Shown piece after piece: positions 1-64,000 of a DNA stretch of 64,000 nucleotides. Under the pieces are notes generated by a model. That model saw only the letters and a program-made list of their open reading frames with translations, was not told where the DNA came from and searched no databases. The stretch is from an uncultured Clostridia bacterium (GTDB lineage: Bacteria > Bacillota > Clostridia > Oscillospirales > UBA644). The stretch lies in the NCBI GenBank assembly GCA_948443805.1, contig CAOJUB010000001.1:124001-188000 (forward strand), given 5' to 3'. The stretch's first letter is position 1. Every line of letters begins with the position of its first letter. The position numbers and the translations under genes were made by a program.

Positions 1-2403
1 ACAACCTGTCAGAAATGTATCCGTACGCCGGATATTGACAATGTCGGAAAAACGGCGCGGCACGGTACGTTTTTTGAAATGCTCGGGAATTTTTCTTTCG
101 GCGATTATTTCAAAAAAGAGGTGATTCCCTGGGCGTGGGAATTCTGCACCGAGGTTATGCAGCTGCCGAAGGAAAGGCTGTATGTTACGGTATATCTGGA
201 CGATGACGAGGCGTACGATATCTGGAAAAACGATATCGGCGTTGACCCTTCCCATATTTCAAGAATGGGAAAGGAAGATAATTTCTGGGAACACGGACAG
301 GGTCCCTGCGGCCCCTGTTCGGAGATTTATTTTGACCGGGGCGAAGAAAAAGGCTGCGGCCGTCCGGATTGTAGGGTGGGTTGCGAGTGCGACCGGTATG
401 TAGAATTCTGGAATCTTGTCTTTACCCAGTTTGACAATGACGGCAAGGGGAATTATACTAAGCTGGATCACTGCAATATCGATACCGGCATGGGGCTGGA
501 GCGCCTTGCCTGCATTATGCAGCAGGTGGATTCTCTGTTTGATGTCGATACAATTAAAAATATTACGGCGGAAATCTCGGCGCTTTCGGGGAAAAAATAC
601 GGGCAGTCTCATGAGACCGATGTGTCTCTCCGTGTGGTTACCGACCATATCCGGAGCACGGTGTTTATGGTCGGAGACGGGATTCTTCCTTCCAATGAAG
701 GGCGCGGATATGTTCTTCGGCGTCTTTTGCGCCGTGCGGCGCGTCACGGGAAGCTGCTGGGGATAACCGCAGAGCATTTTCTCTGCGATCTGGCAGAAGT
801 GGTTATCCGGGAAAGCGGCGGCGCTTATCCGGAACTTCAGGAGAAAAAAGAATATATCAAAACGATCATCGAACAGGAGGAGAACCGGTTTAATCAGACG
901 ATCGACAGCGGCCTTGTCATTCTTTCCGAAATGATGGATCAGGCAAAAAAAGCGGGAGAAACAAAAATCTCCGGCAGCGATGCTTTCCGGTTATATGATA
1001 CGTTTGGTTTTCCGCTGGATCTGACGCTTGAAATTTTACGGGAAAACGGGCTGGAAACCGATGAAAACGCGTTTCACGAGTGTATGCAGGAGCAAAAGAC
1101 CCGGGCAAGAAATGCCCGTCAGGCTTCAGATTCTTCTGCCTGGAAGGGCGATGAGGCGGTGGCCGGTCTTCCGAAAACGGTTTTTGAGGGCTATATGGCT
1201 CTTGAGGGTTCAGGTACGGTTCTCCGGGTAATCGGTGGGGAAAATACCACGGTGATAACCGATAAAACAGTATTTTACGGCGAAAGCGGCGGACAGGCCG
1301 GCGATTGCGGAACCCTGATTGCCGATGGGGTGGAGTACCGCGTGACCGGCTGCAAAAAGAAAAACGGCGTTTTTCTGCATATTATTGCAGGGGAGGCTGA
1401 TATTTCGGAAGGCTGCGAGGTTTTTCTGAAGGTTTGCCGTGACTGCCGGGAAGCAACCATGCGGAATCATTCTTCCGCCCATCTTTTGCAGGCTGCGCTG
1501 AAAAAAGTTCTTGGCGGACATATTGCGCAGGCCGGCTCGTATGTGGATCGGGAGCGGATGCGATTTGACTTTTCGCATTTTGCACCGCTGACCGAAGACG
1601 AACTGAAAACAGTGGAAGACGAAGTGAATCGGGCTGTTTTTGCGGGACTTCCGGTTGTTTCTGAGGAAATGCCGCTGGAAGAGGCGAAAAACACCGGCGC
1701 GACGGCGCTCTTCGGTGAAAAATACGGCGATACCGTGCGGGTGGTTTCCATGGGAGATTTCTCGGTCGAATTCTGCGGCGGGACGCATGTGGAAAATACC
1801 GCCGGAATCGGGTTATTCAAGATTGTCTCTGAGACCGGCGTTGCTGCCGGCGTCAGAAGAATTGAAGCCGTGACCGGTGAAAACATGCTGGCGCTTTTCC
1901 GTGAAAAGGAAGCGCTTCTTAAAACGGTCTGCGGAATTCTGAAAACACCTGAAAAAGAAGCCGCTGCTCGGGCGGAATCGCTGACTGCTGAATTGAAGCA
2001 GGCTTATAAGAGCATTGCTGAGTTGAATGAAAAAATGTCGGCTTCCCAGATCGACGCGATTCTGGGACAGCAAAAGAAAATCGGCGCGCTGACCTTTATC
2101 TGCGGTCAGATTGACGCAAAAACAGATATTCTGCGCGGTCTTTGCGATAAAATCAAGGCGGAAAATCCTTTGGCTGTCGCCGTTTTGTTCGGCGTTTCGG
2201 ACGGGAAGGTTGCGATTGCCGCTTCTTGCGGAAAAGAGGCGGTTTCCGCCGGTGCGAATGCGGGCATGATCGTGAAAAAAGCGGCCGGCGTTTGTCTTGG
2301 CGGCGGCGGCGGACGTCCCGATAGCGCAACCGCGGGCGGAAAAGACGCAACGAAGATTCCGGAAGCCATGGCGGCAGCGGAAGACTTGATAAAAAATCTT
2401 TAA
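1..2403 (+). CDS. alaS: Alanine--tRNA ligase (5' end outside window)
   Basis: Charges tRNA-Ala with alanine in the cytoplasm and hydrolyses mischarged Ser/Gly-tRNA-Ala. The frame is open from base 1, and the first codons already encode family sequence (QKCIRTPDIDNVGKTARH), so the ATG at 79 is internal and about 65 N-terminal residues lie upstream. The 800 visible residues contain the end of the class II catalytic domain, the editing domain with its zinc ligands (NHSSAH near in-window residue 490 and CGGTH near 592) and the C-terminal DHHA1 domain (GGGGGRPD). No frameshift or missing editing residue is seen. The hinT-like gene follows after 19 bp, probably in the same transcript. Confidence 0.97.
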   Translation, partial: TTCQKCIRTPDIDNVGKTARHGTFFEMLGNFSFGDYFKKEVIPWAWEFCTEVMQLPKERLYVTVYLDDDEAYDIWKNDIGVDPSHISRMGKEDNFWEHGQGPCGPCSEIYFDRGEEKGCGRPDCRVGCECDRYVEFWNLVFTQFDNDGKGNYTKLDHCNIDTGMGLERLACIMQQVDSLFDVDTIKNITAEISALSGKKYGQSHETDVSLRVVTDHIRSTVFMVGDGILPSNEGRGYVLRRLLRRAARHGKLLGITAEHFLCDLAEVVIRESGGAYPELQEKKEYIKTIIEQEENRFNQTIDSGLVILSEMMDQAKKAGETKISGSDAFRLYDTFGFPLDLTLEILRENGLETDENAFHECMQEQKTRARNARQASDSSAWKGDEAVAGLPKTVFEGYMALEGSGTVLRVIGGENTTVITDKTVFYGESGGQAGDCGTLIADGVEYRVTGCKKKNGVFLHIIAGEADISEGCEVFLKVCRDCREATMRNHSSAHLLQAALKKVLGGHIAQAGSYVDRERMRFDFSHFAPLTEDELKTVEDEVNRAVFAGLPVVSEEMPLEEAKNTGATALFGEKYGDTVRVVSMGDFSVEFCGGTHVENTAGIGLFKIVSETGVAAGVRRIEAVTGENMLALFREKEALLKTVCGILKTPEKEAAARAESLTAELKQAYKSIAELNEKMSASQIDAILGQQKKIGALTFICGQIDAKTDILRGLCDKIKAENPLAVAVLFGVSDGKVAIAASCGKEAVSAGANAGMIVKKAAGVCLGGGGGRPDSATAGGKDATKIPEAMAAAEDLIKNL

Positions 2404-2422
2404 AAAGAAAGGGCGGAACAGA

Positions 2423-2770
2423 ATGGCCGATTGTTTATTCTGCCGGATTGCCGCAGGAGAAATCCCCTCTCAGAAGGTGTATGAGGACGATCAGGTTCTC
2501 GCTTTCCGGGATATTGCGCCGCAGGCGCCGGTTCATGTGATTGTAATACCGAAAAAACATGTTATGTCATCGATGAATGATTATGACGCCCGACAGGGCG
2601 AGGTGATTGCCGCGGTTTTTTCAGCCATCCGCAAGATCGCCGAAAGCGAGGGAATTGCGGAAAGCGGCTACCGTATTGTTAACAATTGCGGGGACGACGC
2701 CGCGCAGACGGTGAAACATCTGCATTTTCATCTTTTGGGCGGAAAATTCCTCGGCGAAAATATTTGCTGA
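2423..2770 (+). CDS. hinT: HIT family protein (HinT-like purine nucleoside phosphoramidase)
   Basis: Small cytoplasmic nucleotide-binding protein of the histidine triad superfamily. The 115 residues start with the characteristic CLFCRI (C4, C7) and end with the triad HLHFHLLGG, in which the middle histidine is the nucleophile. Length and motifs are typical of bacterial HinT, which hydrolyses AMP-lysine or aminoacyl-adenylates. That activity would fit its place 19 bp behind alaS, but this link is inference. The start is supported by AAAGAAAGGGCGG upstream. It is probably cotranscribed with alaS. Confidence 0.93.
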   Translation: MADCLFCRIAAGEIPSQKVYEDDQVLAFRDIAPQAPVHVIVIPKKHVMSSMNDYDARQGEVIAAVFSAIRKIAESEGIAESGYRIVNNCGDDAAQTVKHLHFHLLGGKFLGENIC

Positions 2771-2849
2771 ACCGTTTGTCCGATTCGGGTCTCTGTCGGA
2801 AACAATTGTTGAGGGAGACCGGTAAATTCAAGAAAAAGAAGGGATTTTC

Positions 2850-3671
2850 ATGGGAGAATGTACGCATAATTGCAGCGCCTGCGGGGAGAGCTGCGCAAAA
2901 AAAGAACCGGAAAGTTTGATAGAAAGCATTAATCCTTACAGCAGCGCAAAGAAAGTTATCGGGGTCGTCAGCGGCAAAGGCGGCGTGGGAAAATCCCTCG
3001 TTACGTCGCTGCTGGCTGTTTTGGCCCGCAGAAAGGGGCTTTCTACCGCAATTCTCGACGGCGATATCACCGGTCCGTCGATCCCGAAGATTTTCGGCGT
3101 CAATGAGCGGGCAAAGGCCGATGATCTGGGGCTGCTTCCGGCAGAAACAAAAACTGGAATTAAAATCATGTCTCTGAATCTGCTGGTGGAATCCGAAGAC
3201 GTGCCGGTTATCTGGCGCGGACCGGTGATTGCCGGCACGGTAAAACAGTTCTGGACCGACGTTGTCTGGGGCGATCTTGACTGTATGTTTATTGATATGC
3301 CGCCGGGAACGGGCGATGTCCCGCTGACGGTGTTTCAGTCAATCCCTGTCGATGGGATTATTGTGGTGACTTCGCCGCAGGAACTGGTGTCCATGATTGT
3401 TTCCAAAGCGCTGAGTATGGCGCAGAAAATGGATATCCCGGTTTACGGCCTGGTTGAAAATATGAGTTATCTGAAGTGTCCGGACTGCGGAAAGGAAATA
3501 AGCGTTTTCGGGGAAAGCCATATCCAGGCTGTTGCGGAGAAATATGATGTTCCGCTGCTTGGCCGGATTCCGATTGATCCGAAACTCGCCGTCGCCTGCG
3601 ACCGGGGCGGACTGGAACTTTTCGATGGGGATTGGCTGGATTTTGCCGTTGACCGGATTCTCGGAGACTGA
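2850..3671 (+). CDS. Mrp/NBP35 family ATP-binding protein (Fe-S cluster carrier)
   Basis: Cytosolic P-loop ATPase of the Mrp/ApbC family, which carries and transfers iron-sulfur clusters. The deviant Walker A motif GKGGVGKS lies near residue 45, the DMPPGTGD motif near residue 151, and the central pair CPDC near residue 210, which bridges a [4Fe-4S] cluster between two subunits. Length (273 residues) is usual for the short form without a DUF59 domain. The N-terminus carries four closely spaced cysteines (C4, C8, C11, C15), reminiscent of the N-terminal cluster site of Nbp35 but with different spacing. It sits 79 bp after the HIT gene and 35 bp before the HD protein. Confidence 0.93.
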   Translation: MGECTHNCSACGESCAKKEPESLIESINPYSSAKKVIGVVSGKGGVGKSLVTSLLAVLARRKGLSTAILDGDITGPSIPKIFGVNERAKADDLGLLPAETKTGIKIMSLNLLVESEDVPVIWRGPVIAGTVKQFWTDVVWGDLDCMFIDMPPGTGDVPLTVFQSIPVDGIIVVTSPQELVSMIVSKALSMAQKMDIPVYGLVENMSYLKCPDCGKEISVFGESHIQAVAEKYDVPLLGRIPIDPKLAVACDRGGLELFDGDWLDFAVDRILGD

Positions 3672-3706
3672 ATAAAAATGGAACCCATTGGGAAAGGAGA
3701 ACGGCG

Positions 3707-5389
3707 ATGTACGAGAAGCAAACGGTAGACGCCTTTCTGCATCGGATTGATTGTTTTGTTTCCGATCTGCTAAAAGATTGCCGTCCTTCAAAGTCAGGCG
3801 ATAAGGTGATTCATGACCCGATCTGGGGGTCAGTGGTTTATCATGCATGGGAAATCCAGCTGATCGATACGCCGCTGTTGCAGCGCCTTCGCGGGATTTC
3901 CCAGCTCGGCATGGCGAGTTTGACCTACCCGGCTGCGCGCCATTCCCGTTATGAACATTCGCTCGGAACCGTAGCTATCGCTTCCCGCATGGCTGAAAAA
4001 TTGCTGAACGAAAAGGCTTTTTCCGGCCTTTCGTATCAGCCGGGCGAAGAGGTTCTTTATCTTGTTCGGCTGGCTGCGCTTTTGCATGACGTCGGCCATT
4101 GCGCGTATTCTCATCTTTCCGAAACGGTATATGGAAATTTGCCGGAGTTCCTTCAGCTTCAGGCCTATTTACGCGCGTGTTACGGGGCGGATTTTTCAGC
4201 GAAACCGCACGAGATATTTTCTTATCTGATTCTGACTTCCAACGCCTTCTACCGTTTTTTTTCCGAATGGATCGATTATCCGAAAAAAGAAGAGACCGAT
4301 TGCCGGGAATTGCTGCTGTCCGCAGCAAAAATGGTGGTCGGGGTGGATAATTTTCTTTCTGTCGGCGGGAAAACCTACCGTCTCTCATTTCTGACAGATA
4401 TTCTGAACGGTGATTTTGACGCCGATAAGCTTGATTATACGCAGCGGGACAGCTATACGGCGGGTATTGCCATGACCTATGGCGTAGAGCGGTTTTTAAT
4501 GAAACTTGTCGTAATGAAAAAAGAAACCGACGGCTATACCGATATCCGGCTTGCCATGCGCGGGGATTCTATGGTGACGGTGGAGGAACTGTTGTTTAAC
4601 CGCAGCGTGCTGTATCATTATATGTACCGTCATAAAAAAGTCCTTGCTACCGAAGCGGTGATCCGGGATATTTTTTATTCGCTTCTGGAACTTGGCGAAG
4701 TGCGGCATCCCTGTGATTTCCTTCGGCTTTCGGATAATGATATTGAACATTTTCTTTCTTCCGACCGGGTGCCGTTTCCTGCGCTTGCTCCCGATAGAAC
4801 CCTTCGCCGTTTTTCGAACATGCTGAAAAAAAGAGACCTTCCGAAAGCCTGCTTGATTGTGGGAAAGAATAATCTCCGGCTGAAAAAACGGGAGGATACC
4901 TTGCTGGATCGGTTGCTTTTGACGGCCGAAAGTCTCCCGAAGGATGACCGGGAAGAAAAACTGGTTTCTGAATTCGAAGAAATCTGCGGTGATTATATCC
5001 CGGAGGTGCTTCTTTCTTCCCGCGTGCAGAATCTTTGCCGGCGGATCAGCCGGCTTCCCTATTCCGGTTATATGGAACTCCGCCGCTGTTTTTACGGTAT
5101 TCTGTGTGAAGAATATCAGAAAGCCGGCAGAACCGTGGATTTTGACCTGTTTGATTTGCATATCTCCCTGATGCCGTTTTCTGAAAGCCGGGTTCGTTTT
5201 CCGCTTTGCGATGCGAACGGCGAGACCTATTCTTCCGATCTTTCGTATGTCCGCCGCTGGATTCGTTCTTTCTCCTGGGATAAATGGAAGGGGCTTTTCT
5301 ATGCCGCCGATCATATCGACCGCCGGATTGCCGGCAAGGCTGCAGCACAGTTTTTTTCGGCGCTTGCGCCCGATCTGGAAATCGTCTGA
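3707..5389 (+). CDS. HD domain phosphohydrolase (dNTPase-like)
   Basis: Cytosolic metal-dependent phosphohydrolase of the HD superfamily, related to deoxynucleoside triphosphate triphosphohydrolases and YdhJ/SAMHD1-like proteins. The 560 residues contain HDPIWG near the N-terminus, then RLRGISQLG, SRYEHSLGT, the metal site LLHDVGHCAYSH and the later DFDADKLDYTQRD, which together give the H...HD...D set. The substrate cannot be read from sequence; a dNTP is the usual guess. GGAAAGGAG lies 8 bp before the ATG. It is the last gene of the alaS run, and foreign-looking sequence follows. Confidence 0.88.
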   Translation: MYEKQTVDAFLHRIDCFVSDLLKDCRPSKSGDKVIHDPIWGSVVYHAWEIQLIDTPLLQRLRGISQLGMASLTYPAARHSRYEHSLGTVAIASRMAEKLLNEKAFSGLSYQPGEEVLYLVRLAALLHDVGHCAYSHLSETVYGNLPEFLQLQAYLRACYGADFSAKPHEIFSYLILTSNAFYRFFSEWIDYPKKEETDCRELLLSAAKMVVGVDNFLSVGGKTYRLSFLTDILNGDFDADKLDYTQRDSYTAGIAMTYGVERFLMKLVVMKKETDGYTDIRLAMRGDSMVTVEELLFNRSVLYHYMYRHKKVLATEAVIRDIFYSLLELGEVRHPCDFLRLSDNDIEHFLSSDRVPFPALAPDRTLRRFSNMLKKRDLPKACLIVGKNNLRLKKREDTLLDRLLLTAESLPKDDREEKLVSEFEEICGDYIPEVLLSSRVQNLCRRISRLPYSGYMELRRCFYGILCEEYQKAGRTVDFDLFDLHISLMPFSESRVRFPLCDANGETYSSDLSYVRRWIRSFSWDKWKGLFYAADHIDRRIAGKAAAQFFSALAPDLEIV

Positions 5390-5449
5390 AACGATGGAAA
5401 CAGCAGAAAAAACGTGAAAGCCGGTTGCTGTTGAAGGCAGAAACGGTGA

Positions 5450-5495
5450 AATGTAATGTATAAAGGGTGGTTTCACCAGACCACTACATTACATT
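5450..5495. repeat. Long inverted repeat at the left edge of the accessory island
   Basis: An 11-bp perfect arm AATGTAATGTA (5450-5460) pairs with TACATTACATT (5485-5495), and an inner GTGGT (5467-5471) pairs with ACCAC (5480-5484). No T-tract follows on either strand, so it does not look like an intrinsic terminator. It separates the HD gene from sequence of different composition and may be the end of an inserted element. Confidence 0.5.
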
Positions 5496-5736
5496 GACTG
5501 AGGTTTATTTGTGGCAAAATGACACAGACTGGAGAGCGGTGATCGACCAGCAGGAGAACCTGGGTGCCGTCAGCCACCAACAAGCTGCGCCGGGTATCTC
5601 TACCGGGGCATTGCTTGCTGCTACTGTCAATACCTGTAAAAGAGGGTTGAAAGCCGTCTGCAATGGTGGCATACTTGACTCGTGTTAATTTGACAATTCG
5701 GGATTTGCCAAACCGATACAATGTGGAGAACAGTTT
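5496..5736. other. Intergenic stretch with a possible mobile-element remnant
   Basis: The 5390-5736 gap has no recognisable full-length gene. An open frame of 73 codons (GTG-type start at 5467, stop at 5688) runs across it and its translation ends TCKRGLKAVCNGG. I do not recognise it with confidence, but its composition resembles fragments left by conjugative elements. TTGACA at 5690 and TACAAT at 5717 lie ahead of the GNAT gene, but their 21-bp spacing is poor for a promoter. Confidence 0.3.
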
Positions 5737-6504
5737 ATGACGAATCGTGAAATGATGGAAATTGCCATAAGGCAGTCCGCAGAGGATATGGGGTGTCGAG
5801 AGGAAGATTTTAAGACAAATCGAAATGTTGTTTTTCCCTTAAAATTAGGGAAGAACGCCCGCAAATATTTGAAGAAGCCGATCACCTGCAACTTTGTTTC
5901 CTATGGAAACAATATCGCGGCAGCTTCCATACCTGAAACCTTGGAAATAGTGTCCGAGTATATAGGAAAGTTTGAATTTTATCACTGCTTTGAAGCACCA
6001 AATATGCACTGGCTGAATGAACGTCTATTCGAGAAAGGACATAAAATATGCTTTATGGCAGAATACTATTTGCCTGATATAAGCAGGATACAAGTTCTTT
6101 CTTGTGCCTATAAAACACGCATATTGGAGCAAGAAGATTTTGGTGATTTGTATTTGCCGGAATGGAGCAATGCACTTTGCAAAGATCGTAAGCATTTGGA
6201 TGTACTAGGCATTGGCGCATACGATGGACATACATTGGTTGGATTAGCCGCCTGTTCTGCGGATTGCAAAGATATGTGGCAGATTGGTGTGGATGTTCTG
6301 CCGGAATACAGACAACAAGGAATTGCCTCCGTACTGACAAGTACGCTTACAAAAGAAATAATAAGCAGGGACAAAGTACCATTTTATTGTACGGCATGGT
6401 CCAATATCCGGTCAGTCAGAAACGCCATTAAAAGCGGCTTTGTTCCGGCATGGGTAGAAATGACAGCAAAGCCCATAAATATTGTTGACGAAATGAATCT
6501 ATGA
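5737..6504 (+). CDS. GNAT family N-acetyltransferase
   Basis: Acetyl-CoA-dependent acetyltransferase; substrate unknown. The 255 residues have an N-terminal region (1-125) that I do not recognise and a C-terminal GNAT fold. Motif A is clear in VLPEYRQQGIASVLTSTL (Q/R-x-x-G-x-A/G), followed by the usual W-S-N...A...SGF segment. GTGGAGAAC upstream supports the ATG. The codons are AT-richer than those of the neighbours (AAA, ATA, TTT and TTG are common), and inverted repeats flank it on both sides, which suggests acquisition by transfer. Confidence 0.85.
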   Translation: MTNREMMEIAIRQSAEDMGCREEDFKTNRNVVFPLKLGKNARKYLKKPITCNFVSYGNNIAAASIPETLEIVSEYIGKFEFYHCFEAPNMHWLNERLFEKGHKICFMAEYYLPDISRIQVLSCAYKTRILEQEDFGDLYLPEWSNALCKDRKHLDVLGIGAYDGHTLVGLAACSADCKDMWQIGVDVLPEYRQQGIASVLTSTLTKEIISRDKVPFYCTAWSNIRSVRNAIKSGFVPAWVEMTAKPINIVDEMNL

Positions 6505-6517
6505 GTTTGTGTTTAAC

Positions 6518-6550
6518 GGGGGGATTTCATCTTTATGGTGAAATCCCCCC
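6518..6550. repeat. Perfect 12-bp inverted repeat after the GNAT gene
   Basis: GGGGGGATTTCA (6518-6529) and TGAAATCCCCCC (6539-6550) form a perfect 12-bp stem with a 9-base loop. It lies 13 bp after the stop codon and has no T-tract behind it. It may still terminate or stabilise the transcript, or mark the right edge of the island. Confidence 0.7.
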
Positions 6551-6655
6551 TTGACAAATGTTCTCTTGCTACAGTATGTTGTTTTTATCGTTCCGTAAAG
6601 CGGAAAGACGGATGCTATCTTGAATCCAGGGATTATTTTTGAGAATAAAAAAGAA

Positions 6656-6690
6656 AAACCGACAGACTTTTTTCTGTCGGTTTCATTTTT
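6656..6690. terminator. Bidirectional intrinsic terminator
   Basis: AAACCGACAGA (6656-6666) pairs with TCTGTCGGTTT (6673-6683) around a T-rich loop. An A-run lies to the left and a T-run to the right, so it can work on both strands. On the minus strand it ends the AEC transporter transcript. Confidence 0.85.
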
Positions 6691-6743
6691 TGTGTGGCGA
6701 TTGCCGATCGGTTTTTTGACGTTTGCGTTCTTTATTGTTGTGA

Positions 6744-7667
6744 TTATAGAAACAGCATCATCAGCGGAACGGTGGCAACGCAGAGCAGGGTGCCCAGCAG
6801 GACAACCCTTGCCGCCTGTTTCTGCCCCTGGCCAAGAAGTTCTGCAAAATTGAGGACAACGCTTGCCGTTGGACAGCAGAAGATAATAAACAGGGTTTGC
6901 TTCATGGGTTGTTCCATCGGAAGAACCGTTACGACTGCGAGGCAGAGAAGCGGTACCAGAAGTTGCTTGACGGCAACAGTGATATATTGCAGCGGATCGT
7001 TAATCAGGGTTTTGGGTTTGGTTGTCGCCAGCCGCATACCGATAATCAACATACAGAGCGGCGTTGTCATCTTTCCGAGCAGTTCCACCGATGAACCGAG
7101 CATGCCCGGCAGGTCGGTGTTGGTAAAATACAGGGGCAGGGCGATCGGCAGGGAAAGGGTGGTCGGGTTCAGCAATATTTTTTTCAGGCTGATATAACTT
7201 TTGTCTCCGGTGATAATTGCCGACCCTGCCGTCCAGCCGAGCAGATTCATCGTTACGGCAAAAACGGCCGAAAGCATCACCGCGTCGGGATAGTCGGGGA
7301 GAAGGGCTTCCAGAAGCGGAACCCCCATAAACGCACAGTTTCCGAAACAGACCGCCAGATTGGCAATCCGGTATCTGACATCGTCTTTTTTCTTCCGGAA
7401 AAGGAGGAAAAAAGCGCCCAGCACCGCGGTTTGCAGCAACAGTGCAGTCAGTGTGAAAATTCCCAGACTTCCGAGTTTATCAGGGTGAAAATCCGGTTTG
7501 GTAAAGGTATAAATACTCAGGCAGGGAGATGCGATATACATAAGAAACCAAGCAAAAGCCTGAATGGCATCGGGTTTGATTGCTTTTGCCCGGACGGCGA
7601 TATAACCCGGCACGGCGTAAAGTAGCATGGTCAAAACTGCGGTCAGGGCAATAAAAAAATTGGACAT
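6744..7667 (-). CDS. AEC family transporter (auxin efflux carrier-like)
   Basis: Integral membrane permease of the auxin efflux carrier family. In bacteria these proteins export or exchange small organic anions such as malate. The 307 residues are almost entirely hydrophobic, with about ten predicted membrane segments in two halves, and the family pattern NCAFMGVPLLEALL in the first half. It begins 15 bp after the lipoprotein gene and was probably cotranscribed with it. The substrate is not predictable. Confidence 0.85.
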   Translation of the reverse strand: MSNFFIALTAVLTMLLYAVPGYIAVRAKAIKPDAIQAFAWFLMYIASPCLSIYTFTKPDFHPDKLGSLGIFTLTALLLQTAVLGAFFLLFRKKKDDVRYRIANLAVCFGNCAFMGVPLLEALLPDYPDAVMLSAVFAVTMNLLGWTAGSAIITGDKSYISLKKILLNPTTLSLPIALPLYFTNTDLPGMLGSSVELLGKMTTPLCMLIIGMRLATTKPKTLINDPLQYITVAVKQLLVPLLCLAVVTVLPMEQPMKQTLFIIFCCPTASVVLNFAELLGQGQKQAARVVLLGTLLCVATVPLMMLFL

Positions 7668-7682
7668 GTCGGTTGGCTCCGT

Positions 7683-8252
7683 TTATTCTTCAGGCTTGTT
7701 TTCGGGTTCTGCTGGCATTGATTTGGTCAGTAGCTGGGAAGCTGTCAGCGTTCCTGCTTTTTCTTCTTTATAAATCAGGCGGAAAGGAAATGCCCCGTTG
7801 GCAATTTCTGTTTTTGCATAATAAAAGGATACGCTGTCGGGTTTCCCCGCGGTCTTTTCAAAGGTGATGCCGTCGTTTTCCGCAGTGACGACAAGCAGAT
7901 ATTCTCCCGCCGGTATTTCCCGGGTTTGCAGATACAGCCAGTCGCCGGCTTTGATTCCGGAAAAATTTGCTTGCGCTACCGGTTCTTCGGAAACCGAGGC
8001 CTCATACGAAACGTTGCAGGCATAAATTTTGAGCGATACCGAAGTCCCTCCTGCCGTGGCTTCTCCGGTCTTGATTTCAAAACCGCAAAAAGGAACGGTC
8101 GTGTTAATTTTTGCGGCAATCTGTTCCCCTCCGGTAACGGGGAAAGTAACTGCCGCTGCGTCTTCCGGATAAAGAGGAACGCCGCGGACAGCGGATGTGC
8201 AGGCGGAGACAAGAAAAAGAATGGCAAAGAGAAGGATGGGTAGTTTTTTCAT
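7683..8252 (-). CDS. Predicted lipoprotein of unknown function
   Basis: 189 residues with a classic lipoprotein signal peptide: MKK, a hydrophobic core, and the lipobox LVSAC, so C18 should be lipidated and the protein anchored outside the membrane. The rest is beta-rich, with no domain I recognise. It heads a two-gene minus-strand operon with the AEC transporter, so it could assist substrate binding or envelope function, but that is only inferred from position. It is divergent from the FAD oxidoreductase gene across 93 bp. Confidence 0.75.
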   Translation of the reverse strand: MKKLPILLFAILFLVSACTSAVRGVPLYPEDAAAVTFPVTGGEQIAAKINTTVPFCGFEIKTGEATAGGTSVSLKIYACNVSYEASVSEEPVAQANFSGIKAGDWLYLQTREIPAGEYLLVVTAENDGITFEKTAGKPDSVSFYYAKTEIANGAFPFRLIYKEEKAGTLTASQLLTKSMPAEPENKPEE

Positions 8253-8345
8253 AGTTGCTCAGGCCTTTCTGTTTATCATTGTTGATTAAAATAGTTTGGA
8301 TAGGGGGAAACTTTCATTATCTAATTTTAATTGGGAGGTATCGGT

Positions 8346-9593
8346 ATGGCGGGTAAAACAGCCTGTTGCTGCGGCATGATGCCGTGGTTTAAAGAGGGAG
8401 CGCCGCTTCGGTATCCCGCGCTTTCCGAGAATGTTCAAACCGAAGTTCTTGTTGTCGGCGGCGGACTTTCCGGTTTGCTGTCCGCGTATTTTCTCGTTCA
8501 GGCGGGGGTTGACTGCGTTTTAGTTGAGCAGGGATTGCTTGGCGGCGCTTCAAAATTTTTCGGCGGTTTTTCTTGTGACGGCGGACCGTCCTTAACAAAG
8601 TTGTTTTCTTTATATAGCCGGGAAAATGCGCTTCGGCTCTGGCAGAGCATTTGTCAGACGGTCCGGGATGTGGAAACTTTTGTTTCCGATGTTGCGCCGG
8701 GCTGCGGCTATAAACAAAAAGACAGTTTTTTCTTTACGCAGAAAGAAGAAAATATTTCGGATATGAAGGAGGAATTCCGTCTTCGTAATTTTAGCGGATT
8801 TCCCTGTGAATTTATTGGCGCTGACGATGCGCTGAGTCTATTTTCGTTTCCGGTGTGCGGGGGCGTGTATGTGAAAAATTGCGGCGGAGAAATCAATCCT
8901 GTCGCATTGGCCGATGGCGTGGCTTCCCGGCTGACGCTTTGCGGCGGGCGGATCTATGAAGAAAGCAGCGTTGTTTCCATGCGGAAGAAAAACGGGAATT
9001 TTTTTGTTTCCAAAACAAAAAACGGTTTTGAAATCACGTCAAAGGCCGTCTGCGACTGCCGCGGGGTGGAATTGCTGAAACGGTATCCCGGTATGGGGAA
9101 AAGAAAAACTGTTTTTTCGCTTTGTTCGGACGCCGCGCCCAATCTTTCCGGATGGCCGGGACGCTGCGTGATGAAAAACGATGAGAAAAAACGACCCCTC
9201 TTTATTTTCGGCGCAGACAGCGAGCGGGTTGTTTTGCAAGGTGAGGAAAGCGGCATCCTCACGCCTTCCGGAGGTTTTCACGGCATAGAAACCGGGTTTT
9301 TGTTTGATGTGAAGAAAGAAAGTCTGAAAATCCAGGCGGAAGAAATGTTCCTCGGCGAAAGCCTGTCTTTTCCTTTTTTCGGAGCCGCCGGCATGGTCTG
9401 TACCTCCGATGGGCTTCCCTATGCGGGAGAAGACCGAAATCTTCCCGGTTATTATTATGTATGCGGCGATGGGCGGAACGCTGTTGTCAACGCCATTCAC
9501 TGCGGCCGGCTCATCGCAGGACTCTATACGGGAAATGGGAAGGAAACATCGGATTTGAACGCATCGCTTTTTTCTATGAGAGAGCCGGAATAG
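8346..9593 (+). CDS. FAD-dependent oxidoreductase (DadA/glycine oxidase-like)
   Basis: Flavoprotein of the DAO family, which oxidises amines or amino acids. The ATG at 8346 is chosen because GGGAGGT (8333-8339) lies 6 bp before it; a TTG at 8331 would overlap that site. The 415 residues have the Rossmann motif GGGLSGL near residue 37 with the acidic partner in CVLVEQG, and a C-terminal FAD-contact segment around GYYYVCGDGRNAV. In Firmicutes such proteins often end in a Rieske domain; this one does not. The N-terminus has three adjacent cysteines (CCC, residues 7-9). It is monocistronic. Confidence 0.85.
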   Translation: MAGKTACCCGMMPWFKEGAPLRYPALSENVQTEVLVVGGGLSGLLSAYFLVQAGVDCVLVEQGLLGGASKFFGGFSCDGGPSLTKLFSLYSRENALRLWQSICQTVRDVETFVSDVAPGCGYKQKDSFFFTQKEENISDMKEEFRLRNFSGFPCEFIGADDALSLFSFPVCGGVYVKNCGGEINPVALADGVASRLTLCGGRIYEESSVVSMRKKNGNFFVSKTKNGFEITSKAVCDCRGVELLKRYPGMGKRKTVFSLCSDAAPNLSGWPGRCVMKNDEKKRPLFIFGADSERVVLQGEESGILTPSGGFHGIETGFLFDVKKESLKIQAEEMFLGESLSFPFFGAAGMVCTSDGLPYAGEDRNLPGYYYVCGDGRNAVVNAIHCGRLIAGLYTGNGKETSDLNASLFSMREPE

Positions 9594-9706
9594 AATATAA
9601 AAAATTATAGCATAATACCGTTCGGATATCAAGTACGGCGGCATATTTTTTACAATTTATTCGGAACATCGTCTTTGACAAAAAAATGAATTTTCGGCTG
9701 CCCCTC

Positions 9707-9735
9707 TTGCAAAAAATTGGGTTTTATGCTATGAT
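9707..9735 (+). promoter_or_regulatory. Promoter of the riboswitch/P-type ATPase transcript
   Basis: TTGCAA (9707-9712) and TATGAT (9730-9735) with a 17-bp spacer. Transcription would start near 9742, just before the riboswitch. Confidence 0.7.
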
Positions 9736-9741
9736 TTGAGA

Positions 9742-9920
9742 ACAGAATGGGATTTTCAGCAAACAGAATATTTTCGTGAGGGAGTAGTTCCGCAGTTTTG
9801 CGAGATAAATCAACAGTCATGGCCTGATTCAGGTCTGGTTTATCGAAAAAACATGTCGTTTTTTGTAAACATGTTTCAGAATGAGACTCATATGCTATTG
9901 TGCATATGGGTCTTTTTTAT
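9742..9920 (+). ncRNA. yybP-ykoY (manganese) riboswitch with terminator
   Basis: The leader contains the conserved loop GGGAGTAG (9780-9787), the second conserved segment CAACAGTCATGGCC (9811-9824) and the 3' closing element TGAGACT (9882-9888). These are the hallmarks of the yybP-ykoY Mn2+ riboswitch. The GAGAC strand of the aptamer is also the 5' arm of a 12-bp terminator stem (9884-9895 with 9902-9913) followed by a run of six T. Aptamer and terminator are therefore mutually exclusive, as expected for a Mn2+-on switch. This leader fills most of the 400-bp gap before the ATPase gene. Confidence 0.82.
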
Positions 9921-9995
9921 TTGGAAATTCAGCAAATCCCGCAATGAAAGATTCGGTAAGCGGATTGAAAATGTATTTTTATAAAAGGTATGGTG

Positions 9996-12638
9996 ATGAA
10001 AATGAAAGCGTATTTTTCAGACGGCGATGAAGTTCTGGCCGTGCAGAAAACTAACCGGGCGGGTCTATCTTCCGACGAGGCGGCGAAACGGCTTGCCGAA
10101 AACGGAAAAAACCGGTTGCAGGAAGGAAAAAAAGTTCCGTTGATTCTCCGGTTTCTAAAAGAATTCTGCAATCCCATGATTCTTGTTTTGCTTGCGGCTG
10201 CGGCTGTTTCTTTCACTACCGCGCTTTACAGCGGGGAGTCGTTTGCCGATGTGGTGATCATTCTTACCGTGGTCGTATTGAATGCTGTTCTCGGCGTATT
10301 GCAGGAAAGTAAGGCCGAAAAAGCGATCGCATCGCTTCAGAAAATGACGGCATCCTCCTCCCGTGTCCTTCGCGGCGGGAAACCGGCTGTTGTTCCCAGC
10401 GAGGAATTGGTCTGCGGCGATATTGTTCTTCTGGAAGCCGGGGACGCTGTTCCTGCCGACGGACGGATTTTGGAGTGCGCTAGCCTGAAAATCGAAGAAT
10501 CCGCGCTGACGGGCGAGTCGGTTCCGGTAGAAAAAACGGCAGATACGCTTTCTTCCGAAAAGGGAAAGGTTCCGCTCGGCGACCGGCGGAACATGGTTTA
10601 TACCGGAAGTACCGTAGTTTACGGCCGGGGGACGGTGGTTGTCACGGCCACCGGGATGGATACCGAAATGGGCGGCATCGCTTCGGTTCTGAGCGAAGCA
10701 AAGGAAAACCGGACGCCGCTGCAGCATAAACTGGCGCAGCTGTCGAAGATCCTTACTGTGTTTGTTCTTGGTGTCTGCGCGGTGATCTTTGCCGTAAACC
10801 TGTTCCGGCTGTACCCTGATTTTTCCGGTACGGCGCTTCTGGATACGTTTATGATTGCCGTCAGCCTTGCCGTTGCTGCGATTCCGGAAGGGCTTGCAGC
10901 GGTGGTTACCGTTGTTCTGTCGATCGGCGTGACCAACATGTCGAAACGAAATGCCGCCATCCGAAAACTGACGGCGGTGGAAACACTGGGCTGCGCGCAG
11001 ATTATTTGTTCGGATAAAACCGGAACGCTGACGCAGAATAAAATGACGGTAGTCAGGGTCTCCGCTTCTGATTCTCCGCTGCTGGCTTCCGCTATGGCGC
11101 TTTGCAGCGATGCGGAACTGGATGAAAACGGCAGGGCCGTCGGCGAACCGACCGAAGCGGCATTGGTGGAGTATGCTTTTTCGGCCGGGCTTTCCAAAAA
11201 TGATCTGAAAATGCAGTATAACAGGATTGGAGAAGCGCCGTTTGATTCTCTCCGAAAAATGATGTCGGTGGTTTGTTTCCGGAACGGAAAATGGATTCAG
11301 TTTACCAAAGGCGCGCCCGATGAAGTGCTGAAAAAATGCCGGTATGTTCTTGCCGGCGGAGAGAAAGTGCTGCTGACCGAGGAAAGAAAAGCGGAAATCC
11401 TCGCTGAAAACCGGCAGATGGCCGGGGAAGCGCTTCGGGTGCTCGGTGCAGCCTACTGCGAATATGAAAGCGTACCGTCTTCTTTTTCTCCTGACAGCCT
11501 GGAGCAAAACCTTTGCTTTATCGGGCTGGCCGGTATGATCGATCCGGTAAGGCCCGAAGTCCGGGATGCGGTTGCGCAGTGCAGAGAAGCGGGCATTCGT
11601 CCGGTTATGATTACCGGAGACCATCTGGATACTGCCGTTGCGATCGGCAAGCAGCTAGGAATTGTTTCTTCAGAAGACCAGGCGGTTACCGGCGCGGTTC
11701 TGGATGATCTTTCCGATGAAGAACTGGTTCGGGATATCGAACGGTATTCTGTTTTTGCCCGAGTGCAGCCGGAGCACAAGGTGCGGATTGTAAAGGCCTG
11801 GCAGGCGAAAGGAAAGGTCACGGCCATGACCGGCGATGGCGTGAACGATGCGCCTTCCATCAAAATAGCCAATATCGGCGTCGGTATGGGGATAACCGGT
11901 ACGGACGTGACAAAAAATGTGGCGGATATGGTGCTTGCCGACGATAATTTTGCTACGATTGTTGCTGCGGTGGGCGAAGGCCGCCGGATCTATGACAATA
12001 TCCGGAAATCAATTCAGTTTCTTCTGGCTTCCAATTTATCGGAGGTCTTTTCGGTTTTCGCCGCTACGCTGCTTGGCTTTACCATTTTAAAGCCGGTTCA
12101 TCTTCTTTGGATCAATCTGATTACCGATTGTTTCCCCGCGCTGGCGCTTGGCATGGAAAAACCGGAACCGGATATCATGAGCCGGCCGCCCCGGGATGCG
12201 AAAGAGGGAATTTTTGCCGGCGGGCTTGCGTTTGACGTTCTCTTTCAGGGAATTGCCGTAGCGGTGATTACTCTTGCCGCCTATTTGATCGGGCATTTTA
12301 TGGAATCCGGACGGTGGGAATTCGTCAACAGCCCGGATGGCATGACCATGGCGTTTCTGGCATTGTCTTTGGCGGAAATTTTTCACTCATTCAATATGCG
12401 TTCCCGCCGGAAGTCGGTTTTTTCTCTTTCCGGGCAGAATCTTCTTCTCTGGGGCGGCATGGTTCTTTCTTTGGTTTGTACCACGGCCGTCATTTATGTT
12501 CCGTTTTTGGCGAATGCTTTTGGGTTCGAATCCATTTCTCCGGCCGAATATGCCGTCGCCGCGTTTCTTGCTTTTCTGATTGTTCCTGTGGTGGAAACCG
12601 TCAAATGGTTTCAGCGCCGGTTTTCCCGTCAGGCATGA
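9996..12638 (+). CDS. Cation-transporting P-type ATPase (Ca2+/Mn2+ type)
   Basis: Membrane pump of the P2A family (SERCA/PMR1/YloB-like). About 880 residues: N-terminal cation ATPase domain, actuator motif TGES (172-175), membrane ion-site segment AIPEGL, phosphorylation motif DKTGTLT (D340), P-domain MTGDGVNDAP, and membrane helix 6 with NLITD. All catalytic residues are present. The ATG at 9996 is preferred because AAAGG lies 7 bp before it; ATGs at 9990 and 10002 are alternatives. Because a yybP-ykoY Mn2+ riboswitch precedes it, a role in exporting excess Mn2+ (possibly also Ca2+) is the best inference. Confidence 0.93.
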   Translation: MKMKAYFSDGDEVLAVQKTNRAGLSSDEAAKRLAENGKNRLQEGKKVPLILRFLKEFCNPMILVLLAAAAVSFTTALYSGESFADVVIILTVVVLNAVLGVLQESKAEKAIASLQKMTASSSRVLRGGKPAVVPSEELVCGDIVLLEAGDAVPADGRILECASLKIEESALTGESVPVEKTADTLSSEKGKVPLGDRRNMVYTGSTVVYGRGTVVVTATGMDTEMGGIASVLSEAKENRTPLQHKLAQLSKILTVFVLGVCAVIFAVNLFRLYPDFSGTALLDTFMIAVSLAVAAIPEGLAAVVTVVLSIGVTNMSKRNAAIRKLTAVETLGCAQIICSDKTGTLTQNKMTVVRVSASDSPLLASAMALCSDAELDENGRAVGEPTEAALVEYAFSAGLSKNDLKMQYNRIGEAPFDSLRKMMSVVCFRNGKWIQFTKGAPDEVLKKCRYVLAGGEKVLLTEERKAEILAENRQMAGEALRVLGAAYCEYESVPSSFSPDSLEQNLCFIGLAGMIDPVRPEVRDAVAQCREAGIRPVMITGDHLDTAVAIGKQLGIVSSEDQAVTGAVLDDLSDEELVRDIERYSVFARVQPEHKVRIVKAWQAKGKVTAMTGDGVNDAPSIKIANIGVGMGITGTDVTKNVADMVLADDNFATIVAAVGEGRRIYDNIRKSIQFLLASNLSEVFSVFAATLLGFTILKPVHLLWINLITDCFPALALGMEKPEPDIMSRPPRDAKEGIFAGGLAFDVLFQGIAVAVITLAAYLIGHFMESGRWEFVNSPDGMTMAFLALSLAEIFHSFNMRSRRKSVFSLSGQNLLLWGGMVLSLVCTTAVIYVPFLANAFGFESISPAEYAVAAFLAFLIVPVVETVKWFQRRFSRQA

Positions 12639-12689
12639 TATGCCGGGCGACGTTCATCTGATTTGCCGCTGATGTTTGTGCTGAAAAAG

Positions 12690-12723
12690 GAACGCCAGCC
12701 ATAACGGCTGGCGTTCTTTTTTT
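12690..12723. terminator. Bidirectional intrinsic terminator
   Basis: GAACGCCAGCC (12690-12700) pairs with GGCTGGCGTTC (12706-12716), with seven T after it and a run of A before it. It serves the ATPase gene on the plus strand and the nucleoside phosphorylase gene on the minus strand. Confidence 0.92.
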
Positions 12724-12796
12724 GTGTATGGTCGTTTGATCCGGGAAAAATTGGAGGGGAATTTGGGTCAGCCGGAATACCGGGGTTTTCTGATTT

Positions 12797-13561
12797 TTAT
12801 TTTTCTGCGATATATCGGGCCAGCTCTAGCGCGATTTCGAAATGGCCGACGTCGTGCTGCGTACCTTTTGTCTGTCCGTCTTTTGCTCTTTGGTCCCATT
12901 GGGGCGCGTCAAGCAGATCGCCGCTGGTAAAGAAGGTATACAGATTGAGCCCCCGAAAGGTGCACATCGCCTGTAAGGCGGCGCATTCCATTTCTACTGA
13001 AATACAGCCGTCCGCTTTGTGTTTTTCAAAATTGGTAACGGTTTCTCTGTAAAAGGCATCGGTTGTCCATGTTTTTCCTTTTACATAAGGGATCTTGTTT
13101 TCTTCCATAAAATCAGCGACAATGCCTGCATTTTCTATCGGAATATAATCCGATGCCGGGGCGTAATGATAAGACGTTCCCTCATCTCGGTAGGCTTGTG
13201 TGGGAATCATCACTTTTCCATGTGCTATTTCCTTATTCAGGCAGCCTGCCCCGCCAAATACAATATAGTTTTTTGTCTGTATTCCGGATAACGAATCTTC
13301 CACCGTTCCGACACAGGCAGGTGCTCCCACATACGTTTTGTAAAAAGCGAATTTTTTTCCCTTAAAATCAAAGCCGTAGATGGGCGTGACTCCCGTGGCA
13401 AACTGAAATGAGGCAATTTGCGTGACGTTATAATTTTTACAGACGGAAGTTTCAATTGCATGGGAAAACGTGATAATACAGGCGTCAACCACAGGCGCAT
13501 TTTCGTTGACATATGGATTGATGATGGCCGGCGATTGGTTGTCAAAAGTTTCGGTAATCAT
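12797..13561 (-). CDS. Nucleoside phosphorylase (PNP/UDP family)
   Basis: Cytosolic enzyme that splits a purine or pyrimidine nucleoside with phosphate. The start at 13561 is chosen because AGGAGG lies 6 bp before it on the minus strand; the frame is open further upstream but lacks a ribosome site. The 254 residues show the phosphorylase signature FGGAGCL, the segment DEGTSYHY, and the ribose/base-binding VEMECAAL with a following SGD. The substrate could be uridine or a purine nucleoside. It follows the NUDIX gene by 68 bp on the same strand, a pairing that fits nucleotide salvage. Confidence 0.85.
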   Translation of the reverse strand: MITETFDNQSPAIINPYVNENAPVVDACIITFSHAIETSVCKNYNVTQIASFQFATGVTPIYGFDFKGKKFAFYKTYVGAPACVGTVEDSLSGIQTKNYIVFGGAGCLNKEIAHGKVMIPTQAYRDEGTSYHYAPASDYIPIENAGIVADFMEENKIPYVKGKTWTTDAFYRETVTNFEKHKADGCISVEMECAALQAMCTFRGLNLYTFFTSGDLLDAPQWDQRAKDGQTKGTQHDVGHFEIALELARYIAEK

Positions 13562-13629
13562 TTTTTTCCTCCTAAGATGAATATTGGTTATGTATGCAAA
13601 ACGGTTGAAAAAATGCTTCGGTATTCGAT

Positions 13630-14079
13630 CTATCGGTAAAAGGTTTCCCAGTCGCCATCGTGGTTCCGGCAGTAACATTCCGAAAGTTCCGGTTTTGCGA
13701 ACATCCTTCGGTATTTTTCCATATTCGGCGCCAGCGGCAGATTTTCCAGTTCCCTTTCTTCAATCCAGAAAACTTTTCCCTCTTCGGTTTCACCGATACA
13801 CTCTCCGCTGTAGTCGGTAGTCTGATAGAAAAAAGTAAAATACTTATCTCCGTTTTCATTGTCCCAGTAAATAAATCCGCACGGTTTCAGATTTTTGATA
13901 TCATACCCCGTTTCTTCTTTGATTTCCCGGACGGCGCTGTCATAAATGCTTTCTCCTTTTTCTACATGACCGCCGGGAAAGGCAATTCCCGGATAACGCA
14001 GCCTTCTTTCCTGAACCAATATCTTTCCGCTCTGCTTGTCTTGAATTCTGACCATGTTTGTTAAGGTAACTTCGTCCAT
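13630..14079 (-). CDS. NUDIX hydrolase (MutT-like)
   Basis: 149-residue cytosolic nucleotide diphosphohydrolase. The Nudix box is complete: G-x5-E-x7-REUxEExGU is read in GHVEKGES ... REIKEETGY near residues 40-62, preceded by FPGG. The family includes 8-oxo-dGTP diphosphatases and housekeeping pyrophosphohydrolases, so the substrate stays open. CCGGAGGG lies upstream of the ATG. It is the first gene of the pair with the nucleoside phosphorylase. Confidence 0.88.
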   Translation of the reverse strand: MDEVTLTNMVRIQDKQSGKILVQERRLRYPGIAFPGGHVEKGESIYDSAVREIKEETGYDIKNLKPCGFIYWDNENGDKYFTFFYQTTDYSGECIGETEEGKVFWIEERELENLPLAPNMEKYRRMFAKPELSECYCRNHDGDWETFYR

Positions 14080-14214
14080 GTTTTCCCTCCGGCTTTTGTT
14101 GCGTTTGATTATTTATAACATAAATTCATGGCTTTTTTGTGAACTTTTTCTTTGCTTTAGCTTTTTTGACGTTCGTTTTGTCTTTTTCTTTTTTCAAACT
14201 TTTCGGCAAAATTC

Positions 14215-14243
14215 TTGACAGGAAACCAAAACTGATATATAAT
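14215..14243 (+). promoter_or_regulatory. Promoter of the tsaE-tsaB-rpiB-upp-rlmB run
   Basis: Perfect TTGACA (14215-14220), 17-bp spacer and TATAAT (14238-14243), 115 bp before tsaE. The rest of the 279-bp gap from 14080 shows no other feature. Confidence 0.92.
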
Positions 14244-14358
14244 AAATAAAGATATATATAATGGAACATGCACTGCCCTGTTTCTCTCGCGGCAGGAGAA
14301 AACCGCATTGCATTCCGGAAAGGTTTGTTCGTCCAAGGACGTTGGAAGGGAGATTGGT

Positions 14359-14802
14359 ATGGAATATGTTTCTTCTTCGCCGGAAGAGACTTTTGCTCTC
14401 GCGAAAAAAATTGCGGCAAAATTGCCGGCGCTTTGTTCTGACGGCCTGACGCTCTGCCTGGAGGGCGAGATGGGCGGCGGGAAAACTGCCTTTGCCAAAG
14501 GGCTTCTGGCGGGTCTTCATTATGCCGGCGAGGTCACCAGCCCGACTTTTTCCCTGTGTAACCGGTATGATGCGGATATCACGGTTTATCACATGGATCT
14601 GTATCGGCTCAGCGGAGAGGACGATCTGTTTTCTGCCGGCGTTCTGGATCATCTGGAAGAAAAAAACACGCTTTCCGTCATCGAATGGGCCGACCGGGCG
14701 AACGGGTCTCTTTCCGGGTCTATGACCATCGGTTTTTCCTACGGTGCGGCGGCAAATAAACGGATTATCACGCTGCCTGCGATTCTTGCGGAAGGGCTGT
14801 GA
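14359..14802 (+). CDS. tsaE: tRNA threonylcarbamoyladenosine biosynthesis ATPase TsaE
   Basis: ATPase partner of the TsaBDE complex, which makes the t6A37 modification of ANN-decoding tRNAs. The 147 residues carry the Walker A motif GEMGGGKT, the family switch segment VTSPTFSL and the DLYRL motif of the YjeE/TsaE fold. The ATG at 14359 is used because GGAAGGGAG precedes it by 7 bp; an earlier in-frame ATG (14308) has no ribosome site. tsaB follows after 18 bp, the usual arrangement in Firmicutes. tsaD is not in the window. Confidence 0.95.
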   Translation: MEYVSSSPEETFALAKKIAAKLPALCSDGLTLCLEGEMGGGKTAFAKGLLAGLHYAGEVTSPTFSLCNRYDADITVYHMDLYRLSGEDDLFSAGVLDHLEEKNTLSVIEWADRANGSLSGSMTIGFSYGAAANKRIITLPAILAEGL

Positions 14803-14820
14803 CAAAGAGGAAGGATGGGT

Positions 14821-15534
14821 ATGGGAGAAAAAATTCTGGCTCTGGACGCTGCTTCCGGCGCCTGTTCGGCCTGCGTTTTTGAAAACGGACAGGTTTTGAG
14901 TTTTGTTTTGATTAACGAGGGGCTTACGCACAGCCAAACACTTCTGCCTGCGGTGGAACGGGTTTTATCCGAAGCGAAAACTTCGGTTCGGGATCTGGAT
15001 GTGATCGCCGTTACGATTGGCCCCGGTTCGTTTACCGGCCTGAAAATCGGTGCGGCAACGGCGAAAGGTCTGGCCTTCCCGGATGAAATTCCCTGCGTCG
15101 CACTTTCTTCGCTGCTGCCCCTGGCCTATTCGTTGCGGGAAAAAAACGGCATTGTCTGCGCGGTTCTTGATGCGCGCCGGAACCTTTTTTACAACGCGCT
15201 GTTCCGCTGCGAAAAAGGAACGGTGACCCGGCTTTGTCCGGATCGGCAGATTGCGGCGGCAGACCTTCTTTCGGAACTGAACCGTTATGATGAACCTGTT
15301 TTTTTAGCCGGCGACGGTTCTTCGCTGCTGCTGAAATTGTCCGGCGAAACCGATCGTTTTTGCTTTGATCCGGCGGATGCGGATATCCGTGCGGATATGG
15401 CGGCGCTTGCCGTTTTTTCGGGGGAGGGCACACGCCTTCCGGCAGAGCGGCTGGTTCCTGCATATCTGCGGCTGCCTCAGGCTGAAAGAGAGAGGCTGGA
15501 ACGGGAAAAGCAAAAAGAATCGACACTTCCATGA
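14821..15534 (+). CDS. tsaB: tRNA threonylcarbamoyladenosine biosynthesis protein TsaB
   Basis: ASKHA-fold scaffold protein that binds TsaD for t6A synthesis. The 237 residues begin with KILALDAASGACS and contain the diagnostic THSQTLLPA and GPGSFTGLKIG segments. Two ATGs are possible (14815, 14821); 14821 has better spacing from AGGAAGG. The C-terminus ends without the RimI acetyltransferase domain that is fused or adjacent in many Firmicutes, and no rimI follows; rpiB comes next instead. Confidence 0.95.
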   Translation: MGEKILALDAASGACSACVFENGQVLSFVLINEGLTHSQTLLPAVERVLSEAKTSVRDLDVIAVTIGPGSFTGLKIGAATAKGLAFPDEIPCVALSSLLPLAYSLREKNGIVCAVLDARRNLFYNALFRCEKGTVTRLCPDRQIAAADLLSELNRYDEPVFLAGDGSSLLLKLSGETDRFCFDPADADIRADMAALAVFSGEGTRLPAERLVPAYLRLPQAERERLEREKQKESTLP

Positions 15535-15563
15535 AAATTGGCTGCTGAAAGGATTGAAAAAAA

Positions 15564-15998
15564 ATGATGAAAATTGCCATTGGGGCTGACCACGCCGGAT
15601 TTGCGTATAAAGAAATGCTCAAACAGTATGTTTCGGAATTCGATTTCTGTGAGGTCTGCGATTGCGGAACCGACAGTACGGATTCCTGTGATTATCCGGT
15701 TTTTGCGAAAAAGGTCTGTGATAAGGTTACGTCGGGCGATTGTTCGATGGGTATTCTGGTTTGCGGAACGGGAATCGGGATGTCGATTGCCGCCAATAAG
15801 CAGAAAGGGATTCGGGCGGCGGTTGCCTCCGATGAATACAGTGTGAAATTTACCCGTCTGCATAATGATGCAAACGTTCTTTGTTTGGGCGCCAGAGTGA
15901 TCGCCGAGGAAAAAGCGAGAATTCTCACCGAACTTTTTCTTACCACAGAATTTGAAGGCGGAAAACATTTGCGTCGCGTAGCGATGTTTGAAGAATAA
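15564..15998 (+). CDS. rpiB: Ribose 5-phosphate isomerase B
   Basis: Interconverts ribose 5-phosphate and ribulose 5-phosphate in the pentose phosphate pathway. The 144 residues match the RpiB/LacAB family: IGADHAGF at the start, the active-site loop CGTGIGMSIAANK with its catalytic cysteine, and HNDANVLCLGARV. ATG ATG occurs at the start and either may be used. Placed before upp, it could help supply PRPP precursor for uracil salvage. Confidence 0.95.
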   Translation: MMKIAIGADHAGFAYKEMLKQYVSEFDFCEVCDCGTDSTDSCDYPVFAKKVCDKVTSGDCSMGILVCGTGIGMSIAANKQKGIRAAVASDEYSVKFTRLHNDANVLCLGARVIAEEKARILTELFLTTEFEGGKHLRRVAMFEE

Positions 15999-16046
15999 AC
16001 GATTTTTTCGGGGAAAGCCGGAAGAAAAAAGATAGGAGAGAGAAAA

Positions 16047-16673
16047 ATGAAGGTAAACATCACAAATCATCCCTTGATTGAGCACAAGATTACCATGCTC
16101 CGTTCGGTAGAAACCGGAACGAAGGATTTCCGCGATTTGGCCAGCGAGATTTCAATGCTGATGTGTTACGAGTTCACCCGGGATCTTCCGCTGGAGGAGA
16201 TTGAAATTGAAACGCCGATTACCAAAACCAAGGCAAAGGTGATTGCCGGGAAAAAACTCGCCGTTGTTCCGATTCTCCGCGCCGGCCTTGGGATGGTCGA
16301 CGGGATTCTGAGCCTGATTCCTGCGATTAAGGTAGGGCATATCGGCCTTTACCGTGATCCGGATACCCTGGAACCGGTGGAATATTACTGCAAACTGCCT
16401 TCCGATATCGGAGACCGGGATGTGATTGTGCTGGATCCCATGCTGGCTACGGGCGGTTCTGCCTCGGCGGCGATTCAGTTCCTGAAAAATTACGGCGTGA
16501 AAAATATCAAAAGCTGTCATTTGATCGCGGCGCCGGAGGGAATCTGCCGTCTGAATCAGGATCATCCCGATGTGGAGGTTTACTGTGCGGCGATCGATGA
16601 AAAACTGAACGATCACGGGTATATCGTTCCCGGGCTCGGCGATGCCGGAGACCGGATATTCGGGACGAAATAA
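16047..16673 (+). CDS. upp: Uracil phosphoribosyltransferase
   Basis: Salvage enzyme converting uracil and PRPP to UMP. The 208 residues show the PRPP-binding loop [14 protein letters not shown] and the C-terminal uracil-recognition segment [25 protein letters not shown] precedes the ATG. The stop codon overlaps the rlmB start (TAATG), so the two are translationally coupled. Confidence 0.97.
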
Positions 16674-17422
16674 TGGAAGAGAAAAGTAATATCGTCTGCG
16701 GCAGAAATCCTGTTGCCGAGGCGCTCCGGGGAAACCGGACGGTTGAGAAAATCTATGTTTTGCGCGGCCCCCGGGAGGGGTCAATTATAAAAATCTGCGC
16801 GATGGCCCGCCAGAAAGGCATTCCGGTGATCGAAGCGGATCGGCGGAAGCTGGAAAGCATCTGCCGGTCGGATTCTCATCAGGGAGTGGTCGCTTTTGTT
16901 ACCGATTTTGCCTATTCTTCGGTGGAAGAAATTCTTTCTTCGGCGAAGGCCGAAGGCGAGACGCCGTTTATTCTTGTGATCGACGGAATTACTGATCCGC
17001 ACAATCTCGGTGCGGTCATCCGTACGGCGAATGCCTGCGGAATTCACGGCGTGATCCTTCCGAAACGAAATACCTGCGGTTTGACTTCCGTTGTTTTCAA
17101 AGCGGCGGCCGGCGCGTGCGAGTTCGTAAAGATTGCGCGGGTTTCCAACATTGCCACTACGCTGAAAACGCTGAAGGAAAACAATATTTGGATCTATGCC
17201 GCCGACGGCGCTTCTCCCCGCGCGGAAAGCCTCTATCAGACCGATTTGAAGGGTCCCTGCGCGGTGGTTTTGGGCGACGAGGGAAAAGGAATTTCCCGGA
17301 TCGTTTCGGAAGAAAGCGATTTTATCGTGAAAATCCCGATGCTCGGAGAAATTTCTTCGCTGAATCTTTCGGTTGCCGGAGGCGTGATTCTGTATGAGAT
17401 TCTCCGTCAGAGAGGCGAATAG
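16673..17422 (+). CDS. rlmB: 23S rRNA (guanosine-2'-O-)-methyltransferase RlmB
   Basis: SpoU-family (SPOUT) methyltransferase that makes Gm2251 in the ribosomal P loop. The 249 residues have an N-terminal L30e-like substrate-binding domain starting NIVCGRNPVAEAL, then the three SPOUT motifs: DPHNLGAVIRTA, VLGDEGKGIS and IPMLGEISSLNLSVA, which form the knotted SAM site. Its ATG overlaps the upp stop by one base. Confidence 0.94.
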   Translation: MEEKSNIVCGRNPVAEALRGNRTVEKIYVLRGPREGSIIKICAMARQKGIPVIEADRRKLESICRSDSHQGVVAFVTDFAYSSVEEILSSAKAEGETPFILVIDGITDPHNLGAVIRTANACGIHGVILPKRNTCGLTSVVFKAAAGACEFVKIARVSNIATTLKTLKENNIWIYAADGASPRAESLYQTDLKGPCAVVLGDEGKGISRIVSEESDFIVKIPMLGEISSLNLSVAGGVILYEILRQRGE

Positions 17423-17485
17423 CCAATCAATCGGTATCCGGCCGCCGGCTGGTTATAAGACAAGGAAAGGACTGGAAAAAGTAGC

Positions 17486-19120
17486 TTGAAAAAAGAGTAT
17501 ATCGAAAAGCAGCATGAAGTTTCCCGCAAGTCGGAAGAGTCCCTTTTTCTGAAAACAGTTGTCTGCGCTGTATTCGCCGTGATTATGACAGTTCTTGTCA
17601 TGCTTGGTCTGGATTACCGGATTCTGGCAACGGCAACGTTGGTTTTCTCAGCGGCTATTTTCGGCCTTCTGCACCGGGAAATGGTCGACGCTCTTGTTTC
17701 TTTGGTTAAATTGGCGCCGTCAAACGATACCTTTAATGCGATTTCTCTTATTTTTATTTCTATCCGGGCGGTTGCGTTGTTTTTTATCGGCAGCAACCAG
17801 AGCGGTTTTTTCAGCCCGGTTTTGTTCTTTTCAATTGCCGTTTCCATGTTCATGAAATATCTTTACGCCGGGTGTATCACAAAAAATATCGCCTTTATCA
17901 AAGAACACGATACGTATCATGTCGGGCTTTCCCGTTCCGGTCTGTCCCAGCGTTATATCAATAAGGTTTGTTCCGTTACGCCGTCGAAAGCCGATGTGGA
18001 TATCCTCAGCACGACCTATGCGGAAGATCCTTCGGAAGAGCGGAGCCGGCTTTTTGTTCCGATTCTTTCCGGTTTAATTGTTGTTTTTTCTGTTATTATG
18101 CTGATTTTGAAGGGGCTTTCGGCTTTTTTTGTCTCGCTGGCCGCTTTGTTTACCGTCTGTGCCTGCTTTACCGGCGAAATGGCCTTTGTTCTTCCCTATG
18201 CTTCGGTTCAGAACCGGATTCGCCGGCAGGGAAGTGTTCTTCTGGGATATCATTCGGTTCGGAATTTACAGGATATCGATACCTTTATGATTTCCGATAA
18301 TGATATTTTCCCTCCGGAATTGGCCGAAATCAAAGATGTGAAAGTTCGGGGAAAGGCCTATGCCACAAAGGTTCTCGGCTATACCGCCATGATCGCAAAG
18401 GCAATCCGGTCGCCTATCCGGCATTCGCTGTTCCGTCTTCTTCAGATTACCGAAGATCAGATCGGCGAACCCGAAAACCTTCGGATTATTCGGAATTACG
18501 GCGTCAGCGCTTCGATGAACAGCGATGAAATTTTGATCGGAAACCGGAATCTTCTTCTTTCTTATGATATCAAACCGTTGGCGCAGGAAAAGGAAGCGTC
18601 ACTGGTTTCCACCGATAACGGAAGCATTCTTTATTGCACGATTAACCGGCAGCTGGCGGCGGTATTTCTGGTGAAATACAACTGCGGCCCGGACTTGAAA
18701 AAGGCGGCGGAAAAAATCGGCGATTTTAAATTGCTGATTGAAACCGACGACTGTAACGTGACCGAAGCTCTGATTAAAAAGCAGCTTGATATCCCGGATA
18801 TCCGGGTAATCGTTCCCGGGAACGAGGAAACCAATGCCGTCTCCGGCCTGAAAAAGGAATTTTCCGGTAAAGAGCCTCCCGCTATGATTTCTTCTGAAAA
18901 ATCAATTGGTGTTTTGAATGCGGTCAAGCAGGTAAAATTCCTTTCGAAAATCCTTTCTTACAGCATTTTTGCCAAGCAGCTGGGGATCATTCTTACCGTT
19001 TTGCTGACTGCGGTTGCTATTTTTATGTCGCCGGAGGGCGTCGGCGGGCTGTGGCTGCTTCTGATTAATCTTTTATGGGCGGTTCCGGTTCTGTTTATGT
19101 CTGCCGTCACGCCGAAGTAA
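17486..19120 (+). CDS. Predicted catalytically dead P1B-type ATPase-like membrane protein
   Basis: 544 residues, TTG start with GGAAAGG and GGAAAAAG upstream. Four hydrophobic segments lie in 22-130, two in about 185-240 and two in 490-540, as in heavy-metal P-type ATPases. A run aligned to the CopA/CadA sequence before and through the phosphorylation site is recognisable (QNRIRRQGSVLLGYHSVRNL, then DTFMISDNDIF), but the DKTGT aspartate motif is replaced by SDNDI (about 270-274). The nucleotide-binding-like segment DEILIGNRNLL (347-357) is retained. The TGD of the P domain reads ETDD (419-422). GDGxND and the actuator TGE are absent, and the loop before helix 5 is too short for an actuator domain. 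It cannot be an ordinary pump; its role is unknown. It lies between rlmB and yebC. Confidence 0.7.
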   Translation: MKKEYIEKQHEVSRKSEESLFLKTVVCAVFAVIMTVLVMLGLDYRILATATLVFSAAIFGLLHREMVDALVSLVKLAPSNDTFNAISLIFISIRAVALFFIGSNQSGFFSPVLFFSIAVSMFMKYLYAGCITKNIAFIKEHDTYHVGLSRSGLSQRYINKVCSVTPSKADVDILSTTYAEDPSEERSRLFVPILSGLIVVFSVIMLILKGLSAFFVSLAALFTVCACFTGEMAFVLPYASVQNRIRRQGSVLLGYHSVRNLQDIDTFMISDNDIFPPELAEIKDVKVRGKAYATKVLGYTAMIAKAIRSPIRHSLFRLLQITEDQIGEPENLRIIRNYGVSASMNSDEILIGNRNLLLSYDIKPLAQEKEASLVSTDNGSILYCTINRQLAAVFLVKYNCGPDLKKAAEKIGDFKLLIETDDCNVTEALIKKQLDIPDIRVIVPGNEETNAVSGLKKEFSGKEPPAMISSEKSIGVLNAVKQVKFLSKILSYSIFAKQLGIILTVLLTAVAIFMSPEGVGGLWLLLINLLWAVPVLFMSAVTPK

Positions 19121-19193
19121 AAGCGGGAAAAAGAAACCAAAATCTTTTATAATGATTATTGATGCCGCCGATGGCGGCGGATTGGAGAGTAAT

Positions 19194-19919
19194 ATGTCTG
19201 GACATTCAAAATGGAAAAATATCATGCACAAAAAGGAAAAAACCGATGCGCAGCGCGCCAGTGTTTTTACCAAGATCGGTCGCGAAATCACGCTGGCGGT
19301 CAAAGAAGGCGGACCCGATCCGGCTTCCAACAGCCGCTTGAAAGATATCATCGCGAAAGCGAAATCCAATAATGTCCCCAACGATAATATCGAACGGGTC
19401 ATCAAAAAAGCATCGGGGGACGGCGACAATACGAATTATGAAGAGATTCAGTATGAAGGTTACGGCCCGAAGGGCATTGCCGTGATTGTTGAATCGGTGA
19501 CGGATAACCGGAACCGGACCGCCGGCGATCTGCGGCACTATTTTGATAAATTTGGCGGAAATCTCGGCCAGTCGGGCTCGGTTTCCTGGCAGTTCTCAAA
19601 AAAAGGCGTTCTGGTTCTTTCCAAAGAAGATTGCGATGAAGAAAAACTGATGGAGGATATTCTGGACGCCGCCGTGGAAGATTATTCTTCCGAAGACGAA
19701 GTGTATGAAATTTATACAGCTCCCGACGATTTCTCGGAAACAAGGGAAATCTTGGAGAAAAAAGGTTATTCCTTTCTTTCTGCCGAGATCGAACAGGTGC
19801 CTTCCACCTATATCGAACTGACCGATGAAGGCGATATCCTGAACATGCAGAAACTTTTGGACATGCTGGAAGACAATGACGACGTCCAGAATGTGTATCA
19901 TAACTGGGATGAAAAATAG
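19194..19919 (+). CDS. yebC: YebC/PmpR family DNA-binding/translation factor
   Basis: 241 residues of the YebC family, reported as transcriptional regulators and as factors that relieve ribosome stalling at polyproline. The invariant N-terminus MSGHSKWKNIMHKKEK fixes the start at 19194, with TTGGAGAG upstream. GGxLGxxGSVxWxF appears as GGNLGQSGSVSWQF. The acidic C-terminal third is intact. The small XRE regulator begins 15 bp after its stop. Confidence 0.96.
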   Translation: MSGHSKWKNIMHKKEKTDAQRASVFTKIGREITLAVKEGGPDPASNSRLKDIIAKAKSNNVPNDNIERVIKKASGDGDNTNYEEIQYEGYGPKGIAVIVESVTDNRNRTAGDLRHYFDKFGGNLGQSGSVSWQFSKKGVLVLSKEDCDEEKLMEDILDAAVEDYSSEDEVYEIYTAPDDFSETREILEKKGYSFLSAEIEQVPSTYIELTDEGDILNMQKLLDMLEDNDDVQNVYHNWDEK

Positions 19920-19934
19920 TAAAGGGTGTTTTCC

Positions 19935-20264
19935 ATGGGCTTTGCCGGCGTATTGCTCAAAATGAGAAAGGATCAGTGCTTGTCTCTGCGGGAGGCTGCG
20001 GCGCGGATCGGGATCAGTCATACCTATCTTTCAGCGCTTGAAAAGGGCGCGGATCCCCGGACCGGAGAGCCGATTGTTCCGTCGGACGAGGTTTTGATCA
20101 AATTGAGCCGGGCTTACGGAATTGAATATGCAAAGCTGATCGCATATTTCGGGATTCGCGAAAATCAGGACGCCTATATTTATATGGCGCATCAGCTTCA
20201 TGCGTTGAAAAAAAGCGATCCCGGGCGTTTTCGGGAGATTTTGGAGATTATTTATAAAGACTGA
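19935..20264 (+). CDS. XRE family transcriptional regulator
   Basis: 109 residues with a lambda-repressor-like HTH near residues 5-65: SLREAAARIGISHTYLSALE is the two-helix motif, followed by a loop with a short insertion (KGADPRTGEP) and LSRAYGIEYAKL. The short C-terminal helix lacks a recognisable sensor. The ATG at 19935 lies 6-7 bp from AAAGGGTG. It is tightly linked to yebC. Target unknown. Confidence 0.85.
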   Translation: MGFAGVLLKMRKDQCLSLREAAARIGISHTYLSALEKGADPRTGEPIVPSDEVLIKLSRAYGIEYAKLIAYFGIRENQDAYIYMAHQLHALKKSDPGRFREILEIIYKD

Positions 20265-20282
20265 TATTTTATAGTAAAACTC

Positions 20283-20315
20283 GAGCGGCGTGTAAAAACA
20301 GCCGCTCTGTTTTTT
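20283..20315 (+). terminator. Intrinsic terminator after the XRE gene
   Basis: GAGCGGC (20283-20289) pairs with GCCGCTC (20301-20307), followed by TGTTTTTT. Confidence 0.88.
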
Positions 20316-20346
20316 GCCGGAAGTGAAGAAAAATGTCGAAAAATGT

Positions 20347-20375
20347 TTGACAAGCCGTTTATTGTCTGTTATAAT
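20347..20375 (+). promoter_or_regulatory. Consensus promoter of the CapA-like transcript
   Basis: TTGACA (20347-20352), 17-bp spacer, TATAAT (20370-20375). The transcript would carry a leader of about 250 nt holding both structured units described next. Confidence 0.92.
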
Positions 20376-20580
20376 AAAGAACAGCAAGCTATTCCAAAGA
20401 ACAGTTTCCTGTTCTTATGAAAAAAAGCGTTTCAACCGTTTGGTTGAATATCCTTTCTGGATAACCGCTTTTTTTCGGTGCAAAATTGATGTTGTAATAA
20501 AGAACAGCAAAATGTTCTAAGAAACAGTAAACTGTTTTTTGAAAAAACGGTAAACTTCCGTTGTTTCAGGTTTTTTCGCC
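20372..20580 (+). ncRNA. Tandem structured leader RNA (two related units), family not recognised
   Basis: The 16-base sequence TAATAAAGAACAGCAA occurs at 20372-20387 and again at 20495-20510. In each unit it is followed by a small hairpin (AAGAACAG with CTGTTCTT at 20397-20416; AAACAG with CTGTTT at 20522-20537), then an A-rich strand that pairs with a downstream T-rich strand (20420-20429 with 20466-20475; 20541-20548 with 20570-20577). In unit 1 the long stem encloses two perfect hairpins (20431-20448 and 20449-20463), giving a compact three-way junction. In unit 2 it encloses or competes with ACGG/CCGT (20547-20561). The first GAACAG of each unit can also pair with the CTGTT strand, so alternative folds exist. 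It could be a tandem riboswitch, an attenuator or a small RNA. Confidence 0.55.
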
Positions 20581-20633
20581 TGGAGGTCTTGCCGGACAGT
20601 TTGGACAATACAGATGGAAAAGGGGGCGCAGAG

Positions 20634-21842
20634 ATGAAACGGTTTCGGCCAGTACGGTTTTTTGTACAGGCTTTATTTACAATTGGAATTCTGACCGCGC
20701 TGATTTTTTTTGCTTATCCGCAGCCGGAAAGTCGGCCGCAAGAACAGGAATCTTTATTGCCTCCAGAAACCCCACCGGATTTTTTAGATGAACCGGCAGA
20801 GGAACCGCCGTTGGTTGAACCTGCGTCCGTTTCTTTTTATGCGGTGGGAGATAATTTGATTCACGGCGCAATTTTCCGGCGCGCGCAGCAGCCGGACGGA
20901 ACCTATGATTTTACCGAAAATTACCGGGCGATAAAAGAACGGGTGCAAAGCGCAGATATTGCAGTTATCAATCAGGAAACGGTGGTTAACGATTATGCCC
21001 CAGCGGAACATTATCCCACTTTTTCTACGCCGCTGGAAATGCTTTCTGCACTGATTGATGCCGGGTTTGATGTGGCGAATCTGGCCACCAATCATATGAT
21101 GGATAAGGGCAAGGCGGCGTTGATGAATTCGGTGCGGCATTGGCAGTCTTCCCTGATTGTTACTTCCGGCGCTTTTTTGGGTCCGGAGGATCGGGAAACG
21201 GTTCGTTTAGTGGAACGGAACGGTATATCGTTCTCTTTTATCGGCGTGACGTTCGGGACGAACGGAATTCCCGTTCCAGAAAGCGACGACCTTTTGATTA
21301 ACCTGATGAGTGATGAGGAAAGTATGCAAAAACAGATTGCAACGGCGAAAGAAAAATCTGATTTTGTTATCGTAATGGCGCATTGGGGAACGGAATATTC
21401 TGACCAAGAGGATGCCGGGCAGGTTGCCTATGCGCAAAAGTTAGCGGATTGGGGAGCGGATTTGATAGTCGGGCATCACCCGCATGTGATTCAGCCGATT
21501 GACCGGCTGACTGCGGCGGACGGTCGCACCGTTTATGTTGCGTACTCGCTCGGAAACTTTATTTCGGCGCAGGATACCGTAAAACGTTTGACCGGCGCCG
21601 GGCTTTGTTTTACCGTTGTCCGCCATTCCGACGGTACGCTGACGGTGGAGGACTTGTATGCCGAACCGCTTGTGACGCATGCTGAAGGACCGTATTATCA
21701 GAATATCTGCGTTTACCGTCTGGCCGACTATCCGCCGGAACTGGAAAAACAGCATACGCTGTCCGGCGCCGGATGGAGCAGGGAAGCGGTTCTGGAAAAT
21801 TTTAAAGCGGTTATGGGAGATTATTTCCGGATGCCGGAGTGA
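20634..21842 (+). CDS. CapA family protein (poly-gamma-glutamate capsule-like)
   Basis: 402 residues: a basic N-terminus and one membrane segment (about 8-26), a Pro/Glu-rich linker (30-60), then the CapA metallophosphatase-like domain with AVGDNLIHG, NQETV, FDVANLATNH and GHHPHVIQP, whose D, N and H residues form the presumed metal site. It should face outside the membrane. CapA proteins take part in poly-gamma-glutamate attachment or export, but many homologues have no pgs genes nearby, as here, so the function is unproven. The ATG at 20634 is 8 bp from AGGGGG. It has its own promoter and an unusual leader. Confidence 0.88.
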   Translation: MKRFRPVRFFVQALFTIGILTALIFFAYPQPESRPQEQESLLPPETPPDFLDEPAEEPPLVEPASVSFYAVGDNLIHGAIFRRAQQPDGTYDFTENYRAIKERVQSADIAVINQETVVNDYAPAEHYPTFSTPLEMLSALIDAGFDVANLATNHMMDKGKAALMNSVRHWQSSLIVTSGAFLGPEDRETVRLVERNGISFSFIGVTFGTNGIPVPESDDLLINLMSDEESMQKQIATAKEKSDFVIVMAHWGTEYSDQEDAGQVAYAQKLADWGADLIVGHHPHVIQPIDRLTAADGRTVYVAYSLGNFISAQDTVKRLTGAGLCFTVVRHSDGTLTVEDLYAEPLVTHAEGPYYQNICVYRLADYPPELEKQHTLSGAGWSREAVLENFKAVMGDYFRMPE

Positions 21843-21856
21843 ACCGAAACAGAAGT

Positions 21857-21895
21857 GAAAAACCGACGCTCATGGAATTTGGGTGTCGGTTTTTG
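21857..21895 (+). terminator. Intrinsic terminator after the CapA-like gene
   Basis: AACCGACGC (21861-21869) pairs with GTGTCGGTT (21883-21891), one pair being G-T, followed by a T-run. Confidence 0.8.
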
Positions 21896-21911
21896 TTAAC
21901 AAAAAATTCGT

Positions 21912-21940
21912 TTGACTTTTGTCTGAAATCGTACTATAAT
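21912..21940 (+). promoter_or_regulatory. Promoter of the marR gene
   Basis: TTGACT (21912-21917), 17-bp spacer, TATAAT (21935-21940), 68 bp before the start codon. Confidence 0.88.
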
Positions 21941-22007
21941 AAATATATTCTTTTTTTATTTTGTCACAAAAATTCTATGGTAAAAGGGAAAACGGAGGTC
22001 GGTTTTT

Positions 22008-22445
22008 ATGCGGGAATCTGTGTCTGCGGAAATGCGGCGGTTTAATTATCTGATTGGCGAAATCGATGCCGTTTATCATGAGGCGGCTCTCAAACTCGGC
22101 CTTTCCGACAGCGCGCTGTCGGTTCTTTATTCTTTGTGCAATCATGATGGGTCTTGTTCACTCCGGGAAATGATTCTTTTATCCGGCGTCAGCAAGCAGA
22201 CGGTAAATTCTTCTCTGCGGAAACTGGAAAATCGGGGGCTGATTTGTCTGGAACTTTTGGACGGAAAGAAAAAAACCGTATCGCTTACCGAACGGGGAAA
22301 AACCTTTGCGCAGAATACGGCGCTCCGGGTTGTGGAGATTGAAAACCGGATTTTTGCTTCCTGGAAACAGGAGGAACGGGATCAGTATCTTACGCTGACC
22401 CTGCGGTATCTTTCGGCCTTGAAAGAGGAAATCAGCGCAATGTAA
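22008..22445 (+). CDS. MarR family transcriptional regulator
   Basis: 145-residue winged-helix repressor. The HTH lies near residues 45-75 (SLREMILLSGVSKQTVNSSL) and the wing contains LLDGKKKTVSLTERG. The long N- and C-terminal helices form the dimer interface typical of MarR. CGGAGG lies before the ATG. The next gene is a MATE exporter, which suggests that this regulator controls drug or metabolite efflux. A palindrome over the -35 of that gene is a candidate site. Confidence 0.9.
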   Translation: MRESVSAEMRRFNYLIGEIDAVYHEAALKLGLSDSALSVLYSLCNHDGSCSLREMILLSGVSKQTVNSSLRKLENRGLICLELLDGKKKTVSLTERGKTFAQNTALRVVEIENRIFASWKQEERDQYLTLTLRYLSALKEEISAM

Positions 22446-22494
22446 AAAAATACTACGGTTTCCCGCGCATGGAAAAGAGAAACGGTATTTTTTT
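22444..22494. terminator. Intrinsic terminator after marR
   Basis: AAAAAAATAC (22444-22453) pairs with GTATTTTTTT (22485-22494), extended by GTTTC/GAAAC inside. The 5' arm includes the end of the marR gene. The MATE gene therefore probably has its own promoter. Confidence 0.7.
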
Positions 22495-22543
22495 AGTTTA
22501 TTGGGTTCGGGTCGCGCGCGGTTTGATCTTTTGATTTTTTAGC

Positions 22544-22579
22544 AATGCCATTGCGGCATTCATTTTTATCGGATAGAAT
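22544..22579 (+). promoter_or_regulatory. Promoter of the MATE gene with candidate MarR operator
   Basis: TTGCGG (22551-22556), 17-bp spacer, TAGAAT (22574-22579). The palindrome AATGCC-N5-GGCATT (22544-22560) covers the -35 element and has the size of a MarR-family operator. Confidence 0.5.
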
Positions 22580-22590
22580 AAAGAGATATT

Positions 22591-23925
22591 ATGGGAAAGA
22601 AAATTCAGCTTTCCGACCATTTCAGCTATTGGAAACTTTTCCGGTTTACTCTGCCGTCGGTCGTCATGATGATTTTTACTTCCGTTTACGGTGTGGTAGA
22701 CGGATTTTTTGTCTCAAATTTTGTCGGAAAAACCCCGTTTACCGCGGTAAATTTTATTATGCCGTTTTTAATGATTCTCGGTGCGTTCGGGTTTATGTTC
22801 GGTACCGGGGGAAGCGCGCTGATTGCCAAAACCTTAGGGGAAGGTAACCGGGAAAAAGCAACTAAACTTTTTTCGCTATTTGTTTATGCGTCGGCTTTCT
22901 GCGGTGTTTTGTTGTCGTTCCTCGGCAATTGTTTTCTTCGCCCTGTCGCGTCTTTTCTCGGCGCGGAAGGAGAGTTGCTGGAAAACTGCGTACTGTATGG
23001 CCGGATTGTTTTGACAGCACTTCCTGCATATATGCTGCAGTTTGAATTTCAGAGCTTTTTTATTACGGCCGAAAAACCGCATTTGGGACTTGCCGTTACG
23101 GTGGCCTCCGGGGTTAGCAATATGATTTTTGACGCGCTTTTTGTTGCCGTTTTTCCGTGGGGGCTGGCCGGCGCGGCTGCGGCTACAGCTTTGAGTCAAT
23201 GCGTCGGCGGTCTTTTGCCGCTGCTCTATTTTTGCCGGAAAAAGGCCGGTATTCTGCACCTGACCCGCACGGGATTTGACGGTTTATCATTGCTGAAAGC
23301 CTGTGCGAACGGTTCGTCGGAACTGATGTCAAATCTCTCCATGTCAATTGTCGGAATGCTGTATAACACGCAGCTGATTCGCTATGCCGGGGAGGACGGC
23401 GTGGCGGCTTACGGCGTGCTGATGTATGTCAATATGATTTTTCTTGCTGCATTCATCGGTTATTCTGTCGGCATTGCGCCGGTTATCGGATATCATTACG
23501 GGGCGAAAAATCAGCGGGAACTGAAAAGCCTTCTCGGCAAGAGCCTGCTTGTGATCGGTGTTGTTTCGGTTCTCATGCTGGCCGCTGCGGAATGGCTGGC
23601 AGAGCCGCTTGCCGTTATTTTTGTCGGCTATGACGCCGCGCTGCTGGAACTGACGTTGCACGGCTTTCGGATTTTTTCTTTTTCTTTTCTTTTTGCCGGT
23701 ATGGCGGTGTATGGTTCGTCCTTTTTTACCGCGCTCAACAACGGACTGGTTTCCGCTGTTATATCCTTTCTCCGGACGCTGGTTTTCCAGGTCGCCGCCG
23801 TTCTTGTTTTTCCGTTGTTTTGGGGAATTGACGGGATATGGTATTCGGTGATTGCCGCAGAACTGATGGCGGCTGCCGTTACCGTGTTGTTTCTTCTCGG
23901 AAAAAAGAAAAAGTACGGTTATTAG
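22591..23925 (+). CDS. MATE family efflux transporter
   Basis: 444 residues, about 12 membrane segments in two homologous halves, as in NorM/DinF-type multidrug and toxin exporters. N-terminal FTLPSVVMMIFTSVYGVVDGFFVSN is the first family block, and the second half repeats it. Such pumps use Na+ or H+ gradients. The gene follows marR with its own promoter and candidate operator. It could instead be a metabolite exporter, as the substrate cannot be predicted. Confidence 0.93.
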   Translation: MGKKIQLSDHFSYWKLFRFTLPSVVMMIFTSVYGVVDGFFVSNFVGKTPFTAVNFIMPFLMILGAFGFMFGTGGSALIAKTLGEGNREKATKLFSLFVYASAFCGVLLSFLGNCFLRPVASFLGAEGELLENCVLYGRIVLTALPAYMLQFEFQSFFITAEKPHLGLAVTVASGVSNMIFDALFVAVFPWGLAGAAAATALSQCVGGLLPLLYFCRKKAGILHLTRTGFDGLSLLKACANGSSELMSNLSMSIVGMLYNTQLIRYAGEDGVAAYGVLMYVNMIFLAAFIGYSVGIAPVIGYHYGAKNQRELKSLLGKSLLVIGVVSVLMLAAAEWLAEPLAVIFVGYDAALLELTLHGFRIFSFSFLFAGMAVYGSSFFTALNNGLVSAVISFLRTLVFQVAAVLVFPLFWGIDGIWYSVIAAELMAAAVTVLFLLGKKKKYGY

Positions 23926-23940
23926 AATTTTTTACAGAAT

Positions 23941-23978
23941 AGAGAAACCGGAACCTGAATTCAGGTTCCGGTTTCTCT
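23941..23978. terminator. Perfectly palindromic bidirectional terminator
   Basis: A 38-bp perfect palindrome (AGAGAAACCGGAACCTGA and its complement) lies between the convergent MATE and fhs genes. The T-rich edges on both strands are short. Confidence 0.8.
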
Positions 23979-24017
23979 TTGTATGATGACTCGAATATCA
24001 GAATTTCAAGCGGTTTT

Positions 24018-25682
24018 TTAGAAAAGTCCGCTGATTTTTCCGTTTTCATCTACGTCTATTTTTTCTGCGGCAGGGATTTTCGGCAGCCCCGGCATAGTCA
24101 TGATCTCTCCGGTCAGAACTACGATAAATCCTGCGCCGGCGGAAACTTTTACGTTCCTCACCGTGACGGTAAAGCCTTCGGGTGCGCCGAGAAGAAGGGG
24201 ATTGTCCGAAAAGCTGTACTGTGTTTTTGCAATGCAGACCGGCAATTCTCCGAAACCGAGCTGCTCCAGTTTCTGTATCTGGGTTTCCGCCTCTTTGGTA
24301 AAGGCGACGCCTCTGCCCCGGTAGATTTTTTCGCAGACGGCCGCTATTTTGTTTTTAATGGTATCGGCGCTGTCGTACGAAAGGGTAAAATTGTTTTCTT
24401 CCTCGCAGAGACGCAGCACTTCTTCGGCGAGTGTTTCTCCGCCTTTTCCGCCTTCTGCCCAGACGGTGGAAAGCGCTACGTTCACGCCGGCTTTTTTGCA
24501 TTCGTCAATGACGCTTTGGATTTCAGCGTCGGTGTCGGTCGGGAACCGGTTAACGGCGACAACAGCGGGCAGTTTGTAGACTTCTTTGATATTGGCGATA
24601 TGGCGCATGAGATTCGGCAGCCCTTTTTTGAGCGCCTGCAGATTTTCGTTGGCCAGATCGCTTTTTTCCATTCCGCCGTGCATTTTCAGCGCCCGGACGG
24701 TGGCAACGATCACCACTGCATCGGGTCTCAGGCCGGAAACCCGGCATTTGATATCTAAAAATTTCTGTGCGCCGAGATCCGCGCCGAAGCCGGCTTCGGT
24801 AATGGTGTAGTCGGCAAGTTTCAGGGCGGTTTTGGTGGCAATGACCGAGTTGCAGCCATGTGCGATATTGGCAAACGGGCCGCCGTGAACAAGCGCCGGC
24901 GTGCCTTCAAGCGTCTGTACCAGATTGGGCTTCAGCGCGTCTTTCAGCAGCGCTGTCATGGCTCCCTGCGCCTTCAGGTCTCCGGCGGTAACCGGCTGAT
25001 CGTCGTAAGTGTAGCCGACAATAATCTTTGCCAGCCTGTTTTTTAGATCGTTGAGCGAATCGGCAAGGCAGAGAACCGCCATAATTTCCGATGCAACAGT
25101 AATGTCGTATCCGTCTTCCCGCGGAACGCCGTTGACTTTTCCGCCGAGCCCGTCGGTAACAAAGCGCAGCTGGCGGTCGTTCATGTCAACACACCGTTTC
25201 CAGGTGATTCTGCGGGGATCAATCTGCAATTGGTTTCCCTGATAAATATGATTATCCAGCATGGCGGCAAGCAGATTGTTCGCCGCGCCGATTGCATGAA
25301 AATCTCCGGTAAAATGCAGGTTAATGTCTTCCATGGGAACAACCTGTGCATAGCCGCCGCCGGCGGCACCTCCTTTGATGCCGAAAACCGGGCCGAGCGA
25401 GGGTTCGCGCAGCGCTACGGTTACCTTTTTGCCAAGCCGGCGAAGCCCGTCGGCAAGACCGATTGTCGTGGTTGTTTTTCCTTCCCCGGCCGGGGTCGGC
25501 GTAATGGCGGTTACCAAAACCAGTTTTCCGTTGGGCGCATCGCTGTCCTTGATTGTCAGCGGCAGTTTTGCTTTATATTTTCCGTAATGTTCCAGTTCCT
25601 CCGATGAAACGCCGATTTCTACGGCGATATCATCAATTTTTTTCATCGTGACCGATTGTGCGATTTCAATATCTGTTTTCAC
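24018..25682 (-). CDS. fhs: Formate--tetrahydrofolate ligase
   Basis: ATP-dependent enzyme making 10-formyl-THF from formate, for purine synthesis and one-carbon metabolism, common in anaerobic Clostridia. The 554 residues match the family in length. The P-loop-like [15 protein letters not shown] lies near residue 66, followed by [23 protein letters not shown]-type sequence and the C-terminal PGLPKIPAA. It starts 16 bp after purB on the same strand, so formyl-group supply and purine synthesis are coexpressed. Confidence 0.98.
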
Positions 25683-25698
25683 TGGAAGACCTCCGTTC

Positions 25699-27135
25699 TC
25701 AGACTTTTAACTCAGGGGAGAGATTGCTTGTATGGAAGCGGCGGATCAATGGCTCTGCGACTTCGCGGACAAATTCTTCGGTTTGGCTGACGCTTCTGCC
25801 GATATATAATTTCGGATTCAGCTCCGCGTTGATTTCTTCGATTGTTACAGGGAAGGCCTCGTCCTGTGCAATCCGTTCTGCCAGGTCGTTATCCAGTCCT
25901 TCTTTTTTGACCCGCGCCGCCGCGCTGTGGGAATGCGTCCGGAGTTTTTCGTGCAGTTCCTGCCGGTTGCCTCCGTTTTTTACGGCTTTCATCATAATGT
26001 TTTCGGTTGCCATGAAGGGAAGTTTCCGCATCACGCGGCTTTCAATCACCTTCGGGTAAACAACAAGACCCGCGGTGATATTGATATAAATATTCAAAAT
26101 GGAATCGACGGCAAGGAAAGCCTCGGCAACCGAAAGGCGCTTGTTAGCCGAGTCGTCAAGCGTTCTTTCGAACCATTGCGTTCCTGCGGTCATAGCTGGA
26201 TTGATGGCGTTGATGATCACATACCGTGCCAAAGCCGAAATCCGTTCGCTCCGCATGGGGTTTCTTTTATAGGGCATTGCCGAGGACCCGATCTGTTTTT
26301 TTTCAAACGGTTCTTCAATCTCTTCAAAGGATTGCAGCAGGCGCATATCGTTGGAAAATTTATAGGCGCTTTGGGCAATGCCGGACAAAGTAGAAAGAAA
26401 ATAGGCGTCGACTTTTCTGGAATAGGTCTGTCCGGAAACCGGAACGCAGCCGGAAAAACCCGTCAGTTCGGCAATCCGGTCTTCCAGTTTTTTTACTTTG
26501 TCTTCATCTCCGTCAAACAGTTCCATAAAGCTGGCCTGTGTTCCGGTGGTTCCTTTGGAACCGAGCAGCTTCAGTTCGCTGATCCGGTGATCGAGTTCAC
26601 GGATGTCCTGTGCAATTTCATACGCCCAGAGCGTGGCTCTTTTGCCGACAGTCGTCAACTGGGCGGGCTGAAGATGGGTGTAGGCAAGGCAGGGAAGGTC
26701 TTTGTATTCCAGGGCGAAATCCGAAAGGTTTTTCAGCACCTGCGCGGCTTTTTTCAGAACGATCTGAGACGCTTCCCGCATAATAATCACATCGGTGTTG
26801 TCTCCGACATAACAGGAAGTTGCGCCCAGATGAATAATCGGTTCTGCCGTCGGGCATTGTTTTCCGTAGGCATAGATATGCGACATGACGTCGTGCCGAA
26901 CCTGCTTTTCTCGCTCTTCGGCAACGCTGTAGTTGATATCGTCCGCATAGGTTTCCAGCTCCCTGATCTGTTCGTTGGTGATTTCCAGCCCCAGTTCTTT
27001 TTCGGCTTTCGCCAAAGCGATCCAAAGCTTTCTCCAGGTCTTGAATTTAAAATCCTCCGAAAAGAGATATTGCATTTCTTCGCTGGCATATCTTGTTGAG
27101 AGGGGCGAAATGTACCCTTTTTTTGAATATTCCAT
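25699..27135 (-). CDS. purB: Adenylosuccinate lyase
   Basis: Fumarase/aspartase superfamily enzyme acting twice in purine synthesis (SAICAR and adenylosuccinate cleavage). 478 residues with the superfamily signature [11 protein letters not shown], whose serine is the catalytic base, and the substrate-binding THLQPAQ. It heads the purB-fhs operon behind a consensus promoter. Length is typical of the clostridial form. Confidence 0.97.
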
Positions 27136-27175
27136 CTTCCTTGTTCTTCCTTCCCCGAATAATAAATATAGTTAA

Positions 27176-27204
27176 ATTATACTATATCCGGTATTTCTTG
27201 TCAA
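27176..27204 (-). promoter_or_regulatory. Promoter of purB-fhs
   Basis: On the minus strand TTGACA (27204-27199), 17-bp spacer, TATAAT (27181-27176). Confidence 0.92.
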
Positions 27205-27227
27205 CCTTTTTCACAAAACTGTAACCA

Positions 27228-27272
27228 AAAGCGGGCAGCGGCAAAAAACCGCGCCCGCTCTTTTTCTTTTTT
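27228..27272. terminator. Intrinsic terminator between the ABC operon and purB
   Basis: AGCGGGC (27230-27236) pairs with GCCCGCT (27253-27259), with an inner GCGG/CCGC stem. T-rich sequence follows on the plus strand and TTTT on the minus strand, where it ends the ABC permease transcript. Confidence 0.78.
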
Positions 27273-27294
27273 GTTTTCCGCCGGCGAAGGCGGT

Positions 27295-28341
27295 TTATTC
27301 CAGATTCAGCTTATGCTTCATGATCTGCCGGCTCCACAGGAAGCAAATCACCGTGGAGATGATCGACAGCAGCAGGGAAGGCAACAGGCTGATACAACCC
27401 GCGAAGAACAGGCTGTTCTCACGGAATGTTTCGAGCGCCGCCATGGTCGGGAACCGGAAAATCAGCTGGATGAGATAAGAGAGAACGGAATGCGCCGTGG
27501 ATACGGCAAAATACATACCGATCGAGGCCAACACCTTGTGTTTTTTTGCGATCTGGCAGCCGAGTGTAATGGCAAGATAGAGCATTAAAAGCCCGGCGGG
27601 AATGCTGATGATAATTTCTGCCAAGCCTTCCAGCGTAAGGAGCCAAAGCCCCGCCAGCTGTTCGGCCGGAACCTGAAATATCAGGCCGATGATTCCGGAA
27701 ATCAGCATTTGCAGATTAGACATGTTGACGAGGGGATTTAACCCGACGCCGCCGATGAAAATCAGGGCAACAGCCGCCATTGAAGCCAGCCCTGCAAGAA
27801 TCTGCCACAGGCTTCCGACAAGGAGTTTTGCCCACAGGTTCTGTGTGACTGTCACCGGCAGGGTGAAGGTCAGGTATCCTTCGTCGGTAAACATATTTTT
27901 ATAAAAACGGTATCCGAGCAGAATCAGGGTAATCAGCGGACAGAACATCAGGCCGAATACCATCAGGAACAGAAAGCTCATCATAACCGAGATCAGCAGG
28001 GCTTTCATTTCGGAGGATGCGGTATTTGCTGTTTTAGCTGCATAGGTAACCTGGCTCATATAATGGCTGTCGTCTTCATCATATCCGTGGGGAACAGTAT
28101 ACTCATCATCGTATTCTTCATTCCCGAAACCGTAATTTTCCGGATCGTTGGCATACCGGAAAAAATCTCTGGCTTCTTCAAAAAATTCGTCGAAACAGCC
28201 TGGATTTTCGCTTTCAATGATTCTTGCCTGAATATTGGCTATGCAGCCCCCGGCCAGTCCAAGAACCAGCACGCAGATTAATAACGGCATCAGCAGCCGG
28301 GACGTCGCTTTGAATTCATATTTGATCAGTTTTCCTAACAT
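27295..28341 (-). CDS. ABC transporter permease (ABC-2 type)
   Basis: 348 residues: an N-terminal membrane anchor (about 15-35), an extracytoplasmic acidic loop with many Asp, Glu and Tyr (about 40-105), then five hydrophobic segments. It overlaps the end of the ATPase gene by 7 bp. In the gntR-ATPase-permease layout this resembles the YtrBC-type exporters induced by cell-wall-active compounds, but the cargo is unknown. Confidence 0.8.
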   Translation of the reverse strand: MLGKLIKYEFKATSRLLMPLLICVLVLGLAGGCIANIQARIIESENPGCFDEFFEEARDFFRYANDPENYGFGNEEYDDEYTVPHGYDEDDSHYMSQVTYAAKTANTASSEMKALLISVMMSFLFLMVFGLMFCPLITLILLGYRFYKNMFTDEGYLTFTLPVTVTQNLWAKLLVGSLWQILAGLASMAAVALIFIGGVGLNPLVNMSNLQMLISGIIGLIFQVPAEQLAGLWLLTLEGLAEIIISIPAGLLMLYLAITLGCQIAKKHKVLASIGMYFAVSTAHSVLSYLIQLIFRFPTMAALETFRENSLFFAGCISLLPSLLLSIISTVICFLWSRQIMKHKLNLE

Positions 28342-29033
28342 CTGAATACCTCCCTGAACAGCTGATCGACCGTCTTTCCTTCTTTATTCCGCAGTTCTTC
28401 GGCGGAGCCCTGAAGAAAGACCTGGCCGTTGTGAATAAAATAAAAATCGTCGAGGATATTTTCTATGTCGGAAATCAGGTGCGTCGAGATCAGTACCGAA
28501 GAATCCGGATTGTAATTCGAAATAATGGTATTCAGGATATAATCTCTCGTTGCCGGATCAACGCCGCCGATCGGTTCGTCAAGAAGATACAGCCTCGCCC
28601 GCCGGGACATGACCAGAACCAGCTGTACTTTTTCTTTGGTTCCTTTGGAGAGGGTTCTCAGTTTCAGCCCCGTGTCCACATGCAGCGCACGGAGCATATC
28701 GACAGCTTTGTTCCGGTCGAAATCACTGTAGAAATCAGCAAATAGGTCAAGAATATCCCGTACCTTCATCCAGGAATACAAATAGGTCCTTTCCGGCAGA
28801 TAGGAGATATCCATTTTTGTTTTTTCTGACGGCGGGTTTCCGCCGATGAGAATTTCTCCGCCGTCTTTACGGAGAAGCCCGGCGGCCAGTTTGATCAGCG
28901 TCGTTTTTCCGCTTCCGTTTGTTCCCAGCAGCCCGACGATCCGCCCTTCGGGTACGGCAAAATTCAGCCCGTTGAGCGCGATAAACGATCCGTATTTTTT
29001 TACCAGTCCCCGGCATTCCAGTATATTAGCCAT
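28335..29033 (-). CDS. ABC transporter ATP-binding protein
   Basis: 232-residue nucleotide-binding subunit. Walker A is GTNGSGKTTL near residue 36, the signature region reads LSKGTKEKVQLVL (a YtrB-like variant of LSGGQ), Walker B is LYLLDEPIGGVD and the switch histidine lies in STHL. Partner of the downstream permease. It starts 23 bp after the gntR gene. Confidence 0.93.
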   Translation of the reverse strand: MANILECRGLVKKYGSFIALNGLNFAVPEGRIVGLLGTNGSGKTTLIKLAAGLLRKDGGEILIGGNPPSEKTKMDISYLPERTYLYSWMKVRDILDLFADFYSDFDRNKAVDMLRALHVDTGLKLRTLSKGTKEKVQLVLVMSRRARLYLLDEPIGGVDPATRDYILNTIISNYNPDSSVLISTHLISDIENILDDFYFIHNGQVFLQGSAEELRNKEGKTVDQLFREVFRC

Positions 29034-29056
29034 AAATGTGACCGTTCCTTTCCTGA

Positions 29057-29464
29057 TTAATCTGTTTTGCGGTCAGTCGCCGCATTTTGTTCCTTTTCTG
29101 CGGATTCGGTTGACAGATTGCGGATGATCGCCGCCATTTCTTCATGGCCGTAACCCAGTTTCCGCATATTGTTGGTGTAACTCTCGGTAAAATTCTTTGC
29201 CATCGCTTCTTTTGCTCTTTCAATGGCTTCCCTGTCGGTGGTGACAAACCTTCCAGCCGTCCGCTGGGCGGAAATCAGTCCGTAGGTCTCCATTTCCGAA
29301 AGCGCTTTCTGCATGGTGTTCGGGTTTACGGCTGCTTCCAGCGCCAGATCCCGTACCGAGGGGATTTTCTGCCCCATTTCATATTTTCCGCTGAGGATAT
29401 CCATTAAAATATATTCCATGATTTGCAGGTAGATCGCTTTTCCGTCAGCAAATTTCCATGCCAA
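29057..29464 (-). CDS. GntR family regulator (YtrA subfamily)
   Basis: 135-residue winged-helix repressor. A TTG start at 29464 is chosen because GGAGG sits 6 bp before it and the protein then begins (M)AWKF, as YtrA proteins do; the upstream ATG at 29482 overlaps the ribosome site. The HTH is seen in SVRDLALEAAVNPNTMQKAL, and the YtrA class has only a short C-terminal dimer domain. It heads the operon with the ABC genes, so it probably represses its own promoter until an inducer is present. Confidence 0.9.
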   Translation of the reverse strand: MAWKFADGKAIYLQIMEYILMDILSGKYEMGQKIPSVRDLALEAAVNPNTMQKALSEMETYGLISAQRTAGRFVTTDREAIERAKEAMAKNFTESYTNNMRKLGYGHEEMAAIIRNLSTESAEKEQNAATDRKTD

Positions 29465-29481
29465 GCCAAGTCCTCCTTCCA

Positions 29482-29530
29482 TGTGTTATTACTATAATAT
29501 AATTATACACAATATTTTTTATTTTGTCAA
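29482..29530 (-). promoter_or_regulatory. Promoter and candidate YtrA-type operator
   Basis: On the minus strand TTGACA (29530-29525), 17-bp spacer, TATAAT (29507-29502). The imperfect inverted repeat with ends TGTGT and ACACA (29482-29511) covers the -10 and the start point, as expected for autorepression by the GntR protein. Confidence 0.82.
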
Positions 29531-29646
29531 GAGATGAATGAAAAAAACATTGATTTTTTTGTCAATTTTTGTAAAACGGCGGAGCCGGATTTTTCTTTGG
29601 TGCAGAAGGATGTCGGTTTCTGACGATATCAAAAAAATATTTGGTA

Positions 29647-29675
29647 TTGACTTTTTTTTAAGAATATGATATACT
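29647..29675 (+). promoter_or_regulatory. Promoter of the first cohesin-like gene
   Basis: TTGACT (29647-29652), 17-bp spacer, TATACT (29670-29675). The leader is about 50 nt and ends in AAAGGAGG. Confidence 0.88.
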
Positions 29676-29734
29676 TTTGTAAAGAAGTTCCCTTGCGGGA
29701 TGGTTCATTTTACAAGTAAAAGGAGGAAAAAAAA

Positions 29735-30262
29735 ATGAAAAAAGCACTTACTTTTGTAGTTGCTCTTGCCATGCTGTTGAGCCTGTGCGTTGCCGGCACT
29801 TTTGCCGAAGGTGAAAACAAGTTCGTTCTTACCAGAGTTGCCGATGCTGATGTGTGCGGACGGATTAATGTTGAAATTGCTGTTCAGACCGCAGGCCTTG
29901 TTGCTCTTGCCGGCCAGATCAATTTCGACAAAGACGCAGTTGAATTTGTTTCGTTCACCGCTGCTAAAGACTTTACCACGGTTGTAGGCCCGCAGTCGGC
30001 CGACGCTGCCAATGAGATGGGCGCTGTTGCCTTCTCTGCAGACGCTTCTACCGCTGACGCCGACCTTACCGGTCTGGTTAAAATCGGTACCGCTGTTTTC
30101 GTGCTGAAGGCTGACGCTGCTGAAGTTACTTTCTCCGGCAAAGCTGATTCTGCCTGTGACAAAAATCTGAACGATGTTGCTGTTGATGAACTGGCGGCAA
30201 CGGCGATTGATGCTGCTCCGATGCATGACTGGGCTGACGCTACCTGTACCGCTCCGAAGACT
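29735..30262 (+). repeat. Copy 1 of a ~525-bp duplicated coding block
   Basis: This segment and 31730-32257 are nearly identical at DNA level, encoding signal peptide plus cohesin-like domain. They differ mainly around codons 37-43 and a few later sites. This indicates recent duplication or gene conversion. Confidence 0.85.
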
Positions 30263-31075
30263 TGTCATGTTTGCGGCGCTGCCGTAGGTGAAGCTCTTGG
30301 CCATACGCCCGGTGCAGAAGCTACTTGTACGGCGGCTCAGGTTTGTACCGTTTGTAATGCAGAACTGGCTTCTCAGCTTGCCCATGATTTCAAAGACGGC
30401 AAATGTACCGTTTGCGGCGCTGCTGATCCTGATTTTGTAGCTCCGGGAAATCCTGACGGTCCGAAACCTGACGATACGCAGAAACCCGATGATCCGCAGA
30501 ATCCTGTCGGTGATCCGGGGCAGAAAGGGGAAGAATCGGTAACCGGAAGCGTGGATATCGGTACAAAACCGGTTGTCAACCAGGTCCTTGAGGATGTGAA
30601 AGTCGAAATCGCAGAAAACGTATTCCCCGAAGATACGAAACTGGTTGTGGAAAAAATCGTAGCCGGCGAACGGTATGAAGCGGTTCAGAAAGTTTTTGAA
30701 AAAACTTTTGAGAAAGCGCCCGAAAAAATATCCAAATTTGTTCCGTATGATATTTCCGCGATAAAAAATAATGTAAAGGTTCAGCCGAACGGAGAAGTTA
30801 CCGTGACCTTTGATATTCCGGAGAATTTTGACCCGGCCAGAACGGCGGTTTATTATATTTCGGATGACGGAAAAGTAGAGAAGATCGCTTCGACTGTCGA
30901 TGCGGCTTCCCGCAAGATTACGGCAACGCTCACCCATTTCAGTACCTATGTTGTGGCAGAAACCGAAACGGCGAAAAAGGAAGTTCCCGATACTTCGTCT
31001 GCCGACGGGCTTGCCTTTGCCGGTTTGCTTTCGGTTTTGGCTGCGGCGGCTGTTGTCATGAAGAAAAAGTTCTGA
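29735..31075 (+). CDS. Cohesin-like surface protein with Cys-pair repeats and C-terminal anchor
   Basis: 446 residues. Signal peptide 1-24 (cut after TFA); a cohesin-like beta domain, about 30-160 (VEIAVQTAGLVALAGQINFD); repeats of the form C-x5-C-xxC-G near 170-230, as in many clostridial surface proteins; a Pro/Asp-rich linker (235-265); a second beta domain with FSTYVVAE at its end (about 275-405); then VPDTS, a hydrophobic segment and KKKF. The tail resembles a sortase-type or membrane anchor, but the motif is not canonical LPxTG. AAAGGAGG upstream and the codon bias suggest strong expression. Its first 180 residues are nearly identical to the next gene. Confidence 0.78.
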   Translation: MKKALTFVVALAMLLSLCVAGTFAEGENKFVLTRVADADVCGRINVEIAVQTAGLVALAGQINFDKDAVEFVSFTAAKDFTTVVGPQSADAANEMGAVAFSADASTADADLTGLVKIGTAVFVLKADAAEVTFSGKADSACDKNLNDVAVDELAATAIDAAPMHDWADATCTAPKTCHVCGAAVGEALGHTPGAEATCTAAQVCTVCNAELASQLAHDFKDGKCTVCGAADPDFVAPGNPDGPKPDDTQKPDDPQNPVGDPGQKGEESVTGSVDIGTKPVVNQVLEDVKVEIAENVFPEDTKLVVEKIVAGERYEAVQKVFEKTFEKAPEKISKFVPYDISAIKNNVKVQPNGEVTVTFDIPENFDPARTAVYYISDDGKVEKIASTVDAASRKITATLTHFSTYVVAETETAKKEVPDTSSADGLAFAGLLSVLAAAAVVMKKKF

Positions 31076-31580
31076 ACGGTTCTATACTATTATATAAGTG
31101 AGAACACGGCAAACTGCTTTTTCTGAAAAAGGCGGTTCGGTTTGTCTTCCGGCCATGCCTCTGCACAACAGTTGTTGTGGCGGACCGGGGAATCGTACCG
31201 TAGAAAACGGCAGCTTGTAAAAAAAATCAGGCCGGAGAAGGGTCAATTTTGTATTTGCCGCTTTCCGGCCTGAATATCCGTTTCCGATTCTTTTTTCCCG
31301 GTTTCGGCCGGCCGGCTGCCGCAGGAAACCAAACGGGCGCTGCCGAACTCCCTATGTTTCCGGTTTTCTCGTCCGCTGGCTGTGGGCAGTCGTTTGTTTT
31401 TTGGGGAAATAAGACGGTCGGCGGTAAATTTTTCTTTTTCTGCGGTGTTTTTTTGCAAAAGCACAGAAAATTGGAAAAAACGGAAAATATTATTGGAAAA
31501 AGCCTGTTCTTATCGATGATGTTTCAATTATTTATGATAAATGTAACAATTAATACGCAATTTTTTTGATTGTTAGCGTA
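31076..31580. other. Intergenic region between the cohesin-like paralogues
   Basis: The 654-bp gap holds a weak hairpin after the first gene (31112-31137, no good T-tract), a small palindrome CACAAC-AGTT-GTTGTG (31163-31178), the minus-strand terminator at 31218-31273 and the promoter of the second gene. No convincing protein-coding frame is seen. Confidence 0.5.
31218..31273 (-). terminator. Orphan minus-strand intrinsic terminator
   Basis: TCAGGCCGGA (31227-31236) pairs with TCCGGCCTGA (31264-31273). On the minus strand it is followed by eight T. No minus-strand gene lies upstream of it, so it may end an antisense or small RNA. Confidence 0.65.
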
Positions 31581-31609
31581 TTGACTTTTCTATGGGCTTA
31601 TGCTATAAT
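31581..31609 (+). promoter_or_regulatory. Promoter of the second cohesin-like gene
   Basis: TTGACT (31581-31586), 17-bp spacer, extended TGC-TATAAT (31604-31609). An inverted repeat AATACGC/GCGTATT (31552-31582) reaches into the -35 element. Confidence 0.9.
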
Positions 31610-31729
31610 TGACGTGTGGTCAGAGCCCCGCTTTGTAGCCGGATTGGTTTTCTGCCCTTTTTATTTCGGGTTTTCTGCGGTGTGCATGCCGCTTAAAATC
31701 ATAAACAAAAACTTCTAGGAGGAAAAAAA

Positions 31730-32257
31730 ATGAAAAAAGCACTTACTTTTGTAGTTGCTCTTGCAATGCTGTTGAGCCTGTGCGTAGTAGGCACTTTTGC
31801 CGAAGGCGAAAACGCATTTGTTCTCACCAGAGTTGCCAATGTTGAAGATGACGCTCTGATTAATGTTGAAATTGCTGTTCAGACCGCAGGCCTTGTTGCT
31901 CTTGCCGGCCAGATCAATTTCGACAAAGACGCAGTTGAATTTGTTTCGTTCACCGCTGCTAAAGACTTTACCACGGTTGTAGGTCCGCAGTCTGCTGACG
32001 CTGCTAACGAGATGGGCGCTGTTGCCTTCTCTGCAGACGCTTCTACTGCTGAAAACAACCTTGCCGGTCTGGTTAAAATCGGTACCGCTGTTTTCAAGCT
32101 GAAGGCTGACGCTGCTGAAGTTACTTTCTCCGGCAAAGCTGATTCTGCTTGCGACAAAGATCTGAACGACGTTGTTGTTGATGAATTGGCGGCAACGGCG
32201 ATCGATGCTGCTCCGATGCATGACTGGGCTGACGCTACCTGTACCGCTCCGAAGACC
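31730..32257 (+). repeat. Copy 2 of the ~525-bp duplicated coding block
   Basis: Partner of 29735-30262; see that entry. The upstream regions of the two genes are not alike beyond the promoter boxes, so the duplication covers coding sequence only. Confidence 0.85.
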
Positions 32258-32629
32258 TGTAAGCTCTGCGGCGCTACCGAAGGCGAAGCGAACGGCCATG
32301 ATTTTGCTGACGCTACCTGCACTGCTCCGAAGACCTGTAAGGTTTGCGGCGCTACCGAAGGCGAAGCTGCTGCTCATGATTTTAAAGACGGCAAATGTAC
32401 CGTTTGCGGCGCTGCTGATCCCAATTATGTAGCTCCGAAACCTGAAGATCAGAAACCTGCTGAAGATCAGAAACCTGTTGACAATCAGAAACCTGCTGAG
32501 AAACCGGCAGATAAACCTGTTGATGCCGATAAGAAAAACCCGAATACTTCTGCTGCAGACGTATTCGCATTCGCAGGACTTGCTTCTGTTCTGGCAGCTG
32601 CTGCTGTTGTAGCGAAGAAAAAGTTCTAA
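31730..32629 (+). CDS. Cohesin-like surface protein (paralogue 2)
   Basis: 299 residues: the same signal peptide and cohesin-like domain as the gene before it, two full Cys-pair repeats of the type HDxADATCTAPKTC-CG-EGEA and one short one (about 165-225), then a Pro/Lys/Asp-rich spacer with QKPAEDQKPVDNQKP-like repeats, NPNTS, a hydrophobic stretch and KKKF. It lacks the second beta domain. AGGAGG lies 9 bp before the ATG. Probably a cell-surface protein held by its C-terminus; binding to dockerin-like partners is possible but unproven. Confidence 0.78.
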   Translation: MKKALTFVVALAMLLSLCVVGTFAEGENAFVLTRVANVEDDALINVEIAVQTAGLVALAGQINFDKDAVEFVSFTAAKDFTTVVGPQSADAANEMGAVAFSADASTAENNLAGLVKIGTAVFKLKADAAEVTFSGKADSACDKDLNDVVVDELAATAIDAAPMHDWADATCTAPKTCKLCGATEGEANGHDFADATCTAPKTCKVCGATEGEAAAHDFKDGKCTVCGAADPNYVAPKPEDQKPAEDQKPVDNQKPAEKPADKPVDADKKNPNTSAADVFAFAGLASVLAAAAVVAKKKF

Positions 32630-32678
32630 GAGCATAAGGTTCTGAAAAGAGCTTACTGAATTTGATTCAGATAAACAG

Positions 32679-32711
32679 AAAGGCGGTTCGTATGAACCGC
32701 CTTTTGTTTTT
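32679..32711 (+). terminator. Intrinsic terminator after paralogue 2
   Basis: AAAGGCGGTTC (32679-32689) pairs with GAACCGCCTTT (32694-32704), followed by TGTTTTTTT. Confidence 0.92.
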
Positions 32712-32737
32712 TTCTCTTTGTTTTCGGTATAGAAGGC

Positions 32738-32766
32738 TTGACTTCCGGCCAAAAATCTGATATAAT
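32738..32766 (+). promoter_or_regulatory. Promoter of the third cohesin-like gene
   Basis: TTGACT (32738-32743), 17-bp spacer, TATAAT (32761-32766). Confidence 0.9.
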
Positions 32767-32862
32767 ATCCCTGTGATTCAGTCCGCAGCGGAAAGGAGTT
32801 TTGTTTTCGCCGCTGGAACCGGAAGGGCTCACGGTGAACTCAGGAAAGGAATGTTTGATGAT

Positions 32863-33507
32863 ATGAAAAAAATTGCTTTTTTTCTGGCCGCGGTTCTGAT
32901 GGTTTCTCTGCTGTGTCCTTTTGCGGTTTCTGCCGAACAGCAGACGGAGGGACTGGTTCCTTCGTATATCGTTTCCTCGGAGGACGGCACACAGGGCGAT
33001 AAAGTTACGGTCAAGATTGGAATCCGCAACAATCCCGGCGTTATTGCGCTGGAATGTCTGATTTTTTTTGATGAAGAAGCGCTGGAGCTGGTCTCGGTCA
33101 AAGATACCAAACTGCTCAATGAATGGGTGGAACCTGCCGCAGAAAAAACTTCTCCTTACGCCCTGTTCTGGGTGGATGCGCTGACTACCGAAAACAACGA
33201 GGCCAACGGCGTAATTGCGGAATTGGTGTTTAAAGTGAAAAAGGACGCGCATGCCGGCCAGACAGAGATTCGCGTAGAACCGTATGATGCCTGCGCCGCC
33301 GACGGTATGGATTTGTATGATGTGGCTTTTGAAGAAGGTTCGGCCATGCTGAATATCACCCCGCGCAGCACCTTTGCGCTTTCTTCTACGGCGATTGTTA
33401 TTTTGTGTTCAGTTATTGCCGTTGTGGTTTGTCTGGCGCTGGTGATTGCCGTGGTTTTCCTTCAGAAAAAGAAAAAGAAGGCTTCGGCCGCCGAAGGGAA
33501 AGAATAA
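32863..33507 (+). CDS. Membrane-anchored cohesin-domain protein
   Basis: 214 residues from the ATG at 32863, with AGGAAAGGA 12 bp upstream; an ATG at 32851 is in frame but abuts the ribosome site. Signal peptide 1-25 (cut after VSA), one cohesin-like domain (about 35-165: KVTVKIGIRNNPGVIALECL, then FWVDALTTENNEANGVIAEL), and a C-terminal membrane helix (about 175-200) ending in KKKKK. Unlike its two neighbours it has no Cys repeats and no P-N/D-T-S motif, so it is an ordinary single-pass anchor with the cohesin domain outside. Divergent in sequence from the duplicated pair. Confidence 0.8.
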   Translation: MKKIAFFLAAVLMVSLLCPFAVSAEQQTEGLVPSYIVSSEDGTQGDKVTVKIGIRNNPGVIALECLIFFDEEALELVSVKDTKLLNEWVEPAAEKTSPYALFWVDALTTENNEANGVIAELVFKVKKDAHAGQTEIRVEPYDACAADGMDLYDVAFEEGSAMLNITPRSTFALSSTAIVILCSVIAVVVCLALVIAVVFLQKKKKKASAAEGKE

Positions 33508-33599
33508 TGCCTGCAGAGCCAAAGGGCGGAGATTCCTTTTGTTTACAATTTTTTAGCTTTTTATTTATTTCTTTTTCAAAAAATGATGGTATACTGTTG

Positions 33600-33847
33600 A
33601 TAAAATAGAAAATGGCTGTGACGAAGACAGTAGGAAAAATCATGAAAGCCAAAGCGAGCCGGGGAGGGTGAAAGCCCGGCGGCAAGTAGTCTTTTCCGAA
33701 AATCACTTCCGAGCTGCGGAGCCGAAATTTTTGGTAGGTCCCGACGGTTTCTCCCCGTAAAAAGAGAGGTATGTGACGGCATACTTTTTAATAGGTGGTT
33801 TGCAGACATCGCTCTGTCCTGTTAAAAACGGGACAGAGTTTTTTTGT
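33600..33847 (+). ncRNA. T-box leader (isoleucine specificity)
   Basis: Fills most of the 422-bp gap before ileS. Stem I has the distal GCGAGCC and GGGTGAAAGCCC elements (33654-33678), then a specifier loop in which ATC (Ile) is followed by A in GAAAATCACTTCCGAG (33698-33713). The T-box core AGGTGGTTTGC is at 33793-33803; its TGGT would pair with an ACCA 3' end. The terminator is a 12-bp stem (33812-33823 with 33827-33838) plus a T-run. Uncharged tRNA-Ile should favour the antiterminator and raise ileS transcription. TATACT at 33590 (with TGG before it) is a likely -10. Confidence 0.88.
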
Positions 33848-33930
33848 TTATTCCCCGGGAAAACCGGCTGTTTTTTTCGGATTTTCTCTTTTATTGTATG
33901 AAAAGATTTTATGAGAAAGGGTTGATTCTA

Positions 33931-36900
33931 ATGTATAACAAAGTTTCTTCTGACCTGAATTTTGTTGCAAGGGAAAAAGAAATCAAAAAATTCTGGGATG
34001 AGCACCACATTTTCGAAAAGAGCATCGAAAATCGGAAAAACTGCGAGCCCTATACTTTTTACGACGGCCCGCCGACAGCAAACGGCAAACCGCATATCGG
34101 TCATGTTCTCACCCGTGTTATCAAGGATATGATTCCGCGTTACCGCACCATGAAAGGATATATGGTTCCCCGGAAAGCCGGCTGGGACACACACGGTCTG
34201 CCGGTCGAGCTGGAAGTGGAAAAACTGCTGGGGCTGGACGGCAAGGAGCAGATCGAAAAATACGGCCTGGAACCGTTTATTGACCACTGCAAGGAAAGCG
34301 TGTGGAAATATAAGGGGATGTGGGAGGATTTTTCAAAGACCGTTGGTTTTTGGGCGGATATGGAGAATCCGTATGTAACCTATCATAATGAATTTATTGA
34401 ATCCGAGTGGTGGGCTTTAAAGCAGATTTGGGAAAAAGGCCTTCTTTATAAAGGGTTCAAAATCGTACCTTACTGTCCGCGCTGCGGAACGCCGCTTTCG
34501 AGCCATGAGGTTGCGCAGGGGTATAAAACGGTAAAAGAACGTTCCGCGATCGTTCGTTTCCGGGTGAAGGGAGAAAACGCTTATTTTCTTGCCTGGACAA
34601 CCACGCCCTGGACGCTGCCTTCCAATACGGCGCTTTGTGTTAATCCGCAGGAAACCTATGTGAAGGTCAATGCGGCTGACGGGTATACGTATTATCTGGC
34701 TGAAGCGCTTCTGGACCGCGTTTTGGGCAGCCTTGCCGAAGAGGGAAAGCCGGCTTATGAAGTGGTGAAACGCTATACGGGGAGCGACCTGGAATCCCGG
34801 GAATATGAACCTTTGTTTGCCTGCGCGGGCACCGCGGCGGAAAAGCAGGAGAAAAAAGCACATTTTGTCACCTGCGACAGTTATGTTACGATGACCGACG
34901 GCACCGGCATTGTTCACATTGCCCCGGCTTTTGGTGAAGACGACGCAAGGATCGGCCGGAATTATGATCTTCCGTTTATCCAGTTTGTCAACGGAAAAGG
35001 CGAGATGACGGCCGACACACCCTATGAGGGACAATTTGTCAAAGACGCCGATCCGGTGATTTTAAAAGATCTCGACCGGGAAGGAAAACTTTTTTCCGCG
35101 CCGAAATTCGAGCATGACTATCCCTTCTGCTGGCGCTGCGATACGCCGCTGATTTATTATGCGCGGGAATCGTGGTTTATCAAGATGACCGCTGTCCGCG
35201 AGGATCTGATCCGGAATAATAACACCATTAACTGGATCCCTGAATCCATTGGAAAAGGCCGTTTCGGCGATTGGCTGCAGAATGTGCAGGATTGGGGAAT
35301 TTCCCGTAACCGTTATTGGGGAACGCCGCTGAATATCTGGCAGTGCGGCTGTGGGCATATGCATGCTATCGGAAGTATCGAAGAATTAAAATCTATGTCG
35401 GATAACTGCCCGGAGGATATCGAACTGCACCGGCCCTATATTGATGCCGTTACTCTCCGCTGTCCGGAATGCGGCGGCGAAATGCACCGCGTGCCGGAAG
35501 TTATCGACTGTTGGTTCGATTCCGGCGCTATGCCTTTTGCGCAGCTTCACTATCCGTTTGAAAACAAAGAATTGTTTGAGACGCAGTTCCCGGCCGATTT
35601 TATTTCCGAAGCGGTTGATCAGACCCGGGGCTGGTTTTATTCGCTGCTGGCAATTTCTACGTTGATATTTAACAAAGCGCCGTATAAAAACGTAATTGTT
35701 CTCGGCCATGTGCAGGATGAAAACGGGCAGAAAATGTCCAAATCCAAAGGAAATGCTGTTGATCCGTTTGAAGCGCTTGAAAAACACGGCGCCGATGCGA
35801 TCCGCTGGTATTTTTATTCCAACAGTGCCCCGTGGCTTCCAAACCGGTTCCATTCCGGTGCCGTTATTGAAGGGCAGCGGAAACTGATGGGTACCCTCTG
35901 GAATATCTATGCTTTTTATGTGCTTTATGCGAACATCGATAATTTTGACGCGGCAGAGCATTGTCTTTCCTACGACAGCCTTTCGGTTTTGGATAAATGG
36001 CTGCTTTCCAAGCTGAACACCCTGATCGGCGAAGTTGATGAGAATCTTGAAAATTATAAGATTACAGAAACCGCACGGGCATTGCAGGATTTTGTCGATT
36101 TGCTCAGCAACTGGTATGTCCGCCGTTCCCGTGAGCGTTTTTGGGTCAAGGGAATGCCGCAGGATAAGATTAATGCTTATATGACGCTTTATACCGCACT
36201 GGTTTCTTTCTGTAAGGTCGCCGCGCCGATGCTTCCGTTTATGACCGAAGATATTTACCGGAATCTGGTTTCCGGGCATGAAAAGAACGCGCCGGAAAGC
36301 ATTCATCTCTGTGATTTCCCGGCAGCAAACAGCGAACAGATTGATAAAGAGCTGGAAGCCCGTATGGACGAGGTCCTGGATATTGTTGTTCTGGGCCGGA
36401 ATGCCCGTAATTCGGCGAATATTAAAAACCGTCAGCCGATCGGTGATATGTTTGTCAAGGCAGACCGGGAACTTCCGGATTATTTTGTTTCGATCATTAC
36501 CGATGAGTTGAACGTGAAGCGCCTTTCTTTTGTTGAAAACACCGATGAATATGCTTCCTATGTTTTGAAACCTCAGTTGAAGACCTGCGGTCCGAAGTTC
36601 GGCAAACATCTCGGCGAACTCAAAGAAAAGCTGGCTTCCCTCAACGGTTCCGCCGCCGTAAAGGAACTGCATGCCACCGGCGGGCTGAAACTGACGCTCG
36701 GCGGGGAAGAGGCCGTTCTGACAAGCGATGATCTGCTGATTTCTTCTTCGCAGGACGGCGACTACGAAGTCTGCTCCGATTCCGGTATTACCGTTGTTCT
36801 GGATAAACGCCTTTCGCCTGAACTGCTGGAGGAGGGGTTCGTCCGGGAGATTGTCAGCAAAGTGCAGACAATGCGGAAGGATGCCGGGTTTGAAGTGCTG

Positions 36901-37086
36901 GATCAGATTGACGTGTATGTTTCCGGCAGTGAAAAAATCCAACAGATTCTGGAGAAAAATGCGAAAAGTATCAAGAAGGATGTTCTTTGCCGTGCGTTTG
37001 TTTTTTCCGCCGATTCTTCGGTTTCGATGAAAGATTGGAATATCAATGGGGAAAGAGTTTCTTTCGGCGTGAAAAAGATTGGATAA
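33931..37086 (+). CDS. ileS: Isoleucine--tRNA ligase
   Basis: Class I synthetase of 1051 residues with editing activity against Val-tRNA-Ile. The ATG at 33931 is chosen because GAAAGGG precedes it and the family begins there. PHIGH (the HIGH motif) is near residue 55, TTTPWTLPSN in the editing domain near 235, KMSKS near 600, then the anticodon-binding domain. CPRC and CPEC pairs occur inside the protein. Length and the PPTANGKPHIGHV block fit the IleS2 (eukaryote-like) class often linked to mupirocin tolerance; that phenotype is inferred. Controlled by the T-box ahead of it. Confidence 0.97.
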   Translation: MYNKVSSDLNFVAREKEIKKFWDEHHIFEKSIENRKNCEPYTFYDGPPTANGKPHIGHVLTRVIKDMIPRYRTMKGYMVPRKAGWDTHGLPVELEVEKLLGLDGKEQIEKYGLEPFIDHCKESVWKYKGMWEDFSKTVGFWADMENPYVTYHNEFIESEWWALKQIWEKGLLYKGFKIVPYCPRCGTPLSSHEVAQGYKTVKERSAIVRFRVKGENAYFLAWTTTPWTLPSNTALCVNPQETYVKVNAADGYTYYLAEALLDRVLGSLAEEGKPAYEVVKRYTGSDLESREYEPLFACAGTAAEKQEKKAHFVTCDSYVTMTDGTGIVHIAPAFGEDDARIGRNYDLPFIQFVNGKGEMTADTPYEGQFVKDADPVILKDLDREGKLFSAPKFEHDYPFCWRCDTPLIYYARESWFIKMTAVREDLIRNNNTINWIPESIGKGRFGDWLQNVQDWGISRNRYWGTPLNIWQCGCGHMHAIGSIEELKSMSDNCPEDIELHRPYIDAVTLRCPECGGEMHRVPEVIDCWFDSGAMPFAQLHYPFENKELFETQFPADFISEAVDQTRGWFYSLLAISTLIFNKAPYKNVIVLGHVQDENGQKMSKSKGNAVDPFEALEKHGADAIRWYFYSNSAPWLPNRFHSGAVIEGQRKLMGTLWNIYAFYVLYANIDNFDAAEHCLSYDSLSVLDKWLLSKLNTLIGEVDENLENYKITETARALQDFVDLLSNWYVRRSRERFWVKGMPQDKINAYMTLYTALVSFCKVAAPMLPFMTEDIYRNLVSGHEKNAPESIHLCDFPAANSEQIDKELEARMDEVLDIVVLGRNARNSANIKNRQPIGDMFVKADRELPDYFVSIITDELNVKRLSFVENTDEYASYVLKPQLKTCGPKFGKHLGELKEKLASLNGSAAVKELHATGGLKLTLGGEEAVLTSDDLLISSSQDGDYEVCSDSGITVVLDKRLSPELLEEGFVREIVSKVQTMRKDAGFEVLDQIDVYVSGSEKIQQILEKNAKSIKKDVLCRAFVFSADSSVSMKDWNINGERVSFGVKKIG

Positions 37087-37092
37087 AATAGG

Positions 37093-37132
37093 GAAGAGGG
37101 ATATTGCTCAGGCATGATCCCTCTTCTTTTTT
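37093..37132 (+). terminator. Intrinsic terminator after ileS
   Basis: GAAGAGGGAT (37093-37102) pairs with ATCCCTCTTC (37117-37126), followed by a T-run. Confidence 0.9.
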
Positions 37133-37148
37133 CCGGCGTAAAGAAAAA

Positions 37149-37188
37149 ACAGACGTCCGAAATCTAAAATCAGATTCCGGACGTCTGT
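37149..37188 (-). terminator. Terminator of the tRNA-Thr gene
   Basis: ACAGACGTCCG (37149-37159) pairs with CGGACGTCTGT (37178-37188). On the minus strand it directly follows the tRNA CCA end and is followed by a T-run. Confidence 0.9.
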
Positions 37189-37264
37189 TGGAGCTGGTAA
37201 TCGGATTCGAACCGATGACCTGTTCATTACGAGTGAACCGCTCTACCGACTGAGCCATACCAGC
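37189..37264 (-). tRNA. tRNA-Thr (anticodon CGT)
   Basis: A 76-nt cloverleaf on the minus strand: acceptor GCTGGTA/TACCAGC, D arm with AGTCGGTAGA, anticodon stem GTTCA/TGAAC around the loop CTCGTAA (anticodon CGT, reading ACG), T arm with GGTTCGAATCC, discriminator T and an encoded CCA. Its own terminator follows. Confidence 0.96.
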
Positions 37265-37334
37265 GCGCAGTATCATTATTCTATCATAAAAAAACTTTTT
37301 TTTCAAGGTTCTCCGGCAATATGTTGCATTTTGT

Positions 37335-37754
37335 TCATTTTTTCAGCGCTGCGGTTTCCTTTCCGAAAATTAGGCGGTTGATCTGTCCGTTCAGCCAGGC
37401 GGTTCCCGCTGTTACGCCGAGCTTTGCATAGGCAACGGGAATGGTCAGCCCGAAACAGAGCAAAATCAGCAGCCCTGCAGAAAGGACGGTTATGGCAATG
37501 GAAAGGGCCAAAAAACGGAAGAATCGCCGGGCGTCGTTTTGCCGGTTCAGGTTTGCATAACGGATTTTCCGGATAAGAAAATACCGGTTGAATGCGGAGA
37601 GCAGATAAGAGATCATTTGAGAAAGGATCAGCGGCAGGGAAAAAAACAGAACGGCAGCCAGAAATAACAGAAAATCCGCAAGGAAATTCCCCAGCCATAT
37701 TCCGATTCCGATCAGGGCTGACCGGAGAAGGTCGCGCAGATTGATTTTCAGCAA
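37335..37754 (-). CDS. GtrA family membrane protein
   Basis: 139 residues with four hydrophobic segments, the GtrA/flippase-like fold. Family members are thought to move undecaprenyl-linked sugars or assist cell-surface glycosylation. The segment SYLLSAFNRYFLIRK between helices 2 and 3 is the family hallmark. Its start lies 3 bp after the rodA stop, so the two are cotranscribed. The 80 bp after it show no clear terminator. Confidence 0.78.
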   Translation of the reverse strand: MLKINLRDLLRSALIGIGIWLGNFLADFLLFLAAVLFFSLPLILSQMISYLLSAFNRYFLIRKIRYANLNRQNDARRFFRFLALSIAITVLSAGLLILLCFGLTIPVAYAKLGVTAGTAWLNGQINRLIFGKETAALKK

Positions 37755-37757
37755 TTT

Positions 37758-38900
37758 TCAGCGTCTTCTTTTCTTGGTAAAACTCAGAACCCGTTCCGGT
37801 TTGACCCGTACCCCCTGAACAAAGCCCATGCAGACAAACAGGCTCAAAACCGATGAGCCACCGTAGCTGACAAAGGGCAGGGTAACGCCGATAACGGGGG
37901 AGAGGCCGACGCACATTCCAATATTGATGCAGGATTGCAGCAGCAGCATGACCCCGATAGCGGTACAGAGATAGGCTCCTGCTTTATCTTTTGCCTGAAT
38001 TCCGTTTTTTATTACAAGTGCCGCGATCAAAAGCAGTAGAAGAATGATGCCCATGCAACCGATAAACCCGAATTCCTCTCCGATAATGGAAAAAATAAAG
38101 TCGGTCGCTTTTTCCGGCAGGAGCGAGTTTTGGTTCTGGATTCCGTTTCCGTATCCCATGCCGTTCATGCCGCCGGAACCAATTGCAATTTTAGAGACAA
38201 TCGGCTGCAGACCGTAGCCGAGCGGGTCTAATTCCGGCTGAAATCCATAGATAATCCGCGACTGCTGATATTCGCCCAGCCGGGACCAGATAATGGGAAC
38301 GGCGGCAATGCCGAGTACGGCGAACATGGCCATATACCGATAATAGATTCCTGCAACAAACAGCATGGCGACAAACATGCCGAGATAGATCAGCACGGTT
38401 CCGATATCTTTTTGCAGAATAATCGGCAACGCATAACAGGCGAAGTGTAGGCCGACCAAAAGAATATTTTTAAGTTTGTTGATGTCTTTCCCCAGTTTTT
38501 TCAAATGGGTTCCCATGGTGATGGCAAAGGCGGTTTTGGTAAACTCGGAGGGCTGCACCATGATAAATTCCAGATCGATCCAGTTTTTGTTTCCGTTGAC
38601 TTCCGTTCCGAAAAACGCGGTGAAGAGAAGCAGCGCCGCGCAGACGCCGACAATGATAGGCGAAATTTCTCCCAGGATTTCATAATCTACTTTGGAAAGC
38701 ACAATCATGACAATGAATCCGATTGCAATTGCCGCAATTTGAATGGTGACGCAGCGTTTCCAGTTATAGTCCGCGTTGTTTGCCGTGGCGCTGGAAACCG
38801 CAACGACGCCGAACGAGGAGAGGGCGAGGATTGCCAGGATCAGCAGCTTGTCGACTGCCCGGATATACTGGAATATTCCTGAAAAAATGCGTTTGACCAT
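37758..38900 (-). CDS. rodA: SEDS peptidoglycan polymerase RodA (FtsW/RodA/SpoVE family)
   Basis: 380-residue integral membrane glycosyltransferase that polymerises lipid II during growth. About ten membrane segments; conserved LQKDIGTVLIY, the catalytic-loop segment ATDFIFSIIGEEFGF and the C-terminal PFVSYGGSS are present. rodA is preferred over ftsW because of its lone position away from the mur cluster, but SpoVE or FtsW cannot be excluded. It has a consensus promoter and is followed by gtrA. Confidence 0.88.
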   Translation of the reverse strand: MVKRIFSGIFQYIRAVDKLLILAILALSSFGVVAVSSATANNADYNWKRCVTIQIAAIAIGFIVMIVLSKVDYEILGEISPIIVGVCAALLLFTAFFGTEVNGNKNWIDLEFIMVQPSEFTKTAFAITMGTHLKKLGKDINKLKNILLVGLHFACYALPIILQKDIGTVLIYLGMFVAMLFVAGIYYRYMAMFAVLGIAAVPIIWSRLGEYQQSRIIYGFQPELDPLGYGLQPIVSKIAIGSGGMNGMGYGNGIQNQNSLLPEKATDFIFSIIGEEFGFIGCMGIILLLLLIAALVIKNGIQAKDKAGAYLCTAIGVMLLLQSCINIGMCVGLSPVIGVTLPFVSYGGSSVLSLFVCMGFVQGVRVKPERVLSFTKKRRR

Positions 38901-38944
38901 GCCGTCTCCTTTCTCTTTCTGAAAATGATAACTGTATTATATAC

Positions 38945-38973
38945 ATTATATACGATTCTGAATTTCTTGTCAA
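38945..38973 (-). promoter_or_regulatory. Promoter of rodA-gtrA
   Basis: On the minus strand TTGACA (38973-38968), 17-bp spacer, TATAAT (38950-38945). Confidence 0.92.
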
Positions 38974-39062
38974 CCTTACGGAAAAGAAATTCATACTTTG
39001 TTTGCGCTTTCCATATGATGGAACGGGGCGGAAACGATTTCCCCCGGGAAAGAGGTTTTGGT

Positions 39063-39659
39063 ATGAAAATAAAAGTAAATCCATTCGCTGTTCTTTTACT
39101 TTTATTTTCGGTTTTTTTTCTCGATCGGTTTCCTCTGGTCTGTCTTGTTTTTGCTGCCTGCGCGCACGAGCTCAGCCATTTGTGTCTGTTCCATTTTTTC
39201 GGTGTTCGGACGCGGCAGCTGGAAATTCTCCCTTTCGGCATTGCGGCCTCTTTTGACGGGGTTGCGGCGCTTTCTTACCGTCAGGAGCTTGTTTGTGTAC
39301 TTGCCGGGCCTCTGGCCAATTTTTTATGCGCGGCGCTGTTTTTTTTCATTTCGCTTGTGCCGGTTTTTTCGGGCCGGATTTCCGGGGCGGAAATGCCGTT
39401 TCTGTGTAATCTTGCCCTGGGGATTGTGAATCTGCTTCCGATTTATCCCCTCGACGGCGGGCGATGCTTGTTTTGTTTGTTGAAAGACCGTTTTTCTTAT
39501 GAGAAAGCGGAAAAGATGATCCGTATTCTGTCGTTTCTTTTTCTTCTTCCTTTGCTTGTTGCCGGAATCGTTCTTGCGCTGGATACCTCGTATAATTTTT
39601 CTTTGATATTTATCTTCGCTTATCTTGTATGTTACCTGCTTTTTAACGGAACAGACTAA
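39063..39659 (+). CDS. M50 family site-2 protease (SpoIVFB-like)
   Basis: 198-residue intramembrane zinc metalloprotease. HELSH (H35, E36, H39) lies in the second hydrophobic segment and the third zinc ligand is the Asp of NLLPIYPLDGGR near residue 130. No CBS or PDZ domain is present, as in small SpoIVFB-like members. SpoIVFB releases pro-sigma-K in spore formers, but many paralogues exist, so this is only a candidate. The ATG at 39063 follows GAAAGAGG. It is divergent from rodA. Confidence 0.85.
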   Translation: MKIKVNPFAVLLLLFSVFFLDRFPLVCLVFAACAHELSHLCLFHFFGVRTRQLEILPFGIAASFDGVAALSYRQELVCVLAGPLANFLCAALFFFISLVPVFSGRISGAEMPFLCNLALGIVNLLPIYPLDGGRCLFCLLKDRFSYEKAEKMIRILSFLFLLPLLVAGIVLALDTSYNFSLIFIFAYLVCYLLFNGTD

Positions 39660-39737
39660 ATGACACGAAAAGTTCACGAATTTTTATTATAATGATTTCG
39701 ACAAAATTCAGCGGATTTCGGATTTCTCCGAAAAAAG

Positions 39738-42128
39738 GTGATTGACATTAAACGGTTTTTGTTCAGCTTTGGTTTCACTTTTACGCTTACGGTGGCCGCA
39801 GGGGAATTTTTGTTAAAGGATTCCTGGATCGTTGGGGCGGCTGCGGTTGCGGCGTTTGCTTTTTCTGTTCTTTTGTTTCTGTCGGCCTGTCTGGCAAAGA
39901 AAAAGAAACGTTTTCGCGAAATTTGTTTCAGCGCCGCCTTTCTTTTCCTTGCTGTTGCTTTCGGTGCGGCGCGGTGGAGCTATGCCGATTTTCATTATGC
40001 AAGAACGGGTGAATTATTTGCCGGGAAAAGTGTGGAACTGACGTTGGAGATCACCGAGGAGAGCCGGGTGACCCGGAGCGGCGCCGTTCTGTATACCGCC
40101 CGGCCGCTTGCCGGCGATCCCTTTTCTTATTCCGTGAGCTTTTCTGACCGTTCCGGTTTGAACCTTGAAGTTTATGACCGGATCCAGGGTACTTTTTCTG
40201 CTGAATTTCCGTTGGAAGACTATCGTTCGAAAAACCGGGCGGAAAATAAAATTCTTTATCTGACGCTGGAAAAGGATGCCGGTTATGATATCCTCCGGCC
40301 GGAGGACAAGCCGTTTAGTTATTGTTTTGTTCTTCTCCGGCGTTCGGTCAAAACAACGCTTTCCCGCTGGCTTGGCGAGGCTTCCGGTTTTGCCTGCGGA
40401 ATGATGACGGGAGACTCCGGCGGACTTTCGGAGGCGGATTACGATGTACTTGCCCGCGCCGGTCTTTTACATGTCACAGCCGTTTCGGGTTTGCATGTGA
40501 GTTTGCTTTGTTCGCTTTTGATGCTGGTGTTGAAACCGGTTCGGAATGTTCCGCTCCGGTTATTGCTGTGCGGCGCCTGTATTTTTCTTTTGTGCGGGAT
40601 TTGCGGCTTTACGCCGTCGGCCGTCAGAGCCGCAGTGATGACGGGTTTCTCTTTCCTTCCTGCATTTTGTCCGGGAAGCCCTCGGTATGAACCGCTGAAC
40701 GGGCTGGGTCTTGCCGCGCTGCTGATTCTCGGCATAAATCCTATGAGTATTGGTTCCGCCTCGTTTCTCCTGTCCTTTTCTTCCACCTTGGGAATTCTTG
40801 TTTTATGCGAACCGTTGACCGAGAGACTCTCAACCTTTGCTTTCCGGCGGTTTTCCTTCATCCCCGGGAAGATTTCCGGTGCGGTGATTGCTTGTTTCTC
40901 GGTTTCGGTCAGCTGTTTTCTCTTTTCTGCGCCGGTTACGGTTCTTTGTTTCGGGACACTTACGCCGGCAGGGATTCTTTCCAATCTTCTGGTCTTTTTC
41001 CTGTTTCCCGTCGTGTTTTCCCTCTGCCTTGTCCTTCTGTTGTTTTCTGCGATCCCCGGCCTTTCTTCACTTTGTTTTCTTCCGGCTTTCTTTATCAAGA
41101 TTGGAGTGAATTATATCATGTCTGTTGCCCGCCATATTGCCGCGTTGGATTTCGCAACGTTTGAACTGAGCCGGAATCGGCTTCCGGTAATTCTGATTCT
41201 GCTGTTTATTGCGGCCTGCTCTGTCGGGCTTCTTCTGCTCGGCAAACGGGCGAGAAAGAAGAAGCAGAAAAAGAAATATCTGTTTGTTTCGGTTTTGCTG
41301 GTGATCCTTGCCGCTGCGGTTTTTCTTTTTGTTTTCGCCGGCACGTTCTTTTCCGGAAATCTGGAGACCTCCGATGTTCAGATTGCTTTCCTCAATGTGG
41401 GGCAGGGAAGCTGCATTGTTGTGCGCGACGGGGAGACGACCGTTGTTTACGACTGCGGCGGAACAGTTTCTCCCGCAGGAACAGCCGAAACCTGGCTGCG
41501 GAAGAACGGCGTTGACGAGATCGATTATCTAGTGGTTTCCCATTTGCATGACGACCATGCCAACGGGGTTGCTTCGCTCTGCGGAAAATATCCGGTCGGC
41601 ACAATTTGTTTCCCTGCGGCCGAAGGCGAAGCGGAGATTGAATCGGAAATCCGGCTGGCGGCGATGAAATATGACATTCCGATCCTTTCGCTTTCAGAAG
41701 ATTTTGAATTTTCTTCGGAACGGCTGTCTTTTCATCTGCTGACGGCGCATATCGATCCGGCTTCGGAAGATCAGAATGAAAACTGCGTTGTTCTGAAACT
41801 CGATTATCTCGATTTTACCGCGCTTTTCACCGGCGATATCCCTTCGGCGGCAGAAAAGCGGCTGTTGGATTCCTACGGCGCTTTCCCGGTGGATGTATTG
41901 GCGGTTCCGCACCACGGTTCTCCGTTTTCTTCATCAGAGGAATTTCTTTTTCGGCTCGCGCCTTCGGTTTCAGTTATTTCGGTCGGTGCGGGCAATACCT
42001 ACGGTCATCCGGCGGATGAGGTCGTTTCCCGGCTGCTTTCTTACGGCTCGGTTTTCCTGACAAAGGATTCGGGAACGGTTACCGTTACGACCGACGGCGC
42101 TTCTTTTTTTGTTGCAACCGAGAAATAA
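39738..42128 (+). CDS. comEC: ComEC/Rec2 DNA internalisation protein
   Basis: 796-residue membrane channel for single-stranded DNA uptake. In order: two N-terminal helices, an OB-like DUF4131 region (about 60-190), the Competence domain with LLHVTAVSGLHVSLL (about 240-250) and around eight more helices, then a C-terminal metallo-beta-lactamase domain (about 555-790) with SHLHDDHANG and LAVPHHGS. All three parts are intact, which suggests potential for natural transformation. The start is uncertain: a GTG at 39738 abuts AAAAAAGG, and no ATG is near. Confidence 0.92.
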   Translation: MIDIKRFLFSFGFTFTLTVAAGEFLLKDSWIVGAAAVAAFAFSVLLFLSACLAKKKKRFREICFSAAFLFLAVAFGAARWSYADFHYARTGELFAGKSVELTLEITEESRVTRSGAVLYTARPLAGDPFSYSVSFSDRSGLNLEVYDRIQGTFSAEFPLEDYRSKNRAENKILYLTLEKDAGYDILRPEDKPFSYCFVLLRRSVKTTLSRWLGEASGFACGMMTGDSGGLSEADYDVLARAGLLHVTAVSGLHVSLLCSLLMLVLKPVRNVPLRLLLCGACIFLLCGICGFTPSAVRAAVMTGFSFLPAFCPGSPRYEPLNGLGLAALLILGINPMSIGSASFLLSFSSTLGILVLCEPLTERLSTFAFRRFSFIPGKISGAVIACFSVSVSCFLFSAPVTVLCFGTLTPAGILSNLLVFFLFPVVFSLCLVLLLFSAIPGLSSLCFLPAFFIKIGVNYIMSVARHIAALDFATFELSRNRLPVILILLFIAACSVGLLLLGKRARKKKQKKKYLFVSVLLVILAAAVFLFVFAGTFFSGNLETSDVQIAFLNVGQGSCIVVRDGETTVVYDCGGTVSPAGTAETWLRKNGVDEIDYLVVSHLHDDHANGVASLCGKYPVGTICFPAAEGEAEIESEIRLAAMKYDIPILSLSEDFEFSSERLSFHLLTAHIDPASEDQNENCVVLKLDYLDFTALFTGDIPSAAEKRLLDSYGAFPVDVLAVPHHGSPFSSSEEFLFRLAPSVSVISVGAGNTYGHPADEVVSRLLSYGSVFLTKDSGTVTVTTDGASFFVATEK

Positions 42129-42153
42129 GCGTTTTTTGCCAATCGGCGTGCTA

Positions 42154-42182
42154 TTGACAACTGCGGCGGGTTTTGGTATAAT
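42154..42182 (+). promoter_or_regulatory. Promoter of the alanyl-tRNA editing gene
   Basis: TTGACA (42154-42159), 17-bp spacer, TATAAT (42177-42182) with an upstream TGG. Confidence 0.92.
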
Positions 42183-42310
42183 AAAAAACAGAAGGCAGTG
42201 TTTTGGAAACCGTTCGTTTACGAAATAGAAGAGCGCAAACAAAAATAAGCAAGCTGTTCTTTGCGGTTTTTCTTCAATACAGAATGCTGCGGAAAAGGAA
42301 ACGGTTTTTT

Positions 42311-43480
42311 ATGACCAAAAAATTGTTTTATCAGAACCCGTATCTGTCGGAATTTTCTTCCGAAGTCCGTTCCTGTACCGAAATGCAGGGGCAATATGCG
42401 GTGGTTCTTGCCGAAACGCTGTTTTACCCCGAGGGGGGCGGTCAGCCTGCCGACCGGGGAGAGCTTGGCGGATTCCCGGTGGAAGATGTTCGGGAGCAGA
42501 ACGGAGAAGTGGTTCATTTTTTGCCCCGCCCTATTCCTGTCGGCAGTCCGGTTCTCGGCAAGGTCGATTTCCCGTACCGTTTTTCTCTGATGCAGCAGCA
42601 TAGCGGCGAACATATTTTTTCGGGAATCGCGTATGAAGCTTTTGGTTGCCGGAATGTCGGTTTTCATATGAATGAGGCTTTTGTTTCGGTTGATTTTGAC
42701 CGGCCGCTGTCTTTGGAACAGCTGCTTGATATCGAGACAGAATCGAACCGGCGGATTTTTAAAAATCTTGAAATTACCTCCTTTTGGCTTTCTTCCGCCA
42801 AGGCCGATACCGTTGCGTATCGTTTTAAAAAGAAAATTTCTGGCGAAATCCGGATTGTTGAAATTCTGCAGACCGATCGGTGCGCCTGCTGCGGACTGCA
42901 TGTTTCCCGCACCGGTGAAATCGGGATTTTGAAGGTCGAATCGTTTCAGAATTATAAAGGCGGTGTCCGTGTTTTTCTGAAAATCGGTGAACAGGCGCTG
43001 ATAGACTACCGGGAAAAAAACCGGGAACTTCATTCGCTTGCCGCAGCATTGTCGGTAAAGCCGGGGGAGGCCTATGCTTCGGTCTGCCGTCTGCTGAAAG
43101 ACGGCGAATGCAAAAAACAGGAAAGAAACAGCCTCGAGAACCGATATTTTCGGCTATTGTCCGATTCTCTCCCAAAGTCTTCATGCCTTTGTGTGTATGA
43201 ACCGGATCTGGAAGCGGAGGCTGTCGGCCGGTTGGCCTGTTTGTTGGGAGAAGAGAAAGAGCGGATTTGTTGTGCGGTTCTGTCCGGCATGCCGGGACAT
43301 TTTCTTTATGCGGTAGCTTCCTCCGTCGATGCACGGCCGCTTTGCCGGCGGCTGAACGAACGGTTTTCGGGAAAAGGCGGCGGCAAAAAAGAACTCTGCC
43401 GGGGAAGCCTTTCTGTCGGAACTTATCAAGAAATAGAAAGAGAGATCATGCTTTTTGAAACTGGAACAGGCAGTCATTGA
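42311..43480 (+). CDS. Alanyl-tRNA editing protein (AlaX-L type)
   Basis: 389-residue freestanding homologue of the AlaRS editing domain, which clears Ser- or Gly-tRNA-Ala in trans. The zinc motifs are QQHSGEH (about 97-103) and CCGLH (about 196-200), preceded by the family start FYPEGGGQPADRG; a DHHA1-like C-terminal domain follows. The ATG at 42311 is used because homology begins there; AAAAGGAAAC lies about 11 bp upstream. The next gene starts inside its last 26 bp. Confidence 0.9.
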   Translation: MTKKLFYQNPYLSEFSSEVRSCTEMQGQYAVVLAETLFYPEGGGQPADRGELGGFPVEDVREQNGEVVHFLPRPIPVGSPVLGKVDFPYRFSLMQQHSGEHIFSGIAYEAFGCRNVGFHMNEAFVSVDFDRPLSLEQLLDIETESNRRIFKNLEITSFWLSSAKADTVAYRFKKKISGEIRIVEILQTDRCACCGLHVSRTGEIGILKVESFQNYKGGVRVFLKIGEQALIDYREKNRELHSLAAALSVKPGEAYASVCRLLKDGECKKQERNSLENRYFRLLSDSLPKSSCLCVYEPDLEAEAVGRLACLLGEEKERICCAVLSGMPGHFLYAVASSVDARPLCRRLNERFSGKGGGKKELCRGSLSVGTYQEIEREIMLFETGTGSH

Positions 43481-43949
43481 CGAAATTAAAAATCTTTGCC
43501 GGTATACCCGTTTTTCGGGGACGGCAAATTATATTCAGCACGGAACGACCAGCGTTTACCGGCATTCAATTGCCGTTGCGTGCGTCAGCTTGCGGATTGC
43601 GGAAAAACTGCATCTCCGTGTCGATAAAAGAACGCTGATCCGGGGGGCTTTGTTGCACGATTATTTCCTGTATGACTGGCATTCGAACCCCTCGGTTTCG
43701 TGGCACGGTTACCGGCATCCGCGAATTGCGCTAGAAAATGCGGAAAAAGATGTTTTTCTCAACAAAAAAGAAAAGAATATGATTCTCCGTCATATGTTTC
43801 CGTTAACGCCGGTGCCTCCGGTACATAAAGAAGGTTGGATTATCTGCCTGGCAGACAAACTCTGTTCAGTCCGGGAGACGGTTCTCCGGAAAAAAAGACA
43901 CCGTGGTTACAAAAAAATAGCCAAAAAGAAGGCTGTGGAAACGGGTTAG
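43455..43949 (+). CDS. HD domain protein (predicted phosphohydrolase)
   Basis: 164 residues; TTG start at 43455 within the end of the previous gene, with AGAGAG about 10 bp before it. HD-domain residues are visible as YRHSIAVA, LLHDYFLYDW and HGYRHPRIAL, plus a later ICLADKLC, so the metal site looks complete. Substrate unknown; members act on nucleotides or are involved in signalling. It overlaps the AlaX-type gene by 26 bp, so expression is coupled. Confidence 0.85.
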   Translation: MKLEQAVIDEIKNLCRYTRFSGTANYIQHGTTSVYRHSIAVACVSLRIAEKLHLRVDKRTLIRGALLHDYFLYDWHSNPSVSWHGYRHPRIALENAEKDVFLNKKEKNMILRHMFPLTPVPPVHKEGWIICLADKLCSVRETVLRKKRHRGYKKIAKKKAVETG

Positions 43950-43968
43950 TATCCGCAGCCTTCTTTTT
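43923..43968. terminator. Bidirectional terminator overlapping the end of the HD gene
   Basis: AAAAAGAAGGCTGTGGA (43923-43939) pairs with TCCGCAGCCTTCTTTTT (43952-43968). The stop codon of the HD gene (43947-43949) lies in the loop, so the 5' arm is coding sequence. Confidence 0.9.
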
Positions 43969-44084
43969 CTTTATGGAAAAATTCGTATATTTTCTGAGAA
44001 AAAGATTATCATAAAAAGAGAGTTTTGCGGAAAAAGAGGCAAATAAAAATAACAAAAAAGACATAATAAATCCGGTCTTTACCC

Positions 44085-44113
44085 TTGCATTTTTTTTCTA
44101 AGTGTGGTATAAT
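44085..44113 (+). promoter_or_regulatory. Promoter of the polysaccharide cluster
   Basis: TTGCAT (44085-44090), 17-bp spacer, TATAAT (44108-44113) with TGG before it. It is 147 bp upstream of the first gene. Confidence 0.88.
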
Positions 44114-44117
44114 ATTG

Positions 44118-44260
44118 AAATAATGAGTACGTGTCTGCTGTGACAGCAGAGTATACCGACAGGGTCGTTTTTTCTGGCCGGTTTTTCCCAAATTCCGAAA
44201 CTTCCGGCTTTTATTGGATTGTACCGTTGTTGGCTGTGAACTTTTAGGAGGGTCTGATTC
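44118..44260 (+). promoter_or_regulatory. Structured leader of the polysaccharide cluster
   Basis: The ~140-nt leader holds a perfect small hairpin CTGCTG-TGA-CAGCAG (44135-44149) and then CGAC-AGG-GTCG followed by six T (44158-44174), a weak terminator-like element. GGAGGG (44250-44255) is the ribosome site of the first gene. Attenuation or processive antitermination is possible. The rest of the 43950-44084 gap shows nothing besides the terminator and promoter. Confidence 0.4.
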
Positions 44261-45454
44261 ATGAATATTCCTTTTTCTCCGCCGGATTTAACCGAGCAGG
44301 AAATTTCAGCGGTTTCCCGGGTTCTGGCTTCCGGGTGGATTACCACCGGTCCGGAGACGAAGCTGTTTGAAAAACGGATTGCTGAATATTTAGGGGCTCC
44401 GAAAGCCGTATGCCTGAATTCTGCGACGGCCTGCGAAGAAATGATTCTGCGCCTTCTCGGTATCGGGCCGGGGGATGAGGTCATTGTTCCCGTTTATACC
44501 TATACGGCTTCTGCGTCTCCGGTTTGCCATGTCGGAGCAAAACTGGTGTTTGTCGACTGCTCGGAGAATTCTTTTGAAATGGATTACGATAAGGTCGAGG
44601 CGGCAGTGACGCCCCGCACCAAGGCGATTGTTCCTGTGGATATCGCCGGTATTCCCTGTGATTACGACCGGATTTTTTCGATTGTGGAGAAAAAGCGCGC
44701 CCTGTTTTCTTCTGAAAACCGGTATCATCAGAAAATCGGCAGAATTGTGGTGTTGGCGGATGCAGCGCATGCCTTCGGGGCGGAATATCATGGAAAAAAA
44801 TGCGGAACAATCGCCGACTTTACTTCCTTTTCCTTTCATGCGGTAAAAAATTTAACGACCGGCGAAGGCGGTGTTCTGACCTGGCGTCCGATTCCCGGGA
44901 TTTCGGACGATGAGCTGTATAATGAGTTCATGCTGCTCTCTCTGCACGGGCAGACCAAAGACGCCTTTTCGAAAATGGAGTTGGCTTCCTGGGAATACGA
45001 TATCGTTTCTCCGGCTTATAAGTGCAATATGACCGATATTACGGCCGCGATCGGAAACGTTCAGCTGGAACGGTATCCTGCGCTCTGCGAGAGACGTAGG
45101 CAGATTGTGAACCGTTATCATGAAAAACTGATTCCCGCAGGGGTTCAGGTTCTGGATCACGAGACGGAAGATCATTGCTCCAGCAAACATCTGTATTTGA
45201 CGAGAGTTCCCGGCGCATCGCTGGAAAAACGGAATGAAATGATTATCCGGATGGCGGAAAAAGGCGTGGCTACCAATGTCCATTATAAACCGTTGGCGAT
45301 GATGACCGCGTATCAGTCTCTTGGTTTTTCCATGAAGGATTTTCCGCAGGCATATCGGATGTATGAAAATGAGATCACGCTTCCGCTCCATACCCGGTTG
45401 ACGGATGAAGAGGTTGATTTTATTATTGAGACGTATCTGTCTTGTCTGAATTAA
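44261..45454 (+). CDS. DegT/DnrJ/EryC1/StrS family aminotransferase
   Basis: 397-residue PLP-dependent sugar aminotransferase that puts an amino group on a nucleotide 4-keto (or 3-keto) sugar. The PLP lysine sits in SFHAVKNLTTGEGG (near residue 201), the aspartate in LADAAHAFG, and the N-terminus GWITTGPETKLFEK is typical. No dedicated dehydratase for its substrate is adjacent; the only 4,6-dehydratase here is rfbB, so it may use dTDP-4-keto-6-deoxyglucose or a product made elsewhere. First gene of the cluster, 12 bp ahead of the sugar transferase. Confidence 0.9.
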   Translation: MNIPFSPPDLTEQEISAVSRVLASGWITTGPETKLFEKRIAEYLGAPKAVCLNSATACEEMILRLLGIGPGDEVIVPVYTYTASASPVCHVGAKLVFVDCSENSFEMDYDKVEAAVTPRTKAIVPVDIAGIPCDYDRIFSIVEKKRALFSSENRYHQKIGRIVVLADAAHAFGAEYHGKKCGTIADFTSFSFHAVKNLTTGEGGVLTWRPIPGISDDELYNEFMLLSLHGQTKDAFSKMELASWEYDIVSPAYKCNMTDITAAIGNVQLERYPALCERRRQIVNRYHEKLIPAGVQVLDHETEDHCSSKHLYLTRVPGASLEKRNEMIIRMAEKGVATNVHYKPLAMMTAYQSLGFSMKDFPQAYRMYENEITLPLHTRLTDEEVDFIIETYLSCLN

Positions 45455-45466
45455 ATCGGAGGTTCT

Positions 45467-46150
45467 ATGCTGCAATGGGAAAAACTTCCGGAAGTGATGC
45501 AAACAGAGCCGGTTCGGGAATATTATGAAATCCTTTCGAAAAAAAAGGTTTCGCTGTTTCTGAAGCGGGCGTTCGATATCGTTTGCTCTCTGCTTCTGCT
45601 GCTTCTTCTTTTACCGGTTATGCTTGTCCTTGCGTTATGGATTAAGGCAGACAGCCGGGGGCCGGTTCTGTTTCGGCAGGAAAGGGTTACGCGATATGGA
45701 AGACGGTTCCGGATTTTTAAATTCCGGACGATGATTCCGAATGCCGAAAGTGTTGGTACGCAGGTAACGGTCGGCAATGATATGCGGGTGACCCGGGCGG
45801 GGCGCTTTCTTCGGAAGTGCCGTTTGGATGAGCTTCCGCAGCTGCTGAATGTTTTTTTCGGTTCCATGTCTTTTGTCGGCACCCGGCCGGAAGTGGTTCG
45901 GTATGTGGAACGGTATACGCCGGAAATGTACGCGACGCTTTTGCTTCCCGCTGGCGTTACATCACAGGCAAGCATCCGGTTTAAGGATGAGGAAAAACTT
46001 CTTTCCGGAGCGGATAATGCCGATGACGTGTATGTGGAAAAGGTTCTTCCGGAAAAAATGAAATACAATCTTGAATCGATTCGGAAATTCTCCTTTTGGC
46101 GGGAAATTTCTACGATGTTCCAAACGGTTTTTGCGGTATTTTTTCGTTGA
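45467..46150 (+). CDS. Undecaprenyl-phosphate sugar phosphotransferase
   Basis: 227-residue bacterial sugar transferase (initiating glycosyltransferase) that puts the first sugar-1-phosphate on undecaprenyl phosphate. One N-terminal membrane segment (about 38-62), then the family blocks GPVLFRQERV, FRIFKFRTM, RLDELPQLLNV and GTRPEV. It is the short form without the PglC/WbaP N-terminal helices. The sugar could be an amino sugar made with the aminotransferase before it; this is inference. Confidence 0.92.
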   Translation: MLQWEKLPEVMQTEPVREYYEILSKKKVSLFLKRAFDIVCSLLLLLLLLPVMLVLALWIKADSRGPVLFRQERVTRYGRRFRIFKFRTMIPNAESVGTQVTVGNDMRVTRAGRFLRKCRLDELPQLLNVFFGSMSFVGTRPEVVRYVERYTPEMYATLLLPAGVTSQASIRFKDEEKLLSGADNADDVYVEKVLPEKMKYNLESIRKFSFWREISTMFQTVFAVFFR

Positions 46151-46211
46151 AAACCACTAATTTGGGACTTTTTGTTGCCCTCTCACAACAGCCGTTTTGG
46201 CGGCGGAAGGA

Positions 46212-47204
46212 ATGACGATTGATATGGAACAGCCGCAGGTTTCCGTGGTGATTCCCCTGTACAATGAAGAAGAACATATTGCCGGATGTCTGGATTCTAT
46301 GCTCCGGCAGGATTTTCCTTTGGCGCAGATGGAATGGCTGTTTGTCGACGGCGGTTCTTCCGACCGGACGATTTCGATTCTGGAATCTTACCGGAGTCGG
46401 TATCCGCAGCTGATTCAAATTCTTCACAATCCGCATAAAACGGTGCCTTATGCGATGAATATCGGGATAGAAAATTCTGTTGGCCGCTATATTATCCGGC
46501 TGGACGCCCATTCGGAATATGCCGACGATTATTTTTCGAAATGCGTGCATTACCTGGATACGACCGACGCCGATAATGTCGGAGGCGTGATTGAAACCAA
46601 AAGCAAGGGGTATATGGGCACGGCCATTGCCGGGATTGTTTCTTCTAAATTCGGCGTTGGAAATTCCCAGTTCCGTACCAGCGGTAAGAACGGTTATGTC
46701 GATACGGTTCCTTTCGGTGCGTTCCGGCGGGAGGTTTTTGAAAAGTACGGCGGGTACGATGTCCGTCTGACAAGAAATCAGGATAATGAATTAAATTACC
46801 GGATTCGGAAAAACGGCGGAAAAATCTTTCTTGCGAACGATATCAATCTTTCGTATTATTGCAGGGACAGCCTTTCCGGAATCTGCAAAATGGCGTTCGG
46901 AAACGGGAAATGGACGCTGATTACCTCCAAATTCTGCCCCGGAACCATGGGGCTGCGGCATTTTATTCCGTTTATTTTTGTTCTTTCCCTGATTGCCGGG
47001 TTGGCGCTTTCGCTCTTTTTTGCGCCGGTGCGCTGGCTCTTTCTGGCTGAAATCGGCTTGTATTTGCTGTTGGATATCCTCTTTTCGATCAAAGACGCGA
47101 AGGGCGTCAAATATATTTTACCGATGATCCTGATTTTTCCGTGTTTTCATATCTCTTATGGTATCGGCTCGCTGGTCGGGCTGGCGAAATGGTTTTTTGT
47201 CTGA
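46212..47204 (+). CDS. Glycosyltransferase family 2 with C-terminal membrane segments
   Basis: About 330 residues. GT-A fold: VSVVIPLYNEEEHI at the start, FVDGGSSDRT and the metal-binding region RLDAHSEY, then FGAFRREVFEKYGGYDV and the acceptor-base area RNQDNELNYR. Two to three hydrophobic helices close the protein, as in ExoA-like succinoglycan transferases. It acts on the cytoplasmic face on a lipid-linked acceptor. The start is uncertain (46212 or 46224); GGAAGG lies just before. Confidence 0.88.
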   Translation: MTIDMEQPQVSVVIPLYNEEEHIAGCLDSMLRQDFPLAQMEWLFVDGGSSDRTISILESYRSRYPQLIQILHNPHKTVPYAMNIGIENSVGRYIIRLDAHSEYADDYFSKCVHYLDTTDADNVGGVIETKSKGYMGTAIAGIVSSKFGVGNSQFRTSGKNGYVDTVPFGAFRREVFEKYGGYDVRLTRNQDNELNYRIRKNGGKIFLANDINLSYYCRDSLSGICKMAFGNGKWTLITSKFCPGTMGLRHFIPFIFVLSLIAGLALSLFFAPVRWLFLAEIGLYLLLDILFSIKDAKGVKYILPMILIFPCFHISYGIGSLVGLAKWFFV

Positions 47205-47217
47205 AAGGGAGTTGATT

Positions 47218-48327
47218 ATGAAAATTCTCGTTGCTGCGGCAGATTATCCCAGCGAGAATAGCGTTGCGCTGATGTATGTACATGTGCGAAACCGATATTA
47301 TGCGGAAAACGGCATTTCAGTTTCTGTTTTGAATTTTTCTGCGAAACAGCCGTATCTCTTTGACGGAATTCGTGTGCTTTCGCTTGCCGCGTATGAAAAT
47401 TCTCAGGAATCTTATGATATTCTGGTTTGCCATGCGCCCAATATCCGGAATCATTACCGGTTTCTAAAAAAATATCAGCGCGCTTTTTCAAAAATCGTAT
47501 TTTTCTTCCACGGGCATGAGGTGGTTCGGATCAACGAATGTTATCCTGCACCTTATCCTTATATGGGAGGAAAATCTTTTTTTTCCAGACTGTTTCAGTC
47601 CTGCTATGATACCTTCAAGCTGTTTTTATGGCGCCGGTATCTGCCAAAATTGGCAGAGAAAGCCCGTTTTGTTTTTGTCAGTCAGAATTTTTTTGAAAAG
47701 TTTCAGAAATATACCGGTCTGAATGAGGCAAAGTTGCTTGGCCATACCATGGTGATTCACAATAGCGTCGGCGCGGTTTTTGAACGGGAATGTTATGACC
47801 GGCTAGCCCCCAAAGAATTCGATTTTATTACAATCCGGCCGTATATGGACCGTTCCAATTACAGTATGGATATTGTCTGTTCGCTAGCTAAGGCCAACCC
47901 GTCCTGCCGATTTCTTGCCGTGGGCACCGGCCGTTTTTTTGAACATTATGAACAACCGGAAAACCTGATCTGGCATAACGGAACGCTTTCTCATGAGGAT
48001 ATCCCTGTTTATTTGAACCGCAGCCGTTGCGCACTGATTCCCACCCGGACCGATACGCAGGGGGTGATGACCTGCGAGGCGGCGACGTTCGGGATTCCGA
48101 CGATCACTTCCGATCTTGCCGTTTGCCATGAAATCTGCGATACTTTTTCCAATGTCGGTTTTCTGGACAATGCGTTTCCGTCGGTCGATCTTTTGCCATT
48201 ACTTGCTGCATTGGAGCAGAAACCTTTTGTGAAAAGCGACCGGTATTTCAAAGAGAATACCGTGCGCTGCGAGATTGAAATGCTCCATGCGCTTTATGCA
48301 GAGGACGGAAAGGAGAAACCGCTGTGA
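47218..48327 (+). CDS. Glycosyltransferase family 4
   Basis: 369 residues, GT-B fold. The N-terminal Rossmann half contains FFHGHEVVR; the C-terminal half carries the donor-binding segment PTRTDTQGVMTCEAA, in which the EAA is the usual E-x7-E-like motif region. The ATG at 47218 is taken because AAAGGGAG precedes it by 6 bp. The sugar is unknown. Its stop overlaps the next start (GTGA). Confidence 0.85.
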   Translation: MKILVAAADYPSENSVALMYVHVRNRYYAENGISVSVLNFSAKQPYLFDGIRVLSLAAYENSQESYDILVCHAPNIRNHYRFLKKYQRAFSKIVFFFHGHEVVRINECYPAPYPYMGGKSFFSRLFQSCYDTFKLFLWRRYLPKLAEKARFVFVSQNFFEKFQKYTGLNEAKLLGHTMVIHNSVGAVFERECYDRLAPKEFDFITIRPYMDRSNYSMDIVCSLAKANPSCRFLAVGTGRFFEHYEQPENLIWHNGTLSHEDIPVYLNRSRCALIPTRTDTQGVMTCEAATFGIPTITSDLAVCHEICDTFSNVGFLDNAFPSVDLLPLLAALEQKPFVKSDRYFKENTVRCEIEMLHALYAEDGKEKPL

Positions 48328-49307
48328 AAAAACCGCTGGCCGTTATTGTTCTGAACTGGAACGGGTCGCAGGATACCTGCGCCTGCCTGCAAACGCTGCT
48401 GCCGGAAGACGACGCAACGATTTTTGTTGCCGATAACGGTTCCGAACCGGCCGATTTTTCATCGCTTTCCGCTTTTGTTTCATCGCTTGCGGACAAAAAA
48501 CAAATTCTTTCAGAAGATGAATTTGCACGGATGGATTCTTTTCCGGATCAGGTCTATTTGATCCGCCATGCTGAAAATTACGGCTTTGCCGGAGGAAATA
48601 ACCGGGTTATGGAGCGGGTGCTTCCGTTTTTTGACAATGTGCTTTTCCTCAATAACGATACCGAAGTCCCGCAGGGGACCTTCGGCCGGATGCTGGGATA
48701 TCTTTCGGAGCATCCGGAGATCGGGATGCTCAGCTGTGATATCCGGTATTATTTTGATAAAACAAAACTGTGGAATGCCGGCGGCAACCTGACTTTCTAC
48801 GGAGACAGAAAATATCATTCCGAAAAAAAAATTGCCCGTCTGGAGGCAAAAGGCTGCGAAAGCATCGCCTGTTCTTTTCTGACCGGCTGTGCGCTGCTGA
48901 TTCGAGGAGAAATTCTCGAAAAACACGGCGGATTTACTGAGGATTTCTTTTTCGGCGAAGAAGATTTTAATCTTTGCATGCGGTATAAAAAAGCGGGCGT
49001 GCGAGGCGTTTCTCTTTTGCAGACAGTGATTTATCATAAAGTCGGTTCTTCAGCGAGCCGGACATCTGATTCTGTAGCGCGAACCACCCTGCATTATCTG
49101 AACCGCGTTGTGGATATGAAGCGGTTTTATTCTCGTTTTTACTGGCGGCTCTGGCGGCGGTTCTATCTTTTTCTGGTTTTGCTGAAAGGCCGGGGCTGGG
49201 GCTTTTCGAAAGAAGAATCCCGCCGGCTTGTTTCCACGGTGCGGACGCTTTCGGAAGAGAGAACGCAGGTTGACCGGGAGACCTTTTTGATGATTATGAA
49301 AAAATAA
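48324..49307 (+). CDS. Glycosyltransferase family 2 (rhamnosyltransferase-like)
   Basis: 327 residues; GTG start overlapping the previous stop. VIVLNWNGSQDT, YGFAGGNNRVM and FLNNDTEVP are the blocks of WbbL/RgpA-like GT2 enzymes, many of which use dTDP-rhamnose. The C-terminus has FFGEEDFNLCMRYKKAG, with the catalytic E-D-x-D-like segment, and basic amphipathic helices. With rmlABDC in the same cluster, rhamnose transfer is a reasonable guess. Confidence 0.88.
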   Translation: MKKPLAVIVLNWNGSQDTCACLQTLLPEDDATIFVADNGSEPADFSSLSAFVSSLADKKQILSEDEFARMDSFPDQVYLIRHAENYGFAGGNNRVMERVLPFFDNVLFLNNDTEVPQGTFGRMLGYLSEHPEIGMLSCDIRYYFDKTKLWNAGGNLTFYGDRKYHSEKKIARLEAKGCESIACSFLTGCALLIRGEILEKHGGFTEDFFFGEEDFNLCMRYKKAGVRGVSLLQTVIYHKVGSSASRTSDSVARTTLHYLNRVVDMKRFYSRFYWRLWRRFYLFLVLLKGRGWGFSKEESRRLVSTVRTLSEERTQVDRETFLMIMKK

Positions 49308-49384
49308 CCGTTTATCCGGCAGCGGTTTCTTTGTTTGATAACAGGGCGGCTTTTTTTGTGCCGTTCGGAACAGGAGGGGAAAAG

Positions 49385-50626
49385 TTGGCTCTTTTTTTTG
49401 CGGTATCCGCGATTGTTCTCTGTGTGGAAACGCTGAGAAACCGTTCTGTTTTCAATATGACCTTGTTGATTTCAGGACCGTATATTCTGATTGTATTTCT
49501 CAATAATTTTTTCATGAAATACTGGGGTTATGATGTGATTTCCGAAGATGCCCTGACGCGGTATTCTTTTTTGATCCTTCTTGTTTTTATCGGCGGTTTT
49601 GTCTGTGATTTGGTTCTGCCGAAGTATTACGGCTTCTTGGAAAAACGTGAACAAAACGTCCTTCCGTCCGGAGACGAAAACGTGTTGGGAAAAATCCGGA
49701 TCTATCTTTGTCTGGTGGTTCTTGTCCGGTTGGCGAATGTTGTTGCGGTGCTTTTGCAGCTTGGGGTTCAGGGGGTCGTGGAATCCGATTTCGAAGCGCT
49801 GAATATGTCCGGAATTCCCGGCCATCTCATGCTGACGGGCTATGTGCTGGTTCCGTATCTGTTTGATTCCTGGCTGGAACGGCGGAACAAGAAAGATATG
49901 CTGGTAATGCTGGTCTTTTTTGTTACATCGTTCTTGAGCTTCGTGAAATACCAGATTATCATTATTCTTGTTATTTTATTCGTTTTTTATTGCTTTAAGC
50001 ACAGCGAAAAAAGCGGCCGGGCGCTGGGAATTCTGATCGCCGGCGCTGTTGGGATTTTTTTGCTGAGTTATATTGTTTCGTTTCTGATGCAGGATCTTGC
50101 TTCGATTGGAATGAAATTTTATCTGAGCCGGCTTTGGACCTATATTTCCGGCGGAACTAGCGTGATTGATTCACTAATCCGGGACGGGTATACCTTTTCT
50201 TTTGCCGGAGAGTGGCTGCCTTCTCATGTAGGGGCTTTGGGGAATCTGGCGAAGGCGTTTATCGGGTCGGAATTGTATGAGATTCCGGAAATCGGATATC
50301 ATACCATCGGGTATCTGGTGCCGGAAGGGGATGTGCTGAAAACCAATGTTTTCAGCGAATTTGCCCATCTTTCCCTGCTTTCTTCCCCTTGGATTACAGC
50401 GGCGCTCGGTTTTTTGACCGGTTTTTTCAATCAGTTTCTGTTCCAGACCGGCCGCCGGACTAAAAATAATCATCTGCTGATTCTGCTTTGTTTGCTGCTG
50501 AGTATTCATTTCCTGGGCTTTTTCTCCAATTATTATACGCTTTCCGCTATTTGGGAAATGATCTTTTTTGCACTGGTATTGATTCCGGTTTTCCGCCTGC
50601 TGCCTTCGGTTCGCGTCAGAAGATAA
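49385..50626 (+). CDS. O-antigen/capsule polymerase-like membrane protein (Wzy candidate)
   Basis: About 413 residues with some 11 hydrophobic segments and a larger extracytoplasmic loop near residues 255-325, the usual layout of Wzy polymerases. TTG start at 49385 chosen because AGGAGGGG lies 6 bp upstream; the frame is open further back. Sequence is poorly conserved, so the assignment rests on topology and on its place between the transferases, rml genes and a Wzx-type flippase. Confidence 0.75.
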
Positions 50627-50678
50627 CCGGATAAAAAATCGTTTCGCGGAAACATACCGCGGGGAAAGGGAGTTCTTT

Positions 50679-51557
50679 ATGAAAGGGATTGTTCTTGCCG
50701 GAGGGTCGGGTACCCGGTTGTATCCGCTGACTGCGGTTACTTCCAAACAGCTCCTTCCTGTTTATGATAAGCCGATGATTTATTATCCTCTTTCGGTGCT
50801 GATGCATGCGGGGATTCAGGATATTCTGATTATTTCAACGCCGCAGGATACCCCCCGGTTTCAGGCGCTTCTTCAGGACGGCTCGCATTTCGGCGTCCGG
50901 CTTCGTTATGCGGTTCAGCCGTCGCCAGACGGCCTGGCGCAGGCTTTTTTGATCGGAGAAGATTTTATCGGTGATGATTCGGTGGCCATGGTTCTGGGCG
51001 ATAATATCTTTTCGGGGCAGGGGCTGAAAGAAAAACTTTCGGCGGCTGCTTCCAAAAAAACGGGCGCGACAATTTTCAGCTATTATGTCGACGATCCGGA
51101 ACGGTTCGGTATTGTGGAGTTCGACCGAAACGGAAAAGCGGTCTCCATTGAAGAAAAACCGGCAACGCCGAAAAGCAACTATTGCGTCACCGGTCTTTAT
51201 TTCTATGACAACCGGGTGGTTCGTTTTGCAAAAGAACTGAAACCTTCGGCGCGGGGCGAACTGGAAATTACCGAGATCAACCGGAAATATCTTTCTCTCG
51301 GAGAATTGGAAGTTCAGGTTCTCGGGCAGGGTTTTACCTGGCTGGATACCGGTACGCATGAATCGCTTGTCGATGCGACGAATTTTGTCCGTACGATTGA
51401 GACGCACCAGCACCGGAAAATTGCCTGTCTGGAAGAAATCGCCTATCTGAACGGCTGGATTTCGGAGGATCAGCTTCTGCAGCGGATCGAATCGCTGAAA
51501 AAAAACAGTTACGGCGCCTATCTTGCCGATGTGTTAAACGGGAAATATCACGGTTAG
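50679..51557 (+). CDS. rfbA: Glucose-1-phosphate thymidylyltransferase
   Basis: First step of dTDP-L-rhamnose synthesis. 292 residues, starting [16 protein letters not shown] (nucleotide-binding signature), with [12 protein letters not shown] and VLGDNIFSG as in RmlA, and the C-terminal allosteric region [24 protein letters not shown] precedes the ATG. Confidence 0.97.
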
Positions 51558-51590
51558 TTTACCGGCTTTCCAGAAGGGAATGGAGAACAG

Positions 51591-52616
51591 ATGAAATTGC
51601 TTGTTACAGGGGGCGCCGGGTTTATCGGCGGAAACTTTGTTCATTATATGCTGAAACAGCATCCGGGGCTTCGGCTGGTGAATCTGGATTTGCTGACGTA
51701 TGCGGGAAATCTGGAAACTGTCGGTTCTGCAGAATCCAATGCGGATTATTCGTTCGTCCGGGGCGATATTGCCGACCGTGATTTTATTTTTTCGCTTTTT
51801 GAACGCGAACAGTTTGACTGGGTTGTCAATTTTGCGGCGGAAACGCATGTCGACCGTTCGATTGTCGATCCCGGTGCGTTTGTCCGGACGAATGTGGTGG
51901 GCACGCAGGTTTTGTTGGACGCCGCAAAGACATTCGGCGTAAAACGGTTCCATCAGGTTTCGACCGACGAGGTTTACGGTGATTTGCCGCTGGATCGCCC
52001 CGACCTTTTCTTTACCGAAAAAACGCCGTTGTCGGCTTCGAGCCCCTATAGCGCTTCGAAAGCCGGGGCGGATCTGCTGGTTCTTTCTTATTTCCGAACC
52101 TTTCGGCTTCCGGTGACGATCTCCCGCTGTTCAAATAATTACGGACCATATCAGTTCCCGGAAAAGCTGATTCCTCTGATTCTCAGCCGCGCGCTGGCCG
52201 ATCAGGAAGTTCCGGTATACGGAACCGGAGAAAATGTCCGGGACTGGTTGCATGTGGAGGATCACTGCCGGGGAATCGACCGGATTTTACATAACGGCCG
52301 CGAAGGAGAGGTTTACAATATCGGCGGTCATAATGAAAAAACCAATCTGGACGTGGTAAAAACGGTTCTTGCCGCGTTGGGAAAACCGGAAACGCTGATT
52401 CGCTTTGTTTCCGATCGCCCCGGGCATGACCGGCGCTATGCGATCGATCCTGCCAAGATCGGCCGGGAGCTTGACTGGCGTCCGGAAATCTGCTTTGAAG
52501 ACGGGATTGCCCGGACGGTTCAGTGGTATCTGGAAAACCGCGGATGGTGGGAAAAGATTTTATCGGGTGAATACCGGAATTATTTTGATACGATGTATGG
52601 AGAAAAACTCGGATGA
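51591..52616 (+). CDS. rfbB: dTDP-glucose 4,6-dehydratase
   Basis: Second enzyme of the dTDP-rhamnose pathway, an extended short-chain dehydrogenase. 341 residues with TGGAGFIGGNFV for NAD+, STDEVYGDL carrying the active-site Asp-Glu pair, and SPYSASKAGAD with the YxxxK catalytic pair. Overlaps rfbD by 4 bp. Its 4-keto product is the likely substrate for both rfbC and, possibly, the aminotransferase at the head of the cluster. Confidence 0.97.
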   Translation: MKLLVTGGAGFIGGNFVHYMLKQHPGLRLVNLDLLTYAGNLETVGSAESNADYSFVRGDIADRDFIFSLFEREQFDWVVNFAAETHVDRSIVDPGAFVRTNVVGTQVLLDAAKTFGVKRFHQVSTDEVYGDLPLDRPDLFFTEKTPLSASSPYSASKAGADLLVLSYFRTFRLPVTISRCSNNYGPYQFPEKLIPLILSRALADQEVPVYGTGENVRDWLHVEDHCRGIDRILHNGREGEVYNIGGHNEKTNLDVVKTVLAALGKPETLIRFVSDRPGHDRRYAIDPAKIGRELDWRPEICFEDGIARTVQWYLENRGWWEKILSGEYRNYFDTMYGEKLG

Positions 52617-53488
52617 AAATTCTTGTTACCGGCGCGAACGGCCAGTTGGGACGGGATGTAGTTCTGGAAGCTGGGCGCCGCGGCTTCCCGGTTGTTGCGA
52701 CCGATCTTTCTGAAATGGATATTACCGATCCTGCCGCCGTGGAAAAAACGGTTCTTGCAGAAAAACCCGACTGTGTGATACATTGCGCGGCCTATACTGC
52801 GGTGGATCGGGCGGAGGAGGAACCGGAAGTTTGTGAGAGGATTAATGCCGCCGGAACCGGGAATGTTGCCGCCGCCTGTAAAAAGGCGGATGCGAAGATG
52901 ATTTATCTGAGTACGGATTATGTTTTTGACGGAAAAGGCGAAACATTTTTTACGCCGGAATCTCATCCTGCGCCGGTCAGTGTATACGGAAGAACAAAAT
53001 ATCAGGGCGAGACGGCGGTTCAGGCAGCGCTGGATAAATATTTTATCGTTCGCATTTCGTGGGTTTTTGGTCTCTATGGAAAAAATTTTGTAAAAACCAT
53101 GATTGATCTTGCCGGAGCCAGGGAAGAAATTGGCGTTGTCTGTGATCAAATCGGTTCTCCGACCTATACGAAACATTTGGCGCCGCTGCTGCTGGACATG
53201 GCGCAGAGTGAAAAATACGGCGTTTATCATGCAACGAATAGCGGGGTTTGCAGCTGGTTTGATTTTGCCTGCGAAATTTTTCGCCTGACCGGGCAGACTG
53301 TCCGGGTTCGGGCGCTTTCTTCCGAGGCGTATCCTTCAAAGGCGCGCCGGCCGAAAAACAGCCGGTTAAGCAAGAAAAAACTGGCTGCAATGGGATTTTC
53401 TCCGCTGCCTGAATGGCAGGAGGCTCTCCGGGATTTCATCGCGGAATATTATTGGGAGGACAACGGTGATGGGAAAGATCAGGATTGA
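52613..53488 (+). CDS. rfbD: dTDP-4-dehydrorhamnose reductase
   Basis: Last step of dTDP-L-rhamnose synthesis. 291 residues, starting ILVTGANGQLGRDV, with STDYVFDGKG and the catalytic YGRTKYQGE (YxxxK). Starts 4 bp inside rfbB; rfbC begins inside its 3' end. The gene order here is A-B-D-C. Confidence 0.97.
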   Translation: MKILVTGANGQLGRDVVLEAGRRGFPVVATDLSEMDITDPAAVEKTVLAEKPDCVIHCAAYTAVDRAEEEPEVCERINAAGTGNVAAACKKADAKMIYLSTDYVFDGKGETFFTPESHPAPVSVYGRTKYQGETAVQAALDKYFIVRISWVFGLYGKNFVKTMIDLAGAREEIGVVCDQIGSPTYTKHLAPLLLDMAQSEKYGVYHATNSGVCSWFDFACEIFRLTGQTVRVRALSSEAYPSKARRPKNSRLSKKKLAAMGFSPLPEWQEALRDFIAEYYWEDNGDGKDQD

Positions 53489-54029
53489 AACCTGTCCGAT
53501 AGACGGGTTATTTATTGTTGAACCGTCGGTTTTCGGCGACCGCAGGGGCTTTTTTATGGAAACCTATAATCAGCGGGATTTTGCCGAGGCAGGGCTGACC
53601 ATGCAGTTTGTGCAGGACAATCAGTCGATGTCTTCACAGGGGGTTTTGCGGGGAATGCATTTTCAGAAAACGCATCCGCAGGGCAAACTGGTTCGGGTCG
53701 TCCGGGGGCAGGTGTTCGACGTTGCCGTTGATCTGCGGGAACGCTCGGAAACGTTTGGCCAATGGCACGGGGTTCTTCTGTCGGAGGAAAATAAAAAGCA
53801 GTTTTATATTCCGGAAGGGTTTGCTCACGGCTTTTTTGTTCTTTCGGAAACGGCGGAATTTTGTTATAAATGCACCGATTTTTATTATCCGGAGGACGAA
53901 GGCGGCGTCCGGTTCGACGATCCGGCTATCGGGATTGAATGGCCGTTAATTCCTGGCGTAGAGCCGATCCTCAGTCCGAAAGACAAGCTTCTGGGTGACC
54001 TTGCTTCTGCAAAGGGGATTTTTCAATGA
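53469..54029 (+). CDS. rfbC: dTDP-4-dehydrorhamnose 3,5-epimerase
   Basis: RmlC cupin, 186 residues. ATG at 53469 with GGGAGG 8 bp upstream (a GTG lies at 53466). DRRGFF, QDNQSMSSQGVLRGMH with its catalytic histidine, and FAHGFFVLSE are the family blocks. It overlaps the rfbD end and the flippase start (ATGA), consistent with tight translational coupling. Confidence 0.96.
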   Translation: MGKIRIETCPIDGLFIVEPSVFGDRRGFFMETYNQRDFAEAGLTMQFVQDNQSMSSQGVLRGMHFQKTHPQGKLVRVVRGQVFDVAVDLRERSETFGQWHGVLLSEENKKQFYIPEGFAHGFFVLSETAEFCYKCTDFYYPEDEGGVRFDDPAIGIEWPLIPGVEPILSPKDKLLGDLASAKGIFQ

Positions 54030-55561
54030 GCCAGATGAGAACCAGAAATTCCGTTCGAAATACGTTTGTTTCTATTTTTATGTATATCCTGGTTATGCTG
54101 TTCGGGTTTATTTCCCAGAATTTTTTTCTGACGTACCTCGGAGATACCTATAACGGTCTGAACGGATTGTTTAAAAGTATTATTTCGGTGATGTCGGTAG
54201 CGGAGCTCGGATTTGCGCAGGCCATTGTTTATAACATGTATCAGCCGATTGCCAGCCGGGATTATAAGACCCTTTCGTCACTGCTTTCGTTTTATAAAAA
54301 GGTTTATCGCATTGTTGCGCTGGTTGTTGCCGCCGTCGGTCTCTGCATTATGCCGTTTATTCCCCGTATGGCGCAGGGGGGCGATGTTCCGGAAAGTTTA
54401 TATCTGCTGTTCGGGCTGTATCTGATCGATACGGTTTCATCGTATCTTCTCAGCTATAAGCGTTCGATTTTCTATGCGGATCAGAAACAGTATTATATCA
54501 ATATCATTCATATCGGATATGTTTTGCTTCTGAATGGTTTGCAGATCATGCTGATGATCCTTACGCGGAATTTTGTGATTTATCTGCTGCTTCGGATCGC
54601 CTGCCAAATTCTGGAAAACGTGATTATTTCCCTGTATGCTGATAAAAAATATCCGGAACTCAAGCAGTACCGGAAAGAAAAATTACCGGGCGCTGTGAAA
54701 TCGGATATCCTCCGGAAAGTCAAGGGGCTTTGTTTTCATCAGATCGGATTTTCGGTTGTTAAAGGAACCGATTATATGATTATTTCTACGGTGAAAAGCC
54801 TCGGCGTTCTCGTGACGGGAATGTATTATAATTATAATATTATTATTGACGCGATCAATTCTTTGTTTACCAATGTTTTTAATTCAATTACTTCTTCGAT
54901 CGGAAATCTGCTGCTCGAAGGGAAAAAGGACCGATCCTACCGAATTTTCAAAAACATGCTGTTTATCAACGCTGCGATTTACACAACCGTTGCGGCAGGC
55001 GTATTGTGCTGTATTGAGCCGGTTATCCAGCTGTGGATCGGCAACGGTTATCTGCTGGACCGGTGGGTTTTGGTGATTATTGTTATCAATATGTTCTTAA
55101 ACGGTATGCGGTATACAAGCAATTCCTTTAAAAGCGCCGGCGGCGTTTTTTATGAGGATCGTCATGTTCCGATTATCGAAGCTTCCGCCAACCTAGTTTT
55201 GTCGTTGGTGTTTGTTTATTTCTTCGGACTTGCTGGCGTCTTGCTCGGTACAATTTGCAGCAACCTGGTTATCTTTTTGTACGGACATCCGAAATATGTG
55301 TACGGAAAATTGTTTGAGCAGCCGTATTTCCGCTTTCTCCTCGATTACGGCGTTTATTTCCTGCTCGCTGCGGTCGTCTGTGCCGTCAGCCTGTTTTTGA
55401 GCGGCCTGATTGTCATTGAAAATACGCTTCTTGCCTTTCTTGTCAAAGGCATTGTCGCCGTTGTGGTGAGCATTGCCGGGTTTGTGGTTTGCTTTTTCCG
55501 GACCGAGGAATTTTCCTATTCTTTGAATCTGGTCAAAAATCTTATCCGAAGAAGGGCGTAA
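54026..55561 (+). CDS. Polysaccharide flippase (Wzx/RfbX type)
   Basis: 511 residues with about 14 hydrophobic segments, a lipid-linked oligosaccharide flippase of the MVF/PST superfamily. N-terminal FGFISQNFFLTYLGDTYNGLNGLFKS is the usual first pair of helices, followed by VAELGFAQAIV. Last gene of the cluster, ending in a bidirectional terminator. No Wzz length regulator or tyrosine kinase is present. Confidence 0.9.
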   Translation: MSQMRTRNSVRNTFVSIFMYILVMLFGFISQNFFLTYLGDTYNGLNGLFKSIISVMSVAELGFAQAIVYNMYQPIASRDYKTLSSLLSFYKKVYRIVALVVAAVGLCIMPFIPRMAQGGDVPESLYLLFGLYLIDTVSSYLLSYKRSIFYADQKQYYINIIHIGYVLLLNGLQIMLMILTRNFVIYLLLRIACQILENVIISLYADKKYPELKQYRKEKLPGAVKSDILRKVKGLCFHQIGFSVVKGTDYMIISTVKSLGVLVTGMYYNYNIIIDAINSLFTNVFNSITSSIGNLLLEGKKDRSYRIFKNMLFINAAIYTTVAAGVLCCIEPVIQLWIGNGYLLDRWVLVIIVINMFLNGMRYTSNSFKSAGGVFYEDRHVPIIEASANLVLSLVFVYFFGLAGVLLGTICSNLVIFLYGHPKYVYGKLFEQPYFRFLLDYGVYFLLAAVVCAVSLFLSGLIVIENTLLAFLVKGIVAVVVSIAGFVVCFFRTEEFSYSLNLVKNLIRRRA

Positions 55562-55624
55562 ACAAAAAACTTTGCCGGTTTGTCCGGTTCAATTTAATAA
55601 AATTATGCGCGCAAAATAATAAAA

Positions 55625-55660
55625 AACCGAGGCCTTTGCAGGAAGACCTCGGCTTTTTTT
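55625..55660. terminator. Bidirectional terminator after the polysaccharide cluster
   Basis: CCGAGG (55627-55632) pairs with CCTCGG (55647-55652) with an inner CTT/AAG, A-run to the left and T-run to the right. It also serves the aldehyde dehydrogenase on the minus strand. Confidence 0.85.
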
Positions 55661-57038
55661 ATTTTAGGAACAGGCGGAGAAGTTTTTGATTGCGTTTGGA
55701 ATACGGACGGTATCGTATCGGCAGATCCAGCCATGTTTTTTTCTCTACAATGCTTTTTCTGTGTGAAAAAGCATAAAACCCTTCTTTGCCGTGATATGCG
55801 CCCATGCCGCTCTCTCCCACGCCGCCGAAACCCATTTCAGCGGTTGCCAAATGGATGATTGTATCGTTGACGCATCCGCCGCCGTAACGGCAGCGTTCGG
55901 TAACTTCCCGGATTCTCTTTTTGTTTTCGGAAAACAGATAGAGCGCTAATGGTTTCGGCCGTTCGGCCAGCTGTGAATAGATTTCATCAAAGGACCGGAA
56001 GGTCAGAACCGGAAGAATCGGTCCGAATATCTCTTCCTGCATGACGGCGTCGTTCCAGTCAACACGATCCATGACGGTCGGTTCTATCTGCTGGGTTTCC
56101 GGATTGCCCTTTCCTCCGAACACTGTTTTTTGCGGGTCGATCAGGCGCGAAAGACGATCAAAATGCTTTCGGTTCACAATTTTACCGTAATCCGGGTCTC
56201 GGAGCGGATTTTTTCCGTATTGCTTCTGGATTTGCAGGAACAGTTCCCGAAGAAACTCTTTTTTTATCTGTTCCTGACAGAGAATATAGTCGGGTGCGAC
56301 GCAGGTTTGTCCGCAATTGAGAAATTTTCCGAAAACAATCCGTTTGGCCGCCAGCCTGATGTTTGCGGTTTCGTCAACGATGCAGGGGCTTTTTCCTCCT
56401 AATTCCAGAATCGTCGGGGTGATCGTTTCCGCCGCGGAACGCAGCACTTCTTTCCCGACCTGCTGGCTTCCGGTAAAAAATATCAGATCAAATTTCAGTT
56501 TCAGCAGTCCGGCGTTTTCTTTTCTTCCTCCGGGGATGACGGCTGCGTGTTCGGGCGGGAAGACCTCTTCAACGATTTTTTTGATGATTTCACTTGTTGC
56601 CGGCGAATAGGCGCTGGGTTTGAGGATGACGGTGTTCCCCGCTGCAATTGCATCGACAAGCGGATCAATCGTTAGCAGAAACGGATAGTTCCAGGGACTC
56701 ATAATCAGGACGTTGCCGTAAGGCGATGGCTTATGAAAGCTTTTTGCCGCAAAGTGTGCTATCGGCGTGAAGACCCGGTGTTCTGCTGCGAGCTTATGGG
56801 TATGCCGGAGGAAATAAGCGATTTCGGAAAGCGTCAGGCCGATTTCACAAAGATAGCTTTCGGTTTCGTTTTTCCCCAGGTCTGTCTGCAGCGCGAGCGC
56901 GATTTCTTTTTCCCTTTTTTGAATGGTTCGGTATAGTTTTTTCAGTCTCTGAATCCGGAAAGAAACCGGAAGCGTTGCACCGCTTAGAAAATAATGCTCC
57001 TGCCGGTTTTTCAGGTCTTTGATTTCTTTTTCGGTCAT
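55659..57038 (-). CDS. Aldehyde dehydrogenase family protein (class 3-like)
   Basis: 459 residues, NAD(P)-dependent. SPWNYPFLL and KPSAYSPATS in the cofactor domain, FTGSQQVGKEV, the general base in LELGGKSP and the catalytic cysteine in NCGQTCVAPDY are all present, so it should be active. The length and lack of an N-terminal extension match short class 3 forms acting on fatty or aromatic aldehydes. It follows manA by 39 bp and is probably cotranscribed. Confidence 0.9.
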   Translation of the reverse strand: MTEKEIKDLKNRQEHYFLSGATLPVSFRIQRLKKLYRTIQKREKEIALALQTDLGKNETESYLCEIGLTLSEIAYFLRHTHKLAAEHRVFTPIAHFAAKSFHKPSPYGNVLIMSPWNYPFLLTIDPLVDAIAAGNTVILKPSAYSPATSEIIKKIVEEVFPPEHAAVIPGGRKENAGLLKLKFDLIFFTGSQQVGKEVLRSAAETITPTILELGGKSPCIVDETANIRLAAKRIVFGKFLNCGQTCVAPDYILCQEQIKKEFLRELFLQIQKQYGKNPLRDPDYGKIVNRKHFDRLSRLIDPQKTVFGGKGNPETQQIEPTVMDRVDWNDAVMQEEIFGPILPVLTFRSFDEIYSQLAERPKPLALYLFSENKKRIREVTERCRYGGGCVNDTIIHLATAEMGFGGVGESGMGAYHGKEGFYAFSHRKSIVEKKTWLDLPIRYRPYSKRNQKLLRLFLK

Positions 57039-57077
57039 TTTTTGTTTTCTCCTGTCTGGCGGATGTTCCGGTTTGGG

Positions 57078-57947
57078 TCAGCGCGGCTGTTTTCCCCCGG
57101 TTCTTGTTTCTTTTTCCGGCGAGACAAAAACGGCTTCAAAATTTCCGTTCAGCATGACCGGCGTTTGGCAGGGGATAAACAGGGTGTCCCCTTTGCGCAG
57201 GGCAAGTGAACCGGCAATGCCTTTTCCTTCGGTTACGGTTATGGTGGAAAAAGTTTTTTGCGGCGGCAGAAACCGGCTGCTTTTGATTTCCTCTTTCCGG
57301 ACACGGAAAAAAGGGACAGCCACGGGCTGCTGTTTTCCGTCCCGGTATGCTTCCTGTGCCTGACTCCAATGCAGGGGTCTGGAGCGGCCGTTAGCGTCGG
57401 TTCTTCCGTAATCAAACAAACGGTAGGTGCAGTTGCTGAACTGCTGGATCTCCAGAACCGTCAAGCCCTGCCCCATTGCGTGAACCGTTCCTGCGGGGAT
57501 AAAATAAGTATCCCCTTTTTTTACCGGAATCTTTCGCAGGCGGCAGAGAATATTTTCTACTGATTCATCGGTTTCCTGTTCCGTTTCTGGAGATTTTTCA
57601 CCGCAGTAGATAAAACTACCGGGCTCGGCTTCAAGAACGATCCACAGTTCATTTTTCCCGCCTTTTTCCGGCAGGGGATGAACCTGTACAGAAAGCGGTT
57701 GCGCAGCATGAATGAATTTGATGATCGGTGTGTTTTCCGGACGGATTCCCTCACCGAGAGAACGAAAATTTTCTTGCTCCAGAAGGGACAGCAGGGTTTT
57801 TCCCCGGCTGCGGCAAAGACCGTCGGAATGCAGGGAAAATTCCCAGCTTTCCGCAATCGGTCCGGCAGATTGTTTTCCATATTCGTTGAGTTTCTTTCCG
57901 CCCCAGAGATACGCTTTTAAAACCGGCGTTATTTTGCTTATTTCCAT
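57078..57947 (-). CDS. manA: Mannose-6-phosphate isomerase, class I
   Basis: Zinc enzyme interconverting mannose-6-P and fructose-6-P. 289 residues from the ATG at 57947, which has GAAAGGAAA 5 bp upstream. The start ITPVLKAYLWGG, the metal segment SVQVHPLPEKGGKNELW and the later IPAGTVHAMGQGLTVLEIQ are characteristic; it is the short Firmicute form without the C-terminal helical domain. It may feed mannose-type sugars into the surface polysaccharide. Confidence 0.93.
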   Translation of the reverse strand: MEISKITPVLKAYLWGGKKLNEYGKQSAGPIAESWEFSLHSDGLCRSRGKTLLSLLEQENFRSLGEGIRPENTPIIKFIHAAQPLSVQVHPLPEKGGKNELWIVLEAEPGSFIYCGEKSPETEQETDESVENILCRLRKIPVKKGDTYFIPAGTVHAMGQGLTVLEIQQFSNCTYRLFDYGRTDANGRSRPLHWSQAQEAYRDGKQQPVAVPFFRVRKEEIKSSRFLPPQKTFSTITVTEGKGIAGSLALRKGDTLFIPCQTPVMLNGNFEAVFVSPEKETRTGGKQPR

Positions 57948-58092
57948 GGCGTTTCCTTTCTTTTTTCCGGAACGGTTCGTTTGTGTCTGTGATTTTGTTT
58001 TATTATAGAAAATATTTGTTGCGTAAAAAAGAGACAAAACGAAAGAAAAATTGTCGTATTTATGAACTTTTGTATTTTTCTCCCTCCCGGTG

Positions 58093-58121
58093 TTGAAAAA
58101 GAGGGGCAGATGCTGTATAAT
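58093..58121 (+). promoter_or_regulatory. Promoter of the 930-residue membrane protein gene
   Basis: TTGAAA (58093-58098), 17-bp spacer, TATAAT (58116-58121). The 75-nt leader has CTATCT-ATT-AGGTAG and GGG-TTTCG-CCC hairpins. Confidence 0.85.
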
Positions 58122-58205
58122 AGAATAGATAAGTTCTATCTATTAGGTAGGGAAACAGAGCCAGTAGGGTTTCGCCCTTTATATTTTTGAATAGGAGAAA
58201 TCGTT

Positions 58206-60998
58206 GTGGAAAATAAGAATTCTATCGCCGGTAATGAAAATAATTCGCATGCCGATGTATCTTTTTCCGATATTCTCAGCGGTATTCGGGAAGCAAAAAA
58301 CCAGCTGGAAGATTCGAATCTGCAACCGGAATCGGAAAACAGGGTTCCGGATGAAGTTCAGCCCGACATCCCGGAAGACGCTGGCTTGCCGGTAACGGAA
58401 GAAACGCCGGCTTCTGTCGTTCCGGAAGAGAATGCCGACAGTGGAGACAACGGCGGCGAAGTTCTTTCTGCCGCAGAAGAATTGGTTCCGGAATCCTCTT
58501 CTGCAAACGATCTTTCGGTGGAAAGCGCGCCCGACAAACCGTTGGAAGAGTCCGTATTGCCGGAACCGGATATTGCTAATTTGCCGTCTGCTTCGCTTTC
58601 TCCTGCTTCGGAAGATTCGGCGGAAGAAGAAATTTCAGAGGCAGCCGAGGCGGCGCCCGCAACCGAGGAAATGCCTTCGGCAGCTGATGAACAGGTTTTG
58701 CTGGAAAAGTTACGGGAAGAACTGCAGAAAAACGAAGAATCTTCACAGGAGATTTCATCGCCGGCCGAGGCCGTTGCCGAAGAACCGGCAGGGACGGATA
58801 TGGTAACGCCCCCGGAAAAAACTGCGCCGGAAGAACCGATAGAGCCGGAAGAACCGTCTGTTGCCGAAACACCGGCGGAATCTGCCGATGACAGTCATTC
58901 TCACGGGCCGTCTGCTGACGAAGAAGATAATCCGGAGATTCCGGAAGATGAACTGCCGAAAAAGAAGAGCCCTGCCGGGAAAATTTTACTTGCGGTTTTG
59001 TTCCTTTTGATTTTGCTCTGTTCTGTTGCCGTGATTGTTTTTCAGGTTGCTGTGCCGGAGCGGGAACGGCTTGAAGTGACGGCCGGCGTTCATTTTCTTC
59101 TGGGGAATTATCAGTCTTCCGAAACGGCCTATTTAAAATTGCTAACCGGAAATGAAGCGGAAGATGAGAAAACCGTAGACAATTTGCTCCGTACGTACAC
59201 GGCGTGGTCGGCTGCCGCCGCCCGTTCGAAAAAAATGGATATCGGCGCGGTTTACGCCTCGGAAAAATTGTTGAATTATGTTCCGGATAATGATGTTTAT
59301 AAATATTATTACAGCAAAAATCTTTATCATGCCGGCCGGTATGAAGACGCAAAGAATGTTTGCGCCGTCATTCTGGAAAATGATCCGTTGAACCGCGATT
59401 ATAACGATTTAATGCTGGAAATCAGCCTTGCGGGCGGTTTCCGCCGGGAAGAGGTTCAGACCTATTTCCGGATGTATGAAATTACCGGCGATGAAAAATA
59501 CCGCCTTACCGCCAACTATATGATTCCTTCCGCACCCGCTTTTTCCAACCTTGGCGGCGATTCTGATTTTTATATTAAACTGACAATCAAGGCGCCCGAA
59601 AACTGTAAAGTTGTTTTTACCGTTGACGGGAGCAAGCCGGATAGCTCAGTTGCCCTGACCGATACGCCGAATATTACAAGCCGGACGCATGTTTATCAGG
59701 ACGGTTTGGATTTCTCTTACTATGCAAACGGAAAAAGCATGATTCTCCGCGCTGTTTCGGTTACCGAGGACGGGGTGGAAAGCTATGAAACCATTGGAAT
59801 TTATAATTTTAATTTAGAATACTGTCCGGTAGAAACCATCACCCTGAACCGGTCGGAAATTACTTTGACCGAGGGCGACGTCTTTTCTCTTCGGCCGGAT
59901 ATTCAGCCTTCCGGCGCAACCAATAAGAATATTGTATGGCGATCGACGAACGAAAAATTTGTTACCGTCGATGATAACGGTCTTGTTACTGCGGTGAATT
60001 TTACCGATAGCGAAGATCCGGACGTTCGCTGCCAGACTGCTGTTACTGTAGACGTTATCGGCAAGGCGATGTCGGAGAATGTTACGGTTGTTTGCAAAGT
60101 GACGGTCGTTCCGGAAAAGATTAAGCCGACAAACGATACTTTCTTGGCGAAAAATCTTTTGGATTTTGATCTGACAAAACCGCTTGAAGTTCATGACGAT
60201 ACGGTCGGATGGCTGTATATGGAATATCATTACAAAGTTCCGTTTTTGCCGAATGATCCGATCGTCCGCGCGCCTTCCGATACCCCGGATTTTTACCGTT
60301 CGCACAATATCTATAAAGCGCAGAATCCGGACGGAACGCTGTCGGTTCCGTTTGGCACGAATATGCAGACGCTGGGAAAAAATACCGTAATCGAGGGGAA
60401 TGTTTTTTCTCTGAGTGAATATACGTCGGACGAATCGGGAAAGCAGACTGCCGCGGAAAAAGAATCCCGCCGTCTGCAGGAACTGGCAAAATATCCGATG
60501 GGCGGGGGATATATGTTCTCTGCGCTTGCCGGCCTGAACCGGGAACCGGAATGGTATCTTGACGCAGACAATCATTTTGTATATCTCGGAACCGGCCATG
60601 CAACGTATGTTTGCCAGATGTTTTCCTGGTATAAAGCCGAGGGATTCGATAATTACGATGTGGTTGACTTTTCATCGGACGAGGATTTTGTCTCCTATGC
60701 AAAGAGTTTGCAGGAGAGAAATCAGCTGTTTAATCTGATTCGTTATGAAAATTTTGCTCCGTCTGACTGTATCGTGACCCTGGTTGGTTATAAAAACGGC
60801 GTTCCGGATACGGTTGTTCATGCGAAGGTCGTAAAATACCTTGCGTTTGAATCGGGTTATTACGCGACTGCACCGTCTGTGTCGGAATCCACGCATTATG
60901 TCCCCTGGAATATCGATTCCGGGACTGTTGAAGGAAATGTGGAAGATAACGAACCGGTTTCTGACGGGGAAAACCAGACACCGGCAGAATCCGATTAA
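58206..60998 (+). CDS. Membrane protein with a predicted inactive class B sortase-like domain
   Basis: 930 residues, GTG start with AGGAGAAA upstream. Residues 1-250 are acidic and Pro/Ser-rich, probably cytoplasmic; KKK and one membrane helix follow (259-283). Then a TPR-like stretch (285-445), a chitobiase-C-terminal/FN3-like beta domain with VVFTVDGSKP (455-535), a Big2 Ig-like domain (541-638) and a C-terminal domain (658-880) that reads like sortase B: KNTVIEGN where SrtB has NTIIYGHN, a segment DFSSDEDFVSYAKSLQER, then IVTLVGY for TLSTC, and TVVHAK for RFVVHA. The catalytic His, Cys and Arg positions are Asn, Tyr (862) and Thr. It may be a surface scaffold or substrate-binding pseudoenzyme. 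Monocistronic. Confidence 0.7.
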   Translation: MENKNSIAGNENNSHADVSFSDILSGIREAKNQLEDSNLQPESENRVPDEVQPDIPEDAGLPVTEETPASVVPEENADSGDNGGEVLSAAEELVPESSSANDLSVESAPDKPLEESVLPEPDIANLPSASLSPASEDSAEEEISEAAEAAPATEEMPSAADEQVLLEKLREELQKNEESSQEISSPAEAVAEEPAGTDMVTPPEKTAPEEPIEPEEPSVAETPAESADDSHSHGPSADEEDNPEIPEDELPKKKSPAGKILLAVLFLLILLCSVAVIVFQVAVPERERLEVTAGVHFLLGNYQSSETAYLKLLTGNEAEDEKTVDNLLRTYTAWSAAAARSKKMDIGAVYASEKLLNYVPDNDVYKYYYSKNLYHAGRYEDAKNVCAVILENDPLNRDYNDLMLEISLAGGFRREEVQTYFRMYEITGDEKYRLTANYMIPSAPAFSNLGGDSDFYIKLTIKAPENCKVVFTVDGSKPDSSVALTDTPNITSRTHVYQDGLDFSYYANGKSMILRAVSVTEDGVESYETIGIYNFNLEYCPVETITLNRSEITLTEGDVFSLRPDIQPSGATNKNIVWRSTNEKFVTVDDNGLVTAVNFTDSEDPDVRCQTAVTVDVIGKAMSENVTVVCKVTVVPEKIKPTNDTFLAKNLLDFDLTKPLEVHDDTVGWLYMEYHYKVPFLPNDPIVRAPSDTPDFYRSHNIYKAQNPDGTLSVPFGTNMQTLGKNTVIEGNVFSLSEYTSDESGKQTAAEKESRRLQELAKYPMGGGYMFSALAGLNREPEWYLDADNHFVYLGTGHATYVCQMFSWYKAEGFDNYDVVDFSSDEDFVSYAKSLQERNQLFNLIRYENFAPSDCIVTLVGYKNGVPDTVVHAKVVKYLAFESGYYATAPSVSESTHYVPWNIDSGTVEGNVEDNEPVSDGENQTPAESD

Positions 60999-61001
60999 AA
61001 T

Positions 61002-61034
61002 AAAAAACGGGACGGAGGGTCCGTCCCGTTTTTT
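61002..61034 (+). terminator. Intrinsic terminator after the 930-residue protein
   Basis: ACGGGACGGA (61007-61016) pairs with TCCGTCCCGT (61020-61029) around GGG, A-run before and T-run after. Confidence 0.93.
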
Positions 61035-61079
61035 TTGGCTTTCGTCTTGATTTTTTAAGCAGAAAGAAGGGGTTCGGTC

Positions 61080-62060
61080 ATGCAGCGTAAGCAGAGCCGA
61101 AAAGAATATAAGAGGTCCTGTCAGATATTTGATGAAAAAAGTTATTGCTTGGGCGGATATACGCAGAAAGTTTTCCTTGAGGGGAAAAAAGCGTCAAATC
61201 CGATGGTTTTATTTTTGCATGGCGGTCCGGGCTCCCCTTTCCCTTTTTGTGCCGGCGGCCGCGGATTATTTCCGGAAATAACCGATGAGTATACAATGAT
61301 TTATTGGGATCAGCTGGGCTGCGGGATCAATGATTTTTTGATTGACGACCATTTTACGGTTGCACATTATGTTTCTATGACCGTGGATCTGATCCGGGCA
61401 ATCAGCCGGGATTTCCCGGATCAGCCGGTTCATTTGTTCGGCGTTTCCTGGGGATCTGTTCTTGCGGTGAAAGCCGCGCGGCAGATTCCGGAATTGATCG
61501 GCCGGGTTATGGTCTACGGCCAGGTGGTCAAAGACCTGTTTTTTAATCGCGAGGTGTATGACTGTTTACAGAAAGCGGCTGTTTCCGATAAAGAGCGTGA
61601 AAGGATCGCGGCTTTGGAGAAAAAAGTCGACCATACCAAAGAGGATATGGGATTTTTTGCCGGATTGATCCGGAAATATACCGAGGGGTATCAGGCGAAA
61701 GAAGACGGAAAAATGCCGATAGGACGTATCTTGTGGGGGATCTTGACAAGCCCGGATTATTCTTTTGCCAATTGTAAGGCGCTGGTTGTTAACGGAACGC
61801 GGAATAACCGTTCTCTTTATCATGAATTACTGAAAATCGACCTGACCGAAGACCTGGCAAAAATTTGTGTTCCTTACCTTATATTGCAGGGGGAAACGGA
61901 TATTGTTTCTTCTTCAAAACAAGTCCAGGAGGTCGTCCGGCATACCGCCAATCCCTGCCTGTCCTTTTATCCGGTGGCTGGCAGCGGCCATATTCCGGGA
62001 GAAAAAGGCATGACGGCGGTTCTGGAAAAAGGATTTCGGTTTCTTCGCGCCGGCATATAA
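61080..62060 (+). CDS. Alpha/beta hydrolase (proline iminopeptidase-like)
   Basis: 326 residues of the alpha/beta-hydrolase fold. LFLHGGPGSP gives the oxyanion hole of the PIP family, DQLGCG follows, the nucleophile elbow is GVSWGS, the acid is likely in LQGETD and the histidine in GSGHIPG. No signal peptide is visible, so it is cytoplasmic. Substrate could be a proline-terminated peptide or an ester. AAGAAGGGG lies before the ATG. It converges on spmB with 41 bp between. Confidence 0.88.
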   Translation: MQRKQSRKEYKRSCQIFDEKSYCLGGYTQKVFLEGKKASNPMVLFLHGGPGSPFPFCAGGRGLFPEITDEYTMIYWDQLGCGINDFLIDDHFTVAHYVSMTVDLIRAISRDFPDQPVHLFGVSWGSVLAVKAARQIPELIGRVMVYGQVVKDLFFNREVYDCLQKAAVSDKERERIAALEKKVDHTKEDMGFFAGLIRKYTEGYQAKEDGKMPIGRILWGILTSPDYSFANCKALVVNGTRNNRSLYHELLKIDLTEDLAKICVPYLILQGETDIVSSSKQVQEVVRHTANPCLSFYPVAGSGHIPGEKGMTAVLEKGFRFLRAGI

Positions 62061-62101
62061 AATTTTTCAGTTTTCGGATTGTTTCTGCCTGCCGTGTTTT
62101 G

Positions 62102-62605
62102 CTAAAAGAAAAAGGAAGTTACCCGGCAGGCAATAAAAACGGTCGCGGCATCGCAGAGCAGGGCGCAGAACAGAATTTTTCCGACCTGATCGGTCAGTTT
62201 TCCGAGGTATACGCTGATGGTATAAATCGTTGTTTCACTCGATGCCGACAAAACCGCGGCTAATATGGCAATTCGGCTTTCCGCGCCGTAACCGGATACA
62301 ATGTTTTCCAGCATGGCAAGGCTTCCGGAACCGGAAAACGGTTTCAGGAGCGCCAGCGGCAGGATTTCCGAGGGAATCCCGATTTTTTCTGTCGTCGGGG
62401 CGATCCATGAAACGGCCAGTTCCAGCAGATGAGAGGCTTTGAGCATTTCGATCGCCGTCAGTACGAGGATCAGGATGGGCAGAATGGACAGCACCGTTGA
62501 AAGCCCATTTTTTACCCCTTCGGAAAAGGCGGAAAGAATATCGACTTTTTTAGCTGCGGCAACAATCAGAATCAAGGCGATAATGCCCGGTATGATAATG
62601 GACAT
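62102..62605 (-). CDS. spmB: Spore maturation protein B
   Basis: 167 residues with about four to five hydrophobic segments, nucleoside-recognition (Gate) family. LLKPFSGSGSLAML and ASSETTIYTISVYLG are the SpmB signatures. With SpmA it is needed for spore core dehydration in Bacillus and Clostridium. It starts 40 bp after spmA on the same strand. Confidence 0.93.
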   Translation of the reverse strand: MSIIIPGIIALILIVAAAKKVDILSAFSEGVKNGLSTVLSILPILILVLTAIEMLKASHLLELAVSWIAPTTEKIGIPSEILPLALLKPFSGSGSLAMLENIVSGYGAESRIAILAAVLSASSETTIYTISVYLGKLTDQVGKILFCALLCDAATVFIACRVTSFFF

Positions 62606-62645
62606 AGCGATGACGGTCCCTCTCTTTCTTGATTGGGGAGTGTTT

Positions 62646-63245
62646 TTATATTCGGTTCAATCGTTTGGTTTTTCCTGCCTTTTTCTTCTCTTTCGGGAAC
62701 AGGAACCATACCATAGCAATCCCAAATAAGCAGGAAAGCCCCTGGGTAATCAGAACCGGGAGGATGATTTTTGACGGATTTGTCATTCCGTTTGCCTGAA
62801 GCACTGCCATAACGGTAGAAGGAATGATTTGTACGGAGCAGGTGTTCAGAAGGATAAACACAGCGAGCGACCGGGTAATTTTCCCTTTGTATAGAAGCGA
62901 AGCGCCTTGGATTCCGAACGGCGTAGCGGCGTTGCCGAGGCCGAGCATATTGGAAGACAGGTTCATGGAGATCGCCTCTTTGGCTTCGGGGTTGTTTTTT
63001 GCCGCCGGAATCAGCCGGTCGATGATTGGGGAAAGCGCTTTGGATACCGCGGCGGTTATGCCTGCTTTTTGCGCCACATTGGCAAGGCCGCAGAAAAAAC
63101 AGATACTGCCGCAGATTTTCAGGCAGAATTCCACGGCGTTTTTTCCGCCGGAAAGCGCGCCGGTGCAAAGTGCTTCCAGATTTCCTGAAAAAAACGCGCA
63201 GATCAGCGCGCAGACACAAAAAATTGCAATAATGGTTCCGAGCAT
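62646..63245 (-). CDS. spmA: Spore maturation protein A
   Basis: 199-residue membrane protein of the Gate family. The ATG at 63245 is chosen because AAAGGCGG lies 6 bp upstream. SSNMLGLGNAATPFGI and LLNTCSVQIIPST identify SpmA. First gene of the spmA-spmB pair and, with it, the best evidence in this window that the organism forms endospores. No good promoter was found. Confidence 0.93.
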   Translation of the reverse strand: MLGTIIAIFCVCALICAFFSGNLEALCTGALSGGKNAVEFCLKICGSICFFCGLANVAQKAGITAAVSKALSPIIDRLIPAAKNNPEAKEAISMNLSSNMLGLGNAATPFGIQGASLLYKGKITRSLAVFILLNTCSVQIIPSTVMAVLQANGMTNPSKIILPVLITQGLSCLFGIAMVWFLFPKEKKKAGKTKRLNRI

Positions 63246-63576
63246 GGAAAAACCGCCTTTCGTTGGTTGAAGGAAAGCCCTGTAAGATACCATATTCGCA
63301 AATGTTTTTTTCTATGACAATATGGCAGTTTATCATAAAAAATAGTATTTGAATTTGAGTTGCCGAAAAGCACGTTGTAAATACTGACTTTTTTTCCTAT
63401 TAACACACTTGAATACACAACGATTATTGATTTTATGGTGCCAAAATGGTTCCCGAATTTACTGCGGCAATATAAAATGATACAAGCAGATGTAAAGACA
63501 AAAACGATGATAGATAAATTCACAGCTTTGTGCTATTATCATAGAAATTGGTAAATATGAATTTGGAGGAGATTTC
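63246..63576. other. AT-rich intergenic stretch with a possible gene remnant
   Basis: From about 63330 the sequence is much AT-richer than the rest. A start-less open frame of about 57 codons runs on the plus strand from about 63382 to a TAA at 63552-63554, ending FTALCYYHRNW; it may be the tail of a lost gene. GGAGGAG at 63564 belongs to the next gene. Confidence 0.3.
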
Positions 63577-63924
63577 ATGCACAGATTTGATAATCGTTTC
63601 TGGCGTGCATTAGATGCCTTAGTTAGCAAATCAGAAATCATCATAGATAGGCCAAAAGGAACCGCACATCCTAAATATCCTGATTTCATTTATAAAGTCA
63701 ATTATGGGTATTTGAAAGATACAGCATCCATGGATGGCGCAGGGATAGATGTATGGGTCGGAACGAATGGGAAAAATATAGATGCTATTATGTGTATTGT
63801 TGATTTGATGAAAAGGGATTCTGAAATTAAAATACTGATAGGTTGCACGGAAGAAGAAAAGGCTATTATATACGAAACCCACAATGAAACACAGTACATG
63901 AAAGGAATTCTAATTCGTCGATAA
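63577..63924 (+). CDS. Inorganic pyrophosphatase-like small protein
   Basis: 115 residues. IIIDRPKGTAHPKYPDFIYKV and NYGYL match the start of family I soluble pyrophosphatases, and DGAGIDVWVG (D53, D58) stands where that family has DGDPIDV, so one of the usual metal-binding Asp residues is missing. It is far shorter than a full enzyme (about 175 residues) and may act differently or be inactive. AT-rich codons and surroundings suggest acquisition. GGAGGAG is 6 bp before the ATG. Confidence 0.7.
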   Translation: MHRFDNRFWRALDALVSKSEIIIDRPKGTAHPKYPDFIYKVNYGYLKDTASMDGAGIDVWVGTNGKNIDAIMCIVDLMKRDSEIKILIGCTEEEKAIIYETHNETQYMKGILIRR

Positions 63925-63976
63925 TTTTATATTTGTGAGTGCATTCCCAACAAGTAAAAACGAAAGACATTTTTAC

Positions 63977-63995
63977 GGAAAGGGTCCCCCTTTCC
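63977..63995. repeat. Short perfect hairpin near the window end
   Basis: GGAAAGGG (63977-63984) pairs with CCCTTTCC (63988-63995). There is no T-tract, and the function is unknown. Confidence 0.5.
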
Positions 63996-64000
63996 TATGC

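Follow-up and report, generated by a model that had tools for sequence, protein, structure and literature searches.

Sortases are the enzymes that staple proteins to the cell wall, and many enzyme families are known to include pseudoenzymes. We found no published pseudosortase or otherwise inactive sortase in the open-access PMC literature, and the novelty of such a protein is thus provisional. By analogy, the nearest functional precedent is SipA of S. pyogenes, a signal peptidase-like pseudoenzyme that is essential for sortase-made pili (PMC4049620). In fold, the closest described proteins are the class B sortases (SrtB; TIGR03064, PF04203; PDB 4lfd, 5b23, 2oqw and 5gyj). The gene described here codes for a 930-residue protein and occupies positions 58206..60998 of the forward strand of the window, i.e., the whole 64,000-nucleotide stretch of DNA that was analyzed; all features located below are on that strand. 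Its product shares with SrtB the fold, the order of the motifs, the C-terminal VVHAK strand and an N-terminal membrane anchor, but it lacks the catalytic His, Cys and Arg, most residues of its peptide groove are replaced, an insertion of 33 residues follows the former His position, and the domain is carried on a long multidomain stem.

The reading frame, taken from the ORF listing, begins with a GTG codon preceded by a ribosome-binding site, AGGAG, read in the sequence at 58193..58197. A pattern search for promoters returned three matches where 4.0 were expected by chance; by far the best of them, TTGAAA-17-TATAAT (58093..58121), agrees with the consensus at 11 of 12 positions and lies 85 nt upstream of the start codon. 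Directly 3' of the stop codon, the terminator search revealed an intrinsic terminator with a 15-bp stem and a T run (61002..61034). Since the gene has its own near-consensus promoter-like site and a terminator immediately behind its stop codon, it is probably transcribed alone, as judged from these signals. Its neighbors are genes resembling those for mannose-6-phosphate isomerase and an alpha/beta hydrolase, and its GC3 is similar to that of the neighboring genes. Just 5' of the start codon, at 58166-58188, the leader contains a small hairpin, AGGGTTTCGCCCT, followed by TTTATATTTTT, which could be a weak attenuator. The whole leader folds no better than shuffled sequences (fold z -0.47), gave no Rfam match over cut-off to a riboswitch or structured leader, and occurs once in the host genome.

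The initial annotation had recognized the order of SrtB segments at residues ~658-880 (60181-60845, i.e., residues 659-880). This was borne out with a hidden Markov model trained on 24 active sortases from related genomes, the protein itself being left out: the domain scored 108.9 bits (E 2.6e-32), while none of 2,000 shuffles (0/2000) nor the reversed domain reached an E value of 10. PDB SrtB chains matched it at E 5e-4 to 2e-3, and it is 29-33% identical to sortases of its own family over ~200 residues. The curated models gave little or nothing, with a weak match to the NCBIfam class B sortase model TIGR03064 (E 6e-5; 22.4 bits, far below the curated cut-off of 153.75) and no match to PF04203 in a Pfam search of the protein. 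On the profile and alignment evidence, residues ~645-880 (60138..60845) are confirmed as a class B sortase domain.

An AlphaFold2 (AF2) model of the domain, of medium confidence (mean pLDDT 70, pTM 0.74), was obtained with an alignment of nine SrtB relatives from viral contigs, which were located by DNA pattern, a search of those contigs with a sortase alignment having given none. SrtB structures accounted for all of the best PDB matches of this model (Foldseek E 3e-13 for 2oqw), and the model superposed on the S. aureus SrtB-substrate complex 4lfd with a Z score of 20.8 and 2.2 Å over 183 residues. A control prediction from the single sequence yielded a pLDDT of 33.7 and no usable model. The prediction confirms that the domain is compatible with the SrtB-type beta-barrel; as the input alignment consisted of sortases, it is not independent of the sequence match.

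A maximum-likelihood tree of 60 sortases placed the domain among the SrtB proteins of its own family, in a clade with 99/96 support, on a very long branch of 2.79 changes per site. The domain lay near the sortases of genome G005, a grouping that is not reliable. The domain scored 111 bits against a model of the family's housekeeping SrtB and did not match a model of a second group of lipoprotein-like proteins, in which a class B sortase follows N-terminal Big2 domains; most likely, it derives from the family's own SrtB, as far as phylogeny and profiles indicate. An origin from this Big2-SrtB group was therefore rejected, the group's model having no match to the domain. Like the protein described here, its members (e.g., L170, L175, L179 and, in G005, L176) carry Big2 and then a class B sortase, but their catalytic residues are intact, they belong to another sortase subgroup, and their insertion, of ~40 residues before the catalytic strand, comes later in the domain. 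These second sortases are found beside the housekeeping srtB, in a sister genus (L170-L175 and L177-L179) and in G005 (L176), and several of the set start with a lipobox-like LxAC. The G005 locus (contig C31; L176 and L058) is an array of three or more consecutive class B sortase genes, of which one carries Big2 and TLVTC.

Searches for orthologues of the full-length protein came up empty across the family (20 genomes), the order (394) and a sample of the phylum (398), as well as in viral contigs; contigs from GTDB gave matches to Big2 only. A syntenic copy beside manA was absent from eight relatives, and neither their manA loci nor the family genomes revealed a conserved neighborhood. The pseudo-sortase thus appears lineage-specific within this sample, in which its genus is represented by one genome and very near records may fall outside the collections.

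Alignment with the 24 relatives, all of which have the intact His-Cys-Arg triad, located the replacements. As first proposed, the catalytic His is replaced by Asn732 (in VIEGN; 60399..60401) and the Cys by Tyr862 (in TLVGY; 60789..60791). The Arg is also lost, as claimed, but the residue in its column in both the MAFFT and the profile alignments is Asp868 (60807..60809; DTVVHAK compared with RVAVHAK), not the Thr named initially, which is the next residue, Thr869. Beside the former His is an insertion of ~33 residues (735-767; 60408..60506), seen in the alignment and in the AF2 model and predicted to be mostly helical. Placing this insertion before the His column (alignment A5) brings Tyr767 to the His position and still supplies no His.

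The same replacements were sought in close genomes and found in none. Besides the 24 relatives, all 62 sortase ORFs of a wider set drawn from family and order retain the triad (62/62), long multidomain ones included, as do additional family sortases beyond these 62, and no other degenerate sortase was found in the order among those sortase ORFs that are long or otherwise unusual. L176, which first seemed to lack the Cys and was considered as a second degenerate sortase, carries TLVTC and was rejected. Separately, a group of ORFs of 1,200 to 1,670 residues (L131, L138, L140 and L158, and also L151, L156 and L157) joins substrate and sortase in one chain: a surface protein-like region that ends in a VPQTGD sorting signal, with its transmembrane segment and Lys/Arg tail, runs directly into a second transmembrane segment and an intact class B sortase.

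The polar residues at the old site (Asn732 or Tyr767, Tyr862 and Asp868) and the two Cys residues of the barrel, Cys803 and Cys855, raise the question of whether the domain might perform another chemistry. However, in the alignment, Cys803 takes the place of a Trp in the VWQIF strand, and Cys855, seven residues ahead of the catalytic position, falls where the strand with the terminal TLSTC of active enzymes begins; by this measure, both lie away from where the relatives have their active site. To our knowledge, another chemistry at an old sortase site has no precedent, and we regard it as highly improbable.

We then considered the peptide groove. In S. aureus SrtB, the NPQT peptide is contacted by Asn92, Leu96, Tyr128, Thr177, Tyr181, Ile182, Glu224 and Arg233 (PMC5118464, PMC4371152). 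Based on the match to PDB SrtB and the alignment to relatives, these residues correspond to Pro694, Arg698, Glu730, Gly813, Tyr817, Asp818, Lys863 and Asp868, respectively. Seven of the eight contacts are thus changed, mostly to unlike residues, and only Tyr817, the equivalent of Tyr181, is kept. Since the Thr177 and Glu224 positions also vary in active relatives, where Lys is usual at the latter, the telling losses in this comparison are those of Asn92, Leu96, Tyr128, Ile182 and Arg233. The initial annotation had suggested a receptor for sorting signals, which would bind LPXTG- or NPQTN-like C-terminal signals and not cleave them. The retained sortase fold and Tyr817 are in line with this proposal, but the altered groove and the lack of host proteins that pass the Pfam cut-off as LPXTG-type anchor substrates (weak matches occur everywhere, as a control indicated) leave it unsupported, and we judge it improbable; a general scaffold or a receptor for another ligand is preferred.

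The pattern of change also bears on the possibility that the loss of catalysis was accidental and that the domain is vanishing. Conservation in 85% or more of the active relatives defined 39 positions; those of the active site and groove are changed in 8 of 9 cases and the others in 8 of 30 (Fisher p=0.0015, a guide only, as the two classes of positions were defined after the alignment was seen). Changes concentrated at the active site and groove, with the core kept, make both simple decay and the sorting-signal receptor less convincing, and the pattern suits a remodeled non-catalytic domain better than general decay. The occurrence in one genome and the very long branch would be expected of a decaying sortase; against this stand the intact 930-residue frame with its promoter-like site and terminator, and the ordered fold that is predicted when relatives are supplied. 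We consider decay unlikely.

The remainder of the protein suggests how the domain may be displayed. The N-terminal region (residues 1-258; 58206..58979) is acidic, Pro-rich and of low complexity, and is predicted to be cytoplasmic because KKK is located ahead of the single transmembrane segment (residues ~260-283, ILLAVLFLLILLCSVAVIVFQVAV; 58983..59054). The stem comprises a TPR-like part (residues 348-403; 59247..59414), a CHB_HEX_C_1-like domain, best matched at residues 457-485 (59574..59660), and an Ig-like Big_2 domain (residues 542-597; 59829..59996). The initial domain list of TPR-like, chitobiase-C-like and Big2 parts is therefore upheld as to presence, but only Big_2, with 34.7 bits, passes its own Pfam cut-off. 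The TPR-like part (TPR_19, E 1e-3) and the CHB_HEX_C-like domain both score below theirs and are backed by a paralogue in the host genome (L055, positions 1144-3087 of contig C9), in which TPR and CHB_HEX_C are over cut-off, the latter with 58.6 bits.

The paralogue has the same order of transmembrane segment, TPR and CHB_HEX_C, and the two stems are 28% identical; unlike the pseudo-sortase, it ends in leucine-rich repeats rather than in Big2 and a sortase domain. Leucine-rich repeats are a typical ligand-binding module. Beyond the host, another 16 family genomes have homologues of the paralogue, which brings the total to 17 of 20. Given this common stem and its distribution, the pseudo-sortase stands in a position that is normally filled, in this family, by a ligand-binding leucine-rich repeat domain.

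A role alongside an active sortase was also weighed. The host genome has one intact SrtB (L057, positions 8895-9974, reverse strand, of contig C10), and the pseudo-sortase, encoded on contig C1, is a diverged copy of the housekeeping SrtB group. Together with the precedent of SipA (PMC4049620), this might point to a helper that pairs with the sole active SrtB or hands it substrates or lipid II. Yet the genes are located on separate contigs among unrelated neighbors, and a search for pilus or LPXTG genes turned up none in the surroundings and none above the Pfam cut-off. Like the pseudo-sortase, SipA is a membrane-anchored pseudoenzyme of a surface-processing family with replaced catalytic residues; it differs in having another fold, in being encoded in a pilus operon and in keeping its peptide-binding cleft (PMC4049620), whereas here there is no sortase or pilus operon and the groove is altered. 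We therefore find a helper of this kind unlikely. The broader idea of a true pseudosortase, a sortase counterpart of SipA that selection maintains as a non-catalytic surface module and that cooperates with the active SrtB or the wall or controls them, is somewhat more plausible, if still doubtful.

The reading that we favor, with a probability of roughly 0.55, is that of a non-catalytic surface protein whose class B sortase module comes from a duplicated housekeeping-type SrtB and has a binding or scaffold role. Its basis in computation is the SrtB fold and descent, the loss of the triad and of most of the groove, the stem in common with the leucine-rich repeat paralogue, and the gene's own promoter-like site and terminator; sequence, phylogeny and model likewise give good support to the original proposal that a pseudo-sortase is fused to parts resembling TPR and chitobiase-C and to Big2. 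The single genome and the branch of 2.79 count against this reading, and no ligand or partner was found in the neighborhood or in the family genomes. In the proposed scenario, the family's SrtB would have been duplicated and one copy would have become non-catalytic. The ~258-residue acidic tail would be in the cytoplasm, the one membrane segment would serve as the anchor, and the TPR-CHB_HEX_C-Big2 stem would hold the sortase-derived domain outward as the outermost module. The old active-site face, remodeled by charged residues and by the insertion, might then act as a protein- or wall polymer-binding or scaffold surface, with no role in transpeptidation. Surface display and a non-catalytic interaction role are thus what the sequence suggests.

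For annotation, sortase-like matches that lack the Cys, His and Arg should not be labeled as sortases. If the domain is functional, it would be an example of the sortase barrel put to new use, as a binding module of the Gram-positive cell surface, and it would offer a natural inactive sortase fold with which to ask what the barrel binds beyond sorting signals.
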